Below are positions 1 to 64,000 of a stretch of DNA of 64,000 bases, piece by piece (within the stretch, counting starts at the first letter, position 1; the number at the start of each line of letters is the position of its first letter). The DNA comes from Methylogaea oryzae (GTDB lineage Bacteria > Pseudomonadota > Gammaproteobacteria > Methylococcales > Methylococcaceae), in contig NZ_AP019782.1 in the NCBI RefSeq assembly GCF_019669985.1, positions 1,792,001 to 1,856,000 on the forward strand, in the 5' to 3' direction. The position numbers and the translations under genes are program-made. Below the pieces are notes generated by a model. It searched no databases. It was not told where the DNA came from and saw nothing but the letters and a program-made list of their open reading frames with translations.

Positions 1-61
1 ATTTTGCGGGTTGGCGGGGCGGCCGGCGCGCGGCGGCGCCGTCGTGCATAGCATAGAAGTC

Positions 62-67
62 TATAAT
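62..67 (+). promoter_or_regulatory. Possible -10 box for the DUF2934 gene
   Basis: A perfect TATAAT lies 34 bases before the ATG at 102. No good -35 hexamer is seen 16-18 bases upstream, so this is only a candidate promoter. The gene also has a clear AAAGGA ribosome binding site at about 90-95. Confidence 0.35.
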
Positions 68-101
68 CAAACCCGACACCTGTACTTCCAAAGGAAATTC
101 C

Positions 102-383
102 ATGGCTGAAGCAAAAACCAAACCGGCGGCCAAGAAAGCCGCAACCAAGACCAGCGCCGAATCCGCCGCTCCCAAGCCCAAGGCCCCCGCCGCCAAGCGG
201 GCCGCCAAGCCTAAGGCCGCGCCCGCCGCCGCGCAGCAGGCGATGAGCGCCGAAGAACGCTACAAAATGACCGAGGTCGCCGCGTACTACATCGCCCAGC
301 GCAACGGCTTCGCCGGCGACCCGAAAGCCTATTGGGCGGAAGCCGAAGGGCAAATCGCGCAGATGCTGTCCAAATCCGCTTAA
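102..383 (+). CDS. DUF2934 protein with histone-H1-like Lys/Ala-rich N-terminus
   Basis: This encodes a 93-residue basic protein. Residues 1-48 are almost entirely Ala, Lys and Pro in AKKAA/KPKAPAAK-type repeats, like bacterial histone-H1-like tails that bind nucleic acid. Residues 50-90 form a compact helical segment (EERYKMTEVAAYYIAQRNGF, then a DPKAYWAEAE motif) that matches the DUF2934 pattern, whose function is unknown. The start is supported by AAAGGA about six bases upstream. It stands alone, with a hairpin terminator right after it. A nucleoid-associated or stress role is inference from the tail only. Confidence 0.8.
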   Translation: MAEAKTKPAAKKAATKTSAESAAPKPKAPAAKRAAKPKAAPAAAQQAMSAEERYKMTEVAAYYIAQRNGFAGDPKAYWAEAEGQIAQMLSKSA

Positions 384-418
384 ACGGGGCCGGCGCGAGC
401 GCCGCCCGCCAAGCCTGA

Positions 419-450
419 AGGCCTGCGAACCGCGTTCGCAGGCCTTTTTT
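419..450 (+). terminator. Rho-independent terminator after the DUF2934 gene
   Basis: An 11-bp perfect stem (419-429 with 435-445) with a 5-base loop runs into a T tract at 445-450. It sits 36 bases after the stop codon. The rest of 451-674 holds no gene or structure that I can support. Confidence 0.9.
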
Positions 451-674
451 GCGGGCGCCGTTCCCACGGTCCGGCGCTGCCGCGGATTTCCGCCGCGACC
501 GACGGGCAAAACGCACACCGTCATCGAATCATCACAATTGCTGCCCACAATGGGACATCGGCCGCCGACGCGCGTCTCGGCCGTTCCGTCCGTCGCCGAT
601 TCAGCGCCCCGTAGCGGGCGACGGGCATTCGAAACTCGAGCCAGGCGCCGCGTCGGTGCCGGAAGGCGGCAGGC

Positions 675-2204
675 GTGAAGAAAGATAAAGCCAAGAAACA
701 CAAACTGTTGTTGCGCAACCTGACCCTGGACGATTACGGCCAAGTCGCCGATTTGATGAATCATGTCTACGGCAACCTCGGCGGCGCTTGGAGCAAGGAG
801 CAATACACCTCCCAGGTGACCCGTTTCCCGCAGGGACAAATCGGCATCGAGGACAACGGCGTGCTGGTGGCCGCCTCGTTCAGCATGATCGTGGATTACG
901 CCCGTTTCGGCGATACCCACACCTATGCGCAGATCACCGGCGAAGGCCATTTGACCCATCACGATCCCAACGGCGACACCTTGTACGGCGTGGACATATT
1001 CGTTCATCCCAAACATCGCGGCCTGCGGCTGGGCCGCCGGCTGTACGACGCCCGCAAGGAGCTGTGCCGCAACCTCAACATTCGGCGGTTTATTGCCGGA
1101 GGACGCATTCCGGGCTACGCCAAGCACGCCGAGTCCTTGACGCCGGTGCAGTACATCGAGCAGGTGAAAAGCCGGGAATTGTTCGATCCGGTGCTGTCGT
1201 TCCAATTGGCCAACGGCTTTCACGTCAGGAAAGTGCTGACCGGCTATTTGCCGGTGGACGCCGAGTCCCACGGTTACGCCACCTTGCTGGAGTGGGTCAA
1301 TCTGGACTATGTGGAGCACGGCCCGTCTCTGGGCGGGCCGAAGAACGTCATCCGCCTGGGCGTGGTGCAGTGGCAAATGCGCACCCTCGGCAGCGTGCCG
1401 GAACTATTGCAGCACGCCGAATTCTTCATCGACGCGGTGGCCGGCTACAACGCAGACTTCGTGCTGTTCCCGGAATACATGAGCGCGCCGCTCATGGGCC
1501 TTTTCAACGACAAGCGCCCGGCCGACGCCATTCGCGCCCTGGCCGGCTTCAGCAAGGAAATCCGCAACGGCCTGCTGAACATGGCCATGTCCTACAACAT
1601 CAACATCGTCGCCGGCTCGTTGCCGGAATACAGCGCCCACGAGCTGTACAACGTGTCCTGGCTACTGCGGCGCGACGGCACGTTCGAGGCGCAGTACAAA
1701 ATCCACGTCACCCCGGACGAAGTGAGCTGCTGGGGCGTCAAGGGCGGCGACGCGCTCAAGGTGTTCGATACCGACTGCGGCAAAATCGCCGTCTTGATTT
1801 GTTACGACTCGGAGTTTCCTGAGCTGGCGCGCCTGGCCACCATCCAGGGCGCGCAAATCCTGTTCGTGCCGTTCTGGACCGACACCAAGAACGCCTACCA
1901 GCGGGTGCGCTACTGCTCCCACGCTCGCGCCATCGAAAACGAATGCTTCGTCGCCATCGGCGGCAGCGTGGGCAATCTGCCCCACGCGGAAAACATGGAC
2001 ATCCAGTATTCCCAAGCGGCCATTTTCAGCCCCAGCGATTTTTCCTTCCCCCACGACGCGATACTGGCCGAAGCGACGCCCAACACGGAGATGACCCTGT
2101 TGGCCGACGTCAATCTGGAATTGCTGCGGCAAGTGCGCAGCCGCGGCGCGTCGTGCAACCTGGCGAACCGCCGCTTGGATCTCTACCGCCTGGATTGGCA
2201 CTGA
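675..2204 (+). CDS. Bifunctional GNAT acetyltransferase / carbon-nitrogen hydrolase
   Basis: This is a 509-residue two-domain fusion. Residues about 10-170 are a GNAT domain, with the acetyl-CoA loop HRGLRLGRRLY at 114-124. Residues about 225-500 are a nitrilase/amidase domain with the complete triad: Glu267 (LFPEY), Lys342 (YKIH) and Cys376 (LICYDSE). The arrangement is a recognised family whose substrate is not established. One chain may acetylate an amine and also hydrolyse an amide or nitrile. The start is GTG, chosen because the GNAT fold begins at once and GGAAGG lies upstream. It is monocistronic, with no partner gene beside it. Confidence 0.9.
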   Translation: MKKDKAKKHKLLLRNLTLDDYGQVADLMNHVYGNLGGAWSKEQYTSQVTRFPQGQIGIEDNGVLVAASFSMIVDYARFGDTHTYAQITGEGHLTHHDPNGDTLYGVDIFVHPKHRGLRLGRRLYDARKELCRNLNIRRFIAGGRIPGYAKHAESLTPVQYIEQVKSRELFDPVLSFQLANGFHVRKVLTGYLPVDAESHGYATLLEWVNLDYVEHGPSLGGPKNVIRLGVVQWQMRTLGSVPELLQHAEFFIDAVAGYNADFVLFPEYMSAPLMGLFNDKRPADAIRALAGFSKEIRNGLLNMAMSYNINIVAGSLPEYSAHELYNVSWLLRRDGTFEAQYKIHVTPDEVSCWGVKGGDALKVFDTDCGKIAVLICYDSEFPELARLATIQGAQILFVPFWTDTKNAYQRVRYCSHARAIENECFVAIGGSVGNLPHAENMDIQYSQAAIFSPSDFSFPHDAILAEATPNTEMTLLADVNLELLRQVRSRGASCNLANRRLDLYRLDWH

Positions 2205-2468
2205 CCGGCGCCGCGCGATCGGTCCTCCTATTCTTGCAACATCTGGAACACGTCGTCGTTGCCGGGTTCCGGCGGCACGCAAGGAAAGTGAAAGTATCGT
2301 GAAGCGCTAATCCAAGCGAACACCGGCCGGCGAAACCACATCGCCTAAGCGGCGCGGAATTCCACCGTTTGTCATCGTCACCGTTCCGTCACGGAACGTT
2401 TACCTGGCGGTAATAATAAATGGCCTACAATCCCTAGGGAAAATAACAGTGCGACACGGGAGAATGCC
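2205..2468. promoter_or_regulatory. Intergenic region with perfect palindrome at 2382-2398
   Basis: CGTTCCGT and ACGGAACG form an 8+8 palindrome around one central base, 70 bases before the STAS gene. No T tract follows, so it looks more like an operator than a terminator. A weak -10-like TACAAT lies at 2426-2431. Nothing else is seen here. Confidence 0.4.
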
Positions 2469-2834
2469 ATGGGTTTTATCGGCCGGATCAGCAAATTCGA
2501 AAGCGCGGATAAAAATACTTTGTTCGTCCGCGTCCATTCGCGTTTCGATTTTCGCCTGCAGCGGGAATTCAGGGCCGCCTGCCACGTTCGGCGTTACCGC
2601 CGGTATGTGATCGATCTCGGCGGCATCGACTGTATCGATAGCGCCGCTTTGGGCATGCTGATGCTGCTCTATCGCCATGCGGGCGAGGACCGCCGCGCCA
2701 TCGCCCTGATCCAGTGCGGTTCCGAGGTGCTGGAAATTTTGCGCATTGCCCGATTCGGGCAATTTTTCGAAATCGCCGGTTTGGACGCGCCGGGCGAGCG
2801 TAGCGAAGATCGGTCGCTTTGTTTCGCCGTTTGA
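2469..2834 (+). CDS. STAS-domain protein (anti-sigma-factor antagonist type)
   Basis: This 121-residue protein consists of one STAS domain. The region around residues 55-66 (GGIDCIDSAALGMLML) carries the Asp-Ser pair of the family, where the Ser is the usual phosphorylation site of SpoIIAA-like antagonists. The start is ATG with GGGAGA six bases upstream. The stop lies six bases before the chemotaxis transducer, so the two are almost certainly co-transcribed. No anti-sigma kinase or sigma factor is nearby. A role in a phosphoswitch that feeds the neighbouring transducer is inference. Confidence 0.85.
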   Translation: MGFIGRISKFESADKNTLFVRVHSRFDFRLQREFRAACHVRRYRRYVIDLGGIDCIDSAALGMLMLLYRHAGEDRRAIALIQCGSEVLEILRIARFGQFFEIAGLDAPGERSEDRSLCFAV

Positions 2835-2840
2835 AGCGTT

Positions 2841-4025
2841 ATGCGTGCTCTAGCGCTGTTTTGGCTGGCGCTGTCGGCGGCGGCGGTGGTGGGCCGTTGG
2901 CTGCAACCGGCGGCGCCGGTCGCCGTTCCGCTCGCTGCGGCGTTGTCGGGGTCGGCCGTCGGATGGCTGCTGGCCCGCCGGGAGTTCCGCTTCGTTGCGG
3001 CCCCGCCGGAACCGTCGGCGGTGGTTCCGTGGGAGCAGACGGCGGCGGCCTTGCAGCAACTGCACCATGCCGCGGCCGAGGAGTCGGCCACGGTGGCCGA
3101 CAAAATGGCGCGGATCGGGCGCATCGTTGCCGAGGCGCTGCAGTTGCTGATGGGCAGTTTCCAAGAGATTGAAACCGCCACCTCCCGCCAGCACGGCCAT
3201 GCCATGAATTTGGCCCAAATCATCGCCGGAAAAAAGTCCCTGGCTTCGGCCGGCGGGGAAAATCCCAAGCCGTTTCCGGTGGAAATGTCGGAAATACTGG
3301 AATACTTCATCGACCTGATCGTCGAGATCAGCGAAAAGAGTATTAAGACGGTGCATAAAATCGACGATATGGCGGATGAAATGGAAAAGATAAACGCCTT
3401 CGTCGCCGATATTAAGTCGATCGCCGATCAAACCAATTTGCTGGCGTTAAATGCCGCCATAGAAGCGGCGCGCGCGGGCGAGGCGGGACGGGGCTTTTCC
3501 GTGGTGGCCGATGAAATCCGCAGCCTCTCTAATCGCTCCAATCAATTCAACGAACGCATCCGCGAACAGGTGAACATTACCCGCGCGATTACCAACGAAA
3601 CGCGGGAGGTGGTGGGCGCCATCGCTGCCAAGGATATGAGCCTGGCGCTCAAAGCCAAGGCGCGGGTCGACGAGATGCTGGAGGAAATGGAGGCGCTCAA
3701 TCAATACTCCAGCGATGTGTTGCGAGACATTTCCGACATCAGCGCGAGCGTCGCCGGCAATGTGTCCAACACCTTGGTTTCCTTGCAGTTCGAGGACATT
3801 GTCAGGCAATTGGGCGAGGAAGTCGGCGCCAGTGCCGAGCGTCTGGCGGCCTTGCACAAGTCCCTGGCGCAGCGCTGGCAGGGGGTGACGGACAGGCCGG
3901 CGGATTTGGATCGGCTGCACAGCGGGCTGGCGCAGGCGCGCGGCGATTGGGACGCCGCCTCCTTTCGGCAACGGCATCGGGTGGGCCAGGGCTCCATGAG
4001 TACCGGCGCCGTCGAGCTGTTTTGA
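2841..4025 (+). CDS. Methyl-accepting chemotaxis-like transducer, no periplasmic sensor
   Basis: This protein is 394 residues long. Two short hydrophobic segments near the N-terminus (about 2-17 and 28-45) anchor it with almost no periplasmic loop. Residues about 165-250 hold the signalling hairpin, with [20 protein letters not shown] and [12 protein letters not shown], which bind CheA/CheW in the family. After the tip there is a helical stretch and [11 protein letters not shown], which recalls the CheZ-type LQFQD motif. It has no HAMP or ligand domain that I can see, so input probably comes from inside the cell, perhaps through the STAS partner. No other che genes lie in the window. Confidence 0.85.
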
Positions 4026-4370
4026 CGGAGTCGGGCGTGGTTTGGAGGAGGGTGCCGATGAGAGCGTTGTCGGCGGCGAAAGCTCCGGTGCCAAGCTTTG
4101 ATTGCCGACTGCCCGGGGGAGTTAGGAAGAGGCCATCCAGCAAGGTGTGAGCGGAGCGCAATGCTTGCCTTTCACCCGCCCATCGTCGTGTTCAAGGCGC
4201 GGTGGCCGGTCTCGATGCGCCGCTGGCGGCGCGGGACAAGGCAGTGAGCACCAGGGAAACCGCCGGTTTCTTCGACGCCTCAAAAATGCGCGGCCCGAAT
4301 CGGGCACTAAGCAAAACGGCGGGCAACAAAAAAGGCCTAGCGTTTTGCGCTAGGCCTTTTTCTTCCAATT
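4026..4370. other. Gene-free stretch before the tRNA
   Basis: Short open frames here have no ribosome binding site, no recognisable domain and a composition like non-coding DNA. Apart from the hairpin at 4328-4361 I see nothing in it. Confidence 0.6.
4328..4361 (-). terminator. Terminator of tRNA-Leu
   Basis: A 12-bp perfect stem (4331-4342 with 4348-4359) has a 5-base loop. Read on the minus strand it runs into a run of T and lies about 10 bases past the tRNA 3' end. A-runs and T-runs on both sides make it potentially bidirectional. Confidence 0.85.
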
Positions 4371-4457
4371 TGGTACCGAGGGCCGGAATCGAACCGGCAC
4401 GATGTCACCATCACCAAATTTTGAGTCTGGCGCGTCTACCAGTTCCGCCACCCCGGC
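4371..4457 (-). tRNA. tRNA-Leu (anticodon CAA)
   Basis: The 87-base class II tRNA has an acceptor stem GCCGGGG pairing with the 3' strand through two G-U pairs. It has a D arm, an anticodon loop CTCAAAA giving CAA, a long variable arm, the T arm GGTTCGATTCC and an encoded CCA end at 4371-4373. It decodes UUG. No integrase or duplicated 3' end is seen beside it. Confidence 0.95.
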
Positions 4458-4469
4458 TTTGGTCCGCCT

Positions 4470-4475
4470 AGTATA
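4470..4475 (-). promoter_or_regulatory. Candidate -10 box of tRNA-Leu
   Basis: TATACT on the minus strand lies 12 bases before the tRNA, followed by a GC-rich stretch like the discriminators of stable RNA promoters. The -35 box is not clear. Confidence 0.45.
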
Positions 4476-4697
4476 AAGCAAAATCGGCGCGAAAGGCTAG
4501 CCCGTCGTCGCGGGTTTTGTCGTTTTCGGGCAACCAATGTGTGGTTGCATGGCAACGGCGCCCCTTGGCGCCTCGGGAACGTGAAATAATTCCGCCGGGA
4601 GCCGCCTTTTCGCCTGCGTGCCTGGCGGCGGCCTTATGACACCGGAATCGCGCTCGCCGCCGGCGCGACTGTTCGCGCGGCGGCCCGCTGGGAATCG

Positions 4698-6119
4698 ATG
4701 AAACATTTATACGAAACGGTGGCGGAGGAAATCGCCGCCCGCATGGAGCAGGGCGTGTATCGTCCGGGAGAACGGCTGCCCGGCGTGCGCCGTTTGAGCC
4801 AGCAGTTGAACGTGAGCGTTTCGACCGCCCTGGAGGCTTACCGCTTGCTGGAAGACCAGGGGCGCATTCAGGCGCGGGCGCGTTCGGGCTATTACGTGGG
4901 CAGCTTTCAACGGCAAGCCGTCACCGAGCCCGGCATGTCGGACCCGCCGGCGATTCCCTCCCGGGTGACCGGCCAGTCGCTGACGCGGCAGATTCTGCGC
5001 GCGGCCAAGGACCCTTATCAGGTCAATCTCGGCTCGTCCGTGCCGCTTCCGGAGTTTTTCCCGACGCGGGCATTGCAGCAAGCGGCCAACAGCGTAGTGC
5101 GTTTGCACGGCAAGCGCTGTTTCGATGCCGAGGAGCCGCTGGGCAACCCAGAACTGCGGCGACAGATCGCCAAGCGCATGGTGGCGCTACAGTGCGCCGC
5201 CGGGCCGGACGACATCGTCATCACCCACGGCGCGCGGGACGGGGTGCGCCTGGCGCTGAGAGCGGTGTGCCAGCCGGGCGACGTGGTCGCCATCGAGTCG
5301 CCCACCTTCTACGGCTTGCTGCAAGTGATCGAGTCCTGCGGCATGCAGGCATTGGAAATTCCCACCCATCCCCGCGACGGCATTTCCCTGGAGGCTTTGC
5401 AGTTGGCCATCGAGCAGTGGCCGATCAAGGCCTGCCTGCTGATCCCCAATTACAACAATCCGCTGGGCTCCTGCATGCCGGACGAACGCAAGCAGGCGCT
5501 GGCGGCCTTGCTGGAACAGCACGACATTCCCTTGGTGGAGGACGACGTATACGGCGACCTGGGCTTCGCCGCCAAGCGTCCGTCCGTGGCCAAGGCCTGG
5601 AGCCGGCAGGGCAATGCGCTGTATTGCTCGTCCTTTGCCAAGACCCTGGCGCCGGGCTTGCGCGTCGGTTGGCTGGTGCCGGGGCGTTACATGGCGCAGG
5701 TGGAAAATCTGAAATACATGCAGCATCAGGCCACGCCCACCCTGAATCAGCTCATCGTCGCCCAATTGCTGGAGCAGGGCGGTTACGACCGTTACCTGCG
5801 CCAGGTGCGGCAGGAATACGCCCGCAACGTCGCCCGCATGGTGAAGGCGGTGAGCCTGTTGTTTCCCGACGGCACCCGCATGACGCAGCCGGAAGGGGGA
5901 TTCGCGTTGTGGGTGGAGTTGCCGCAAGGCGTCGACGCCATGGAACTGCACCGCCGCGCCAGCCTGGAAGGCATCATCGTCGCGCCCGGCCCGTTGTTTT
6001 CCGCCACGCAAAAGAAATACGGCAATTTCATTCGCCTTAGCTGCGCCGTGCCCTGGTCGGACCGTTTGGAAAAGGCGCTGAAAAAACTGGGGGAAATGGT
6101 CAGGGCGCTGATGCCGTAG
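4698..6119 (+). CDS. MocR/PdxR-type GntR regulator with aminotransferase domain
   Basis: This 473-residue protein has a GntR winged helix at about 1-70 (ERLPGVRRLSQQLNVS is the recognition region). A class I aminotransferase-like domain follows from about 105 to the end. The PLP lysine is Lys315 in SSFAKTLAPGLRVGW, and the Asn-Pro pair of NYNNPLG and the DDVYGD motif bind the cofactor in the family. Such proteins use PLP or an aminated ligand to control transcription, often of vitamin B6, GABA or taurine genes. No target is obvious: downstream genes are on the opposite strand. Confidence 0.9.
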   Translation: MKHLYETVAEEIAARMEQGVYRPGERLPGVRRLSQQLNVSVSTALEAYRLLEDQGRIQARARSGYYVGSFQRQAVTEPGMSDPPAIPSRVTGQSLTRQILRAAKDPYQVNLGSSVPLPEFFPTRALQQAANSVVRLHGKRCFDAEEPLGNPELRRQIAKRMVALQCAAGPDDIVITHGARDGVRLALRAVCQPGDVVAIESPTFYGLLQVIESCGMQALEIPTHPRDGISLEALQLAIEQWPIKACLLIPNYNNPLGSCMPDERKQALAALLEQHDIPLVEDDVYGDLGFAAKRPSVAKAWSRQGNALYCSSFAKTLAPGLRVGWLVPGRYMAQVENLKYMQHQATPTLNQLIVAQLLEQGGYDRYLRQVRQEYARNVARMVKAVSLLFPDGTRMTQPEGGFALWVELPQGVDAMELHRRASLEGIIVAPGPLFSATQKKYGNFIRLSCAVPWSDRLEKALKKLGEMVRALMP

Positions 6120-6180
6120 CAGGCTGAGCCGGCGCGGCGCGCTTGTTCGCGCGTCCCGCCGGGACTGGGTTGGGGCGGTG

Positions 6181-6546
6181 TCAGGCTTCGACGATGTCCG
6201 CTTTGAGGCTAAGCACGAAGGCGATCACCTCGTCGCGCTCGGTCCGAGGCAGCTGAAACGCGTCCAGCGTGGCGTTGAGATGAGCGAAAAAGGCGGACCA
6301 ATCCGCCTCGTCGATTTTCATGCCTTTGTGGGTGGTTTTCATGTCCCGCCCCGTGTAGTACATGGGGCCGCCGCTGCTGGCGCAGAGAAAATCGACCAGG
6401 AGCTGTTTTTCCCGGTTGATGCCGTCTTCGCCGCGGTGCGCCCAAAAGCGGCCCAGGCGCGCATCGCCTTGCAGGCGCGGCAGCAGGTTTTCGGCGACGG
6501 CGGATATGGCGTCGTAGCCGCCGAGACGATGGTATAGCGTGGTCAT
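6181..6546 (-). CDS. Group I truncated haemoglobin
   Basis: This 121-residue protein is the usual length for a group I (trHbN-like) globin. It starts with the family pattern TTLYHRLGGYDAISA and has the proximal haem ligand His73 in TTHKGMKI, with the preceding YYTGRDM segment. Relatives bind O2 and NO and are often implicated in NO detoxification. It follows the small 4-TM gene on the same strand with a 64-base gap and is probably co-transcribed with it. The divergent TetR is the likely regulator. Confidence 0.92.
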   Translation of the reverse strand: MTTLYHRLGGYDAISAVAENLLPRLQGDARLGRFWAHRGEDGINREKQLLVDFLCASSGGPMYYTGRDMKTTHKGMKIDEADWSAFFAHLNATLDAFQLPRTERDEVIAFVLSLKADIVEA

Positions 6547-6610
6547 GGTGGTCTCCTTCGTTTGGAGGCCGAACGCCGGCGGCGTTCGGCCGGTTGATTA
6601 CGCTCGCGGC

Positions 6611-6997
6611 TTATACGGCCGCCAGTATGTCCTTGCTGACCCATAGGAATCCCGCCGTGGAAACGGCGAAACTCGCGGCGGTATACATCCGCGCCCAGCG
6701 GTGTTCCCAGAAGTCCGGCTTGAAGGCGGCGATGGTGAACACCGTGGGATTGGTGAAGCCGCCGATCACCACCAGCCAGCAGGCGGTGACGGACAGGGGA
6801 ATCTTGATGCCGTATAAGCCCAGGCACAGAAGCGCCATGAGGATGTAGTCCACGTGGGCCCGGATCATCGTTTTGTAGTCTTTCAGGAAACCGCCGTCGA
6901 CGCCTTGGATGGGGAACCAGCGCGCGAAGGTCATTAGCCAAGCGGCTGCCAGCGCGGCGACGATCATGACGACGGCGCCTTTCAACAAGATTTCCAT
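6611..6997 (-). CDS. Small 4-TM membrane protein, unrecognised
   Basis: The protein has 128 residues. Four hydrophobic segments lie at about 5-24, 50-66, 68-92 and 105-126. I chose the ATG at 6997 because GGAGC lies just upstream and because the longer frame would run through the operator and the TetR gene. Polar residues inside or beside the helices (RAHVDY at 46-51, GGFTNPT at 79-85) recall the four-helix haem-dependent styrene-oxide-isomerase/HabB group, but this is a remote resemblance judged by eye. It is first in a two-gene unit with truncated haemoglobin. Confidence 0.75.
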   Translation of the reverse strand: MEILLKGAVVMIVAALAAAWLMTFARWFPIQGVDGGFLKDYKTMIRAHVDYILMALLCLGLYGIKIPLSVTACWLVVIGGFTNPTVFTIAAFKPDFWEHRWARMYTAASFAVSTAGFLWVSKDILAAV

Positions 6998-7041
6998 GGG
7001 TGCTCCGTTTTGGTTTGTTATTGGTTTGCGAACGGTGATGG

Positions 7042-7091
7042 CTATACCGACCGGTAAGTCCGTTTGTAATGTTACTGACCGGTCGGTATAG
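7042..7091. promoter_or_regulatory. Two-site inverted-repeat operator of the TetR/4-TM divergent promoters
   Basis: Arms CTATACCGACCGGT (7042-7055) and ACCGGTCGGTATAG (7078-7091) are perfect 14-bp inverted copies 22 bases apart. Each arm is itself nearly palindromic (TACCG-AC-CGGTA in the left), so each may bind one TetR dimer. The pair lies between the divergent starts at 6997 and 7127, as expected for autoregulation together with control of the 4-TM/haemoglobin unit. Confidence 0.8.
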
Positions 7092-7126
7092 TTGCAAGCC
7101 GACACAGCGTGAAAGGGTGAGTCCTT

Positions 7127-7693
7127 ATGGCCAGCAACCTGAAAGAGCGGATTCTCGACGCCGCTACCGGGCTTTTTTACAGCCAGGGTATCAAGGCCAC
7201 CGGTGTCGACGCCGTCGTCAAGGCGGCGGGCACCACCAAGATGAGCCTTTACAAATACTTTCCGTCCAAGGACGACCTGGTGATCGCCTTTCTGCGCAAG
7301 CGCGACGAGGACTTCACCCGCTGGTTCGTCGAGCAGCTGGAAGCGCGCGCCGGCGATCCCCGCGACAGGCTGTTGGCGGTGTTCGACCTGATCGGCGAAT
7401 GGATGGACGCCCCCGAATTCCGCGGCTGCGCCTTCATCAACGCCTCGGCGGAATTTCCGCTGGAAAACAATCCGGTGCACCGGGTTTCCACGGAGTTCTA
7501 CGACAAATTCCGCGCCTATATGGCCGGGCTGGCGGGCTTGTGCGGCGCGGAAGATCCCCACGGTCTGGCGCTGCAGCTGGGACTGCTGGTGGAAGGCGCC
7601 ATCGTGTCGGAGCAGATGAAGCGCGGCTCCGGCGCGGCGGCGGCGGCCAAGCGAGCGGCGGCGGTTTTGATCGACGCCGCTTTGCCTCGATAG
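7127..7693 (+). CDS. TetR/AcrR-family regulator
   Basis: The protein has 188 residues. The N-terminal HTH (about 5-52) shows TGVDAVVKAAGTTKMSLYKYF. The ligand domain has the segment PEFRGCAFINASAEFP (97-111), common in a TetR subgroup that answers to electrophiles or oxidants, with Cys101 as a possible sensor. It sits divergently from the 4-TM/haemoglobin genes with a duplicated operator between them, and 27 bases before the PNPOx-like gene. It therefore very likely represses itself and both neighbours. The signal it senses is unknown. Confidence 0.9.
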   Translation: MASNLKERILDAATGLFYSQGIKATGVDAVVKAAGTTKMSLYKYFPSKDDLVIAFLRKRDEDFTRWFVEQLEARAGDPRDRLLAVFDLIGEWMDAPEFRGCAFINASAEFPLENNPVHRVSTEFYDKFRAYMAGLAGLCGAEDPHGLALQLGLLVEGAIVSEQMKRGSGAAAAAKRAAAVLIDAALPR

Positions 7694-7720
7694 TCACAAT
7701 TCACTTCAAACGGAGCGGCA

Positions 7721-8353
7721 ATGAGCGACTTTTTTCACGACGGCAGCCGTCGATTTCAGGACCGATTCGAAACCCGCCAGCTGGCCGAGCGCACCGTGGA
7801 GCTCATCGTCAGCGACGTCATCAGCGAGGCGGACCAGCGGTTCATCGAGCAGCAGAACATGTTTTTCCTCGCCACGGTCGATCCGCAGGGGCGGCCGAAT
7901 TGCTCCTACAAAGGCGGCAGCGCCGGCTTGGTGCGGGTGCTGGACGAAACGACCATCGCGTTTCCGCTCTACGACGGCAACGGCATGTACCTTTCCGCCG
8001 GCAACGTGCTGGCCAATCCCCACGTCAGCCTGCTGTTCATGGACTTCCAGCGCCAAGCGCGCCTGCGCTTGAACGGCGAGGCGTCGATCCAAGACGACGA
8101 TGCGTTGCGGGAGCTGTGGCCGGAGGCGGAGCTGGTGGTGCGGGTCAAGCTGCGGGAAATGTTCCCCAACTGCCCGCGCTACATCCACAAAATGGCCCTG
8201 GTGGAGGAGTCCCCCTTCGTGCCGAAACAGGGCTGCGACACGCCGCCGCCGGCCTGGAAAAGCCTGGAGGCCGTGGCCGACGTGTTGCCGCCGAAGGACG
8301 CGCATCTGGCGGGCCGCGACCAGGATGCCGCGGCGGCGCTCAATCGCGACTGA
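7721..8353 (+). CDS. Pyridoxamine-5'-phosphate-oxidase-like flavoprotein
   Basis: This 210-residue protein has a split-barrel PNPOx-like fold at about 35-150 (MFFLATVDPQGRPNCSYKGG, then LLFMDFQRQARLRLNG). Family members bind FMN, F420 or haem, and few of this branch make pyridoxal phosphate. A helical N-terminal extension of about 35 residues precedes the domain. It shares the plus-strand unit with TetR and may be an oxidoreductase in the same stress response as the truncated haemoglobin. It converges with the nit cluster, 14 bases apart. Confidence 0.85.
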   Translation: MSDFFHDGSRRFQDRFETRQLAERTVELIVSDVISEADQRFIEQQNMFFLATVDPQGRPNCSYKGGSAGLVRVLDETTIAFPLYDGNGMYLSAGNVLANPHVSLLFMDFQRQARLRLNGEASIQDDDALRELWPEAELVVRVKLREMFPNCPRYIHKMALVEESPFVPKQGCDTPPPAWKSLEAVADVLPPKDAHLAGRDQDAAAALNRD

Positions 8354-8367
8354 GCCTTCGGCCGGCT

Positions 8368-9630
8368 TTAGGCCGCCGCGCGCTGGGACGCCGAGCGTTC
8401 GGCGATGGTCGCGGCCAGGTATTCGGTGTCTTCCGCGATGCCCAGGAAGCGCCCCGACCCCCAGGTGTTGAGCCAGGGCAGGCCGACGAAATACAGCCCT
8501 GGCGCGTCGGTGACGCCGCGCCGGAATTGCGGGTGGCCGCGGCCGTCGAAGACGGGCAGTTCGATCCAGCGGTAGTCCGGGCGGAAACCGATGGCCCAAA
8601 CGATGGCGGTGATGCCGGCCTCGTCGGCGTCCACGCTCAGCGGCTCGGATTCCGGTTCCCAGACCTTGCGGAACGGCGCTTCCTCCGGCGCGCCGATGCG
8701 GTTGGCCGCGATGTACTTGTCGATGTCGGCGCGTATCCGCGCGTAAACCTCGTCGGCCTCGTCCAGGTTTTTGCGCAGGTCCGGCTTGAATTCCAACCGC
8801 GCGCCCTGGATGCCGGCCATGCTGCCGTAAAGCTTCACGCCTTCCAGGGCGAAGCGGCGCAGGTCGATTTCGTGGCCGCCGTTGCGTCCGGTCAGGTAAT
8901 GGTTGGTCTTGTGCCGCGCCTCGTCGCCCAGCGGGTGCCGGTCGACGGTGAGGTCGTAAAAGCCCAGGTCGTACAGCCATTCGGTGGTTTCGCGGCCGCG
9001 GTACAGGCGCGGCGAGCGGGGCGCGCTGCCCACCGCCAGATGCACTTTGCGGCCGGCCAGGTGCAGGTCTTCCATGATCTGCACGCCGGATTGGCCGGAG
9101 CCCACCACCAGCACTTCGCCGGGCGGCAGTTGGCCGGGATTGCGGTAATGCATCGAATGCACCTGGGCGATGCGTTGCGGCAGGCTGTGGGCGTAATCGG
9201 GCACGATGGGTATGTCGTAGCCGCCGGTGGCCACCACCACATGGTCGGCGGTGTAGTCGCCGTCGCTGGTGCGGATTTCCAGCCGGTCCTGTTTGCCGCG
9301 CCGCACGCGGGTAACGGCCACGCCCTGCTTGATGGGCGCGTCGACCTTGCGGGCGAAGGCTTCGATGTATTCGACGATTTCGTCCTTGAGCATGAAGCCT
9401 TTGGGGTCGTCGCCCTGATAGGGGAAATCCGGCAGCCGGCACTGCCAGTTGGGCGTCACCAGGCAAAAGCTGTCCCAGCGGTCGGCGCGCCAGGAGTGGC
9501 CGATGCGGTTTTTCTCGAAAACGATGTGCCGGATGTCCCGCTTTTGCAGTTGGTAGCTCATCGACAGGCCGGCCTGGCCGCCGCCGACGATGATGACCGG
9601 GTAGTGTTCGCTGGGATGTGGTTGGTTCAT
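8368..9630 (-). CDS. nitH: Nit1C flavin-dependent oxidoreductase (MSMEG_0569 family)
   Basis: This is a 420-residue flavoprotein monooxygenase-like enzyme. FAD is bound by GGGQAGLSMSYQL (about 17-29) and NAD(P)H by the second Rossmann motif VVGSGQSGVQIMEDL. WRADRWDSF after the first motif is typical of the CzcO/FMO-like group. The family occurs as the last gene of Nit1C clusters, and its substrate is not established to my knowledge. It is the terminal gene here, 61 bases after nitG. An ATG start with the FAD motif directly following fixes the N-terminus. Confidence 0.9.
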   Translation of the reverse strand: MNQPHPSEHYPVIIVGGGQAGLSMSYQLQKRDIRHIVFEKNRIGHSWRADRWDSFCLVTPNWQCRLPDFPYQGDDPKGFMLKDEIVEYIEAFARKVDAPIKQGVAVTRVRRGKQDRLEIRTSDGDYTADHVVVATGGYDIPIVPDYAHSLPQRIAQVHSMHYRNPGQLPPGEVLVVGSGQSGVQIMEDLHLAGRKVHLAVGSAPRSPRLYRGRETTEWLYDLGFYDLTVDRHPLGDEARHKTNHYLTGRNGGHEIDLRRFALEGVKLYGSMAGIQGARLEFKPDLRKNLDEADEVYARIRADIDKYIAANRIGAPEEAPFRKVWEPESEPLSVDADEAGITAIVWAIGFRPDYRWIELPVFDGRGHPQFRRGVTDAPGLYFVGLPWLNTWGSGRFLGIAEDTEYLAATIAERSASQRAAA

Positions 9631-9691
9631 GTCGTTGCCTCGTGCGTCTTTGTCGTTGTTGCGGCGTTGTGCCGGGGGCGGTGCCGGGCGG

Positions 9692-9979
9692 TCAGGGTTC
9701 GAACCCTTCCACCCACACCGTGGGGTTGTCGTACGCGGCGAATTTGCCGGCGGCGGCGCGGATGGCCGCCAGTTCGTCCATGGCGCCGCTGCAATAGAAG
9801 CCGTGTTTTTGCTTCACCCGTTCGCTGGCCAAGCGCAGGGCGGCTTCGCTTTTGGCCAGGAAGTCGTCCAAGCCGTAAGCCGTGCCGGGGCTGAAGTAAT
9901 CCTTGACGACGGTGGACGGCGAGTAACAGCGGCTACGGGAGCCGTCCGGCCAGCGGACGATGAAATGCAGTTGCGGCAT
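9692..9979 (-). CDS. nitG: Nit1C small protein (MSMEG_0570 family nitrogen-starvation protein)
   Basis: This 95-residue protein lacks any catalytic motif that I recognise. The start MPQLHFIVRWPDGS and the end NPTVWVEGFEP are typical of the MSMEG_0570 family, named for nitrogen-starvation induction in its relatives. It lies three bases after nitF. The ribosome binding site is AGGAGGTGATC, an 11-base full complement of the 16S tail, and it is built from the last codons and stop of nitF. High translation of this small protein is expected from that. Confidence 0.88.
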   Translation of the reverse strand: MPQLHFIVRWPDGSRSRCYSPSTVVKDYFSPGTAYGLDDFLAKSEAALRLASERVKQKHGFYCSGAMDELAAIRAAAGKFAAYDNPTVWVEGFEP

Positions 9980-9982
9980 GGA

Positions 9983-10969
9983 TCACCTCCTAAGGGATGT
10001 CGGGGTTAAGTGAGTGGGGCCGCAGCCGAGCAGCGGCGCGGCGTTGATATCCCAAAGCAGCGCTTCGCTGCCGCGGTCGCTCAAGCGCAGGCGGCCGCTG
10101 CCGTCGGTGCGGCCCACGGCGGCGCAAGCGATGCCCCGCCGGGCGAAGCGCGCGGCGACGGCCTCGGCGTGCCGCTGGTCCACGCTGAGGACGAAGCCGT
10201 AACTGGGGAAGCAGCGCAGCCAGCGTTCCAGGGGAATTTCCGGCGGGCGCGGCACGGCGTTCACGTCGATGACGCCGCCCAGGCCGGAGCACTCCAGCAG
10301 CATCAGCGCCGTGCCGGCCAAGCCGGCCATGCTGATGTCCTTGGCGGCGGCGCACAGGCCGTCCTCCGCCAGCGACGGCAACAGCTCCAGATCGCTCCGC
10401 AAGCGCTCGGGCGGGGCGCCGGTGCTGGCGTCCCACCATAAATAGGGTTCGCGGAAACGGCCGCGCAAATCGATGGCCGCCAGCAGCGTTTGTCCGGGTT
10501 CGGCGGCGAAACTGCTCAACAGCCGCCGGGCCCGGCCCAGGATGGACACCGCCAATTGCGGGCGGTCGCCGCGCAGATTGCTGTGGCCGCCGACCAGCGG
10601 CACGCCGTAAACCTGAGACGCGGCGGCGAGCCCGTCCAGCACCGGCTCGGCTTGGCGCGCGCCGTCGCTCCAGACGGCGTCCACCACGGCCGTCGGCCGG
10701 CCGCCCATGGCGTAGATGTCGCTGACGTTGACCATCACGCCGCAATAGCCGGCGAACCATGGCTGGGCGGCGACGAAGTCGTTGAGGAAGCCTTCGGTCG
10801 CCAACAGCAGATAGCCGTCGCCGTCGGGGATGGCGGCGCAGTCGTCGCCCAGGGGCACGGCCCGCTGCGCCGCCGGGGCCAGGCTCGCCATCACCCCGGC
10901 GATATCGCGTTTGTGCGCCAAGCCCACGCTGTCGCGGACGGCATCGGTCAAGCGCGTCAGGCCGCTCAT
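9983..10969 (-). CDS. nitF: Nit1C AIR-synthase-like ATP-binding protein
   Basis: This 328-residue protein resembles PurM/SelD-type AIR synthases, which activate a substrate with ATP. The signs are GDDCAAIPDGDGYLLLATEG (about 41-60), VNVSDIYAMGGRP and LVGGHSNLRGDRP. It is the sll0787/MSMEG_0567 AIR-synthase member of Nit1C. In some genomes this domain is fused to the acetyltransferase, but here they are separate genes joined by an ATGA overlap with nitE. The start at 10969 is set by that overlap. Substrate unknown. Confidence 0.88.
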   Translation of the reverse strand: MSGLTRLTDAVRDSVGLAHKRDIAGVMASLAPAAQRAVPLGDDCAAIPDGDGYLLLATEGFLNDFVAAQPWFAGYCGVMVNVSDIYAMGGRPTAVVDAVWSDGARQAEPVLDGLAAASQVYGVPLVGGHSNLRGDRPQLAVSILGRARRLLSSFAAEPGQTLLAAIDLRGRFREPYLWWDASTGAPPERLRSDLELLPSLAEDGLCAAAKDISMAGLAGTALMLLECSGLGGVIDVNAVPRPPEIPLERWLRCFPSYGFVLSVDQRHAEAVAARFARRGIACAAVGRTDGSGRLRLSDRGSEALLWDINAAPLLGCGPTHLTPTSLRR

Positions 10970-11508
10970 GCCGCCAGCCTTCCGGTTGCGACCAGGCCGG
11001 CCGCGCCGTCGGCGCAGGGCGGATACCAGTCCAAGTCCGCTTGCATCAGATGATGGGGCCGGCCGTGCAGGGTGATTTCCTCTAGGGAGCACCAGTGCAA
11101 GCGCCGGAACAGCGGCACGTTGCGGCTTTGCACCTGGGCCAGGAAGGTGCGGCAGCCGCGGGCATGCGCGCTGCATACCGCCAGCCGGATCAGCGCCGCG
11201 CCCAGGTTGCCCTGCCTGCGGTAGTCCAAGTCCACCGCCAGGCGCGAGCCCCACCATACGCCGGGCTCGGCTTGATGGATGCGCACAGTGCCGACCACCC
11301 GGTCGGGTATTCCACCCAGGCAGGCGACGGCGACGATGGGGGTGGCGACGGCATCGACGCCGTCCCGGTCGTCGCCCTGGAAAACCCCTTGTTCCTCGCA
11401 GAACACGGCTTGCCGCAAAGCCCACATTTGCCGGAGCTCCCAGTCCTGGGTCGCCCATTTGACGCGGTACTCGCTGGGGAAAAATCGTCCCATGGGTTCG
11501 TTCAGCAT
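10966..11508 (-). CDS. nitE: Nit1C GNAT-family acetyltransferase
   Basis: The protein has 180 residues with a GNAT fold: GTVRIHQAEPGVWWGSRLAV, followed by the acetyl-CoA loop DYRRQGNLGAALIRLAV. It corresponds to the N-terminal domain of MSMEG_0567. It begins one base after nitD stops and overlaps nitF by four bases, so the three are translationally coupled. A GAGGTG lies close before the ATG at 11508; an internal ATG at 11493 is possible. What it acetylates is unknown. Confidence 0.88.
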   Translation of the reverse strand: MLNEPMGRFFPSEYRVKWATQDWELRQMWALRQAVFCEEQGVFQGDDRDGVDAVATPIVAVACLGGIPDRVVGTVRIHQAEPGVWWGSRLAVDLDYRRQGNLGAALIRLAVCSAHARGCRTFLAQVQSRNVPLFRRLHWCSLEEITLHGRPHHLMQADLDWYPPCADGAAGLVATGRLAA

Positions 11509-11509
11509 G

Positions 11510-12622
11510 TCACACCTCGTAGCCGGCCAGGGCCGAGCAAGCGCCGCACTTGGCGCAGCCCGCCGTCGTGTCGGCCGAGCGCAAGCCCGCCCGCTTCAGC
11601 ATCGCCCCCAGGCGCGGCAGGATCGCTTGCATGAACTGCGGCTCCGGGGGCGGGTGGCGTTTCAGCGGTGTGCCGGCGATGGGCACGAACGGCGCCACGA
11701 AGGGATACACGCCTTGGTCTATCAATCGCTCGCAGACGGTCAGGATCGCCTCGGCGCTGTCTCCCAGGCCGGCCAGGATGTAGGTGCTGACTTCGCCGCG
11801 GCCGAACACCGCCACCGCCGCGTCGAAGGCGTCCATGTAGCGTGCCAGGGGGATGCCGGCCTTGCCCGGCATGATGCGGGCGCGCACGTCCGGGGTGACG
11901 GCTTCCAGGTGCATTCCCAGGCTGTCGATGCCGGCGGCTTTCATGCGCGCGAACCAGGCGGCGTCGTCCGGCGGCTCGCATTGGCCCTGGATCGGCAGGT
12001 CCACGGCGGCTTTCACCGCCGCGGCGCTTTCGCACAGGATGGCCGCGCCCCGGTCGGCGAGATTGGGCGTGCCGGTGGTCATCACCATGTGTTTGACGCC
12101 GTCCAGCGTCACGGCGGCGCGGGCCACCTCGGCCAGTTGTTGCGGCGTTTTGCGCAGGATGGTTTTGCCGGCGGCCAGGGATTGGCCGATGGCGCAGAAC
12201 TGGCAGGTGGTCTTGCGGTTGCCGTAGCGGATGCAGGATTGCAGCACGGTGGTCGCCAGCACGTCGGCGCCGTGCAAGGTGGCGATATGGGAGTAGGGCA
12301 CGCCGTCGGCGGTGGCTAAATCGTAGAAACGCGGCTGGCGCGGAAAGGTGATGTGGGCGACGGCGACGCCGTCGCGGCGGATCACGGCGGAGCCTTGCGC
12401 GTCGGGCGGGCCGGCGACGAAGGGCGATGCGGCGGCTGGCGCGGTGGCGACGGGAATCATCACGGTGCGGTCGGCCAGCGTCACGGCCTTGTGATCCGAA
12501 GGGCCGGCGCCGCCGCGCCGGCCCTGCACGCCGGCCGGCTCGCCTTCCAGGCGCAAGCCCAGCGATTGCAGTTCGGCGACGAGCCCCGCCGTGGGGAATT
12601 CAGCGGGCATCGGTCGGTTCAT
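11510..12622 (-). CDS. nitD: Nit1C radical SAM protein (MSMEG_0568 family)
   Basis: This 370-residue enzyme starts at the ATG at 12622, where GAGGG lies eight bases upstream; it overlaps nitC by 23 bases. The presumed SAM-cluster cysteines are Cys130, Cys140 and Cys143, a CX9CX2C spacing instead of the usual CX3CX2C. A further CX2CX2C (356, 359, 362) near the C-terminus could hold an auxiliary Fe-S cluster. The remaining barrel motifs ([21 protein letters not shown]) fit the family. It is essential to Nit1C identity, but its reaction is not known to me. Confidence 0.9.
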
Positions 12623-13610
12623 GGCGTTCGCCCTCGGGGATCGGTTGGGAAAACAGCGCCGCCGCATCGGCGCCGGGCGGATCGCTGAACAGGGGGGCGG
12701 CGGCCTGCCGGTTGATTCTCAAGCTCAGCAATTCCGGCCGGGCGTAGTGGCCGACCGAGTCCATCATGCGCTTGCGCTTGGTGATCAAGCTCATGTCCAG
12801 GTCGGCGACGACGATGCCTTCGCCCGCCCGCAACGGCTCCGCCAAGTGCTGGCCTTCCGGCGAGACGATCGCCGTGCAGCAGCCGCCCCGCAGGGATTTT
12901 TGCAGGGCGGGATCGGTGCTGACCGAGGCGATTTGCTCTTCGCTCAGCCAGCCGGTGGCGTTGACCACGAAGCAGCCCGATTCCAGGGCGTGGTGGCGAA
13001 TGGTGACTTCCATCTGTTCGGCGAAGATCGGCCCGACCAGCGAACCGGGAAACTGGCTGCAGTGAATTTCTTCGTGCTGCGCCATCAAGGCGTAGCGGGC
13101 CAAGGGGTTGTAGTGTTCCCAGCAAGCCAGGGCGCCGATGCGGCCGATGCCGGTGTCGACCACTTTCAGGCCGGCGGCGTCGCCTTGGCCCCAGATCATG
13201 CGTTCGTGGTAAGTGGGGGTGATTTTGCGGCGCTTCAGGGCCAGTCGGCCGGTTTCGTCGAAAATCAGCTGGGTGTTGTAGAGGCTGCCGTGGTCGCGCT
13301 CGTTGACCCCCAATACCACTACTACGCCGTGGGCCTTGGCTTGCGCGGCCACCGCGTCCACGGCGGGGCCCGGCACCGTCGGGGCTCGCTCGTACAGTTT
13401 CAGGTGTTCGCGGCCAGCCGCCACCGGCGGCAATACGAAGGAAAAATAGGGGTAGTAGGGCACGAAGGTTTCCGGAAACACCGCGAGTTGCGCACCGCGC
13501 GCCGCCGCGTCGGCGATGGCCTGGCAAACCTTGGCGACGGTGCCGTCGGAAGGGCCGAACTCCGGCGATATCTGTACCGCGGCGGCCCTGACGATTCTTT
13601 TCGATGTCAC
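12600..13610 (-). CDS. nitC: Nit1C nitrilase (Nit1 branch)
   Basis: The protein has 336 residues with a complete nitrilase triad: Glu47 ([13 protein letters not shown]), Lys129 ([12 protein letters not shown]) and Cys163 ([10 protein letters not shown]). The YYPYF and CWEHYNPL signatures mark true nitrilases rather than amidases. The family member in Pseudomonas fluorescens NCIMB 11764 has been linked to growth on cyanide as a nitrogen source, and the Synechocystis one is a nitrilase of broad range. It is the second gene of the cluster, 53 bases after nitB. Confidence 0.93.
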
Positions 13611-13663
13611 AGTCTGTTCTCCTCTCGCTCGCCGCCGGGGAGCCGGCGGCTGGGGGATGGGGC

Positions 13664-14146
13664 TTACAAGGTCCAGGTGTCCAAAACGAAGGCGTTTTCG
13701 CGGCGGTGGATCAACATGAGATCCAGCACGTCGAGGGGGCTGACGGGCCGGATGCCTTCCAGCAGGCTGGGTTCGCCGTGGCCGTAGAGGGCTTGCAACG
13801 CGAAGCGGCAGGCGTATACCTTGCCGCCCTCGGCGATGAACTTGGCGATCTGGTTGGCGTAGTTTTGGTGGCCGGGAAAGGCTTCGTCGCCCAGGCGCGG
13901 AAAGCCGCGTTGCAGCCCCAGGGTGACGCCCGGCCCATACAGCAGGATCGAGGTTTCGAAACCCTTGCGCTGCAGGCGGGTCGCCTGCAACAGGTTGACG
14001 AAGCCGATGGAGCCTTCGAAGGCCACGGTGTGGAATTTCACCAGGGCTTTTTCACCCGGCTGGGCTTTGACGTCTTCGAAGACTTTTTCCTCGTAATCGA
14101 CAAAAAAATCGCCTTTGGCGTGAGCCGGTTTTTCAACGTTGGGCAT
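13664..14146 (-). CDS. nitB: Nit1C lead protein (MSMEG_0572/Sll0783 family)
   Basis: The protein has 160 residues. Segments such as [20 protein letters not shown] and [18 protein letters not shown] fit the Sll0783 family, a DsrE-like fold associated in cyanobacteria with nitrogen starvation. It is first in the cluster and has its own leader. I chose the ATG at 14146 over the in-frame GTG at 14155, because GAGGTG lies six bases before the ATG. Confidence 0.9.
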
Positions 14147-14464
14147 GGAGAGCACCTCGCAAATCGTTCGAAAAAACCCCGCGCCGCAATGGGCGGCACG
14201 GGGAACGTCGTGACTGCCAATCGGGGGAGTGATTGACGGGAACTACTTTAAGAGCGAGACGCGGACGCCGACAGATTCAGGTATCTAGGCTTTTTAGCGG
14301 TACAGATGCCGCTCGAGCGCATCTGTTATGCCGGAAAAACCGGGCAACTGTTATGGTGAATGGACGCGAAGGGAGGGGCGGCCGGCTGGGGCGTGGACGG
14401 GGAGATAGGGAGGGCGGTGCGGGCCGGCACAGGCGGCCGGGGATGGCCGCCGCCGGTTGGCCCG
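14147..14464. promoter_or_regulatory. Leader region of the nit cluster with repeats
   Basis: No gene is supported here. It contains an inverted repeat CAGATGC (14303-14309) / GCATCTG (14319-14325) around the palindrome GCTCGAGC, and a direct repeat CTGTTATG at 14323-14330 and 14348-14355. These are candidate regulator sites for the nit operon. No convincing sigma-54 pair is seen. Confidence 0.5.
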
Positions 14465-14746
14465 TTACAGAACGCCGCTTTCGATTTCGCGCAAATAGCG
14501 GAAGTCCGGGGCCTTGACGCCGGCCTTGCGGCGGATTTCCGCCAGTTCAGGAGACTCGAAGAAGCGCCGGGCGTCCTCCAGCGAAGACCATGCGGAAAAA
14601 TGGATGATGTTGTCGGCGTCGTGCTCGTGCCGCAGCAATTGGTAACTGATTTCGCCGGCGCTTTTTCGGATGCCGGCCGCTTGGTCGAAAATGCTTTTCC
14701 ATGCCGGATAGTCCGCGACTTCGTGCATGATTAAAACGTATTGCAT
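14465..14746 (-). CDS. Antibiotic-biosynthesis-monooxygenase-fold (ABM) protein
   Basis: This is a 93-residue dimeric alpha-beta barrel type protein: MQYVLIMHEVADYPAWKSIF, then a central HFSAWSSLEDARRFFES segment. The start is the ATG at 14746, with AAGGA seven bases upstream. It follows the cupin gene by 23 bases and probably shares its transcript. Members are small cofactor-free oxygenases or binding proteins, and no substrate can be given. Confidence 0.85.
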   Translation of the reverse strand: MQYVLIMHEVADYPAWKSIFDQAAGIRKSAGEISYQLLRHEHDADNIIHFSAWSSLEDARRFFESPELAEIRRKAGVKAPDFRYLREIESGVL

Positions 14747-14769
14747 AGCGATTCCTTGGTCGAGGGGGC

Positions 14770-15252
14770 TTAATAGGGCGAGCCGTCCTTGTGGGAAAAG
14801 CGCCATTTCCCGTCGACGAAGTCGGCTTGCATGTCGTCGTCGGGATAGACGACCGAATCCCCGGCGCTGCGATCGCCCACCTCCAGGTACTGCACGTCTT
14901 CATCGGTACGATTGAGCAAGCGGTGGGCGTCGCCCGTGCCCGCCTTGAATCCGGCGCACATGCCGGGCGCAAGCTGCGTCTCTCCCGCATCGGTGATCAG
15001 CACGGGATGGCCGCGCAGGATGTAGACGAATTCGTCTTGTGTGGAGTGGGCGTGGCGCAGCGCGGAAACGGCGTCGGGCGACAACGTCGTCAGGTTCACG
15101 CCGAAATTGGCCAGCCCGAACAAATCGCCGAGGGGGCGTTTTTCCCGGCCCGCCATGAGGGACGCGAAGGGCGCGGGATAAATCGACGGTTTGGTGCGCG
15201 GGGCCGCTTGTTCCGCCACCACGGCGATGGGAGGACGATCTTGATTGTTCAT
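14770..15252 (-). CDS. Cupin-domain protein
   Basis: The protein has 160 residues. A single cupin barrel spans about 40-130, with metal-ligand motifs RHAHSTQDEFVYILRG (first) and the AGFKAGTGDAHRLLN segment (second). The ATG at 15252 has AAGGAG five bases upstream, which fixes the start. It lies 22 bases after the metallo-beta-lactamase-fold gene and 23 before the ABM gene on the same strand, suggesting one operon. The C-terminal tail (VVYPDDDMQAD) is common in cupins related to sugar or small-molecule handling. The reaction is unknown. Confidence 0.87.
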   Translation of the reverse strand: MNNQDRPPIAVVAEQAAPRTKPSIYPAPFASLMAGREKRPLGDLFGLANFGVNLTTLSPDAVSALRHAHSTQDEFVYILRGHPVLITDAGETQLAPGMCAGFKAGTGDAHRLLNRTDEDVQYLEVGDRSAGDSVVYPDDDMQADFVDGKWRFSHKDGSPY

Positions 15253-15274
15253 GGCGCTCCTTGGCGGGTGGCTT

Positions 15275-16258
15275 TCACGGCGTTTTCGCGGCGTCGGCCG
15301 GCTTGGCCAACGGGGTGAACTCGATCGGCACCCAGCTGTAACGGTCTTTGCCGTCCGCACGGACGTGGCCGATTCCGGGAAACGGCAGGTGCATGCCGGC
15401 CACCAGGGATTTGCTCGCCGCCATCGCTTTCATGATGCGGAGCCGGGTGGCGATAGCTTGTTTCTGGTCGATGTCGAATTCGACGGAAACTCCTGGTTTG
15501 GCGAACTGCACGGCGTGGGCGTGCACCAGGTCGCCCCAAATCAGCAGCTTTTGGCCGTCGGATTCGACCGCATAGGCGGTGTGGCCCGGCGTATGGCCGT
15601 CGGCTTTGACCGACGTCACGCCCGGCACCAGTTCGCTACCGGGCGTGAACGTGGTCCACTGCCCGCTGGCCACATAAGGCGCGGCGTTGTCGCGCGCCAT
15701 TTTGAAAAATGGCTGGACTTCGGCCGGCGCGTTGTCGGCGACCTGTTGCGACAGCCAGAAGTCGCTGTCCGCTTGGGAAACGAAAATTTTGGCGTTGCCG
15801 AATAGCGGTCGGCCGTCGGCGTCGTTCAGCCCGCCCACGTGGTCGGCGTGCAGATGGGTGATGACCACGGTGTCCACTTGGGCGGGTTCATAACCGGCGG
15901 CCTTCATGTTTTGCAACACAAAGCCCAGCGAAGGGCCGAACAGCTTGGCGGCGCCGGTATCGACCAGCACCAGGTGATTGCCGGTATTGATCAAATAGGC
16001 GTTTACCGCCGTTTGCATTTTGGGGTTGCCGACGAACATGCGCGACAGCAGGCGTTGCAGATCGGCGGCTGCGGCGTCCTTTAGTACCTTGCTGTCCAAT
16101 TCGATGGCGCCATCGAAAAGCGCCGTGATTTCAAACCGGCCGAGTTGGGCGCGGTAATAGCCGGGCACCTGGGTTTGCGCTTGCGGGGCGTCCGCTTGGG
16201 CGAGGGGGGCGAGTGCGAGCAAGGCGACGGCCAAGATGCGCCGGAGAAAGTGGGTCAT
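15275..16258 (-). CDS. Exported metallo-beta-lactamase-fold hydrolase
   Basis: The protein has 327 residues. Residues 1-22 form a Sec signal peptide ending ALAPLAQA. The zinc motif HLHADH is at 135-140 (His135, His137, Asp139, His140), and further metal ligands are in DGHTPGHTAY and GDLVHAH. It is a periplasmic hydrolase of the lactonase/quinoprotein-relay-like group, not evidently an antibiotic resistance enzyme. It is upstream of the cupin and ABM genes and likely in an operon with them. Confidence 0.88.
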   Translation of the reverse strand: MTHFLRRILAVALLALAPLAQADAPQAQTQVPGYYRAQLGRFEITALFDGAIELDSKVLKDAAAADLQRLLSRMFVGNPKMQTAVNAYLINTGNHLVLVDTGAAKLFGPSLGFVLQNMKAAGYEPAQVDTVVITHLHADHVGGLNDADGRPLFGNAKIFVSQADSDFWLSQQVADNAPAEVQPFFKMARDNAAPYVASGQWTTFTPGSELVPGVTSVKADGHTPGHTAYAVESDGQKLLIWGDLVHAHAVQFAKPGVSVEFDIDQKQAIATRLRIMKAMAASKSLVAGMHLPFPGIGHVRADGKDRYSWVPIEFTPLAKPADAAKTP

Positions 16259-16315
16259 GTTTAGTCCCTTAAGTTACAGAGGTTTAGTTCGGAGGCATTG
16301 TAAAACGGCGAGCGC

Positions 16316-16840
16316 TCAATCAGGCCGGGCTCGGGCGACCGTTTGCAGTTTCGCGTCGATTTGCCGCGCCAAGTTTTCAACGCCTTTGCCGCTGAAGTTC
16401 TGTTGCTGGCCTTTGACCTCCACCACGAACTCTTCCACGAGGCGGCCGGTCTGCACGTCGACGACGCGGGCGGTGAAGTGGACGAACAGGAAACTGGGCT
16501 TGCTGACCCGCCCCACGATCACGAACCGGCTGCCCAGGGATTTGCCCAGCAGCGCCGCTTCGTCGGGGTGATCCCACAAATACCCGAAGCCGTGGCTGGC
16601 GGCCCTTTGGACATCGGCGTCCACGGCAACGATACGGTAGCCGTTTTTGCCGGACAGGCTGCTTTCCAGCAAAGGCTTGAGCGAAGCGGTTCTTCGTACC
16701 TCTTCGGCAACGCCGGGGTTGGAGGTGATGTCGTGTAGCTCGAAATCCAACACGGCGATGGGCGTGTCGGCCCCGGCGGAGAGGGAAACGAGCAAGAGCA
16801 GGGCGAGGACCGGTCCGAGCGGGTTTTTCAGGAGGGGCAT
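16316..16840 (-). CDS. Periplasmic DUF2380/DUF3280-type protein
   Basis: The protein has 174 residues with a signal peptide (1-24, LLLLVSLSAGA). The mature part begins with PIAVLDFELHD, the mark of this family of unknown function. It also has SRFVIVGRVSKPSFLFVHF and a long polar C-terminal helix. It may be a lipoprotein-like periplasmic binding subunit. The gene lies 57 bases before the metallo-beta-lactamase-fold gene on the same strand. Confidence 0.8.
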   Translation of the reverse strand: MPLLKNPLGPVLALLLLVSLSAGADTPIAVLDFELHDITSNPGVAEEVRRTASLKPLLESSLSGKNGYRIVAVDADVQRAASHGFGYLWDHPDEAALLGKSLGSRFVIVGRVSKPSFLFVHFTARVVDVQTGRLVEEFVVEVKGQQQNFSGKGVENLARQIDAKLQTVARARPD

Positions 16841-17049
16841 GGCGACTTTCCTTCTTCACGTTAGCGATTTGGCGACGACCGGATGCCGCCGCTCGATGCG
16901 GGCGAGCCGGGGCGCGTTCGGTCCAACCCATCGCGCTGCAAACCCCGGTATCGCCTTGGCGGCTGCGGGCGGGCGGCGTCCTGTGTCACAATGAAACGGA
17001 TTGAATCACAAAAAATGACGCCGCGTCAAAAACTATCCTTAACGTCAAA

Positions 17050-17802
17050 ATGGCCGAAGCAATCACCCGCAAGCAACGCGAACTCAAAGTCAGGCACGAG
17101 TTGATCCTGGACGTGGCGGCCCGGCTTATCGCCGAACACGGTTTCGCCAATCTGGGCATGGATCGCATCGCCGAAGCGATGGAATACTCCAAGGGCACCA
17201 TCTACCAGCACTTTCAGTGCAAGGAGGAGGTGCTGATGCAACTGTGCATGCGGGGCCTGCGTATTTGGGGGGAGTTTTTCGACCGCGCGTTGGCGTTCCG
17301 CGGCAACAGCCGCGAGCGGCTGCAGGCTTTTCACCTGGGGCACGATTATTACGCCCGGCTCTATCCGGTGGAGTACGAGGCCAGCTACACGGTGAAATCC
17401 GCCGGGGTGCGCGACAAAATCTCCGCGGACAACCACGCCGCCCACAACGCGCTGCTGAAAGAGGTGCTGGACCGGGTGGTCGTGGTGGTGGACGAAGCCA
17501 TCGCCGCCGGCGATTTGAGCCTGCCCCGGGACATGCGTCCGCAGGATCTGGTTTACGGCTTCTGGGCTGTGCACTACGGCGAGTTGATGATGGAAAACTA
17601 CAACTTCGGCTATGGCGCCATGGGCATCGGCAATCGAGAAAGCACCGTGCGGACGGTATTGCGCGCCCTGTTGGACGGCTTGGGGTGGCGACCGCTGTCG
17701 TCGCAACACGATTTCGCCGCCGTGGCGGAACGCATCGGCCGCGAGGTGTTCCCGCAAGAAGTGGCGCGGCTGGCCGGACGGGAAGGGGAGCAGGCGTCAT
17801 GA
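17050..17802 (+). CDS. TetR-family regulator
   Basis: The protein has 250 residues. The HTH at about 14-62 contains HGFANLGMDRIAEAMEYSKGTIYQHF. The large C-terminal domain (about 80-245) is unlike the other TetR in the window. The stop overlaps the pgeF start in ATGA, so the two are translationally coupled, an unusual pairing for a peptidoglycan-editing factor. The ligand is unknown. The 209 bases upstream hold its promoter region, with nothing more I can support. Confidence 0.9.
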   Translation: MAEAITRKQRELKVRHELILDVAARLIAEHGFANLGMDRIAEAMEYSKGTIYQHFQCKEEVLMQLCMRGLRIWGEFFDRALAFRGNSRERLQAFHLGHDYYARLYPVEYEASYTVKSAGVRDKISADNHAAHNALLKEVLDRVVVVVDEAIAAGDLSLPRDMRPQDLVYGFWAVHYGELMMENYNFGYGAMGIGNRESTVRTVLRALLDGLGWRPLSSQHDFAAVAERIGREVFPQEVARLAGREGEQAS

Positions 17803-18575
17803 CCGATTCGTTCATCATTCCCGACTGGCCGGCGCCGGCCAATGTGCGGGCCGCGGTTACCACCCGCTCGGGCGGTGTCAGCGTCGGTCCCTACGCCGCT
17901 TTCAATCTCGCCGCCCACGTGAACGACGATCCCGCCCATGTGGCGGAGAACCGCCGCCGGTTGCGGGAGCGCCTGGATCTGCCGGCCGAGCCGGCTTGGT
18001 TGGAGCAGGTGCACGGCGATGCCGCCGTCGATGCCGGCCGTTCCGAAAGCCGCCGCGCCGACGCCAGTTTCACCGACGAAGCCGGGACGGTTTGTGCCGT
18101 CCTGACCGCCGATTGCCTGCCGGTGCTGTTCTGCGATGTGGCCGGCACCCGGGTGGCGGCCGCCCATGCCGGCTGGAAAGGGTTGGCGGCGGGCGTGTTG
18201 CGCCGAACGGCGCAAGCGCTCTCCGCTCCCGTCGCGTCGAGGGAGCCCGCCGGCTTTCCCGCAAACACCCGCGAAATCATCGCCTGGCTGGGGCCGGCCA
18301 TCGGTCCCGGCGCTTTCGAAGTGGGCGGCGAAGTGCGCGAAGCGTTCCTGGCCCGTTTGTCCGGGGCCGACGCGGCCTTTTCTCCGAAAGGGCAGGGAAA
18401 ATGGCTGGCCGATTTATACGCCCTGGCGCGGCTGGATTTGGCGGCAGCGGGTGTCACCCGCGTCTACGGCGGCGGCTTGTGCACTTACAGCGACGGCGAA
18501 CGGTTTTATTCCTACCGCCGTGAGCCGGTCACAGGGCGCATGGCCAGCTTAATCTGGTTGGCCTCGCCTCGGTAG
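17799..18575 (+). CDS. pgeF: Peptidoglycan editing factor / purine nucleoside phosphorylase (YfiH family)
   Basis: The protein has 258 residues. The start is taken at 17799 from the ATGA overlap with TetR; the open frame upstream is out-of-frame shadow. Family motifs are TRSGGVSVGPY (about 24-34), LEQVHGDA, ADCLPVLFCD, AAHAGWKGLAAGVL and GGGLCTYSDGERFYSYRR. The His and Cys residues in these bind the catalytic zinc. In E. coli the protein prevents wrong amino acids (Ser for Ala) entering the peptidoglycan stem. Confidence 0.93.
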   Translation: MTDSFIIPDWPAPANVRAAVTTRSGGVSVGPYAAFNLAAHVNDDPAHVAENRRRLRERLDLPAEPAWLEQVHGDAAVDAGRSESRRADASFTDEAGTVCAVLTADCLPVLFCDVAGTRVAAAHAGWKGLAAGVLRRTAQALSAPVASREPAGFPANTREIIAWLGPAIGPGAFEVGGEVREAFLARLSGADAAFSPKGQGKWLADLYALARLDLAAAGVTRVYGGGLCTYSDGERFYSYRREPVTGRMASLIWLASPR

Positions 18576-18628
18576 GGCGCGCCGGACGCGGTCGACGGCA
18601 AAAGCGGCCGGGGAGCTATCCCGGTCGA

Positions 18629-19921
18629 TTAGGCGCCTGGCAGGCGATGCTTCATCAGCGATTTCGCCCCTTGCGACAGGACGTAAACCAGCATGATGTT
18701 TCCGGAAAGCACCATGGGAAGTATGGGCTCCAGCATCCTGGCATACCCAAGGAAAAGCGCGCCAAAAACAAAGGTGGGCACTACGCCAAGGAGCAGCTGA
18801 ATAGCCCAGGGGTAGCGCAACGCCATAATCGCGATACCGAGAAAGCCGGACCAAACATTCCAGCGATTTTTGTCCAGCAACGGGATAAAGCCGTCAAACA
18901 ATTCGATTCGCGAGACCTTGGTTAAATGCACGTCCCGGTCGTTGACCTGGTTCAGTATTCTGTTGACGACGATACGCGGATATTCTTTGGCGTGTTCCCT
19001 AAGCCATAAAGCCGATACTTGATTGGCGAATCTCGATGCTTCCAAGTCGCTTTTAAAGCGATGGGACGCCATCGCTTGAATCTCGTTGACGTCCATTTTC
19101 TCCTCCGGCCCTGCCCCTGGTATTGCAACTTTGCCCAATTCCCAGATAAACGAATAGGGGCCTTGCGTGGACAGCGGCAAGAAATCGCCGTAGATCCGGT
19201 AGTTTCTCGTGATCCAAGGCGACCAAGCCAGAACAATGGCCAGAATATAGGCCGACAGGCATTTGGAAAAGCTGGATGGCGACGACTTCCAGGCTTTAAC
19301 CAACGGCAGTATCGAAAGCAGAAATAGGAATGGCACGAAGTTGGGGCGGGCCAGTATGGCCGCGACCGATAGCGCGCCGAGAGCGAAATAGGCCTGACAA
19401 ACCGCGGGCGCCCGCTGCGCCCAGAGAGAGACGCCCAGCACCAGGTATAGGAATCCTTCCGCCAGTGATTCCGTTCCGGCCTTGTAGCTCCAGAAGACCG
19501 ACGATTTGGCGACGGCAACGATTAGGAGGAACGAAAAAGCCAGCGGCTTGGACGCGCTGGCGATGTAGATCTCCCGAGCCAGAAACCCCGCCGAGCCGAA
19601 AACAAACAGGCCTTGCGCGTAGCGCAGCGCGTCGAGGTTGGCATCCCCGAAAAGAAAGAAAACCAAGCCGTGGAAAAGCGGGATGGTGGGGGGTTTATAG
19701 CTGCGCCAGAAGCTATCGAACGAAAAGTCGAAGCTCCTTGCTACCCCCGAGCCCAATTTGACATAGTCTTCCAAATCGGAAAACGGCGGTTCGTCGATCT
19801 GATGCCAATAATAAATTCGCAAGCCCCAGAACAGTAACAGCAGCGCCGCCATGGAAAGCCAACCCGCCACCGTTCGGCAACGGTCGTTATTGCTTATCTG
19901 CGCACTATGCATAAATAGCAT
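18629..19921 (-). CDS. Multi-pass glycosyltransferase-like protein (GT39/ArnT-like)
   Basis: The protein has 430 residues with about ten hydrophobic helices. A first loop after TM1 carries acidic residues (DEPPFSDLEDY at about 43-53), where GT39/GT-C enzymes keep the catalytic Asp. SYKPPTIPLFHGLVFFLFG follows. Such enzymes move a sugar from polyprenyl phosphate on the outer face of the inner membrane. It is the last gene of the glycan locus and overlaps the preceding gene by 17 bases. Assignment to a GT-C family is by layout, and the sugar is unknown. Confidence 0.75.
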   Translation of the reverse strand: MLFMHSAQISNNDRCRTVAGWLSMAALLLLFWGLRIYYWHQIDEPPFSDLEDYVKLGSGVARSFDFSFDSFWRSYKPPTIPLFHGLVFFLFGDANLDALRYAQGLFVFGSAGFLAREIYIASASKPLAFSFLLIVAVAKSSVFWSYKAGTESLAEGFLYLVLGVSLWAQRAPAVCQAYFALGALSVAAILARPNFVPFLFLLSILPLVKAWKSSPSSFSKCLSAYILAIVLAWSPWITRNYRIYGDFLPLSTQGPYSFIWELGKVAIPGAGPEEKMDVNEIQAMASHRFKSDLEASRFANQVSALWLREHAKEYPRIVVNRILNQVNDRDVHLTKVSRIELFDGFIPLLDKNRWNVWSGFLGIAIMALRYPWAIQLLLGVVPTFVFGALFLGYARMLEPILPMVLSGNIMLVYVLSQGAKSLMKHRLPGA

Positions 19922-20978
19922 TCTCGATAACCTGGGTGGCGTGAGCGCCGGCTAAATGGAGGCTTGTGACTTTTTGACTGTCCGGCTTCCATGTCGCAAC
20001 GTTTTCTAGCGGAATTTCGTCCAAACAGCCGTATTGGCCGTAAAGCAAGCCGATATTCTTGGTCCAGTCGACCAAGGCGTCGGTTTCGGCCCAGCCTTCC
20101 CGCGTCAGCAATACCAGTTTCTTGTCGTGGCAGCAGGCTTCGCTGATAATTCCATAACCGGGCTTTGAAATGACAATATCGGAGCTGGCGACGATGTCTA
20201 TAAAATCGAAGGGTACTGCACCGATTTTAATGCCGTGAGGTAAATCCCAGGCGTCGGGCGTAAATAAGACAAAATTGCGGTTGTGCGGGGGCGAGGCTGG
20301 CGCGGCGGGAACGTCCCGGCCGAAGGCATAGACGACCCAGGCGGCCGTTTCATCTATACCGAGCACCTGGGCGATTTGCGCACGGCGGTTTTGGCCCACG
20401 GCGGAAATCGGACCGATGGGCTGAACCCTCGGGTGCCATTCGGGCAGGATTCCTGGCGTTATCGCAACGTATGAGGAGGCCCTTTTATAAGCATTTCTCG
20501 CCAAGCCGATGTGCTCCGCATCGTAAGCGGAGCCGTCGGCGTGATAGGAGAAAATATCGGCCCAATTCAACGAACTGGCTACCACCGACGGAATCTCCAG
20601 CGCATTCGCTGCCGCGATTGCAACAAAGCCGGTATTCGAAATTAACGCATTCGCTTGCAGGGACGCCAGCCTTTCGATTTCCGCATCGACGTGCGCATCG
20701 AAGTTATCCATCAAGTCGTGAAACGCCTGCTTGGTTTTCCGCCAATCGATCTCGAAACCGTCGCGTAAAAAAATCGTGGCGTCCGTTTCCAGGGGGCGGT
20801 GGTCGAAGTCGAAATTCAGCCGTTCACCGAGCTTGCTCCGAGGCAGCTCGGATCGAACAACCATTTCAAGCCGAGGATTGTTGCGAACCAGCGCATTAAG
20901 CCAAGGGGCCGACTGGCCTAGGTGTCCGTATCCGTGAGCGGATAAATCGACTACAAGCCTAAAAGGAGCGTCAGGCAT
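19905..20978 (-). CDS. GT-B-fold glycosyltransferase-like protein
   Basis: The protein has 357 residues. The N-terminal domain begins VVDLSAHGYGHLGQSAPWLNAL, like the nucleotide-sugar transferase-like half of L-arabinokinases and MurG-type GT-B enzymes. SKPGYGIISEACCHDKKLVLL (about 270-290) is the conserved donor-binding stretch. It is soluble, with no membrane helix. Its start overlaps the flippase-like gene by eight bases. It probably adds a sugar on the cytoplasmic side. Donor and acceptor cannot be read from the sequence. Confidence 0.8.
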   Translation of the reverse strand: MPDAPFRLVVDLSAHGYGHLGQSAPWLNALVRNNPRLEMVVRSELPRSKLGERLNFDFDHRPLETDATIFLRDGFEIDWRKTKQAFHDLMDNFDAHVDAEIERLASLQANALISNTGFVAIAAANALEIPSVVASSLNWADIFSYHADGSAYDAEHIGLARNAYKRASSYVAITPGILPEWHPRVQPIGPISAVGQNRRAQIAQVLGIDETAAWVVYAFGRDVPAAPASPPHNRNFVLFTPDAWDLPHGIKIGAVPFDFIDIVASSDIVISKPGYGIISEACCHDKKLVLLTREGWAETDALVDWTKNIGLLYGQYGCLDEIPLENVATWKPDSQKVTSLHLAGAHATQVIENAIYA

Positions 20979-21933
20979 CGATTTTGTGCCACTGAAATGC
21001 GTACCAAGCGCCAGGAAGGCTGGCTAATGCGTAAAAAATACCCAGCATGACCGAAGAGGTGAGCGCAACTTGGGGGTTGACCCCCACCATGCCGAGGACG
21101 GAGATCGCCGCGACCTCTCTTACCCCCCAGCCTCCCAACGATACAGGAAGCATTTGCGCCAAAATAATCGCGGGAAAAATGGTTAATCCGAGCCAAAAAC
21201 TGATTTCCGAACCGAGGCCCATCATGACGGACCATAACGCAACGGCCGAGAGCAAATGAACGGCCAGGGAAATGGACAGGACCGAAAAAATCTTTAGCGG
21301 GCTGCAAATGAGGTGTTTCATGCCGGAGGCAATGTACGCAATCGGTCGTATCCACCGGCGATGGTGAGCCTTTCTTTCAAAGAACGGCGCCATGTAGGCG
21401 AGCACGAGCGGCGAGACCAACATTAGAAAGGTCAGCGACGCGGCGATAATTTGGGTTTCCGTGTTTTGGAATTCCTTAATGTCGTTTACAAAGGCCAGGG
21501 GGACAAGGAAAAACAGCGCAATTAAAGCGAAACCTCTATCGATAACCGTGCTGACCGCGCCCAACGTAAGGCGAACGCCGCATCGCTTAATCATGACCAC
21601 GCGAATGGCGTCTCCTCCGATGGATGCCGGCAAAAATTGCCCCATAAAAACGGAAAGATAGGTGATTTTCACCAGCGTCGATAGGGCGGTTTTCAAATCG
21701 TACGCGGATAAAATAATACGCCAGCGTTCTCCCATGATGGCCGGCTGAATCAATGTTGCGACAATTCCAACAATCAACCACATAGGCTCTTTCGGCGTAA
21801 ATTGATGCGCCTGCAGATCAAACTTGGTGAATAGCCAAAATAGCAGCGTTATTGAAATAGCCAGCTTTATCAGGAAAGCGATTTTTTTCTTGATTCCTGT
21901 GGCGCGGTCTCCCTTGGTCATGTTTGATCTCAT
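20971..21933 (-). CDS. Lysylphosphatidylglycerol-synthase-TM / AglD-type membrane protein
   Basis: The protein has 320 residues and eight or so membrane helices. VSLGGWGVREVAAISVLG and LPASIGGDAIRVVMIKRCG are hallmarks of the UPF0104/LPG_synthase_TM domain without the lysyl-transfer domain. Relatives are suspected to move lipid-linked sugars or phospholipids across the membrane. Here it sits between a GT2 and a GT-B gene, fitting a lipid-linked glycan flippase, though that is inference. Codon use and GC are lower than in the flanking core genes. Confidence 0.82.
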   Translation of the reverse strand: MRSNMTKGDRATGIKKKIAFLIKLAISITLLFWLFTKFDLQAHQFTPKEPMWLIVGIVATLIQPAIMGERWRIILSAYDLKTALSTLVKITYLSVFMGQFLPASIGGDAIRVVMIKRCGVRLTLGAVSTVIDRGFALIALFFLVPLAFVNDIKEFQNTETQIIAASLTFLMLVSPLVLAYMAPFFERKAHHRRWIRPIAYIASGMKHLICSPLKIFSVLSISLAVHLLSAVALWSVMMGLGSEISFWLGLTIFPAIILAQMLPVSLGGWGVREVAAISVLGMVGVNPQVALTSSVMLGIFYALASLPGAWYAFQWHKIDA

Positions 21934-21988
21934 ATCTTAGCGGTTATATTAAGAGTGGCGAGCCGCGCCAGGAAATCGATTGCAGTTA

Positions 21989-22684
21989 TTAGTGCGTCAA
22001 TTCGTGGTAGAAAGCCTTCAAGAATCTTATTCCGGTAGGTATGCTGCGCGCCTGCGTTTCCCCAAAAATTCTATTGCCTTCGATGGTCGGGAATTCTGCA
22101 ATCTTCAGCCCAGACTTGAACGCTCTCATCGTCATCTGGTACTCGATCGTATAGTCGCTCGCATCCAGCTTAAGAGTTTCCGTGGCGCTCTTGGTTATCG
22201 CTCTATAACCATTAATAGAGTCGGTGATAAAGGGGCCCTTCTTCCGGAAGGCAATGTTTGCCATGAGGTTGAACGCGTTATTGGCCCATTTTCTCCATCT
22301 GAAGATTTGGTCGTCTTCTTCGTTTCTTGCGCCTTTCATCATTCTGGAGGCGATGACGATATCGGCGCCTTCCGAAAGATACTTCCTGAACTTTGGCAGG
22401 TCTTCCGGATCTTCATTTCCGTCGGGGGAGAAAAAGATATAGGCATCCGCTTTGATTTGCTCGAATGCGAGATGGAACGCTTCACCCCGTCCCCGTTTAC
22501 TCTGTCCGATAACTTTTACGCCACGCTGGGTGAAGTATTCGACAGTGCCGTCGGTCGAGCCGCCGTCGACTACGACAATTTCGTCGAAGCCGGCGTTGGG
22601 TGTCGAGGGGGCCGGTATGCGAGGGAACATTACCTCGACACACTCTTTCTCGTTTTTAGTTAGAATGCACAGTGCTATTCGCAT
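21989..22684 (-). CDS. Family 2 glycosyltransferase (dolichyl-phosphate-mannose-synthase-like)
   Basis: About 231 residues starting [12 protein letters not shown]. The GT-A nucleotide site is EIVVVDGGSTDGT, and the metal motif FFSPDGNEDPED takes the place of DxD. No C-terminal membrane helices are present. A longer frame reaches 22807, but the GT2 fold begins right after the ATG at 22684; no clear ribosome binding site settles this. It overlaps the SDR gene by 29 bases. It probably charges a polyprenyl phosphate or extends the glycan. Confidence 0.83.
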   Translation of the reverse strand: MRIALCILTKNEKECVEVMFPRIPAPSTPNAGFDEIVVVDGGSTDGTVEYFTQRGVKVIGQSKRGRGEAFHLAFEQIKADAYIFFSPDGNEDPEDLPKFRKYLSEGADIVIASRMMKGARNEEDDQIFRWRKWANNAFNLMANIAFRKKGPFITDSINGYRAITKSATETLKLDASDYTIEYQMTMRAFKSGLKIAEFPTIEGNRIFGETQARSIPTGIRFLKAFYHELTH

Positions 22685-23708
22685 TTTCTGAATACCAAGT
22701 AATAGTTTTAGATATGCCATCCAAGAACGGAGTCTTGGCTTGGAACCCGATTTTTTCGAAGGCTTTTTTCGTGTCGCACATCCGCCTGGGTTGTCCGGTA
22801 AGGCCATCGGGGTTGAATTTCGGGGCTATCGAACGTCCCCTGATTTTCGATACCGTTTCTCCAATGAGTTCGGCGACGCGCGATATTTGTATTTCCTCGG
22901 CGGTTCCTATATTGATAGGATCGGCTTCCGGATAAAGCGCGGTTGTTTCGATCAATCCCCTGGCGAAGTCGTCCACATAAAGGAATGACCGGGAGTGCGA
23001 TCCGTCGCCCCAAACATCAAAGTAATCGGATTCCGTTGTCATGGCCCTATGAATAAGGGCCGGAATCACATGGGATTTCTCCGGGTCAAAGTTGTCCCTG
23101 GGACCATAGGCGTTATACGGACGCGCTATGGCAATGGACATGCCGTATTCCTTCGCGTATGCCTGTCCGACAAATTCCTCCATGCGCTTGGCCCATCCAT
23201 AACCCGCATTGGTCGGTTCCGGCTGATCCAGAACGCCCTCTTCTTCGGGGGTCGGTATGGAGCAATGCCGCGGATAAACGCAAGCGGAGCTGGTGACCAG
23301 GAACCGTTCGACGGCCGATTGCTGCGCCAAGCGAATGACGCCTAAAAAAGGCGTCATATTGTCGTGAAATATCGATGCGGGATGTTTGAAATTGAATTCC
23401 AGGCCACCGACGGACGCCGCCATGTACATGACGATAGGGCAGGTCTTCAGAACCTTGGCGACGAAGTCCAGATCATTCAGGTTCCCGCAATGGATCTCGC
23501 ATTCCCCATTCCGAATCGGCGTTTCGAGATATTTGGGCTGAGGGACACGCGTAATTACGACCGGCTTGGCCCCGATAGCGAGCAACTGCTCGACCACGTG
23601 GCTGCCGATAAAACCGCTTCCCCCCAGGACGAGCACTCGTTTGGAGGCGAAGTAATCCCGCGTCTTTTCGTGAAAGTCCCGGGCGGTGACCGCGGTTCGG
23701 TAACTCAT
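22656..23708 (-). CDS. colC: SDR epimerase/reductase, probable GDP-L-colitose synthase
   Basis: This 350-residue extended SDR has an NAD(P) site [18 protein letters not shown] (about 25-42). Catalytic groups are in TSSACVYP and YGWAKRMEE (Tyr-x3-Lys). The SSAC(V/I)YP form is that of GDP-fucose synthase and GDP-mannose 3,5-epimerase relatives, the group that contains ColC. The neighbours Gmd and ColD-like enzyme make GDP-4-keto-3,6-dideoxymannose, which ColC epimerises at C5 and reduces at C4. The ATGA overlap with gmd supports one pathway. The symbol rests on that context. Confidence 0.7.
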
Positions 23709-24712
23709 TTTGGCACCATGCGATCGGCCACGCCTTCGAGCGCCAAGTCCGCCTGTACCATCAGGCGCACCAGTTCGTCAAAGGAGGTTCTCGGAACCCA
23801 ATTCAGTTTTTCTCTCGCCTTTGCCGCATCGCCAATGAGCAGGTCCACTTCGGTCGGGCGGAGATATCTGGGGTCGAATTCAACATGGTCTTCCCAATTG
23901 AGTCCGACGCATTCAAAGGCCTTGATCAAAAAGTCGCGTACGCTCCAGGTTTGGCCGGTAGCGATGACATAATCGTCTGGTTCGGGCTGTTGCAGCATCA
24001 ACCACATGGCCTCCACGTAATCCTTGGCGAAGCCCCAGTCGCGTTTCGCATCCAGATTGCCCAAATAAATTTTCTTTTCCTTTCCGGCAACGATGCGGCT
24101 TAGTCCGCGCGTGATCTTTCTGGTCACAAAGGTCTCGCCGCGCAGCGGGCTCTCGTGGTTGAACAAGATTCCGTTGGACGCGTGCATGCCATAAGCTTCG
24201 CGATAGTTGACCACCTGCCAATACGCGTAAACCTTGGCGCAGGCATACGGGCTGCGCGGGTAAAACGGCGTTTTCTCCGTCTGCGGGACTTCTCTAACGT
24301 CGCCGAACATCTCGGAACTAGAGGCCTGGTAATACTTGGTTTTGGACGCGCCGAAAACGTTTCTTATCGCCTCGAGCATGCGGAGCGATCCCAATCCCAC
24401 GACGTCGGCGGTATAAACCGGTTCGTCGAAGGAAACTCTCACGTGGCTCTGCGCGCCAAGGTTGTAAACCTCGTCCGGCTGCGCCAGCTCGACGATTCTT
24501 TCCAAGCGGCTGGAGTCGCTCAGCTCACCGTAGTGGAGGTGTAACCTGACGTCGCTTTCATGCAAGTCTTTGTACAGATGGAGGATGCGGCCGGTATTGA
24601 AAGACGAGGAACGGCGGATGATACCGTGTACCTCGTAGCCTTTTTCCAGCAAAAGTTCCGCTAGGTAGGCGCCGTCTTGCCCGGTAATACCGGTAATAAG
24701 AGCTCTTTTCAT
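23705..24712 (-). CDS. gmd: GDP-mannose 4,6-dehydratase
   Basis: The protein has 335 residues. The start [20 protein letters not shown] is the NADP site of Gmd, and SSSEMFGDV and [10 protein letters not shown] carry the catalytic Thr/Ser, Tyr and Lys. [15 protein letters not shown] and [20 protein letters not shown] are diagnostic for Gmd. It converts GDP-D-mannose to GDP-4-keto-6-deoxy-D-mannose. I chose 24712 rather than the upstream ATG at 24724, because it overlaps the previous stop as ATGA; the next gene starts in the same way. Confidence 0.95.
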
Positions 24713-25905
24713 TTTGCAAAACACTCCCGAACTGAATTAACAATATAATCGACTTCAGACTGAGTCATACCCGGGTGCGTTCCCCAGTATAACCCACAGT
24801 CCATCACGGCATCGGCGCCGCGTAGATCCCCGGACACCAAGTAGTCATAGTGCTGGAACGCCGGCTGTCTAGTCATGTTGCCGCATATAATCGGCCGAGT
24901 TTCTATGCCGGAGTTTTCGAGATGCTTTTGTAATTTGTCCCTAATGGCGCGCGAGGAACAAATTACCGGATACCCGAACGGGGCCGCCGAAATTTTCGCA
25001 TCGTATCGAATCAAGGATAATATGCCTTCATCCGCGAGCGGCTTCAGGCCGGCGGATATCGCGGCGGAAATATCCCTGCGATGCGCATTGAAGCCTTCCA
25101 GTTTGGGCAGCTGCTTCAAGCCAATGGCCGCGTTGATATCCGTAGGACGGACGTTAAAGCCCGTTGTGATAAACATAAATCTGGGGTCGACTTCGGGATA
25201 AAGTTGAGTGAACTTGTCCGTATCGGTCCGGTGTCTGGTCCAACCGTGGCTGCGCAACGACCTCAAGAGATTGGCCATGTCATCGTCGTCCGTCACCACC
25301 ATTCCGCCTTCGACGGACGTGATGTGGTGCGAGAAATAAAAGCTGTAGGTGCCGATGTCGCCGAAAGTGCCTACATGCTTATTGTCCGATTTCACGCCGA
25401 GGGATTCGCACGTATCTTCGATCAACCACAGTCCGTGCTCGTTCGCGATCTGCGCATACGCGCTGCCGTCGAGACCATTTCCCAGGATATGTACCGCGCA
25501 TATCCCTACGGTTTTTTCGTTGATGGCTGCTTTGACGGTTTCCGGCGTCACTTGCAAGGTCGTGGGATCGCAATCCACGAAGCGGGGGATGGCGCCTGCC
25601 TGAATGATCGGCCAAACAGACGTGGACCACGTTACGGCCGGAACGATGACTTCGTCGCCCGGCATTAGTTTGCGCTTTTTCCCTTTGATGGGGCATAGCG
25701 GATTGGCTATGGCGAAAAACGCTAGAAGATTGGCGGACGAACCCGAGTTTACAAAAACAGCATTTTTGCTTCCAACGTATTTCGCAAACTCCGCTTCGAA
25801 CTCAAAGCATTTTGAGCCCATCGTGAGGAAGCCGGAGTCGAGAACGTCGATTACCGCTTTATACTCTTCCTCGCTGAGAGTGGACTTGTTTAAAGGTATT
25901 TTCAT
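24709..25905 (-). CDS. colD: GDP-4-keto-6-deoxymannose 3-dehydratase-like DegT enzyme (active-site His)
   Basis: This is a 398-residue DegT/DnrJ/EryC1/StrS-family PLP protein. Where aminotransferases have the Schiff-base lysine, this one reads [14 protein letters not shown], with His193 in the lysine position. That swap marks the 3-dehydratases ColD and RfbH. RfbH-type E1 enzymes also hold a [2Fe-2S] cluster with a CxCx7C cluster of cysteines, which is missing here. ColD is therefore the better fit, and gmd lies immediately downstream to supply the substrate. It is the first gene of the coupled gmd-colC set. Confidence 0.85.
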
Positions 25906-25974
25906 TGGGTGCTCACGTGGTGACGATTGGGTTGCCGGATTGTTAGCCTTGTGGAGAGTAGTATACCAGCTCGC

Positions 25975-28338
25975 TTAGTTTGAGTCGCCAGCGATCTCGA
26001 TCGACTCGATGCGCGAGTAATCTAGCCCGAACAGCTTTTGGGTGCTGGAGCGGTTGATGCAAATGTTGACGATTTTTCCGATGTAAGGGGTTAGGTCCTT
26101 TTCCGAAAATGCGTAAACCCCTCCCACACGGTTAATTTGCGTACCGGAAACGATGGAGGTTAACTGCGCCGACTTCAGGTCGTCTTTCCACCACATGATG
26201 GCCGGCACGTTTTCCTGCAGCCGCTTGCGGTCAGCAACCCATAACCGGTGAGTAAAATCGGTACTTCCAGCGTTGGAGGAAAAAATCACGCCTTGCGATC
26301 GTTTCCCCAGTTGCGTCACGGCTAGTTCACCGCTGGCGCATTTGTAAGAAGCATCGAAGGGCGTAGGCCTTTTGATGCAAACAGGGGCGGCCATGATGAC
26401 GACCAACAGCGCAATCATGGCCTGTTCGAACGTCTTGGATGTTTGATAGGGGGCTTTCCTTTCGTAATCCGTATTCGCAACGACATCGAAAGTGCTGGAG
26501 AAAAACAGCCGTTTGATTTGGGCGAATGAGGGCGCTTCAACGAATCGAAGATAGATTGTCAATAACCACCAGCAGCCGATCGTTATTTGCGCGAAATCCG
26601 CCGTAGCGCTGGCAGCGAATACCCGGGATCCGGCGTCTTCCATCAAAAGAGGGGCAGTCAACACGACGCCAAGCGACATCAATCCAATTAGGCTGAATAG
26701 GGCGCGTCTCCTGTAAAGGACGATCGGCCACAGTCCTGTCCACCAGAGAATGCTTGCGAATGACTGAAATGCACCGTATCGGTAATATCCCACGGTGCCG
26801 TTTTCAAGGAAAATCGAAATATTGTGTATTAGTCCCTCGAAAAGCTTTTCCGGACGAGTAACGATATTTTCGAACGCCATTTTGTAAGCTGTCGACGACG
26901 CTTGCGCGTCGGATTGGAATGTCAGCCCTGGGTGGTCCAGGAAGAATTGATTCCAGTTTTTTCCGCCTACCGATAATCCGTATAGCGTTAATGAAAAATT
27001 CCCGTAGGAGTTCCCGGGAGTTGCTCCGGAGGCCTTTAACAGTATGACTTGGGTGATATTGCCTGCGACAAGCGCCAAAAATAGGAGCGCAAAATGATGC
27101 CATCGCAGCTCGAAGCGGCGCCTTAGCATCAGCCACGACCAGCAGAATAGCAAAGGCAAACAGAACATCGCTCCGGCGCGGGCGCTTAAAGCAATGGAAA
27201 TGGTGCCGAGGCCTAGTAGTATGAGGGCGAATGGCGCGTCGCTAATGGGCTTTTGCGCTAGCGAAGCCGGCCCTTGGTTGTTCGCGTCGAGCATTTTCGC
27301 GCTGGACAATAAAAATGCCATGCCGAGCGCTCCGAACATCAGCCCCGCGTTCTCGGTCGTCGTGGTCGCGAACACTTCCGAGGCCGCGTAGTTGAGCAGA
27401 AACCCGGTGAACAAAATAGCGGATCCCAGCCCAAGGTGGCGGTATAAGTGCTTTGCCGCCAAATAGAGGCATAGGGTTACGGTCAGCCCTTGCAGGATGA
27501 GGGTGCCGGCCAGGTTTTCGGTAATGCTGGAGAAGCCCGCTAGTAGGTAAGGATAAATTACCCGCCGGTCGCACCAGTCGTAATCAAATCTTCCTTTCTC
27601 AATCAGCGAATTTGCGCATTCGTAATAGCCTAGCCCATCGCTTACCACATATCGCCCGCCCAGCGAGAAGGAGTTTGTCGTAATGTCGTTAAACCACTGG
27701 TGAAATATGTAAGCGCAGACGGCGCTGGTTAAAATTGCGGCGATGGCGATTTCGGTGGATCTCGGCGCCGAATTGCGAAGGAAATTCGTTAGCCTGTTCC
27801 TGGTTTCCGCTATTTTTTTTAACAGGCCGGAGTGGCTGGCGAAAAAAGAAAACGCGATAAATATCCCGAAAATGATGGCGTTGCCGGCAGGCGAAAGCCT
27901 CGGCGGTATTTTGATTTTGTAAAGCTTGCCGTTAACCACGGGGGATGAGCAGTCGCTCGTGGAAAAATACAATTCGTTTTGCCAGTGCGAATAAGCGCCG
28001 CGGCCTTTGGTTTGGATGTCGGCATAGGCCGTATTGTTTGGGCCTAGCTGAATTTTGTTTTCGTATAGCCGTAACTTTGAAAAAACCCCTTTGGTTGAGT
28101 CGCCTTCGAATGTCCAGAATAGCGAGTCGTTGTGGGGCGGGATGTCTACGGTATAAGCGCAGCCTTCGTGTCGCTTGATCTGGTCGGTTGGAAGCGGGAT
28201 ATTGATTTGGGCGGGCTTGGACAACAACAGCACCGACACGAGCAAGATCGACAAAAGACCGCTGAAATTTTTGGGGAGAAGAAGCAATGGCACTATCCCG
28301 TTGTTTATTTCTTTTATCGATCGCAAATTTATTGCCAT
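25975..28338 (-). CDS. Large multi-pass membrane protein of the glycan locus, unrecognised
   Basis: The protein has 787 residues. One helix near 25-42 is followed by a periplasmic beta-rich domain (about 45-150), about eleven helices (150-620), another near 640-660 and a C-terminal extracytoplasmic domain to the end. The first long loop after a helix at about 195-215 reads GGRYVVSDGLGYYECANSL. An acidic residue in that place would suit a GT-C glycosyltransferase. I do not recognise the family. AT-rich codon use sets it apart from the core genome. It lies 69 bases before colD and is probably the head of that operon. Confidence 0.75.
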   Translation of the reverse strand: MAINLRSIKEINNGIVPLLLLPKNFSGLLSILLVSVLLLSKPAQINIPLPTDQIKRHEGCAYTVDIPPHNDSLFWTFEGDSTKGVFSKLRLYENKIQLGPNNTAYADIQTKGRGAYSHWQNELYFSTSDCSSPVVNGKLYKIKIPPRLSPAGNAIIFGIFIAFSFFASHSGLLKKIAETRNRLTNFLRNSAPRSTEIAIAAILTSAVCAYIFHQWFNDITTNSFSLGGRYVVSDGLGYYECANSLIEKGRFDYDWCDRRVIYPYLLAGFSSITENLAGTLILQGLTVTLCLYLAAKHLYRHLGLGSAILFTGFLLNYAASEVFATTTTENAGLMFGALGMAFLLSSAKMLDANNQGPASLAQKPISDAPFALILLGLGTISIALSARAGAMFCLPLLFCWSWLMLRRRFELRWHHFALLFLALVAGNITQVILLKASGATPGNSYGNFSLTLYGLSVGGKNWNQFFLDHPGLTFQSDAQASSTAYKMAFENIVTRPEKLFEGLIHNISIFLENGTVGYYRYGAFQSFASILWWTGLWPIVLYRRRALFSLIGLMSLGVVLTAPLLMEDAGSRVFAASATADFAQITIGCWWLLTIYLRFVEAPSFAQIKRLFFSSTFDVVANTDYERKAPYQTSKTFEQAMIALLVVIMAAPVCIKRPTPFDASYKCASGELAVTQLGKRSQGVIFSSNAGSTDFTHRLWVADRKRLQENVPAIMWWKDDLKSAQLTSIVSGTQINRVGGVYAFSEKDLTPYIGKIVNICINRSSTQKLFGLDYSRIESIEIAGDSN

Positions 28339-28644
28339 TCCGTTTTCTCTAAAATCTTGGCCGATTCTGCCAGTAGCGGTTTTTCGCTAATGCTGGAGCG
28401 GTTCGGCTAATGTCTGAACTCGCGACTTGTTCGAGGATCGGCGCTGCCTGCCGCTCGGCCGGTTATTGTGGTTGAAATTTTCCGGCGCATTAATGGGGCG
28501 TCTCGCTCCGAGCTCGCGATTGGGACGCGGGTGTTGCTGGCGGCGGGAGTTCGCAGTTTTTCCGAGGTGACTTTCTCAACATTTCGCCTTTTCATGGGCG
28601 ACGTGCATATGTCGCCCCGATGTCAGGGCGAACGTGGAACCGGT
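28339..28644. other. Spacer between manB and the membrane-protein gene
   Basis: No gene is supported here. A 7-bp inverted repeat GGGCGAC / GTCGCCC (28596-28602 with 28611-28617, 8-base loop) lies 28 bases past the manB stop and may help to end the manCB transcript, though it lacks a T tract. The left part should hold the promoter of the colD operon. Confidence 0.45.
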
Positions 28645-30015
28645 TTAGGTGGTTGCGGCGATTAAACGCTCGATTTGCCGTACGTGCTCGTCGACGGATG
28701 CAGGATCGGCTCTGCTTTCTACGTTCAGTCGAAGCAGGGGTTCGGTGTTGGAGCCGCGCAGGTTGAGGCGCCAGTCGGAAAACTCCATGCTGAGTCCGTC
28801 GGTATTGTCGATGCGGGGCGCCAAGGGGGCGTAGTGCTCGAGCACTCGGTTGATCGCTTCGGGCTGGCTGGAAACCTTATAGTTGATTTCGCCGCTGCAA
28901 GGGTAGGTGGATACGCGCTCGTCGACTAATTGGGACAAGGTTTTTTGTTTTGTGCTCAATAGTTCGGCGACCAGCAGCCAGGGGATCATGCCGCTGTCGC
29001 AGTAGGCGAAGTCGCGGAAGTAGTGGTGGGCGCTCATCTCGCCGCCGTATATGGCGTTTTCCGCGCGCATGCGTTCCTTGATGAAAGCGTGGCCGGTTTT
29101 GCTCTGAATGGGTACGCCTCCCGCTTGGGTGACTATGTCGATGGTGTTCCAGGTGAGGCGCGGGTCGTGAATGATTTTCTCGCCCGGATGCTTGTGCAGG
29201 AACGCTTCGGCCAATAGTCCGACGATGTAATAGCCTTCGACAAACCGGCCTTTTTCGTCGAACAGGAAGCAGCGGTCGAAGTCGCCGTCCCAGGCGATGC
29301 CGATATCGGCGCCGTGTTGTTGCACGGCCTCGGCGGTTGCCGCCCGATTTTCGGGCAAAAGCGGGTTGGGGATGCCGTTGGGGAAGTCGCTATCCGGCGC
29401 GTGGTGCACCTTGATGAACTCTATGGGCGTGTTCGCGTCGGCAAACCGCTGTTCGATGGCGTCGATGACGTGGCCGGCGGCGCCGTTGCCGGCGTTGACC
29501 ACGAGCCTGAGCGGCCGTAGCTTGGCCTGGTCGATGTAGCCGAGCAGGTGGTCAACATAGGGTTCCAGAATGGATTGGTGCGTGAGCGCGCCTTGGCGGG
29601 CGGCCGGCTGAAAGTCCGCTGTTTCAGCCAGCTTTTGGATGGTCCGCAAGCCGGAATCGCCGCTGATCGGCAGGGCGCCTTTGCCTACGAATTTCATCCC
29701 GTTGTAGTCCATGGGGTTGTGGCTGGCGGTAACTTCTATTCCTCCGTCCACGTCGAGGTGGAAGGTGGCGAAATAAATTTCTTCCGTGCCGCTCAGGCCG
29801 ATGTCGATGACGTCCGCTCCCGCGTCCATCAACCCTTGCGCCAGGGCCTGCTTGAGGGGGGCGCTGGTTTTGCGTACGTCGCTGCCGACAACCACGCGCG
29901 CGGCGCCGAGGTATTGCGCATAGGCGCGCCCGATTCGATAGGCGATGTCTTCGTTGAGTTCGTCGCCGAGTTTGCCGCGAACGTCATAGGCTTTAAAGCA
30001 GGTTAATTCCGACAT
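28645..30015 (-). CDS. manB: Phosphomannomutase
   Basis: The protein has 456 residues, the usual length of CpsG/ManB. The phosphoserine is Ser98 in [14 protein letters not shown]. Metal-binding DGDFDR, sugar-binding [10 protein letters not shown] and phosphate-binding [14 protein letters not shown] are all present. It turns mannose 6-phosphate into mannose 1-phosphate. The start ATG directly follows the manC stop with no base between, so the two are translated together and supply GDP-mannose to Gmd. AlgC-like glucose-phosphate activity cannot be excluded. Confidence 0.93.
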
Positions 30016-31431
30016 TTAGGCGCGCCCGTAATTGTCTTCAAAGCGCACGATGTCGTCTTCGCCGACATAGGCGCCGCTTTGTACTTCGATCATGACCAGG
30101 TCGAGCAACCCGGGGTTTTCAAGGCGGTGCTTGCGTCCGGCTTTGATGTAGGTCGATTCGTTGGTGTTGACGATGATTTCGCTGTCTTCGTTCACCACTT
30201 TCGCCGTGCCGCTGACCACCACCCAGTGTTCGCTGCGATGGTAGTGCATTTGCAGGCTGAGCCTGGCTCCGGGCTTGACTACGATGCGCTTGATTTTGAA
30301 GTCGCTGCCTTCTTCAAGCACGGTATAAGTGCCCCACGGCCGATGCACCGTGCGATGAAGCTGGTGGGTGATGTGTCCTTTGGTTTTCAGTTCCGCGTAG
30401 ATGTGTTTGACATCCTGCGAGCAGGACTTTTCTGTGACCAAAAGGGCGTCCGGCGTGTCCACGATGATCAGGTCTTCCACGCCGACGGCGGCGACCAGGC
30501 GGTCGTTGCTGTGGATGGTGCAGTTACGGCTGCTGTGCAGCAAGGTTTCGCCCTGGGTGCGGTTGCCGTGGGCGTCCGGTTCGTCCAAATCACCTAATGC
30601 CGTCCAGGAGCCGATGTCGCTCCAGCCGATATCGCAGGGAACCACGGCGACTTCGCTCGATTTTTCCATGACGGCGTAGTCGATGGACAGTTCCGGAACG
30701 CTGGAAAACGTGTTGGAGTCCAGCTCGAGTTGAGTGAAGTCCTTGCCTTCGGCGAGCCTGGATCGCTCAATGCAGCGTTTGGTCTCGGAAAGGATTTCGG
30801 GGCAATGCCGCTCCATTTCCTGCAGCATGCTGTTGGCGGAAAAGCAAAACATCCCGGAATTCCAGAGGTAACGGCCGGATGCGAGGTATTCTTGGGCTTT
30901 TTCTCGAGAAGGCTTTTCAATGAAGCGAAGCACGTTGTTTCCGTCGGCCTCAATGTAGCCGTAGCCGGTTTCCGGAGCGTTTGGTTGAATGCCGAACGTG
31001 ACCAGTTTCCCGGTGGCGGCCAATTCGATGCTTGCGAGAACGGCTTTTTGGAAGGCTTCCTGGTCGGCGATGAGGTGGTCGGCTGCGAGAACTAGGACGA
31101 GCGTATCCGGTCCGTGGGTTTTAGCGATTTGCAACGCCGCTGCAGCGATCGCCGCCGCGGTATTTCGGCCATAGGGCTCGAGAATAAAAGAGGTTGCGAT
31201 ATTGGTCGCGTTAATCTCGCGGAATTCGTCTTCCGTTTTAAAGAAGAAATCGCGGTTGGTGACCGTTAGTACCGTTTTAACATTCGGTAATTCGGCCCCT
31301 CGTAGGAATGCTTTTTGTAGTAAGCTTTGCCCATCCGCCAAGCGGATAAATGGTTTGGGGTGCAGCGCCCGGGAAACCGGCCATAAACGCGAACCTGCGC
31401 CGCCGCAAAGAATTACTGGTATTAGTTGCAT
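30016..31431 (-). CDS. manC: Mannose-1-phosphate guanylyltransferase / mannose-6-phosphate isomerase
   Basis: This 471-residue bifunctional enzyme has the nucleotidyltransferase signature GGAGSRLWPVSRALHPKPF (about 10-28) and FIEKPSREKAQEYL. A C-terminal cupin isomerase domain follows from about 350 (HRPWGTYTVLEEGSDFKIKRI, then LSLQMHYHRSEHWVVVSG). It makes GDP-mannose. The ribosome binding site AGGGG is five or six bases before the ATG. A possible promoter with TTGCCC and TATCCT, 17 bases apart, lies about 50-80 bases upstream on the minus strand. Confidence 0.95.
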   Translation of the reverse strand: MQLIPVILCGGAGSRLWPVSRALHPKPFIRLADGQSLLQKAFLRGAELPNVKTVLTVTNRDFFFKTEDEFREINATNIATSFILEPYGRNTAAAIAAAALQIAKTHGPDTLVLVLAADHLIADQEAFQKAVLASIELAATGKLVTFGIQPNAPETGYGYIEADGNNVLRFIEKPSREKAQEYLASGRYLWNSGMFCFSANSMLQEMERHCPEILSETKRCIERSRLAEGKDFTQLELDSNTFSSVPELSIDYAVMEKSSEVAVVPCDIGWSDIGSWTALGDLDEPDAHGNRTQGETLLHSSRNCTIHSNDRLVAAVGVEDLIIVDTPDALLVTEKSCSQDVKHIYAELKTKGHITHQLHRTVHRPWGTYTVLEEGSDFKIKRIVVKPGARLSLQMHYHRSEHWVVVSGTAKVVNEDSEIIVNTNESTYIKAGRKHRLENPGLLDLVMIEVQSGAYVGEDDIVRFEDNYGRA

Positions 31432-31689
31432 TTCGCCCCTGGTATAAGCATGCAGTTTAACCTCCTCAGGATATCATAAGCTTGGTATTAGGGCAATTGC
31501 GCGGGCGCGGCGAAGGGTAGGGCAAAAGCGGTTTTGGCGTTCGCCGGCCATTTTGATGGGGACGCCTCGGATGAGGCCGCTCCCCAGGTATGAATCGTTG
31601 TCGCGGGGCGACGGCGAGTGTCCGCTCCCCAGCGGCGTGCCCTGGTTCGCGGTATCGCCGCGGCGTCGCCGTTTAAGGCTGCAATGGGG

Positions 31690-32271
31690 TTAGACGGCAA
31701 GGTTCAGCGCATCTTCGATGGTTTTTTTGTCGATGACGCCGCTGGCGCGGAAGGTTCGATACAGCATGACGACCAGCCGCGCTTTTTTGGGGGGCGGCAG
31801 CGTGGTTCCGGTTTGTTCCAGCATCGTTTCCAGCGTTTCCAGCAAATTTTCCAGCAATCTCGCGTCAATATCGGCCGTGTTCGCTTTGCCGTCGGTGCGG
31901 GGCGGCCGAGTGATGGGGTTTTTGTCGCATTTGGGGCATGTGGAACTGAAAAGCGCCTTGGTTATGGCGCCGCCGGGGCCGCCTTTCGATGCGTATTGCC
32001 GGCACTCCTCCCGCGTAATAGGCCGTTCGACGAGCAGCGACCGAAACGCCGGGCATTCCACCATCGCCTCCGGTTCGTCCACGCCGAACAGGACGTAATC
32101 GACGTCTATCCCCAGGGTCTTGACTGTTTCCAGGTAGCCGGAGTCGGGCTCGGCCTCCCCTAGCTCGTAGTCGGCCTGGGTGCCGCGCGGTATGCCCGCT
32201 TGTTCCGCGAGATCGGCTTGAGAAAGCTGAAGCCTCTCTCTCTCCTCTCTCAGTCGCCTGCCGATTGCCAT
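31690..32271 (-). CDS. XRE-family regulator with extra Cys-containing domain
   Basis: About 193 residues from the ATG at 32271, or 215 from 32337. The Cro/CI HTH is at about 5-60 (RLREERERLQLSQADLAEQAG). The middle holds two Cys in STCPKCDKN (one zinc-knuckle half) and the C-terminus is a helical repeat rich in Leu. Similar regulators occur in or beside phage-like DNA, but no phage gene is seen here, so it is an orphan. The 258 bases to its left, before manC, hold no gene. Confidence 0.78.
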   Translation of the reverse strand: MAIGRRLREERERLQLSQADLAEQAGIPRGTQADYELGEAEPDSGYLETVKTLGIDVDYVLFGVDEPEAMVECPAFRSLLVERPITREECRQYASKGGPGGAITKALFSSTCPKCDKNPITRPPRTDGKANTADIDARLLENLLETLETMLEQTGTTLPPPKKARLVVMLYRTFRASGVIDKKTIEDALNLAV

Positions 32272-32643
32272 GACTCTGCCTATAGATGAAGCCGCAAACG
32301 AATGTCCGTGATGCATATCGATGTATTCGCCGATCAAGGATTATCTATGAGAACACGCAGGATTCGTGCGGCTCAAGATGTTCGTGCCGGCTTCGTCCGC
32401 AAATCGCGTCGGCGCCGCGTCTCCGGCTTGGCTGCGGCGGGGCGGGGTGCGAGGTTTCCTGTCGGCAGTCCATGGCTAGGTTCGGGCGGCCGGTCTTTAA
32501 TGGTCGAAGACCGGCGCGCGCGGCCCGTTAGCGAAGGGGAGGGGCAGGTTTCCCGCCTCTACGGGACGCAAGGCGATTCTGGGCCTACGGGATCGGGTCG
32601 CGTCGGCCGGAGCTCGTAGACGGTGCGGGCCGCCTTTGCGGCC
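32272..32643. other. Gene-poor region before groES
   Basis: No protein is supported. A hairpin GCCGGTCTT / AAGACCGGC (32489-32497 with 32507-32515) has no T tract. Open frames here lack coding character. Confidence 0.5.
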
Positions 32644-32697
32644 TTGACATGGCCGAATCCCGGTTTATTATTAGCACTCACCCGCATCGAGTGCTAA
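32644..32697 (+). promoter_or_regulatory. groESL promoter with CIRCE element
   Basis: TTGACA (32644-32649) and TATTAT (32666-32671) are 16 bases apart, a good sigma-70 promoter. CIRCE follows at once: TTAGCACTC (32671-32679), nine bases, GAGTGCTAA (32689-32697), a perfect match to the HrcA operator. The -10 box touches the left arm, so bound HrcA would block polymerase. HrcA itself is not in the window. Confidence 0.93.
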
Positions 32698-32751
32698 TAG
32701 CGTTCGGCGACAGCGGAAATTCGTTTACGGATCATCTCAACAGGAGAAGCT

Positions 32752-33042
32752 ATGAAAATTCGTCCCCTGCACGACCGAGTCATTGTTAAGCGTTTGGAAG
32801 AAGAGCGGATGACCGCCGGCGGCATCGTCATTCCCGACACCGCCAAAGAAAAGCCCATGCGCGGCGAAGTGCTGGCGGTTGGCAACGGCAAGATTCTCGA
32901 CGACGGCAGCGTGCGCGCCATGGCCGTCAAGGCCGGCGACAAGGTGCTGTTCGGCAAGTACTCCGGCACCGAGGTGAAGATCGACGGTGAAGAAGTCGTC
33001 GTGATGCGCGAAGAAGACATCATGGGCGTCATCGAAGGCTAA
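32752..33042 (+). CDS. groES: Co-chaperonin GroES
   Basis: The protein has 96 residues. It starts [20 protein letters not shown] and includes the mobile loop region [14 protein letters not shown] and [20 protein letters not shown]. The heptameric lid of GroEL. The ribosome binding site is CAGGAGA, seven bases upstream. HrcA/CIRCE-controlled heat-shock expression is expected. The groEL gene follows after 45 bases. Confidence 0.98.
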
Positions 33043-33066
33043 TAGCCTCCCTTCCTTTTTCCCTGA

Positions 33067-34737
<1,671 letters not shown>

Positions 34738-34793
34738 GCCAGCCCTTAGGCGAAGCCCCGAGATTGCGCCGGGTTTCCGGCGCAGACTCAACG

Positions 34794-34826
34794 AAAAGCC
34801 CCGTCTTCGGACGGGGCTTTTTTTTT
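34794..34826 (+). terminator. groESL terminator
   Basis: A 12-bp stem (34794-34805 with 34810-34821) capped by the stable TTCG tetraloop is followed by eight T. It lies 57 bases past the groEL stop. From here to 35047 I see no gene; the region should hold the promoter of the following sensor gene. Confidence 0.95.
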
Positions 34827-35047
34827 GCCGCCGCCAGTCGCAAATTCTGCCGATATTCGGATTCATGGCTGGACGAGGCAAGCGGAGAGTGAGGTTAATC
34901 GAATAAGAAATTTTTATGGAGCATGGTAATTAAGATTGGCTTAGCAAATGGCTAAAATGCGCAGTTACATACTAGAGTTGAATGGCGGCCTGACGATCAA
35001 GGGGGTGCGTAGGCGCAAATCCGATCTGTCGCACTATAGGGGATGCA

Positions 35048-38000
35048 GTGGAAGATATGATGTCCTCGAGTCGCCGCGGCACAGCTGCTGTAAAGTGGCT
35101 GGGATTAGCTCTCGCATACGCGCTGTTCGCCCGTCTGCTGCTAACCTTTTCCACCGTCAACGGCAACGTCACCATTTTTTGGCCCCCGGGAGGGCTTGCT
35201 TTGGCGGCGTTGTTGGCCTGGGGATGGGGGTTCTGGCCGGCGGTGTTTGCTGGGGCAGTCTCTGCCGGATTGTTGGTGGGCGATTCGCCGGCAATTTCCA
35301 TCTTTTTGGCTGTGGGCAACACGCTGGAAACCCTAGTCGCGTTTTGGCTGCTGCGAAACCGGCTGCGTTTCGACACGGAGTTCGAAACCCCCCAAGACTT
35401 TCTCTCCATGACTCTGGCTGGGGGGCTCGCTTCCGCCATCAGCGCCCTGATTGGCTTGGTCACACTGCATGTTTCCGGCTATTTGAGCCCATCAGACCTC
35501 CCCGACACGTTCAAGCATTGGTGGCAAGGGGATTTCTTGGGCATTCTGCTTGGCACCCCCTTGTTCCTCATCTGGATGAATTGGCCAGGGAACTGGCGTC
35601 AACCTGCTCGCTTCGTGCAAGTTCTGCTGTTCTTTTCTCTGTCGTTTTTAGTCGGGCAGATAATTTTTCTGGATTGGTTCCACGACCTGTTCGGGAATAT
35701 CGCCCTTGGTTACTGGATGTTTTTGGTCGTGGTGATAGCCACCGTGTACTTCGGGCGACACGGCGCACTGCTAGTGCTCTCCCAGACCGCGGTGCAAGCA
35801 CTGTTGGGGGCAAGTCTTGGCGTCGGTTTCTTTCGCAACGATGTTGCCCATACGGGTTTGCAAAACTGTTGGTTTTATCTGCTGGTCTTGACCGTGACGG
35901 GTATTGCGTTGGCCTTGACTATCAAGGGGCGCAAGGGGGCGGAAGCGGCTCTGCTCCGGCGCGAAGCATACCTTTATGCCCTGGTGGAAGGCACCACCGA
36001 TGCGGTTTTCGTGAAGGACCGAAGTGGGCATTACCTTTTGTGCAATCAAACGACAGAAAAATTTCTGGGCAAAGGCAGAGAACAGATTATCGGGTTTGAC
36101 GACAAGAAATTGTTCTCATCGGATGAGGCCCGTCGAATCCAAGCCGAGGATAGGTGGGTCATGGAAGGCGGCATGGTGAAAACCTATGAAGGAGAAGTCA
36201 CTTCAGCGGATGGAGTCTTGCGCACGTTTCTTTCGACCAAAGGACCGATTTGCGACGAAACAGGGAACGTGATCGGCGTTTTCGGCATTGCACGTGATAT
36301 TACGGAGCGCAAGCGAGCCGAGGAAAAAGTGCGGATATCGGAGGAGCGGCTGCGGATAAGCCAAACCTATGGCGGGGTGGGCGTATGGGTCAGTGATTTG
36401 TTAACCGGCGGCCAGCACTGGTCCGATTCTGTTTACTCCATTTTGGGGTTTCCTCAGGTGCAGAAGCCGTGCTGGGAAGCGTTCATAAACGCGGTGCTCC
36501 CAGAGGACAGGGAACGCATCGTCGATGTTTATCAAGCGCACCTTCGAGGAGGCGTTCCGTACGAAGTGGAATACCGCATTACCACCCAGGATGGGAAATT
36601 GCGGTGGATGCGCTCTGCGGGACAGGTGGAACGCGACTGCAACGGCGTTCCGGCGCGAATGTGCGGCATCGTACAAGACATCACCGATCGTAAAACTGCC
36701 GAAGAGCTGGCGCTGCAAAAGCAACAGCTCTTTAAATTGTTTATTGACTATGCGCCCGCCGCGCTCGCCATGTTCGACCGTGACATGCGCTACCTCGCCG
36801 TCAGTCGCCGCTGGCTGGAGGACTACCGCCTTGGGGAGCAGAGCATTTTGGGGCGCTCCCATTACGAAGTTTTTCCCGAAATTCCCGAACGATGGAAAGA
36901 GATTCACGCCAGGTGCATGGAGGGAGAAGTTATTCGTTGCGAGTCCGACCCATTTGCGCGGCTTTCCGGCGACATTCAATGGCTTCGCTGGGAAGTACGC
37001 CCTTGGTGGAAGGGGGAAGCCGTCGGCGGCATCGTAATCCTGACGGAAGACATCAGCCAGCATAAACAGGCCGAAGATGCGCAGCGCCTGGCCCAGCAGG
37101 TGTACGAACACAGCGCCGAGTCCATCCTCGTGACCGAGGCGGACGGAACCATCGTATCGGTGAACCCGGCTTTCACCCGCATAACGGGATATGCGGCGGT
37201 AGACGTTTTGGGGAAAAATCCGAGCATCCTTTCCTCCGGCCAGCACCCACCGGGCTTCTATCATGCGATGTGGGAATCCATCCAGACCACCGGGATGTGG
37301 GAAGGCGAAATTTGGAACCGGCGCAAGAACGGCGAGCTGTATGTCGAGCGTCTAGCCATCAGCACCATTTTCCTCAGCGATGGAACGCCTTGGAAACGGA
37401 TAGGGCTGTTTTTCGATATTACTCAGCAGAAAAGCAATGAAGACCTGTTGTGGAAACAGGCCAACCTGGACTTACTCACCGGGCTTCCCAACCGGCGCTT
37501 GTTTAGGGATAGGTTGATGCTGGAGATGAGAAAAAGCCAGCGGGCGGGAGTGCCGCTGGGGTTGTTGTTTCTTGACCTCGACCGCTTTAAGGAAGTCAAC
37601 GAGACCTTGGGGCACGACGTGGGAGATGCCTTGCTCAAGGAGGCAGCCCTTCGCCTCACCAGCTGCGTGCGGGAGACCGATACCGTGGCCCGATTGGGCG
37701 GGGATGAATTTACCGTCATCCTGGCGCAGCTGGAAGGGCTTGAAACGCTCGATCGCATCTGTCGGGACATTTTGGAGCGCCTCGGCCAGCCCTATGCATT
37801 GGGGTCGGAAACCGCCTACGTTTCCGTCAGCATCGGCATCACCCTCTATCCGGACGACAGCGGGGAGATCGAGCAGCTCGTTAAGAACGCCGAACAAGCC
37901 ATGTACGCCGCCAAGGCGCAAGGGAAAAACCGGTTTTGCTATTTCACGTCGGTTCTTCAAGAGGCCGCCGAGCAAAGAATGCACCTTGCCAACGAGCTTC

Positions 38001-38746
38001 GTTTCGCCTTATCCAAGCAACAAATGGAGGTCCATTACCAGCCTATTGTGGAACTCGCCACAGGCGCTATTTACAAGGCTGAGGCGCTGATTCGCTGGAA
38101 ACATCCTGAAGAAGGCTATATTCCGCCGAGTCGGTTCATTCCCATCGCGGAGGATACCGGCCTCATCCATGACCTGGGCGAGTGGGTGTTCCGTGAGGCG
38201 GTGAATCAGGTGAAGCGCTGGCGGGACAGCTTGTGTCCCCGGTTCCAAATTAGCGTCAACAAATCCCCCGTTCAGTTCCGCGACACCAATCCCAGCCGCC
38301 ATCAATGGAACGCCTACCTGCAAAACCTGAATCTTCCGGGTGAGAGCCTGGTGGTCGAGATCACGGAAGGAATGCTGTTGGACGCTCAGCAATCGATCCA
38401 GCAAAAGCTGTTGGGATTCCGCGACGGGGGCGTTCAGGTCGCCATCGACGACTTCGGCACGGGCTATTCCGCCTTGTCCTATCTCAAAAAGTTCGACATC
38501 GATTATTTGAAGATCGACCAATCCTTCGTCAAAAACCTTACGCCGGATTCCAGCGATTTGGCGCTGTGTGAAGCTATCGTCGTCATGGCCCACAAGCTAG
38601 GCCTGAAGGTGATTGCCGAAGGGGTAGAAACGGAACAGCAACGCGATTTGCTTTTGACCATCGGCTGCGATTACGGCCAGGGCTACCTTTTTGCCCGGCC
38701 CATGCCGGCGGGCGAGTTTGAGAACCTTCTGGTCGGACCGGGTTGA
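35048..38746 (+). CDS. MASE1-PAS-GGDEF-EAL membrane sensor for cyclic-di-GMP
   Basis: The protein has 1232 residues. An N-terminal MASE1 domain (about 12-295, eight or so helices; TFSTVNGNVTIFWPPGG is typical) is followed by four PAS modules, roughly 300-420, 425-550, 555-680 and 685-800. A GGDEF domain (about 815-970, RLGGDEFTVIL intact) and an EAL domain (about 985-1230, AEALIRW and DDFGTGYSAL intact) complete it. Both catalytic motifs are complete, so it could make and break c-di-GMP. The GTG start has AGGGG five bases upstream; ATGs at 35057 and 35060 are alternatives. Confidence 0.93.
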   Translation: MEDMMSSSRRGTAAVKWLGLALAYALFARLLLTFSTVNGNVTIFWPPGGLALAALLAWGWGFWPAVFAGAVSAGLLVGDSPAISIFLAVGNTLETLVAFWLLRNRLRFDTEFETPQDFLSMTLAGGLASAISALIGLVTLHVSGYLSPSDLPDTFKHWWQGDFLGILLGTPLFLIWMNWPGNWRQPARFVQVLLFFSLSFLVGQIIFLDWFHDLFGNIALGYWMFLVVVIATVYFGRHGALLVLSQTAVQALLGASLGVGFFRNDVAHTGLQNCWFYLLVLTVTGIALALTIKGRKGAEAALLRREAYLYALVEGTTDAVFVKDRSGHYLLCNQTTEKFLGKGREQIIGFDDKKLFSSDEARRIQAEDRWVMEGGMVKTYEGEVTSADGVLRTFLSTKGPICDETGNVIGVFGIARDITERKRAEEKVRISEERLRISQTYGGVGVWVSDLLTGGQHWSDSVYSILGFPQVQKPCWEAFINAVLPEDRERIVDVYQAHLRGGVPYEVEYRITTQDGKLRWMRSAGQVERDCNGVPARMCGIVQDITDRKTAEELALQKQQLFKLFIDYAPAALAMFDRDMRYLAVSRRWLEDYRLGEQSILGRSHYEVFPEIPERWKEIHARCMEGEVIRCESDPFARLSGDIQWLRWEVRPWWKGEAVGGIVILTEDISQHKQAEDAQRLAQQVYEHSAESILVTEADGTIVSVNPAFTRITGYAAVDVLGKNPSILSSGQHPPGFYHAMWESIQTTGMWEGEIWNRRKNGELYVERLAISTIFLSDGTPWKRIGLFFDITQQKSNEDLLWKQANLDLLTGLPNRRLFRDRLMLEMRKSQRAGVPLGLLFLDLDRFKEVNETLGHDVGDALLKEAALRLTSCVRETDTVARLGGDEFTVILAQLEGLETLDRICRDILERLGQPYALGSETAYVSVSIGITLYPDDSGEIEQLVKNAEQAMYAAKAQGKNRFCYFTSVLQEAAEQRMHLANELRFALSKQQMEVHYQPIVELATGAIYKAEALIRWKHPEEGYIPPSRFIPIAEDTGLIHDLGEWVFREAVNQVKRWRDSLCPRFQISVNKSPVQFRDTNPSRHQWNAYLQNLNLPGESLVVEITEGMLLDAQQSIQQKLLGFRDGGVQVAIDDFGTGYSALSYLKKFDIDYLKIDQSFVKNLTPDSSDLALCEAIVVMAHKLGLKVIAEGVETEQQRDLLLTIGCDYGQGYLFARPMPAGEFENLLVGPG

Positions 38747-38750
38747 ATCG

Positions 38751-38790
38751 AAACGCGACCGTTTCCCGCTAAGCGTTTCTTGAATGGAAG
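38751..38790 (+). repeat. Decayed copy of the 3' end of the GMC gene
   Basis: 36 of 40 bases match 38892-38931, which is the end of the GMC dehydrogenase gene. The copies are in direct order, 141 bases apart, and flank the REP pair. This left copy lies just after the sensor stop and codes for nothing. Confidence 0.85.
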
Positions 38791-38796
38791 AGCCAA

Positions 38797-38884
38797 GTAG
38801 GGTGGGCGAGCGATAGCTCGCCCACCATTGGCTTGACATCCAAATTTACGCGGCGGTGGGCAGCCTCGCGGCTGCCCACCCTAC
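38797..38884. repeat. REP-like inverted pair (BIME-type)
   Basis: Two hairpins face each other. The first, 38797-38826, starts GTAGGGTGGGC on the plus strand and closes GCCCACC. The second, 38855-38884, is the same on the minus strand (its plus strand ends GCCCACCCTAC). The GTAG head and imperfect GC-rich palindrome are marks of REP elements mobilised by RAYT transposases; no RAYT gene is in the window. It lies between convergent genes and may also end transcription. Confidence 0.8.
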
Positions 38885-38891
38885 CTCTCTA

Positions 38892-38931
38892 AAACGCGAT
38901 CATTTCCCGCGAAGCGCTTCTTGAATGGAAG
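38892..38931 (+). repeat. Parental copy of the 40-bp direct repeat
   Basis: This is the partner of 38751-38790. It contains the last ten codons and stop of the GMC gene on the minus strand and nine bases beyond. Confidence 0.85.
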
Positions 38932-40522
38932 CGACCGATCGCAAGCTCAACGCGGCGATGGTCAAGGTGGGGTTGGCGGTGCCGCTGGTGGGAAAGACGC
39001 CTGAGCCGGCGATGTACAGATTGGGGTGATCGTGGCTGCGCAACTGGGCATCGACGACGGAGGTCTTGGGGCTTTCCCCCATGCGGGTGGTGCCGATGAT
39101 GTGTCCTGCGCCTTGGGCGACTTCGGCATGGTGGATGGGGCTGGCGCGCAACCGTTGGAAAATGTCCTGGTGGGCCGCGGTCGCGGCGGCCAGACCTTGT
39201 TTCACATAGTCGCTGAGCCGGTAGGCGATGCGCGGCAAGGGCACGCCGTAGTAGTCCCGTTCTTCGTCGTCCAGGCTGATGCGATTGGCGGGGTCGGGTT
39301 CTTGTTCGATCAAGGAGGCCATTTGCAAATGGCGCGAGGTTTGATCGGCGATGGCGGCATCCAGCGCCTGGCCGCGATGTCCCTGTTGGATGAGTTCCCG
39401 CACGGTTGACAGCGGCGCGCCGGTCGGCCACGACCATCCGTCGTTGCTGATCTGGGTGCGGAAGGCGCCCCGCGTGTTGCGAAACGCTCCATCCCGCAGG
39501 TTTTCGATGCCCGAGGTGGAAAGCGGGCCTCGGTAGGGATAAACCGGCTCGGCGCTCAGCGCCCAGGACAGCTGGATGGGATGGTCCATGAGGTTGCGGC
39601 CTACCTGGCCGGAGCGGTTGGCGACACCCATGGGCAGGCTGTCGTTACGGGAGGCCAGCAACAGCCGTGGCGTTTCGATGGCATGGCAGGCCAGGACGAA
39701 AACCTGGGCTTTCGCGACGCCTGCACTGCGGTCCCATCGCTGGAAGCGCACGGCGGCGATATGCCCTCGGTCGTCCAGGTCCAGTCCGACGGCGGTGCAG
39801 CGTTCGTGCAACTCGGCTCCCGCCCGCTGCGCTCGGGCCAGATGCACGGTGGCGTCGTATTTGGCCTGGGTGGGGCAGACGGGGATGCAGCTGGCGTTGC
39901 CGCAGCAAGCGATCCTGCCGTCATGGGCGATGGAGTTGCGCGCCTGCGGCGTTGCACGGACTTGGTAGGGCGATCCGGCTAGCGCTTTGGCGAACGTTGC
40001 GTCGAGGTAGGTTTGGCCCAGCGCCGGCAATGGAAATGCCGTGCTGCGGGGGGAGTCCAGGTGTTCGTTGGAGTCGCCGGCCACGCCCAGCTCCACTTCC
40101 GCCTGGCCGTAATAGGGCTCCAGGTCGGCGTAGGACAGCGGCCAGTCGACGCCTCGCCCATAGCGGCTTTGCAGCTGAAAATCGGCCGGCAGGTAGCGCA
40201 GGCAGGTTCCCAGCCAGTGCCAAGTGGTGCCGCCAACCACTTTCAGGTAGGTGCTTTTGAACGTGTCGGGCCCGCTCTGGCGGTACCAGTCGCCCGGTTT
40301 GTCGGTGACGGGAAACATGGCCTGGGCGGTGCGAGGATAGGCGCACTCTGGCACTTTGACCAGGGCTTCCCGAAACCGCTGGACCGCCGCCGGCCGATCG
40401 ACCGATGCGCCGGCTTCCAGTATTGCCACCTTCACCCCGGCGGCGGCCAGTTTCGAGGCGATGAGGCTGCCGGCGATCCCCGATCCGACGATTACCACGT
40501 CGGCCTGAATGACGTTGTCCAT
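38900..40522 (-). CDS. GMC-family FAD dehydrogenase (gluconate/sorbitol dehydrogenase type)
   Basis: The protein has 540 residues. The FAD site VVIVGSGIAGSLIASKLAAA (about 9-28) is followed by the GMC pattern, and the C-terminal catalytic region has GTRMGESPKTSVVDAQL and SGTANPTLTIAAL. GGTTWHWLGTCLRY is typical of membrane-bound sugar or alcohol dehydrogenase large subunits. A Cys-rich stretch (IACCGNASCIPVCP) fits the 3Fe-4S cluster of the FAD-glucose-dehydrogenase group. It has no signal peptide and probably rides out with the Tat-signal small subunit encoded just upstream. Confidence 0.9.
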   Translation of the reverse strand: MDNVIQADVVIVGSGIAGSLIASKLAAAGVKVAILEAGASVDRPAAVQRFREALVKVPECAYPRTAQAMFPVTDKPGDWYRQSGPDTFKSTYLKVVGGTTWHWLGTCLRYLPADFQLQSRYGRGVDWPLSYADLEPYYGQAEVELGVAGDSNEHLDSPRSTAFPLPALGQTYLDATFAKALAGSPYQVRATPQARNSIAHDGRIACCGNASCIPVCPTQAKYDATVHLARAQRAGAELHERCTAVGLDLDDRGHIAAVRFQRWDRSAGVAKAQVFVLACHAIETPRLLLASRNDSLPMGVANRSGQVGRNLMDHPIQLSWALSAEPVYPYRGPLSTSGIENLRDGAFRNTRGAFRTQISNDGWSWPTGAPLSTVRELIQQGHRGQALDAAIADQTSRHLQMASLIEQEPDPANRISLDDEERDYYGVPLPRIAYRLSDYVKQGLAAATAAHQDIFQRLRASPIHHAEVAQGAGHIIGTTRMGESPKTSVVDAQLRSHDHPNLYIAGSGVFPTSGTANPTLTIAALSLRSVASIQEALRGK

Positions 40523-40534
40523 GGGGTAATACGC

Positions 40535-40954
40535 CTAAGCGGACGGTGGACGCGACCAGTAATCGGTGGGGCCGCCGCAGGTGCCGGGCGGATGAAGAAA
40601 CGCGGCGGTTTTCCAAAGCAGGGCGTCATTGAACGTTGCCACGGCAGGCCCTGCCGCCGTCTGGCAGACGCCGGTATACCAAGCCGATACCACCTGGCCG
40701 GCCAGGGCGTCGTTCGAGGCGGGATGCAGGTAAAGCCGCGCAAGCTCGCGGCCCAGGCCTCGCCCCTGAAATGCCTTCAGCATGCGAGCGGCCGTCTCCG
40801 GATCGAAGTCAGCGGTCGGGCGTCCGGTCAGCCGTGCGGACAGCGCGACAAAGTCCTTGGCACCGAATCCCTTGGCGGAGACGGGCAGCGGCAGCATGGC
40901 CAGCGCGGCCATGGCGCTGGCCGCTTTCAGCAGGGTTCGGCGTTGTCTATCCAT
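40535..40954 (-). CDS. Tat-exported small subunit of the FAD dehydrogenase
   Basis: The protein has 139 residues. The N-terminus DRQRRTLLKAASAMAALAML is a Tat signal with the twin arginine. The rest resembles the gamma subunit of sorbitol/glucose FAD dehydrogenases (DFVALSARLTGRP, then LARLYLHPAS...VVSAWYTGV). It lies 12 bases before the GMC gene on the same strand. The usual cytochrome c subunit is absent from both sides, so the electron acceptor must be elsewhere. Confidence 0.85.
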   Translation of the reverse strand: MDRQRRTLLKAASAMAALAMLPLPVSAKGFGAKDFVALSARLTGRPTADFDPETAARMLKAFQGRGLGRELARLYLHPASNDALAGQVVSAWYTGVCQTAAGPAVATFNDALLWKTAAFLHPPGTCGGPTDYWSRPPSA

Positions 40955-41066
40955 GGGCTTGCCTGTTCTTAAGGAAATGGCGTAGGGACAAGATCGCTTG
41001 CTGCTTTAGCGTCGGCGTTTCCGGCTCCTTCGTCCTCAGGTGACGAAGTCGCTAAGGCTGCGGGCT

Positions 41067-41405
41067 TTATTGCTGCGCCGCTTTGAGGTGCGCGACGGCT
41101 TGTTTGGCGTGTTCGGCGGCGACATCCGAATGGTGCATCTTGCTGTGTTCGATCGCGGTTTTCAGATGGTTTACGGCTTCTTCCAGGTGCGGGTTCGGAT
41201 GATGCTGATTGGCCGCTTGGGCGTGTTTGATGGCTTCTTCGGCATGCTCGGCCGACAGGCTGGGATGCCGCGCTTCGCCGTGGCTGATCGCGGTGCCGGC
41301 GACTTCCAGCGCCCGCGCGAGGTGGGCGCTGTATTCGTCGGCGGCATAGGCGAGTCCGTAGGCGCTCAATAGCAATCCTGCAAATGCGTTGATTTTGGTA
41401 TTCAT
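41067..41405 (-). CDS. Small metal-binding protein, SmbP-like
   Basis: The protein has 112 residues. A signal peptide ends at AYA (about residue 21). The mature chain is a helical hairpin with many His in heptad-like repeats (AEHAEEAIKHAQAANQHH, AIEHSKMHHSDVAAEHAKQA). That is the pattern of SmbP of Nitrosomonas europaea, a periplasmic protein that binds copper and other metals. It lies close to a copper oxidase gene, though not in the same operon. An upstream in-frame ATG at 41423 is less likely because the signal peptide begins at 41405. Confidence 0.88.
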   Translation of the reverse strand: MNTKINAFAGLLLSAYGLAYAADEYSAHLARALEVAGTAISHGEARHPSLSAEHAEEAIKHAQAANQHHPNPHLEEAVNHLKTAIEHSKMHHSDVAAEHAKQAVAHLKAAQQ

Positions 41406-41465
41406 AAGTCGTCGGTGCGGCATAGGGGCGGGATTACGTCCTACGCGCGGATTGCGGGGTATGAG

Positions 41466-41683
41466 TTAAAGCAGCTTGATCTGAGTGGCGATAACGGCGA
41501 TGGCCGCCATCATCATGGCGCCCAATTTGATGATGAGTCGGTATTCCACTCGAGCAGATCGGTTTTGGTCGCCAGCCCGGCTTCCCAATGGGCCTCTCGA
41601 AAGGCGTCCGCTTGGTTTTCCGGTATGCCGGATTCCTTGAGCGTGCGGATGGATTCGTGCGTGTCGAAGGTCATGGTAGCCAT
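41466..41683 (-). pseudogene. DUF1640-type coiled-coil membrane protein, frameshifted
   Basis: The first frame reads MTFDTHESIRTLKESGIPE and KTDLLE, as in DUF1640 proteins, then turns to unrelated residues. A one-base loss at about 41547 puts the rest in another frame, which gives EYRLIIKLGAMMMAAIAVIA and ends TQIKLL at the stop at 41466-41468. That is the expected C-terminal membrane helix. Restoring one base after GAG rebuilds a normal protein of about 70-73 residues. It is either a real pseudogene or a sequencing error. Confidence 0.8.
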
Positions 41684-41893
41684 TGGATCGGTTGCTGCCA
41701 CTGCAGCGTCAGGGAGGCTTTTCGAAGCATACGCGCCGAATTTGCGGCATGTCAATTTGCGGGCGGGCGAAACGCGCCCTTGGCGTGCCGAGCCCCCGCA
41801 CGGGGTCCGGGGGCTATTCGGTGCGGGTTGCCGGCGCCCGCGGCGGAATCGCTGCGCGTTCCGCCCTGCGGGGCCGGGGGAAACGATGGGCGC

Positions 41894-43813
41894 TTATTCC
41901 ACCACTTGGAATTCGCTCATCATGCCCATGTCTTCGTGCTCCAGGTTGTGGCAGTGGTACATGAACAGGCCGGTGTAGTCCTGGAACGGCTTGATTAAGG
42001 TGACTTTTTCGCCGGGCATGACCAGCACGGTGTCCTTCAAGCCGCTGTCGACGAAGCCTTCGCGCACGGTGGCGTAGGCTTCGGCGTCGACGCCTTCCGT
42101 GTGGCGCTTGAGGATTTGGAACTGCTGGCCGTGCAGGTGGATGGGGTGGGCCATGCTCATCATGCTGCCCATTCCGCCCATGCCCCCCATGCCGCCGCCT
42201 TGGCCGCCGGAGCCGTGTTCCGTGCCGCCACCGCCTTGGTTGTCGCCGCCGTGCTGCATGCCGCCCATCATTCCCATCATGCCCATGCCGCCGCCTTGCT
42301 GGCCGGAGCCATGGTTCATGCCGCCCATGCCGCCGCCGCCATGCTCCTGCTTTTGGCCGGAGCCGTTGCTGCCGTGTCCGCCTTCGCTGCCGTGGGCGTG
42401 GAAGATTTCCATCAGCTGGAAAGTGTTGAGTTTGATTTTCTCGAAGTCCTGCACCTCGCCCATTTTGTAGGGGCGGCCGTTAAGCGTCATGGACATGTGG
42501 CCTTCGGCGATGGCTAGCGGCACCGGCTTGTTGGGGTTGGCGACGTCGCCGAGTTGGTAGTGCCTGATGGTGGAGAGCTGTGTGGGCAGCTTCGGGCTGT
42601 CGCTCACTTGGCGGGTAACGCGGATTTTGAATACCGGGTAGTCGCTGCCCACCGGCAGGTTCATGTGGGGCATGTTCATCATGCCGCCCATGCCGCCGCC
42701 TCCCATCATGCCCTTGCTGCCGCCGTGGCCCATGCCGCCCATCATTCCCATTCCACCCATCATGCCGTGGCCTTTTTCGCCGCCGGCGTTTTCACCCTTG
42801 TGGCCGCTGAGCATGCGTTCCGCCATGGCCGGCAAAACGCCGTGGAAGGGTTTGCTGCGCATGACCAGCTCGCTGCCGACGGCGCGGCCGCTGAAGTCGG
42901 CCCACAGGTCCAAGCGTTCGCCCGGCGCCAGCATGACGTAGGGACGGGTTTCCGGCTTCTCCAGCAGGCCGCCGTCGTTGCCGATGACGGTGATGGGCGT
43001 GCCGTCGTCCCAGCCCAGCTTGTAGATGCGGGCGTTGGATCCGTTCACCAGGCGCAGCCGGTAGGCGCGGCTCGCCACTTCGAAATGGCTGTGGACGGCG
43101 CCGTTGATGAGGATGCGGTCGCCGTGGAAGCCGGTCATGCGTTCCATGGGCATGGAGACGTAGACCAATTGATTGGAGGCGTCGAAGGCGCGGTCCTGGA
43201 TCACCACCGGCAGGTCGAATTCGCCGCCGGGCAGGCCGAGTTTCTGTTCTTCCTCGTCGGTGACGATGATGCCGCTGGCCAGGCCCTGATAGACCTGCTC
43301 GGCGGTTTGCTCGTGAGCGTGGGAGTGGTAAATGCAGGTGCCGGCCCGGTTCATCACCTCGAATTCGTAAACGTAGGTTTCGCCTTGCTTGACCGCGTAC
43401 ATGGGATGGCCGTCGGCCAACGCCGGCACGTGCAGGCCGTGCCAGTGGACGATGGACGGGTCTTTCATCTCGTTGCGGTAGTGGATGCGGACTTTCTGGC
43501 CTTTGTGCAGGCGCAGCACCGGGCCCAGGTAGCTGCCGGGAATGTCGGCGATGCAATTGGCCGGGCCTTTCAGCACCGTGGCGAAGTACTTTTGCAGCCG
43601 GGTGCGGGTGCCGGGCAGGATGGGGAACATGACGTCGCGGGACACCATTTCGATTTCCACGTCGGGGCGGAAACCGGGCGTAGCGCGGCTCAAGGCGGGG
43701 CCGGTCATGGCCCTGGCCAAGCCGGGGATGCCCGAGGAGGCGATTAGGCCCATGCCGGCCAGTTGCAGGAAGCGGCGGCGTTGCGAGTTGTGGCGGTGGT
43801 CCATGGCGTGCAT
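41894..43813 (-). CDS. Met-rich multicopper oxidase (CueO/CopA-like)
   Basis: About 639 residues with a Tat signal (SQRRRFLQLAGMGLIASSG). Copper ligands: HWHGLH, HSHAHEQ, HPIHLHGQQF and YHCHNLEHEDMGMM, so type 1, 2 and 3 sites are complete. Two Met/Gly/His-rich segments lie at about 42690-42790 and 42150-42400 and would bind Cu(I), as in CueO or PcoA. It probably oxidises periplasmic Cu(I). The start may be 43813 or 43804; GAGAGG precedes both. It lies 123 bases after mutM. Confidence 0.93.
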   Translation of the reverse strand: MHAMDHRHNSQRRRFLQLAGMGLIASSGIPGLARAMTGPALSRATPGFRPDVEIEMVSRDVMFPILPGTRTRLQKYFATVLKGPANCIADIPGSYLGPVLRLHKGQKVRIHYRNEMKDPSIVHWHGLHVPALADGHPMYAVKQGETYVYEFEVMNRAGTCIYHSHAHEQTAEQVYQGLASGIIVTDEEEQKLGLPGGEFDLPVVIQDRAFDASNQLVYVSMPMERMTGFHGDRILINGAVHSHFEVASRAYRLRLVNGSNARIYKLGWDDGTPITVIGNDGGLLEKPETRPYVMLAPGERLDLWADFSGRAVGSELVMRSKPFHGVLPAMAERMLSGHKGENAGGEKGHGMMGGMGMMGGMGHGGSKGMMGGGGMGGMMNMPHMNLPVGSDYPVFKIRVTRQVSDSPKLPTQLSTIRHYQLGDVANPNKPVPLAIAEGHMSMTLNGRPYKMGEVQDFEKIKLNTFQLMEIFHAHGSEGGHGSNGSGQKQEHGGGGMGGMNHGSGQQGGGMGMMGMMGGMQHGGDNQGGGGTEHGSGGQGGGMGGMGGMGSMMSMAHPIHLHGQQFQILKRHTEGVDAEAYATVREGFVDSGLKDTVLVMPGEKVTLIKPFQDYTGLFMYHCHNLEHEDMGMMSEFQVVE

Positions 43814-43936
43814 TACCTCTCTCGGTATGTTTTTAGGTATGGAACAGGCCCGCGTTTTTGGGAAACGTCTGGTCGCCCATTCCGTCCGGCGGTGCCGAAT
43901 CAATCAGCACTTCCTTAAATTGTAAGTGTAGCCAAT

Positions 43937-44752
43937 TCAGCGCTGACAGGTAGGGCAAAAAAACGTCGAGCGCTGGCCCAGCCGCAGGCAGCGCACGGCC
44001 GCGCCGCAAGCGGGGCAGGGCAGGCCTTCGCGGCCGTAGACGTTGAGGGTTTGCTGGAAGTAGCCCGGCTGGCCGTGGCCGTTGACGAAATCGCGCAGGG
44101 TGGTGCCGCCTTGACGGATGGCTTCGGCAAGCACCGCTTTGATCGTTTCGCCCAGGCGTCGGTAACGCGCCCGGCTGATGCCGCCGGCGGCCTTGCGCGG
44201 ATCGATGCCGGCGCGGAACAGGGCTTCGCTGGCGTAGATGTTGCCGACGCCGACGACGATTTTGCTGTCCATGATGAACAGCTTCACCGCCATGGAGCGA
44301 TTTTCCGCCAGCTTGTGCAGGTGGTCGCCGTCGAAAGCGTCGTCCAGCGGTTCCGGGCCTAGGGACGCCAGGAGGGGATGGGCTTCCGACGCGTCGGCGG
44401 TCCAGACCATGGCGCCGAAGCGGCGCGGGTCGTGGTAGCGTAGGACGGCCCCGGACGAGAGGCACAGGTCGATGTGATCGTGTTTCTTCAGCGGCTCGTC
44501 GGGCTGCGCCAGCCGCAAGCTGCCGGACATGCCCAGGTGGGCGATGAGGGTGCCGTGGCGGAAGCCGAACAGCAGGTATTTGCCGCGCCGCTTGAGGCTA
44601 TGCGCGGTTTCGCCTTGCAATAGGGCGGGGAGGTCGCCGGGCACGGGCCAGCGTAGCCGGCTTTCGCGCACCAGGACTTGGGTAACGGTTTGGCCGACCA
44701 AATGGGGCGCCAAGCCGAGGCGGGTGGTTTCAACTTCCGGTAATTCAGGCAT
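43937..44752 (-). CDS. mutM: Formamidopyrimidine-DNA glycosylase
   Basis: The protein has 271 residues from the ATG at 44752. The processed N-terminus [13 protein letters not shown] carries the catalytic Pro and Glu, the Lys lies in [10 protein letters not shown], and the C-terminal zinc finger is CPACGAAVR...FFCPTCQR. It removes 8-oxoguanine and formamidopyrimidines and nicks the strand. It is divergent from the ROK gene with only about 50 bases between starts. Confidence 0.97.
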
Positions 44753-44808
44753 GGCGGTATTGTAAGGCCGCATTGGTCATTTCGAGCGAATGGATAGGAG
44801 GCATGGGC

Positions 44809-45726
44809 GTGGCGAAAAGCGGGGCGGCGGTGCGGTTCGGCATCGACTTGGGCGGCACCAAGGTGGAAATCATGGCGTTGGATCCGGCGGGCAACGAGAT
44901 TTACCGTCGGCGGGCGGCCACCCCGGCCCGTGATTACGCCGCCACCGTGGCGGCGGTGGCCGATTTGGTGCGGCAAGCGGAAAGCGACTTGGGCGCGACC
45001 GGCACGGTGGGTATCGGCACGCCGGGGGCGGTGTCCAAGGCGACGGAGCGCATGAAAAACTGCAATTCCACCTGCCTCAACGGCCAACCCCTGCCGGCGG
45101 ATTTGGAGGCCGCCCTGAGCCGGCCGGTGCGCCTGGCCAACGACGCCGATTGCTTCGCCCTGTCGGAGGCCACCGACGGCGCGGCGGCGGGTGCGGCCAG
45201 CGTGTTCGGCGTGATCCTCGGCACCGGTGTGGGCGGCGGCATCGTGGTCCACGGGCGTTTATTGTCGGGACCCAACGCCATCGCCGGGGAGTGGGGGCAC
45301 AATCCGCTGCCCTGGCCGGCGGTGGCGGAGTTGCCGGGGCCGGCCTGTTATTGCGGGCGCCACGGCTGCATCGAAACCTATTTGTCGGGGCCGGGTTTGA
45401 GCCGGGATTGCGCCCTTTCCGGCGGCGATCCGCTTTCCGCCGCCGACATCGTCGCTCGCGCCGGGGCCGGCGACGCCGCTTGCGAGGCCGCGATGGCGCG
45501 TTACGAAAACCGCTTGGCGCGGGCTTTGGCCCATATCGTCAATATTCTCGACCCGGAAGTGATCGTGCTGGGCGGCGGTCTGTCCAACTGCGCCAGGTTC
45601 TACGCCAACGTGCCGAAGCTGTGGGGCGAATACGTCTTCTCCGACCGGGTCGACACGGTCCTGGTGCCGCCCAAGTTCGGCGACTCCAGCGGCGTGCGCG
45701 GCGCGGCGTGGTTGTGGAGCGATTAG
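44809..45726 (+). CDS. ROK-family sugar kinase (fructokinase/NagK-like)
   Basis: About 305 residues. ATP site RFGIDLGGTKVEIMAL, substrate Asp in ANDADCFALSEA, and ROK zinc motif CYCGRHGCIETYLSGPG. I chose the GTG at 44809 because AGGAGG (44796-44801) is seven bases upstream; the ATG at 44803 would leave one base of spacing. Fructose, glucose, mannose or GlcNAc are possible substrates. The gene heads a plus-strand series of core genes. Confidence 0.9.
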   Translation: MAKSGAAVRFGIDLGGTKVEIMALDPAGNEIYRRRAATPARDYAATVAAVADLVRQAESDLGATGTVGIGTPGAVSKATERMKNCNSTCLNGQPLPADLEAALSRPVRLANDADCFALSEATDGAAAGAASVFGVILGTGVGGGIVVHGRLLSGPNAIAGEWGHNPLPWPAVAELPGPACYCGRHGCIETYLSGPGLSRDCALSGGDPLSAADIVARAGAGDAACEAAMARYENRLARALAHIVNILDPEVIVLGGGLSNCARFYANVPKLWGEYVFSDRVDTVLVPPKFGDSSGVRGAAWLWSD

Positions 45727-45760
45727 CGCCTAGCGGCGGATTCGAGTCCGGCCTGTTACA

Positions 45761-46654
45761 ATGGCCTCCTTCTTCGGCAGTTTTCCCTTCTCATCTATCG
45801 TGCGTATCGCACTCGGCATCGAATACGACGGCAGCGCTTTTTCCGGCTGGCAGTGGCAGGACGGGCCGCGCAGCGTCCAGGCTTGCGTGGAGGCGGCGGT
45901 CTCCAAGGTGGCGGATCACCCGGCCAGCGTGATCTGCGCCGGCCGTACCGATACCGGGGTGCACGCGCTGGAACAGGTGGCTCACTTCGATACCGACGCC
46001 AAGCGGGAGTTGCGCGGCTGGCTGATGGGCATCAATACCGCGCTGCCCGAGGACGTGCGGGTGCTGTGGGCCAAGCCGGTGGACGACCGCTTCCACGCCC
46101 GCTACAGCGCCATCGCCCGCTTTTACCGCTACGTCATCCTCAATCGCCCGGTCAGATCGGCGCTGGAGCGGCGGCGGGTGACCTGGGTTTACCACCCCAT
46201 GGACGAGGCCCGTATGCAGTTGGCCGCCGAGCACTTGATAGGGGAACACGATTTCAGCGCCTACCGCGCCTTGGGCTGCCAGTCCAAGAGCCCGAGGCGG
46301 CGCATGTATTTCATCCATGTTTACCGCCGGGAAGACCGGGTGATCGTCGATATTTCCGCCAATGCTTTCCTGCACCACATGGTGCGCAACATTGTCGGCG
46401 TGTTGATCGCGGTGGGCATCGGCAAGCAAGAGCCGGAGTGGGCCAAGGCGGTGTTGGAATCCCGCGACCGCAGCCAGGGCGGCGTGACCGCGCCGCCGGA
46501 CGGCTTGTATTTCGGCGGCGTGGCTTATCCGGCGGAATTCGGTTTGGCGCGCCACCCGGTGCTGGATCGCTTGCCCGCCGACGCTTGCCGTTATACCGGC
46601 GATCCCGCCGATTCCGTCTTGCATGAGCTGGCCGGCGAGGAGGTGGTGGAATGA
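45761..46654 (+). CDS. truA: tRNA pseudouridine(38-40) synthase
   Basis: The protein has up to 297 residues. The catalytic Asp is in CAGRTDTGVHALEQV (Asp64 in this numbering), and FRYVI- and RNIVGVLI-type TruA motifs follow. The usual start would be the GTG at 45800 (VRIALGIEYDG); the ATG at 45761 gives 13 extra residues and neither has a clear ribosome binding site. It overlaps trpF as ATGA. Confidence 0.96.
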   Translation: MASFFGSFPFSSIVRIALGIEYDGSAFSGWQWQDGPRSVQACVEAAVSKVADHPASVICAGRTDTGVHALEQVAHFDTDAKRELRGWLMGINTALPEDVRVLWAKPVDDRFHARYSAIARFYRYVILNRPVRSALERRRVTWVYHPMDEARMQLAAEHLIGEHDFSAYRALGCQSKSPRRRMYFIHVYRREDRVIVDISANAFLHHMVRNIVGVLIAVGIGKQEPEWAKAVLESRDRSQGGVTAPPDGLYFGGVAYPAEFGLARHPVLDRLPADACRYTGDPADSVLHELAGEEVVE

Positions 46655-47346
46655 GCCAAGTTGGTGCGCCGAATGGGGTTGCCTGGGCGCCGGAAAGGAA
46701 ATCGTCATATCCCTGGCGGCGAACTCGGGTTAAAATTTGCGGCTTTACCAGGCCGCAGGATGCGGCGGCGGCGGCGGCCTTGGGCGCCGACGCGTTGGGG
46801 CTGGTGTTTTATCCGCCCAGCCCGCGCGCCGTGACCGTCGCCCAGGCCCAGGCCGTGGTGGCGGCTTTGCCGCCTTTCGTGACGGTGGTGGCGTTGTTCG
46901 TGGACGAGCAGGAAGAGGCGGTTCGCGACGTGCTGGCCAACGTGCGGGTGGACTTGCTGCAATTCCACGGCGACGAATCGCCGGAATATTGCCGCGGTTT
47001 CGGGCGGCCTTACATGAAGGCCATTCGCATGGCGGAAGGCGTGGATTTGGCGCAAGTGGCCTGGCGCTACCACGATTCGGCCGGTTTGCTGCTGGACGCC
47101 TGGCATCCCGACGCCAAGGGCGGCACCGGCGCGGCATTCGACTGGGAGCGCGTTCCGGCCCAGTGTTCCCTGCCCATCGTGCTGGCCGGCGGTTTGACGC
47201 CGGACAACGTGCGGCAGGCCTTGGCGGTTGCCCGTCCCTACGCGTTGGATGTGAGCAGCGGCGTGGAATCGGCCAAGGGCATCAAAGATTTCGATAAAAT
47301 GGCGGCGTTTCTCAACGAGGTGTATGAATTTGAGCGCACAGGTTAA
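46651..47346 (+). CDS. trpF: Phosphoribosylanthranilate isomerase
   Basis: The protein has 231 residues. The catalytic Cys lies in [13 protein letters not shown] and the Asp in [15 protein letters not shown]. It converts phosphoribosylanthranilate to CdRP in tryptophan synthesis. The first 26 residues before RVKICG are longer than usual, but no closer start exists and the ATG overlaps the truA stop as ATGA. It overlaps trpB by 23 bases. Confidence 0.97.
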
Positions 47347-48553
47347 GCAGGCATCCGGACCCTACAACTGGCCGGACAAGCGGGGCCACTTCGGGCCTTA
47401 TGGCGGCGTTTTCGTGGCTGAAACCCTGATGCATGCCATCGGCGAGTTGAAGGACGCTTACGAGCATTACACGAAAGACCCGGCCTTCCTGGCCGAGCTG
47501 GACCAGGACCTCAAGCACTACGTGGGCCGTCCGTCCCCCATCTACCATGCCGAGCGTCTCAGCCGCGAGCTGGGCGGCGCGCAGATTTACCTGAAGCGCG
47601 AGGATCTCAACCATACCGGCGCGCACAAGGTGAACAACACCGTCGGCCAGGCCCTGTTGGCCAAGCGCATGGGCAAGACCCGCATCATCGCCGAAACCGG
47701 CGCCGGCCAGCACGGCGTGGCCACCGCCACGGTGGCGGCCCGCTTGGGTCTGGAGTGCGTGGTGTACATGGGCTCGGTGGACGTGGCGCGCCAGGCGCAG
47801 AACGTTTACCGCATGAAGTTGCTGGGCGCGACGGTGGTGCCGGTGGAGTCCGGTTCCAAAACCCTCAAGGATGCGCTCAACGAAGCCATGCGCGATTGGG
47901 TTACCAACATCGACAACACTTTCTACATCATCGGCACGGTGGCCGGTCCCCACCCGTATCCCGCCATGGTGCGCGACTTCCAGGCCATCATCGGCCGCGA
48001 GTCCAAGCAACAGATGACCGAGATGACCGGCCGGCTGCCCGATGCCCTGGTGGCCTGCGTGGGCGGCGGCTCCAACGCCATCGGCCTGTTCCACCCGTAC
48101 ATCGACGACGCCCAAGTGGCCATGTACGGCGTGGAAGCGGCCGGCGACGGCATCGAAACCGGCCGCCATTCGGCGCCGCTGAGCGCCGGACGGCCCGGCG
48201 TGCTGCACGGCAACCGCACCTATCTGATGGAAGACGACGACGGCGAAATCATCGAAACCCATTCCGTGTCCGCCGGCCTGGATTATCCGGGCGTCGGTCC
48301 GGAGCACGCCTGGCTGAAAGACATCGGCCGCGCCAATTACGTCAGCATCACCGACGACGAGGCCTTGGAGGCGTTCCACACGCTGACGCGCAAGGAAGGC
48401 ATCATCCCCGCCTTGGAGTCCAGCCACGCGGTGGCTTACGCCATGAAGCTGGCGCCCACCCTGGGCAAAGAGAAAACCGTGCTGGTCAACCTGTCCGGGC
48501 GCGGCGACAAAGACATCCACACCGTAGCCCAGCGGGGAGGCATCCAACTGTGA
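47324..48553 (+). CDS. trpB: Tryptophan synthase beta chain
   Basis: The protein has 409 residues. The PLP lysine is Lys102 in [10 protein letters not shown], and the PLP phosphate loop is GGGSNA. It joins indole and serine to make tryptophan. Its stop overlaps the trpA start as GTGA, which suits the equal amounts needed for the alpha2-beta2 complex. Confidence 0.98.
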
Positions 48554-49362
48554 GTCGCCTGACTTCCACTTTCGAAAACCTGGCTCGCCAGGGCCGCAAG
48601 GCGCTGATTCCGTTCATCACCGCCGGCGATCCGACGCCGGGCTTCACCGTGCCCATGATGCACGCCATGGTGGCGGCCGGCGCCGACATCATTGAGCTGG
48701 GCGTGCCGTTTTCCGATCCCATGGCCGACGGCCCGGTGATCCAAAAGGCCAGCGAGCGCGCTTTGGCCCACCACATGAGCCTGCGCAAGACCATGGACAT
48801 GGTGGCCGAATTCCGCCGCTTGGACGACACCACGCCCGTCGTGCTGATGGGCTACCTCAACCCGGTGGAAGTGATGGGCTACGCGGCTTTCGTCGAACGG
48901 GCCAAGGCCGTGGGCGTGGACGGCGTGCTGACGGTGGACATGCCGCCGGAAGAGGCGGGCGACTTCCTGCCCATGTTGAAGGAAGCCGGCATCGATCCCA
49001 TCTTCCTGCTGGCTCCGACCAGCACCGCCGAGCGGATTGCGCGGGTGGACGAAGTGGGCAGCGGTTACGTCTATTACGTCTCCCTCAAGGGCGTGACCGG
49101 CGCGGGCAACCTGGACCTGGCCGACGTGGAGGAGAAGCTGGCTGAAATCCGCCGCCATACCCAGCTGCCGCTCGGCGTGGGCTTCGGCGTGAAAAACGCC
49201 GAGACGGCGGGAGCGCTGAGCCGCGTGGCCGACGCCGTGGTGGTGGGGAGCGCGTTGATCTCCGTCATCGAGCAAAATCCGACGCTCGCCGCGAGCGAGT
49301 TGTCCAATCAGATCAGCGACCTGTTGCGCGCCATGCGCGCCGCAATGGACGCTACACGCTAA
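48550..49362 (+). CDS. trpA: Tryptophan synthase alpha chain
   Basis: The protein has 270 residues from the GTG at 48550. Catalytic Glu49 ([11 protein letters not shown]) and Asp60 (MADGP) stand at exactly the standard numbers, which supports the start. The phosphate is held by GVGFGV and VVGSAL. It cleaves indole-3-glycerol phosphate and channels indole to TrpB. accD follows after 12 bases. Confidence 0.98.
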
Positions 49363-49374
49363 GAGGACCGCGCC

Positions 49375-50283
49375 ATGAGCTGGTTTTCCAAATTGATGCC
49401 GTCGAAGATCCGCACCGACGCTTTGACCAAAAGCACGGTGCCGGAAGGGTTGTGGACCAAGTGCCCGCAGTGCAACGCCATCCTCTACAAGGCCGAGGTC
49501 GAGCGCAACCTGGAGGTTTGCCCCAAGTGCGATCACCACATGCGCATCAACGCCCGCCAGCGCTTGCACCTGTTCCTGGATAAGGAGCAGCGCCAGGAAC
49601 TGGGCGAGGAATTGGCGCCCACCGATCCGCTCAAATTCAAGGACAGCAAAAAATACAAGGACCGGTTGGTGCAGGCGCAGAAAGCCAGCGGCGAAAAAGA
49701 CGCCCTCATCGTCGTGCGCGGCCGGTTGAAAGGCCAGCCCCTGGTGGCGGCGGCGTTCGACTTCCAATTCATGGCGGGTTCCATGGGCTCGGTGGTGGGC
49801 GAGCGCTTCGTGCGCGGCGCCAATATCTGCCTGGAGCAGAAGATTCCCTACGTGGTGTTCAGCGCCAGCGGCGGCGCCCGCATGCAGGAATCGCTGCTGT
49901 CGCTGTTCCAGATGGCAAAAACCAGCGCCGTGCTGGCGCGCATGGCCGATGCCGGCGTGCCGTTCATTTCGGTGATGACCGATCCCACGATGGGCGGCGT
50001 TTCCGCCAGTTTGGCCATGTTGGGCGATATCAACGTGGCCGAGCCCAACGCCTTGATCGGTTTCGCCGGCCCGCGCGTGATCGAACAGACCGTGCGGGAA
50101 AAACTGCCGGAAGGCTTCCAGCGCAGCGAGTTCCTGCAGGAGCACGGTGCGGTGGACATGATCATCGACCGTCGCGAAATGCGCGACAAACTGGCCGAGT
50201 TGCTGGGCATGCTCAGCTATAGCCGCGGCAAACCGCGCGGCGAGCGGGCCTTGCTCACCAGGGAAGACGCGGCGCACTCCTAA
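49375..50283 (+). CDS. accD: Acetyl-CoA carboxylase carboxyltransferase beta subunit
   Basis: The protein has 302 residues. A zinc ribbon (Cys30, Cys33, Cys49, Cys52) precedes the crotonase-like domain with SGGARMQES and [15 protein letters not shown]. With AccA it moves the carboxyl group from biotin to acetyl-CoA, the first step of fatty-acid synthesis. The ribosome binding site is AGAGGA. folC starts three bases after the stop. Confidence 0.98.
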
Positions 50284-50286
50284 CCC

Positions 50287-51585
50287 ATGCGCTTCTCAAC
50301 GCTGGCCGAGTGGCTGGCATGGCAGGAAACGCTGCATCCCAAACCCATCGACTTGGGCTTGCAGCGGGTCCGGCGCGTATACGACGCCCTGGGCAGCGGC
50401 GCGGCCCCTTTCACCATCACGGTGGGCGGCACCAACGGCAAGGGTTCCAGCGTAGCGCTGTTGAGCGCCATCTTGCGGGCGGCCGGCTACCGGGTGGGCA
50501 CTTACACCTCGCCGCATTTGTTGCGCTACAACGAACGCATCCAAATCGACGGCGAACCGGTCGACGACGCGACCATCTGCGAGGCGTTCGGCCGGGTGGA
50601 CGGCGCGCGTGGCGACACCAGCTTGAGTTATTTCGAGTTCGGCACGTTGACGGCGTTGGATATTTTCCGCCGCGCCGGCTTGGACGCGCAGATTTTGGAG
50701 GTGGGGCTGGGCGGCCGACTGGATGCGGTGAACATCATCGACGCGGACGCGGCGCTGGTGGCCAGCATCGACATCGACCACCAGGAATGGCTGGGCGACA
50801 GCCGCGACGCCATCGCCTTGGAAAAAGCCGGCATTTACCGGCGCGGCCACCCGGCGGTGCTGGGCGACCCCGAGGCGCCGCCGGCTTTGCTGTCTTATGT
50901 GGACGAACAGGGCATCGCGCTGCACCGCCAGGGGCGGGAGTTCGGTTATTCGATGGATGGCGCCGGCTGGAACTGGCGCGGCTCGACCGGCTCGTTGCGA
51001 GAGTTGCCGTTGCCGGCCATGCCCGGCAAGCACCAGCTGCTCAACGCCTCGGCGGTGCTGCAACTGCTGCAATTGGTGCAAACGCGTTTGCCGGTGGCGG
51101 AATCGGCGGTTAGGCGCGGCCTTGAGACCGTTCGCTTGGCGGGACGGTTCCAATTGATTCCCGGCGCGCCCGCTGTCCTGGCCGACGTGGCGCACAATCC
51201 CCAGGCGGCGCGGGTACTGGCCGAGTATTTGCGGGAGGCCTTCGGCGGACGCCGCGTGTTGGCCGTCTTCGCCATCATGCGCGACAAGGACGTCGCCGGG
51301 GTGGTGGGCGGCGTCGCCGATTTGGTGTCGGCGTGGTATCTTGCGCCGCTGGCCATGCCGAGGGCGGCCACGGCGGACGAGCTGCACCCGCTGTTGGCGG
51401 CCGCGACGGCGGCACCGATCCATGGAGGTTATGCCGACGTGGCCGAGGCTTTTAGGGCGGCGCGGCGGGATGCTCGCGCGGACGACTTGATCGTGGTGTT
51501 CGGATCCTTTTTTTTGGTGGCGGAGTTTTTGGCGCAAATGGCGTCGGGAGTTGAGGTAGCTCATGGATCAACAGTTAAAGACTAG
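50287..51585 (+). CDS. folC: Dihydrofolate synthase / folylpolyglutamate synthase
   Basis: This 432-residue Mur-ligase-fold enzyme has the P-loop VGGTNGKGSSVALLSAI and the folate region YTSPHLLRYNERI, with SYFEFGTLTALDIF further on. It makes dihydrofolate and adds glutamates to folates. accD-folC-dedD-cvpA-purF is a classic gammaproteobacterial order. It overlaps the SPOR gene by 23 bases. Confidence 0.96.
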   Translation: MRFSTLAEWLAWQETLHPKPIDLGLQRVRRVYDALGSGAAPFTITVGGTNGKGSSVALLSAILRAAGYRVGTYTSPHLLRYNERIQIDGEPVDDATICEAFGRVDGARGDTSLSYFEFGTLTALDIFRRAGLDAQILEVGLGGRLDAVNIIDADAALVASIDIDHQEWLGDSRDAIALEKAGIYRRGHPAVLGDPEAPPALLSYVDEQGIALHRQGREFGYSMDGAGWNWRGSTGSLRELPLPAMPGKHQLLNASAVLQLLQLVQTRLPVAESAVRRGLETVRLAGRFQLIPGAPAVLADVAHNPQAARVLAEYLREAFGGRRVLAVFAIMRDKDVAGVVGGVADLVSAWYLAPLAMPRAATADELHPLLAAATAAPIHGGYADVAEAFRAARRDARADDLIVVFGSFFLVAEFLAQMASGVEVAHGSTVKD

Positions 51586-52414
51586 GTTAATCGGCGTTAC
51601 CATCGTTGTTTCTTTGGTCGTGATTTTCGTGCCGATGCTGTTCGAAGACAGCAGCGACCGGGAAGCGGCTAGTATCGGTGCCGCCAACGTACCCGAGTTC
51701 CCCCAAGAGTTGCAGTCCCAGGCTTTGCCGCTTCCTTCCTCCGCGCCGAAAATGGCGGCATTGCCGCCGGCGCCGGAACCCACGGCGATCCGCGAAGAAC
51801 CGTTGGACCCGCTGGACGTTCCGAGCGGCGGCGGCGAGCCGACCGACGACATGGGCGTTTCGGCCGACGCTCAGGACGCGTTGATGCCGGAAAGCGCGCC
51901 CCGCGCCGGCCGCTCCGCGACAGCGCAGAACGCGCCGCCCAAGGTGAAGCCGTTGGTCAAGGAGGCGCCGTCCAAACCGACCGCGGCGGAACTGCTCAAA
52001 CCGCTGGACAAACCGAAGCCCGCCCCCGTGGCGGAGCCGGCCCCGGCCAAGGCGCCCGTCGTGCCCGCGACGCCGGCGGCGGCTCCTGCGGCGGCGAAGC
52101 CCAAGGCGGCGGCGCCGGTCGCCGCCAAGCCGCCGGCGGCGGCCGATGCGAAGCCGGCCCCGACCGCTCCGGTCAAGATGTCGGCCTGGATCATCCAGGC
52201 CGGCAGCTTCGGCGACGAGGCCAACGCCAAGACTTTGCTGGTCAAGCTGCGCCAAGCCAATGTCGCCGCCTTCGTGGAGATGATCCCCAGCCCCAACGGC
52301 AACAGTTACCGGGTGCGCGTTGGGCCGGAGCTGGATCGGGCGCGGGCGGAAGCCACGCTGAAAAAAATGGAGACGGAGGCTGGCGTCAAAGGCATGATCG
52401 TTTCCTATCCGTGA
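51563..52414 (+). CDS. dedD: SPOR-domain division protein (DedD-like)
   Basis: The protein has 283 residues. One membrane helix (about 10-26) is followed by a long Pro/Ala/Lys-rich linker (about 60-210) and a C-terminal SPOR domain (MSAWIIQAGSFGDEANAKTL...YRVRVGPELDRARAEATL). SPOR domains bind denuded glycan strands at the septum. The position between folC and cvpA is where dedD normally stands. The sequence of the linker is low-complexity, so orthology rests on layout and order. Confidence 0.88.
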   Translation: MDQQLKTRLIGVTIVVSLVVIFVPMLFEDSSDREAASIGAANVPEFPQELQSQALPLPSSAPKMAALPPAPEPTAIREEPLDPLDVPSGGGEPTDDMGVSADAQDALMPESAPRAGRSATAQNAPPKVKPLVKEAPSKPTAAELLKPLDKPKPAPVAEPAPAKAPVVPATPAAAPAAAKPKAAAPVAAKPPAAADAKPAPTAPVKMSAWIIQAGSFGDEANAKTLLVKLRQANVAAFVEMIPSPNGNSYRVRVGPELDRARAEATLKKMETEAGVKGMIVSYP

Positions 52415-52445
52415 TGATTCGTCCCTTAAGCCTTGGGCTGAAACT

Positions 52446-52937
52446 TTGATCTGGATCGACTACGCCATCATCGGCTTGATCTCCCTGTCGGCCATCGTCG
52501 GCCTGATACGGGGATTCGTGCGGGAAGGTTTTTCCCTGGCTTTGTGGATCTTGGCCGGCTGGATTGGGTTGACCTTCAGCCGCGAGTTTTCCGTTTATTT
52601 GGAAGCCTCCATTTCCATGCCCTCGGCGCGCATCGCCGCGGCGTTCGGCATTCTGTTCGTCATGACTTTGGTGGTGGGCGGACTGGTGGGGTTCCTCGTA
52701 TCCAAATTGGTTTCCGCGACCGGTTTCAGCGGCACCGACCGCTTGGCGGGATTGGTTTTCGGCGTCGCTCGCGGCGCGGTGATCGTTTCCGTATTGGTAT
52801 TGCTGGCGGGGGTGACGCCGCTGCCGGAAGATCCTTGGTGGAAGGAGTCCCAACTGATTCCGCCGTTCCAGAAACTGGCCCTGTGGCTGCGCGGGCAGTT
52901 GCCCGCCGGCGTGGCCGGTTATGTAACCTACCGTTAA
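52446..52937 (+). CDS. cvpA: CvpA-family membrane protein
   Basis: The protein has 163 residues with four membrane helices. WIDYAIIGLISLSAIVGLIRGF is the family start, and AGLVFGVARGAVIVSVLVLL closes the conserved part. It was first found for colicin V production, and is nearly always next to purF, as here. The start is TTG at 52446, because no ATG or GTG precedes the conserved region. No good ribosome binding site is seen. Confidence 0.92.
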   Translation: MIWIDYAIIGLISLSAIVGLIRGFVREGFSLALWILAGWIGLTFSREFSVYLEASISMPSARIAAAFGILFVMTLVVGGLVGFLVSKLVSATGFSGTDRLAGLVFGVARGAVIVSVLVLLAGVTPLPEDPWWKESQLIPPFQKLALWLRGQLPAGVAGYVTYR

Positions 52938-52972
52938 TTTCTCTTTTCCTTTCGCTATTAGGGTAATCGCCT

Positions 52973-54481
52973 ATGTGTGGCATTGCTGGCATCGTTTCCC
53001 ATGACAATGTCAATCAGGAGCTGTACGAAGCTCTGACGGTATTGCAACATCGTGGCCAGGACGCCGCCGGTATCGTCACCTGCGAGGGTGGACGTTTGTA
53101 CTTGCGCAAGGACAACGGCTTGGTGAGCGACGTGTTCCACACGCGCCACATGCTGCAATTGCAAGGCAATATGGGCATCGCCCACGTGCGTTATCCCACC
53201 GCCGGCTGCTCCAGCTCGGCGGAAGCGCAGCCGTTTTACGTCAACTCCCCCTACGGCATCACGCTCGCGCACAACGGCAATTTGACCAATGCCGACGAGT
53301 TGCGCCGCGCTTTGTTCGAGGAGGATCAGCGTCATTGCAACACGGGTTCCGACTCGGAAGTGCTGCTCAATGCTTTCGCCCACGAACTGCAGCAGGGTCA
53401 CAAGTTGCGCCTGGAAGTGGACGACGTGTTCCAGGCGGTGTCCGCCGTGCACCGCCGCTGTAATGGCGCTTACGCCGCCTTGGCGATGATCACCGGCTTC
53501 GGCATTTTGGCGTTCCGCGACCCCCACGGCATTCGCCCGCTGGTCTACGGCGAACGGCAGTCGCCCAACGGCAAGGAATATATGTTCGCGTCCGAAAGCG
53601 TGGCTTTGGACGTGTTGGGCTTCAAGCTAGTGCGCGACGTGCGTCCGGGCGAGGCGATATTCATCGAGCGCAACGGCACGCTGCACAGCCGCCAGTGCGT
53701 GGAAGCGGCCACGTATGCGCCATGTATTTTCGAATACGTCTATTTCGCCCGCCCCGACTCCATCGTCGACAATATTTCGGTGTACAAGGCCCGTTTGCGC
53801 ATGGGCGAGAAGTTGGCGCACAAGATTCTGCGTACCCTTCCGAACCACGACATCGACGTGGTCATCCCCATTCCCGACACCAGCCGCACCTCTGCGTTGC
53901 AGTTGGCCAATACGCTGGGCGTCAAATATCGCGAAGGCTTCGTGAAAAATCGCTATATCGGCCGGACTTTCATCATGCCGGGCCAGCAGATGCGGGCGAA
54001 AAACGTGCGGCGCAAGCTCAACGCCATCGACCTGGAGTTCAAGGACAAAACGGTGCTGCTGGTGGACGATTCCATCGTGCGCGGGACGACCTCGACGCAG
54101 ATCATCCAAATGGCCCGCGACGCCGGCGCGAAAAAAGTCTACTTCGCTTCGGCCTCGCCGCCGGTGCGTTTCCCCAACGTCTACGGCATCGACATGCCGG
54201 CGGCGGAGGAGCTGGTGGCCCACGGTCGCAGCGACGACGAAGTGCAGCGCGAACTGGGCGCCGATTGGCTGGTTTACCAGGATCTGGACGACCTGATCCG
54301 CGCCGTGCAAAAAGGCAACCCGGATGTCGTACGGTTCGATACGTCCTGCTTCAATGGCGACTATGTGACCGGCGACATTACCGAGGAGTACCTGGCGGCG
54401 CAGAGCTGCAAGCGTTCCGACGGCGCCAAGGGCCAGGACGCGCGGCTCAGCTCCATACTCGATCTCAACAATGCGGTGTAA
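52973..54481 (+). CDS. purF: Amidophosphoribosyltransferase
   Basis: The protein has 502 residues. The N-terminus [10 protein letters not shown] carries the nucleophilic Cys that is exposed after Met removal. The PRPP site is [17 protein letters not shown]. It takes the first committed step of purine synthesis. The position 35 bases after cvpA and 17 before metZ suggests one transcript. Confidence 0.98.
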
Positions 54482-54498
54482 ACGGGGGTAACAGGGCA

Positions 54499-55686
54499 GT
54501 GGACGAGCTAGACTGGCAACAATACGCCGTTGAAACCCAGGCCATCCGCGCAGGGCAGCACCGCACGCCGGAACAGGAACACAGCGATCCCATCTTCGCC
54601 ACCTCCAGTTACGTGTTCGGCAGCGCGGCGGAAGCGGCGGCGCGCTTCACCGGCCAAATTCCCGGCAACATCTATTCCCGCTTCACCAACCCCACGGTGC
54701 GCGCCTTCGAGGAACGCCTGGCCGTGTTGGAAGGCGGCGAGCGCTGCATCGCCGTCGCCTCCGGCATGGCGGCCATCGCCGCCGTGGGATTCAGCTTGCT
54801 GAAGGCCGGCGATCATGTGGTTTGCTCGCGGGGCGTGTTCGGCAACACGACCATTTTCTTCCAGAACTTCCTCGCCAAATTCGGCGTGGAGACCAGCTAT
54901 GTCGGGTTGACCGACTATGCCGGTTGGGAGCAAGCCATTCGCCCCAGCACGCGCTTCCTGTTCCTGGAAACGCCGTCCAATCCCCTGACGGAAATCGCCG
55001 ACGTTCGCCGCCTGGCCGACCTGGCCCATGCCAAGGGGGCGTTGCTGATCGTCGACAATTGCTTTTGCACGCCGGCCTTGCAGCGGCCGCTGGCCTTGGG
55101 GGCGGATATCGTCATTCACTCGGCCACCAAATACCTGGACGGCCAAGGCCGCTGCGTCGGCGGCGCCGTGGTGGGCGGCAACGAGTTGCTGGACAAAACC
55201 GTTTACCCCTATTTGCGCACCGTCGGTCCCAGCATGAGCCCGTTCAACGCCTGGGTATTCCTGAAAGGCATGGAGACTCTGTCCTTGCGCATGAAAGCCC
55301 ATTGCGGCAATGCGCTGGAGCTGGCGCGCTGGCTGGAACGGCAGCCGGCGGTAAAGCGAGTTCATTATCCCGGGCTGGCCAGCCATCCGCAGCACGAATT
55401 GGCCCAGCGCCAGCAGGCCGGCGGCGGCGGCATCGTCAGCTTCGAATTGGCGGGGGGCAAGGATGCGGCGTGGAAGCTGATCGACTCCACCCGGATGTTG
55501 TCCATCACCGCCAACCTGGGCGACGTGAAAACCACCATCACCCATCCGGCCACCACCACCCACGGCCGTCTTTCGCCGGAGGACAGGGCCAACGCCGGCA
55601 TCGCCGACGGATTGGTGCGCATCGCCGTCGGTCTGGAAAATATCGACGACATCATCGGCGACTTGCGGCGCGGACTGCCGGAGTGA
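54499..55686 (+). CDS. metZ: O-succinylhomoserine sulfhydrylase
   Basis: The protein has 395 residues from the GTG at 54499. The Cys/Met PLP family shows the cofactor Lys in HSATKYLDGQGR and the SRFTNPTVRAFEERL and ITHPATTTHGRL motifs. It makes homocysteine directly from O-succinylhomoserine and sulfide. The placement after purF is that of Pseudomonas metZ. The upstream in-frame extension lies inside purF and is not real. Confidence 0.95.
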   Translation: MDELDWQQYAVETQAIRAGQHRTPEQEHSDPIFATSSYVFGSAAEAAARFTGQIPGNIYSRFTNPTVRAFEERLAVLEGGERCIAVASGMAAIAAVGFSLLKAGDHVVCSRGVFGNTTIFFQNFLAKFGVETSYVGLTDYAGWEQAIRPSTRFLFLETPSNPLTEIADVRRLADLAHAKGALLIVDNCFCTPALQRPLALGADIVIHSATKYLDGQGRCVGGAVVGGNELLDKTVYPYLRTVGPSMSPFNAWVFLKGMETLSLRMKAHCGNALELARWLERQPAVKRVHYPGLASHPQHELAQRQQAGGGGIVSFELAGGKDAAWKLIDSTRMLSITANLGDVKTTITHPATTTHGRLSPEDRANAGIADGLVRIAVGLENIDDIIGDLRRGLPE

Positions 55687-55692
55687 CGCCTC

Positions 55693-55719
55693 CGGGCGGT
55701 GCCGCGTCGGCGCCGCCCG
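55693..55719. terminator. Strong GC hairpin between convergent metZ and fimV-like genes
   Basis: A 12-bp stem with one G-U pair (55693-55704 with 55708-55719) and a 3-base loop lies seven bases past the metZ stop. It lacks a T tract, so its efficiency as an intrinsic terminator is uncertain. Confidence 0.6.
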
Positions 55720-55752
55720 TATCGCTCTCCGGTTTCGACGGCTTGACGGCGC

Positions 55753-56838
55753 TTAGGATTTTTTAGCGGCGTCGCGGCTCGAGGCTTGGCGGCGTTGCCG
55801 CGCCTTCCGCTTGCCGTCTTTCGCCTTATCCGCCGGCTTCGACGCGGCCGCCGCCGCACGGGCCGGCTTCGGCGTCGGGAGGGCCGGCGCAGCCGCCGCG
55901 GCGACCTTGGCCGGGGCGGGCGGAGCCGCAGCAGCAGCCGGTTTTGCCGCGTTGCTCATCAGGCTTTGCCGCAACTTCGCCATTTGCTGTTCGAGCCGCG
56001 CCAGGTAGGAGCGGTTGTCGTCGCTTTCCTGCTGCGCTTCTTCCGCCAGCTTCAGCGCCTTCTGGGCCGCCGTCGCCTCCATTTTTTCCCGCATGGCGGC
56101 TTCGGCGGCGGATTGGGGCGGCCGATTCTCCTGGGGGCCGAGCAGTTTGAGCGAGGCTTCGGGGCGGGGCTGAGCCGACGGCGGGTTGCCGGGTTTCGCC
56201 GGGTTGGGCCGCATGGGCAGATTCAATACCGCGCCCAGTTTGATGGCGTTTCTTTGACCGTTGACGAAAGCCTGCGGGTTGGCGTCGTGCAGGAGGGCGA
56301 TGGCTTGGGTCAAAGGGATACGCTGATCCTTGCTTACCCGCTTGGCGATGGTCCACAGCGAGTCGCCGTGTTTCACCGGCCCGTAGCGGCGGGTAGGGAC
56401 GGCCGTTTGCGGAGCCGCCGCCGTGCTGACGGCGTTGTTGCGTTGCGGCGACGGCGGATCCAGCACCACGTTGAATTTACGCAGCAGCGTGCCCTTGGGG
56501 CTTTCCAATTGCAGCAGCAATGTCAGGTAGGTTTCTTTTACCGCGTGTTCCGAGCTGATTCGCAATACCGGCCGGCCGTTTTTTTCGGCCAGCTCGAAGC
56601 GGAAATCCGATAAATAGGCGGGGCGCGGAATTTTCGCCTCGGCGAACGCCTCCGGGGAGCCGAGACCCGCGCGCAGGTTTTTCGCCGATTCGCCGGCTTC
56701 CAGAGCGAGGGGGATCTCCGCTTCGAAACGCCGGTCGAGGGCTGAGCGGACTTCCATTTCCCCCACATTCAGCGCGTGGGCGGCCATTGGGGCGAGCAGC
56801 CCCAGCGCGGCCGAGGCGTATTTCAGCGGTTTTGGCAT
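55753..56838 (-). CDS. FimV N-terminal-domain protein with LysM, short form
   Basis: The protein has 361 residues. A signal peptide (to AAHA) is followed by the FimV N-terminal pattern LNVGEMEVRSALDRRFEAEI, a LysM-like peptidoglycan-binding segment (YGPVKHGDSLWTIAKRV) and a coiled-coil plus Ala/Lys/Pro-rich tail. FimV proper is 700-900 residues with an inner-membrane helix and TPR domain; here these are missing and the tail ends in basic KRKARQRR. It may be a separate short family member. It follows queF by 57 bases on the same strand. Confidence 0.85.
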   Translation of the reverse strand: MPKPLKYASAALGLLAPMAAHALNVGEMEVRSALDRRFEAEIPLALEAGESAKNLRAGLGSPEAFAEAKIPRPAYLSDFRFELAEKNGRPVLRISSEHAVKETYLTLLLQLESPKGTLLRKFNVVLDPPSPQRNNAVSTAAAPQTAVPTRRYGPVKHGDSLWTIAKRVSKDQRIPLTQAIALLHDANPQAFVNGQRNAIKLGAVLNLPMRPNPAKPGNPPSAQPRPEASLKLLGPQENRPPQSAAEAAMREKMEATAAQKALKLAEEAQQESDDNRSYLARLEQQMAKLRQSLMSNAAKPAAAAAPPAPAKVAAAAAPALPTPKPARAAAAASKPADKAKDGKRKARQRRQASSRDAAKKS

Positions 56839-56895
56839 CGCTCGCCCTCTTGTCGTTTGGTGTTGTCGCCGCAGCGCCGGCGGAAAGGGTTGAGA

Positions 56896-57285
56896 TTAGG
56901 GCAGGGCGACCAAGGGTTGCGGTTGCCAAGCCGGATGCCTGTAATCCGCCACCACCGTGGTGTAAATGCCGCCGCGCACGTTGAACTTCGCCGTGACGCG
57001 CATGTAGCGCGGTTGGGTGGCGTAAACCAGGTCGGCGAGGATCTGGTTGGTGACCGCTTCGTGGAAAGCGCCTTCATCGCGGTAGGACCAGATGTACATC
57101 TTGAGGGATTTCAGTTCCACGCAACGGGCGTCCGGCACGTATTCCAGCAGGATGGTGGCGAAATCCGGCTGGCCGGTCTTGGGGCAAAGACAGGTGAATT
57201 CCGGCATGTCGATGCGGATGGTGTAGTCGCGTTCCGGCTGCGGGTTGTCGAAAACTTCCAGTTCTTTGCTGGGTTGGGTGGACAT
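56896..57285 (-). CDS. queF: NADPH-dependent 7-cyano-7-deazaguanine reductase (type I)
   Basis: The protein has 129 residues, the single-domain type. The nucleophile Cys34 and Asp41 lie in [13 protein letters not shown], and [20 protein letters not shown] is the NADPH region. It reduces preQ0 to preQ1 in queuosine synthesis. It reads away from smc. No preQ1 riboswitch is seen upstream. Confidence 0.97.
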
Positions 57286-57485
57286 AAATTCTATCGTCGA
57301 GGATTGATTGGTGATCCCGCCATTTTAGCGGATTTTGCGCGGGACATGGCTTAATCCGCCCCGCTTCGGGCACAGCCGGGGCGACTTCGGTATAATGGCC
57401 GTACCGAACTCCCGCCATCGTCCTTGCCCGAACCCGCCATGCGCTCCTTCATTTTCCCGGTCCACGCCGCCTAAGCGATACCCCC

Positions 57486-60400
57486 ATGCGGCTGGAAAAA
57501 GTCAAACTCGCCGGATTCAAGTCCTTCGTCGATCCCACGGTGCTGCCCCTGCCCAGCAATCTGGTGGGCATCGTCGGGCCGAACGGTTGCGGCAAGTCGA
57601 ATCTCATCGACGCGGTGCGCTGGGTGATGGGCGAAAGCTCGGCCAAGCATTTGCGCGGCGAGTCCATGAGCGACGTGGTGTTCAACGGCTCGTCCACCCG
57701 CAAACCGGTGAGCATGGCCTCGGTGGAACTGGTGTTCGACAACAGCGAGGGCGATGCGCCGGGCGAATTCGCCGATTACGCGCAGATTTCCGTCAAGCGC
57801 CAGGTGACGCGGGACGGCCAGTCGGCCTATTTCCTCAACAACACCCGCTGCCGCCGCAAGGACATCACCGACATCTTCCTCGGCACCGGCCTCGGCCCGC
57901 GCAGCTACGCCATCATCGAGCAGGGCACCATTTCCCGCCTCATCGAGGCCAAGCCGGAGGAAATGCGCGGCTTCATCGAGGAGGCCGCCGGCATCTCCAA
58001 ATACAAGGAGCGGCGCCACGAGACCGAAATCCGCATGCGCCACACGCGGGAAAACCTGGACCGTCTCAACGATCTGCGCGAAGAAATCACCAAGCAGCTG
58101 GCCAATCTGCAACGCCAGGCCAACAAGGCGGAAAAATACCTGGCACTGCGCGACGAGGAGCGCCGCTACCGCCGCGAACTGTTGGCGCTGCGCTGGCGGC
58201 AATACGATCAAGCTTGCCAAGCGCAGCAGCAAACCATCGCCGGTTATGTGGAGGAGTTGTCGCAGCAAGGGGAAACCGGCCGCGAACTGGACCTGTCGCA
58301 GGAATTGCGCCGCAAGGAACACGCCCAGTTGCAGCACGGGTTGGAACGCACCCAGGGGCGCTTTTACGGCATCAGCGCCGACATCAGCCGTTTGGAGCAA
58401 TCCATCCGCGGGACCGAGCAGAGTCGCGCCGAAATGCAGCGGGAGCTGCAACGGCTGGAGGCCGAATCGGAAAAAGCCGCCCGCGATCTGGCCGACGACC
58501 AGGGCCAGATGGAAAACGTGCGGGAGGAATTGCTGCGCTTGGAGCTGGAATGCCGCGAAGCGGAGGCCCGCGAGGAGGAGGCCAACGGCCTGCGCGAAGA
58601 CGCCGCGCGCCATCACCAGGAAAGCCAGCACCGGCGCGATGCCGCCAAGGGCGAGTCGGCCCGCCACGGCCAGCAGGCGGAAGTGCAACGCACCCGTCTG
58701 CGCCATTTGGGGGACGACGCCGGCCGCTTGCAATCCCGCCGGCAGCGCCTGGAGGCGGAACGGGGCGAGCTGGCCGCCAACCTGGACCAGGAAGGTCTGG
58801 AGGAGTTGCAGCAGGAAGTGGCCGAGTTGGAACTGCGCCGCGCCGATGCGCGGGAGGCGATCCAGGAGCTGGAGGAGACCTTGCAGAACGGCCGCGCGCA
58901 GCTCAAGGCCATGCGCGACGAACTGCACGCCGCCCGCAACGAATTGCAGCAAGTCAACGGCCGCGTGGCCTCCCAGGAAACCTTGCAGCAACACGCCATG
59001 GGCAAGGATAACGGGCCGTTGCAGCGCTGGCTGGAGCAATCCGGCTTGGCCGCCGCGCCGCGTTTGGCGGAGTGCCTGGAGGTTCGGCCCGGCTGGGAAA
59101 CCGCCGTGGAAAAAGTGCTGGATCGCCATTTGCAAGCCGTATGCGTCGACGATTTCGGCGGCGCCGTTTCCCACCTGGAACAACTGCAGGGGCAGTCCTT
59201 GGCGTTGGTGGCGACCGCGGCGCCCGCCCAGTCCGCCGCTGCTCGGTCGGCCTCGAGCTTGGCGGAACAGGTGACGTCGCCCTGGGCGCTGGAAGGGCTG
59301 TTGGGTAGCGTTTATTGCGCGCCGGACCTGGCCGCGGCGGAAGCCATGGCGGAAAAACTCGCCAGCCACGAGTCGGTGATCACCCCGGACGGCGTGCGCC
59401 TTGGCGACCGTTGGCTGTTGGTGCAGCGGGAAAAGGACGAGCGCAGCGGCGTATTGCAGCGAGAAAAAGAATTACGCGCCCTGCGCGAACGGCAGCAAGC
59501 CTTGAACGGCTGTTGCGCCGAATGCGAAACGCGCATCGCCGAGTTGGAGCAGACCCGCCGCGACCAGGAAACGCGCCGGGGCGAGTTGCAGCAAAGCGAA
59601 CAAGCGCTGGCGTCCACCCTGAACAAACGCTCCTCCGAACTGGCGGCGGCCCGCATTCGCCTGGAACAGGCGCAAAAACGCCTGCGCCAGCTGGACGAGG
59701 AACTGGCGGAAATCACGGAAGCCCAGCGCCACAACGGCGAGGAAAAAGCCGAGGCGGAACTGATGCTGGCCCAGGCGGAGGAAGGGTTGGCGGAACATCA
59801 GGCGCGGTTGGCCAGCGCCGAGAACGAGGTCAACGCGGCCCGCGACCAATTGCAGGCGGCGGAGCAGCAATCGCGCTCGGCGCGGGAGACGCTGCACGCC
59901 TTGCGCGCCCGGCGCGGCACGCTGACCTCGTCGCAAGAACTTACCGCCAAGCACCTGGAGCGCTTGCGCGAGCATAGCCGCCAAGCGGCCGAACGCATCA
60001 CCGAGCTGCGCCAGCGCCTGGAGGGCAGCGAAGCGCCCATGCGCGACGAACGGGAGCAACTGGCCGAGCTCAAGGAGCAGCGCGCCGCGGTGGAGGCGGA
60101 ACTGGCGCAATCCCGGCGCGCCCTGGAGGAGGCTGACGCGCAGTTGCGCAAGCTGGCAGAACAGCGCAGCCGGGTGGAGCAAGACAGCAGCCGCTTGCGG
60201 GAAAAGCTGGAGAAAGCCCGGGTGGAAGTGCAATCCATCCTGGTGCGCCGCCAAACCCAGCAGGAGCAGCTGGCCGAGGCGGACGAGAATCTGGAAACGG
60301 TGCTGGAACAACTGACCGAAGAGGCGGAAGAGGGCCGTTGGCAGGCCCGTTTGACGGCGTTGCAGGAGGATATCCAGCGGCTGGGCGCCATCAACCTGAC

Positions 60401-60995
60401 GGCGGTGGAGGAGCACCAGGCGCAAAGCGAGCGGGCCGCGTTCCTGGAGCAGCAGTACGTGGACCTGAGCGAGTCCCTGGCGACCCTGGAAGAGGCCATC
60501 GAAAAAATCGACCAGGAGTGCCGCAGCCGTTTCAAGGAGACCTTCGACAAGGTCAACGCCGGCATGCAGAAAAAGTTTCCCACGCTGTTCGGCGGCGGCA
60601 CCGCCTATCTGGAATTACACGACCAGGATTTGCTCAACAGCGGCGTCACCATCATGGCCAGGCCGCCCGGTAAGCGAAACAGCTCCATTCATCTGCTGTC
60701 GGGTGGCGAAAAGGCGCTGACGGCGGTAGCCTTGGTGTTTTCCATCTTCGAATTGAACCCGGCGCCGTTCTGTTTGCTGGACGAAGTGGACGCTCCTTTG
60801 GACGAAGCCAACGTGGGACGCTTTTCACGATTGGTCAAAGAAATGTCTGAAGCGGTACAATTCATTTTCATTACCCATAACAAGGGTGCCATGGAGATCG
60901 CCGAACAGTTGGCCGGCGTCACCATGAAAGAACCGGGCGTGTCCCGTATTGTTGCGGTCGACATAGATAAAGCGGTGGAGCTGGCGGGGGCTTGA
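57486..60995 (+). CDS. smc: Chromosome segregation protein SMC
   Basis: The protein has 1169 residues. Walker A is GPNGCGKSNL (about 33-42), two long coiled coils flank a hinge at about 500-650, and the signature LLSGGEKALTAVAL with Walker B FCLLDEVDAPLDEAN closes the head at the end. It condenses and segregates chromosomes. A minus-strand-only kleisin is not present; scpA and scpB are elsewhere. zipA follows after nine bases. Confidence 0.97.
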   Translation: MRLEKVKLAGFKSFVDPTVLPLPSNLVGIVGPNGCGKSNLIDAVRWVMGESSAKHLRGESMSDVVFNGSSTRKPVSMASVELVFDNSEGDAPGEFADYAQISVKRQVTRDGQSAYFLNNTRCRRKDITDIFLGTGLGPRSYAIIEQGTISRLIEAKPEEMRGFIEEAAGISKYKERRHETEIRMRHTRENLDRLNDLREEITKQLANLQRQANKAEKYLALRDEERRYRRELLALRWRQYDQACQAQQQTIAGYVEELSQQGETGRELDLSQELRRKEHAQLQHGLERTQGRFYGISADISRLEQSIRGTEQSRAEMQRELQRLEAESEKAARDLADDQGQMENVREELLRLELECREAEAREEEANGLREDAARHHQESQHRRDAAKGESARHGQQAEVQRTRLRHLGDDAGRLQSRRQRLEAERGELAANLDQEGLEELQQEVAELELRRADAREAIQELEETLQNGRAQLKAMRDELHAARNELQQVNGRVASQETLQQHAMGKDNGPLQRWLEQSGLAAAPRLAECLEVRPGWETAVEKVLDRHLQAVCVDDFGGAVSHLEQLQGQSLALVATAAPAQSAAARSASSLAEQVTSPWALEGLLGSVYCAPDLAAAEAMAEKLASHESVITPDGVRLGDRWLLVQREKDERSGVLQREKELRALRERQQALNGCCAECETRIAELEQTRRDQETRRGELQQSEQALASTLNKRSSELAAARIRLEQAQKRLRQLDEELAEITEAQRHNGEEKAEAELMLAQAEEGLAEHQARLASAENEVNAARDQLQAAEQQSRSARETLHALRARRGTLTSSQELTAKHLERLREHSRQAAERITELRQRLEGSEAPMRDEREQLAELKEQRAAVEAELAQSRRALEEADAQLRKLAEQRSRVEQDSSRLREKLEKARVEVQSILVRRQTQQEQLAEADENLETVLEQLTEEAEEGRWQARLTALQEDIQRLGAINLTAVEEHQAQSERAAFLEQQYVDLSESLATLEEAIEKIDQECRSRFKETFDKVNAGMQKKFPTLFGGGTAYLELHDQDLLNSGVTIMARPPGKRNSSIHLLSGGEKALTAVALVFSIFELNPAPFCLLDEVDAPLDEANVGRFSRLVKEMSEAVQFIFITHNKGAMEIAEQLAGVTMKEPGVSRIVAVDIDKAVELAGA

Positions 60996-61004
60996 GGATC
61001 ACGA

Positions 61005-64000
<2,996 letters not shown>

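Follow-up and report, generated by a model that had tools for sequence, protein, structure and literature searches.

A TetR gene faces the gene of a candidate haem- or ligand-binding membrane protein across two conserved predicted operators in Methylogaea oryzae

In Methylogaea oryzae, a dedicated TetR gene faces the gene of a small membrane protein with four transmembrane (TM) helices, here called TM4, across two conserved predicted operators, one of which overlaps a promoter-like site of tetR. The locus lies in a window of 64,000 nucleotides (NZ_AP019782.1, positions 1,792,001 to 1,856,000), the whole stretch of DNA that was analysed, whose numbering is used throughout. The reading we prefer, whose chances we judge evenly balanced, is that the locus works as a divergent switch autoregulated by TetR and that TM4 is a haem- or ligand-binding protein with a fold like that of styrene oxide isomerase (SOI), auxiliary to C1 metabolism; the ligand, the haem and the reaction we infer. 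The features are as follows.

6181-6546, minus strand: truncated haemoglobin gene, group 1 (121 aa; Bac_globin match)
6611-6997, minus strand: TM4 gene, 4-TM membrane protein (128 aa), part of the putative module core
7043-7058, no strand: predicted operator O1 (TATACCGACCGGTAAG), nearer the TM4 gene, kept together with O2 in orthologous regions
7064-7092, plus strand: sigma-70-like tetR promoter (TTGTAA, 17 nt, TATAGT), a consensus match only
7075-7090, no strand: predicted operator O2 (CTGACCGGTCGGTATA), within the predicted tetR promoter, conserved in orthologous regions
7127-7693, plus strand: tetR, TetR/AcrR repressor (188 aa), part of the putative module core
7721-8353, plus strand: PNPOx-like split-barrel flavoprotein gene (210 aa), 27 bp 3' of tetR, a frequent partner
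8368-9630, minus strand: MSMEG_0569-family flavoprotein gene (P0005), the right-hand neighbour (TIGR04046, 641.6 bits, cut-off 498.35)

The four small genes, the two inverted arms between them and Cys101 of TetR are all as an earlier note on this DNA described. Recurrence was followed in the best 80 of 100 confirmed TM4 relatives, with a reach of up to 5 kb on each side, and TetR and globin were counted in 61 genomes (the own genome and 60 relatives). A divergent TetR // TM4 pair is present in 27 of the 80 loci. TetR, TM4 and PNPOx occur together in 16/80 loci, all among the 27 with TetR linkage, and there the PNPOx gene follows tetR after a gap of at most about 66 bp. A globin match is found in none of the 80. 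Recurrence, which the earlier note proposed to check for all four families, holds for three of them and fails for the globin, and a fixed four-gene unit, with the globin as a standing part, is rejected. An adjacent TetR orthologue was not found in 53/80 loci, two of which (L007, L069) are uninformative because the contig ends less than 450 bp upstream. TetR linkage is seen in both main branches of the TM4 tree, the starred branches of which force at least five gains or losses of it. TetR proteins at least 70% identical occur in 6/61 genomes, with the TM4 gene less than 1 kb away in five of the six; one genome (G031) has no TM4 gene but still has TetR and one operator. The pair of putative orthologues is recurrent in Methylococcales, and the core of the predicted module is TetR // TM4, the globin being a sporadic, occasional addition behind the TM4 gene. 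In Methylocystis parvus an intact globin, 61% identical, follows the TM4 gene, in a second genome (G006) a globin remnant is near it with an ABM gene between, and globins at least 56% identical occur in only 4/61 genomes, two of those broken. The earlier note also drew attention to the border with the cyanide-related nit cluster. This border looks coincidental, because P0005, the flavoprotein next door here, has no match in the best 80 of 100 related loci within 5 kb on each side.

TetR carries TetR_N (58.2 bits, cut-off 24) and TetR_C_13 (29.9 bits, cut-off 27) domains, which places it in the TetR_C_13 class of TetR/AcrR proteins. Cys101 is shared by the window protein and 27/27 divergent orthologues, but a GC motif is common in this class. 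Every specific regulator model listed stayed below its cut-off. The match to NemR (4yze, 33.6 bits) is far below that to 3jsj (85.9 bits), and the nearest paralogue in the own genome is 37% identical. The flavoprotein belongs to the PNPOx superfamily (PNPOx_N 69.5 bits, cut-off 28.1) and, at 91.1 bits against a cut-off of 170, falls outside TIGR04025 (MSMEG_1061 FMN flavoproteins).

The arms CTATACCGACCGGT (7042-7055) and ACCGGTCGGTATAG (7078-7091) are, as noted before, exact reverse complements of 14 bp each; they are extendable to 18 nt at 94%. Both are copies of one TetR-type operator of the pattern TATACYGRYCRGTATA. This corrects the view of a single inverted repeat: taken singly, each arm is a putative operator with imperfect palindromic symmetry, and the appearance of one repeat comes from degeneracy that falls on opposite sides in the two sites. 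The operator pair was followed in 28 intergenic regions, those of the window and of the 27 divergent orthologues; L064 was excluded because its TetR is a 37% relative located 1.8 kb off. The spacing is 27-33 bp in 26/28 regions. The two best non-overlapping matches have a mean of 3.9 summed mismatches vs 12.2 in dinucleotide shuffles, the pattern having been defined after inspecting the same regions, which share descent. At most 1/500 shuffles equalled the pair in 27/28 regions, and 8/500 did so in L040, which with L036 and L042 has the weakest pairs (8-9 mismatches). TetR-type sites in the shared intergenic region, as proposed earlier, are thus borne out by a pair that appears conserved. The consensus scan found one promoter-like site (7064-7092) vs 0.2 expected.

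With at most one mismatch the operator 14-mer occurs three times in the 4.02-Mb genome, twice at this locus and once within a gene that we take to encode a sigma-54 activator. With up to two mismatches there are 13 matches, below the control count of 34, and no wider TetR regulon was seen in this genome by that scan. In three genomes where the PNPOx gene is unlinked, no upstream site with fewer than four mismatches was found, one of these genes having only 56 bp upstream, and control of unlinked PNPOx genes by the same operator was rejected.

The earlier note suggested defence against NO or electrophiles. In a module for defence against NO, oxygen or electrophiles, TetR would sense via Cys101, the globin detoxify NO, the flavoprotein reduce and TM4 help. 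The haem- or redox-type neighbours (globin and PNPOx here, and in G006 a ferredoxin-like protein and an ABM protein with a weak likeness to HmuQ) and the constancy of Cys101 agree with such a role. However, the globin is missing from the best 80 of 100 related loci, and its own sequence tells somewhat against NO removal. It is a group 1 truncated haemoglobin by its Bac_globin domain (49.7 bits, cut-off 21) and a proximal His aligned with that of HbN. The NO-dioxygenase-type HbN signature is absent: both B10 and E11 are Leu, vs Tyr in 2gkn and Gln in 2gkm, entries that include variants, Tyr B10 and Gln E11 with their roles being what we take as the native HbN letters. B10 is also Leu in the globins of M. 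parvus and G022, and the distal pocket is predicted to be apolar. NO defence appears weakened because the globin lacks Tyr B10 and Gln E11. The TM4 family, moreover, tracks C1 metabolism, which would be unexpected for a general NO defence. We regard the defence module as unlikely.

TM4 has no Pfam or NCBIfam model above cut-off; there is only a GldL match at E 0.16 and no match to NCBIfam NF045734 (StyC), with which a true StyC scores 251.7 bits. Its members span alpha-, beta- and gammaproteobacterial bacteria. Across 81 proteins (that of the window plus those of the 80 nearest loci) 33/128 positions are invariant, and the conserved set comprises R46-A-H48-x-D50, M54, G79-G80, N83-P84 and F87. 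The H, D, M, G, N and F are also invariant in 9/9 paralogues, and the divergent G006 copy has Lys in place of R46. The polar set R46, H48, D50 and N83 lies near one membrane face, and loops 1 and 3 are predicted to be inside from a modest charge bias. Names of methylotroph or methanotroph taxa account for 68 of the best 80 of 100 loci; the remaining 12 come from 11 genomes, all 11 with Fae. Among 370 gammaproteobacterial genomes, the TM4 profile matches 6 and Fae 49, the latter including 6/6 TM4 genomes. So far as it was tested, the family seems restricted to bacteria that have either a C1 name or a C1 marker gene. This restriction, like the mxa-like neighbours elsewhere, was missed in the earlier note. 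No TM4 gene was found in phages, and on plasmids it was found only in M. parvus, in two records of one plasmid.

The fold was approached with an AlphaFold2 model of a TM4 homologue (pLDDT 90.8). This model matches SOI (8pnu) with Z 10.7 (rmsd 2.8, 125/129 aligned) and, in the top structural rows, cytochrome c oxidase subunit I with Z 12.2 (122 residues, 16% identity), values in a range (below about 13) that, by the tool's warning, can be common for helical bundles. SOI did not appear among the matches that VIA-align listed for an earlier, poorer model, and at E up to 0.001 a Foldseek search with each of the two models found no match. By hhalign, TM4 and SOI align weakly (E 0.05-0.06; 0.19 with paralogues added), column-shuffled controls scoring as high in 2/60 and 9/60. 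SOI membership by sequence was rejected on the non-significant hhalign result and the missing NF045734 match, and kinship with SOI stays putative. The haem dependence suggested for TM4 earlier gains some structural support, the model resembling two haem proteins. The SOI haem ligand His58 aligns with His48 of TM4, present in 81/81, and the pocket residue N99 with N83. The rest of the SOI pocket is not retained: N64, D95 and Y103 are Met54, Gly79 and Phe87 in TM4, invariant in 81/81.

Two other readings of TM4 bear on these data. It could be a divergent glutathione enzyme of MAPEG-like type, with glutathione adducts of formaldehyde or of other electrophiles as its substrates. MAPEG proteins are N-out with the helix 1-2 loop inside, which fits the orientation predicted for TM4, the 'RAH' with which helix 2 opens is similar to the AHxN motif of MAPEG, and MAPEG chains match the model with Z 8-9 over 110-122 residues. 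However, PF01124 matches 0/22 TM4 members at E up to 1, hhalign aligns 14 columns with shuffled controls as high in 4/60 (31/60 with paralogues), and SOI and oxidase fit the model better. Membership by sequence was rejected, and we think the MAPEG-like enzyme distinctly unlikely. TM4 could also carry a C1 metabolite across the membrane as a small transporter or channel, with induction through TetR as for many efflux genes. Many TetR genes do face an exporter gene, and the TM4 gene is TetR-linked, but the polar residues near one membrane face and the SOI- or oxidase-like fold better suit a bound cofactor, and transport seems very improbable.

Outside the TetR-linked set, some loci have a histidine kinase near the TM4 gene. 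Neighbour families were scanned in L047, L049 and L070. Kinases of one cluster occur in 8 of the best 80 of 100 loci and also in M. parvus, and 8/80 have mxa-like genes at a distance of up to about 3.5 kb, in three groups (Methylophaga, Methylotenera and Methylovorus); in Hyphomicrobium (L070) kinase, regulator and TM4 gene are in one row. TM4 could accordingly be a sensor or assembly partner, not an enzyme, in methanol dehydrogenase regulation with a two-component system. The three-gene mxaXYZ operon of Paracoccus (PMC5018670) would accord with this role. But 68/80 loci have neither mxa-like genes nor the cluster kinase, and that kinase is in none of the 27 TetR-linked loci, which leaves the sensor role a poor prospect.

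On the switch and C1-auxiliary reading that we prefer, TetR would repress both promoters until a small molecule from C1 oxidation binds; an aldehyde or another electrophile is our guess for the inducer, and its binding would free both genes. The TM4 then produced would be a small membrane protein that forms oligomers and has an SOI-like four-helix fold; its His48, which stands where helix 2 begins on the predicted cytoplasmic side, may bind haem b or a different ligand between subunits. TM4 would not perform an SOI-type epoxide rearrangement, because the three pocket residues are replaced; it may more likely act in redox, gas binding or detoxification beside methanol or formaldehyde oxidation. 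The flavoprotein, and the globin or ferredoxin-like protein where present, would be soluble accessories. A bolder proposal, which we put forward only tentatively, is that TM4 founds a methylotroph-specific membrane haem b family of SOI fold, with a His48/Met54 interface site replacing the epoxide pocket. It would be an overlooked component of C1 oxidation under differing regulators: TetR in Methylococcales, a two-component system in Methylophaga, Methylocystis and Hyphomicrobium, and an AraC-like regulator for a paralogue.

The turnover of methane and methanol is controlled by methanotrophs and methylotrophs. TM4, C1-only as far as tested, with 33/128 positions invariant and with mxa-like genes near it in three groups, makes a good candidate for a function that is still missing. 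A natural SOI relative in C1 metabolism, if true, would mean that the SOI fold serves more widely as a haem scaffold. Switch and protein are both easy to test, given the conserved operator pair and the small size. A literature search of titles and abstract openings, mostly without subscription papers, found no account of this module and no paper joining SOI, methanotroph and methylotroph all three, papers on SOI with one of them being outside its scope.

Among known systems, TM4 resembles one segment (residues 380-521) of cytochrome c oxidase subunit I, a larger multi-helix protein of which this segment is a haem-binding part. The MAPEG proteins (mPGES1, LTC4 synthase) share the 4-TM build, unlike TM4 in their Pfam match and poorer in fit. 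StyC (PDB 8PNU; PMC11374702) is likewise a small 4-TM protein and the best whole-chain structural match, with a His that opens helix 2 and a helix 3 Asn at matching positions and the spacing N-x3-[YF]-x4-F-x-P; however, TM4 is only 14% identical over the structural alignment and its predicted orientation is opposite. By the account in the SOI paper, substantial structural relatives were not found with DALI (PMC11374702). The mxaXYZ / MxaY-MxaB regulation of methanol dehydrogenase (PMC5018670) may be similar in that genes for a kinase, a response regulator and TM4 are adjacent in Hyphomicrobium, Methylophaga and Methylocystis; the window locus has TetR instead. There is also a parallel in layout with divergent autorepressors of the NemR/AcuR type, which combine TetR_N and TetR_C_13, a conserved Cys and palindromic sites in a shared promoter region. 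Unlike those switches, the target at this locus is an unnamed membrane family.

The module has as its core TetR and an unnamed, C1-linked family of four-transmembrane (4-TM) proteins, with the flavoprotein as a frequent partner and the globin as a rare one. Its four genes lie where the earlier note placed them and belong to the families it stated:

6181-6546, minus strand, truncated haemoglobin
6611-6997, minus strand, 4-TM protein
7127-7693, plus strand, TetR
7721-8353, plus strand, PNPOx-like flavoprotein

The note's suggestion that the four form a set holds in part: the TetR and 4-TM core recurs, often with PNPOx, but the four-gene set is not constant. With the 4-TM protein as query, 124 stretches matched and 100 were confirmed; the locus counts rest on the best 80 of these 100, searched with the window proteins. 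A divergent TetR orthologue (>60% identity) is present in 27 of the 80 (in L051 in two pieces), and 16 of these 27 loci have PNPOx directly after it. Outside this count are L064, whose TetR is only 37% identical and 1.8 kb away, and L043 and L044 (55% and 33% identical, same strand); L007 and L069, where sequence stops 126 and 437 bp upstream, are uninformative on TetR. No match among the 80 was found with the window globin, nor with the window's MSMEG_0569 flavoprotein or MocR neighbour. The latter, a MocR/PdxR-like GntR-aminotransferase regulator (4698-6119, plus strand), is convergent on the globin gene and scores 269.9 bits, under the PdxR cut-off of 320. Behind TetR in genome G006 (L119 from 3231, minus strand) are two short stretches 59-70% identical to it, a hint that this neighbour was also once shared.

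On a tree of 82 4-TM proteins, which has few columns, many open forks and G006 on a long branch, the TetR label requires 8 changes, and well supported branches force at least 5 of these. TetR/PNPOx linkage is present in both main branches. A survey of genomes covered the window's own and 60 relatives, and 10 of these 61 have the 4-TM protein proper (E <1e-40). TetR at ≥70% identity is found in 6, with the 4-TM gene <1 kb away in 5 (one of them G006, where a ferredoxin-like gene intervenes), and PNPOx at ≥75% identity in 4, adjoining TetR in 3. The window's genome also has a TetR paralogue (37%; L002 1465-2067, plus strand) facing a gene read as SnoaL-like, and a gene near the 4-TM locus of G006 (L130 4733-5200, minus strand) is near-identical to one of that pair.

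The 14-nt arms described earlier are exact reverse complements of each other, and are predicted from sequence to be two operators of TetR type (O1, 7043-7058; O2, 7075-7090). The tetR//4-TM intergenic regions of the window and of the loci with divergent TetR (n=28) contain two sites that follow the pattern TATACYGRYCRGTATA; one of them is a perfect palindrome in L004, L010, L016, L027, L031 and L051. The best two sites have mean summed mismatches of 3.9 vs 12.2 in shuffles; the two lie 27-33 bp apart in all but two of the 28 regions (L050, 64, and L051, 53), and the weakest pairs are in L036, L040 and L042 (8-9 mismatches). When seven of the regions are aligned, the conserved blocks are O1, O2 and the -10 region, and the window's O2 falls within a promoter-like site (7064-7092), in its spacer and -10. 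Genome-wide (4.02 Mb), the 14-mer occurs three times with ≤1 mismatch: two are the O1/O2 sites and the third is inside an ORF, presumably of a sigma-54 activator. With ≤2 mismatches there are 13 matches, fewer than the control's 34. These results fit an autoregulated, local switch, which is very likely what the operators would form. At L145 (G031), a TetR orthologue (70%) retains one operator (1 mismatch), the 4-TM gene is gone, and several surrounding genes read as AraC-type.

Globins ≥56% identical to the window's are found in 4 of the 61 genomes: the window's, G022 (intact, with no 4-TM match in this 72% complete genome), G059 (one internal stop) and G006 (a remnant only). The order in G006 is globin remnant, ABM protein, 4-TM, ferredoxin-like protein // TetR, then MocR remnant, the second of these being:

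L130 5637-5915, minus strand, ABM-domain protein (PF03992) between 4-TM gene and globin remnant

It is HmuQ-like (haem-degrading) at E 4e-7, under that model's cut-off. Plasmid pMpar-2 of Methylocystis parvus has regulator-kinase // 4-TM and then a group 1 truncated haemoglobin that is 61% identical to the window's. A globin near the 4-TM gene in both G006 and M. parvus indicates a link that is real but sporadic, in two classes. Compared with HbN chains, the window globin retains the proximal His and has Leu at B10 (Tyr in 2gkn) and at E11 (Gln in 2gkm); B10 is Leu also in the M. parvus and G022 globins. We take Tyr B10 and Gln E11 to be the native HbN residues, important for NO dioxygenation.

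A link of the 4-TM family to C1 metabolism is likely. Of the 80 loci, 67 carry Methylo- names and one is from Hyphomicrobium sp. NDB2Meth4, all C1 users; the remaining 12 lie in 11 genomes, one of them a Bathymodiolus methanotrophic symbiont. Formaldehyde-activating enzyme (Fae, TIGR03126) is above cut-off in all 11 of these genomes; the M. parvus plasmid, searched alone, has no Fae above cut-off. In an even sample of 370 genomes, gammaproteobacterial only, the 4-TM profile matches 6, four strongly and G010 and G182 at paralogue level only. Fae is in 49, including all 6, and 43 Fae genomes are without the 4-TM family. By our own arithmetic the chance of this overlap is about 4 in a million, which treats genomes as independent; four of the six are from one order, so they are not.

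Other contexts of the gene vary. By cluster analysis, mxa-like genes lie within about 3.5 kb in 8 of the 80 loci (L041, L047, L048, L049, L058, L062, L063, L076; about 2 kb in L058 and L062), a single histidine-kinase cluster occurs in 8 (L041, L047, L048, L055, L070, L076, L079, L082), and 68 lack both. In L047, L049 and L070, family scans gave MoxR AAA, DUF58, VWA, TPR, VWA, a LuxR-type regulator and HisKA_3 kinases, which from gene order we take to include mxaR, S, A, C, K and L. The 4-TM gene is 5' of a moxR-like gene in Methylophaga (L047); its place in Methylotenera (L049) is 3' of a VWA gene and behind a ferredoxin-like protein (matches under cut-off). Regulation of methanol dehydrogenase is described for MxaY, MxaB and mxaXYZ in PMC5018670. 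Ferredoxin-like [2Fe-2S] thioredoxin-type proteins, under cut-offs, adjoin the 4-TM gene in the gammaproteobacterium G006 (L130 6675-6962, minus strand) and in the Methylotenera/Methylopumilus loci L049 (4638-4934, plus strand), L063 and L064. Read from translations alone, the gene is 5' of nadA in Methylomonas and faces thiC in Methylophilus (L021-L023, L026, L029; L075, L077, L081, L083). The window's genome has a 4-TM paralogue at E 2e-13, and similar paralogues are present elsewhere:

L085 1471-1932 (G000:C1:3459398-3459787), plus strand, distant 4-TM paralogue beside a divergent gene read as AraC-type

A comparable paralogue stands on the M. parvus plasmid (L136), adjoining the kinase/4-TM/globin locus and facing a helix-turn-helix gene.

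No Pfam or NCBIfam model matches the 4-TM protein above its cut-off; for Pfam, 22 members of the family were scanned. An initial structural model, built from 22 sequences (pLDDT 83.3), yielded no clear match. With a model of the Hyphomicrobium homologue (51 sequences, pLDDT 90.8), Foldseek returned nothing at E ≤0.001. In VIA-align with this predicted model, cytochrome c oxidase subunit I residues 380-521 came top (Z 12.2); styrene oxide isomerase (SOI, 8pnu) had Z 10.7, rmsd 2.8 and 125/129 aligned, and MAPEG enzymes (Z 8-9) ranked under both. Profile comparison with four SOI proteins was weak (E 0.05-0.06, and 0.19 once paralogues were added), its score being equalled by 2 of 60 shuffled controls, or 9 of 60 with paralogues. 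His48, Asp50, Met54, Gly79, Gly80, Asn83 and Phe87 are invariant in 81/81 proteins (the window's and its 80 nearest relatives); the divergent G006 copy keeps them, with Lys replacing R46. On the modelled structure, the fold is somewhat more probably SOI-like than otherwise, and haem binding is a putative function to which we give slightly less than even odds. That an autoregulated switch would control a C1-linked, SOI-like, putatively haem- or ligand-binding 4-TM protein seems to us evenly balanced.

In the weak SOI alignment (E 0.05-0.06), 4-TM His48, N83, F92 and P94 fall on SOI His58, N99, F108 and P110. According to PMC11374702, His58 is the residue of SOI that binds haem b, and the pocket network consists of N64, D95, N99 and Y103. 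Basic residues of the 4-TM protein are concentrated in loops 1 and 3, with modest net charge, so these loops are predicted to be cytoplasmic. The predicted orientation is thus opposite to that of SOI and like that of MAPEG proteins.
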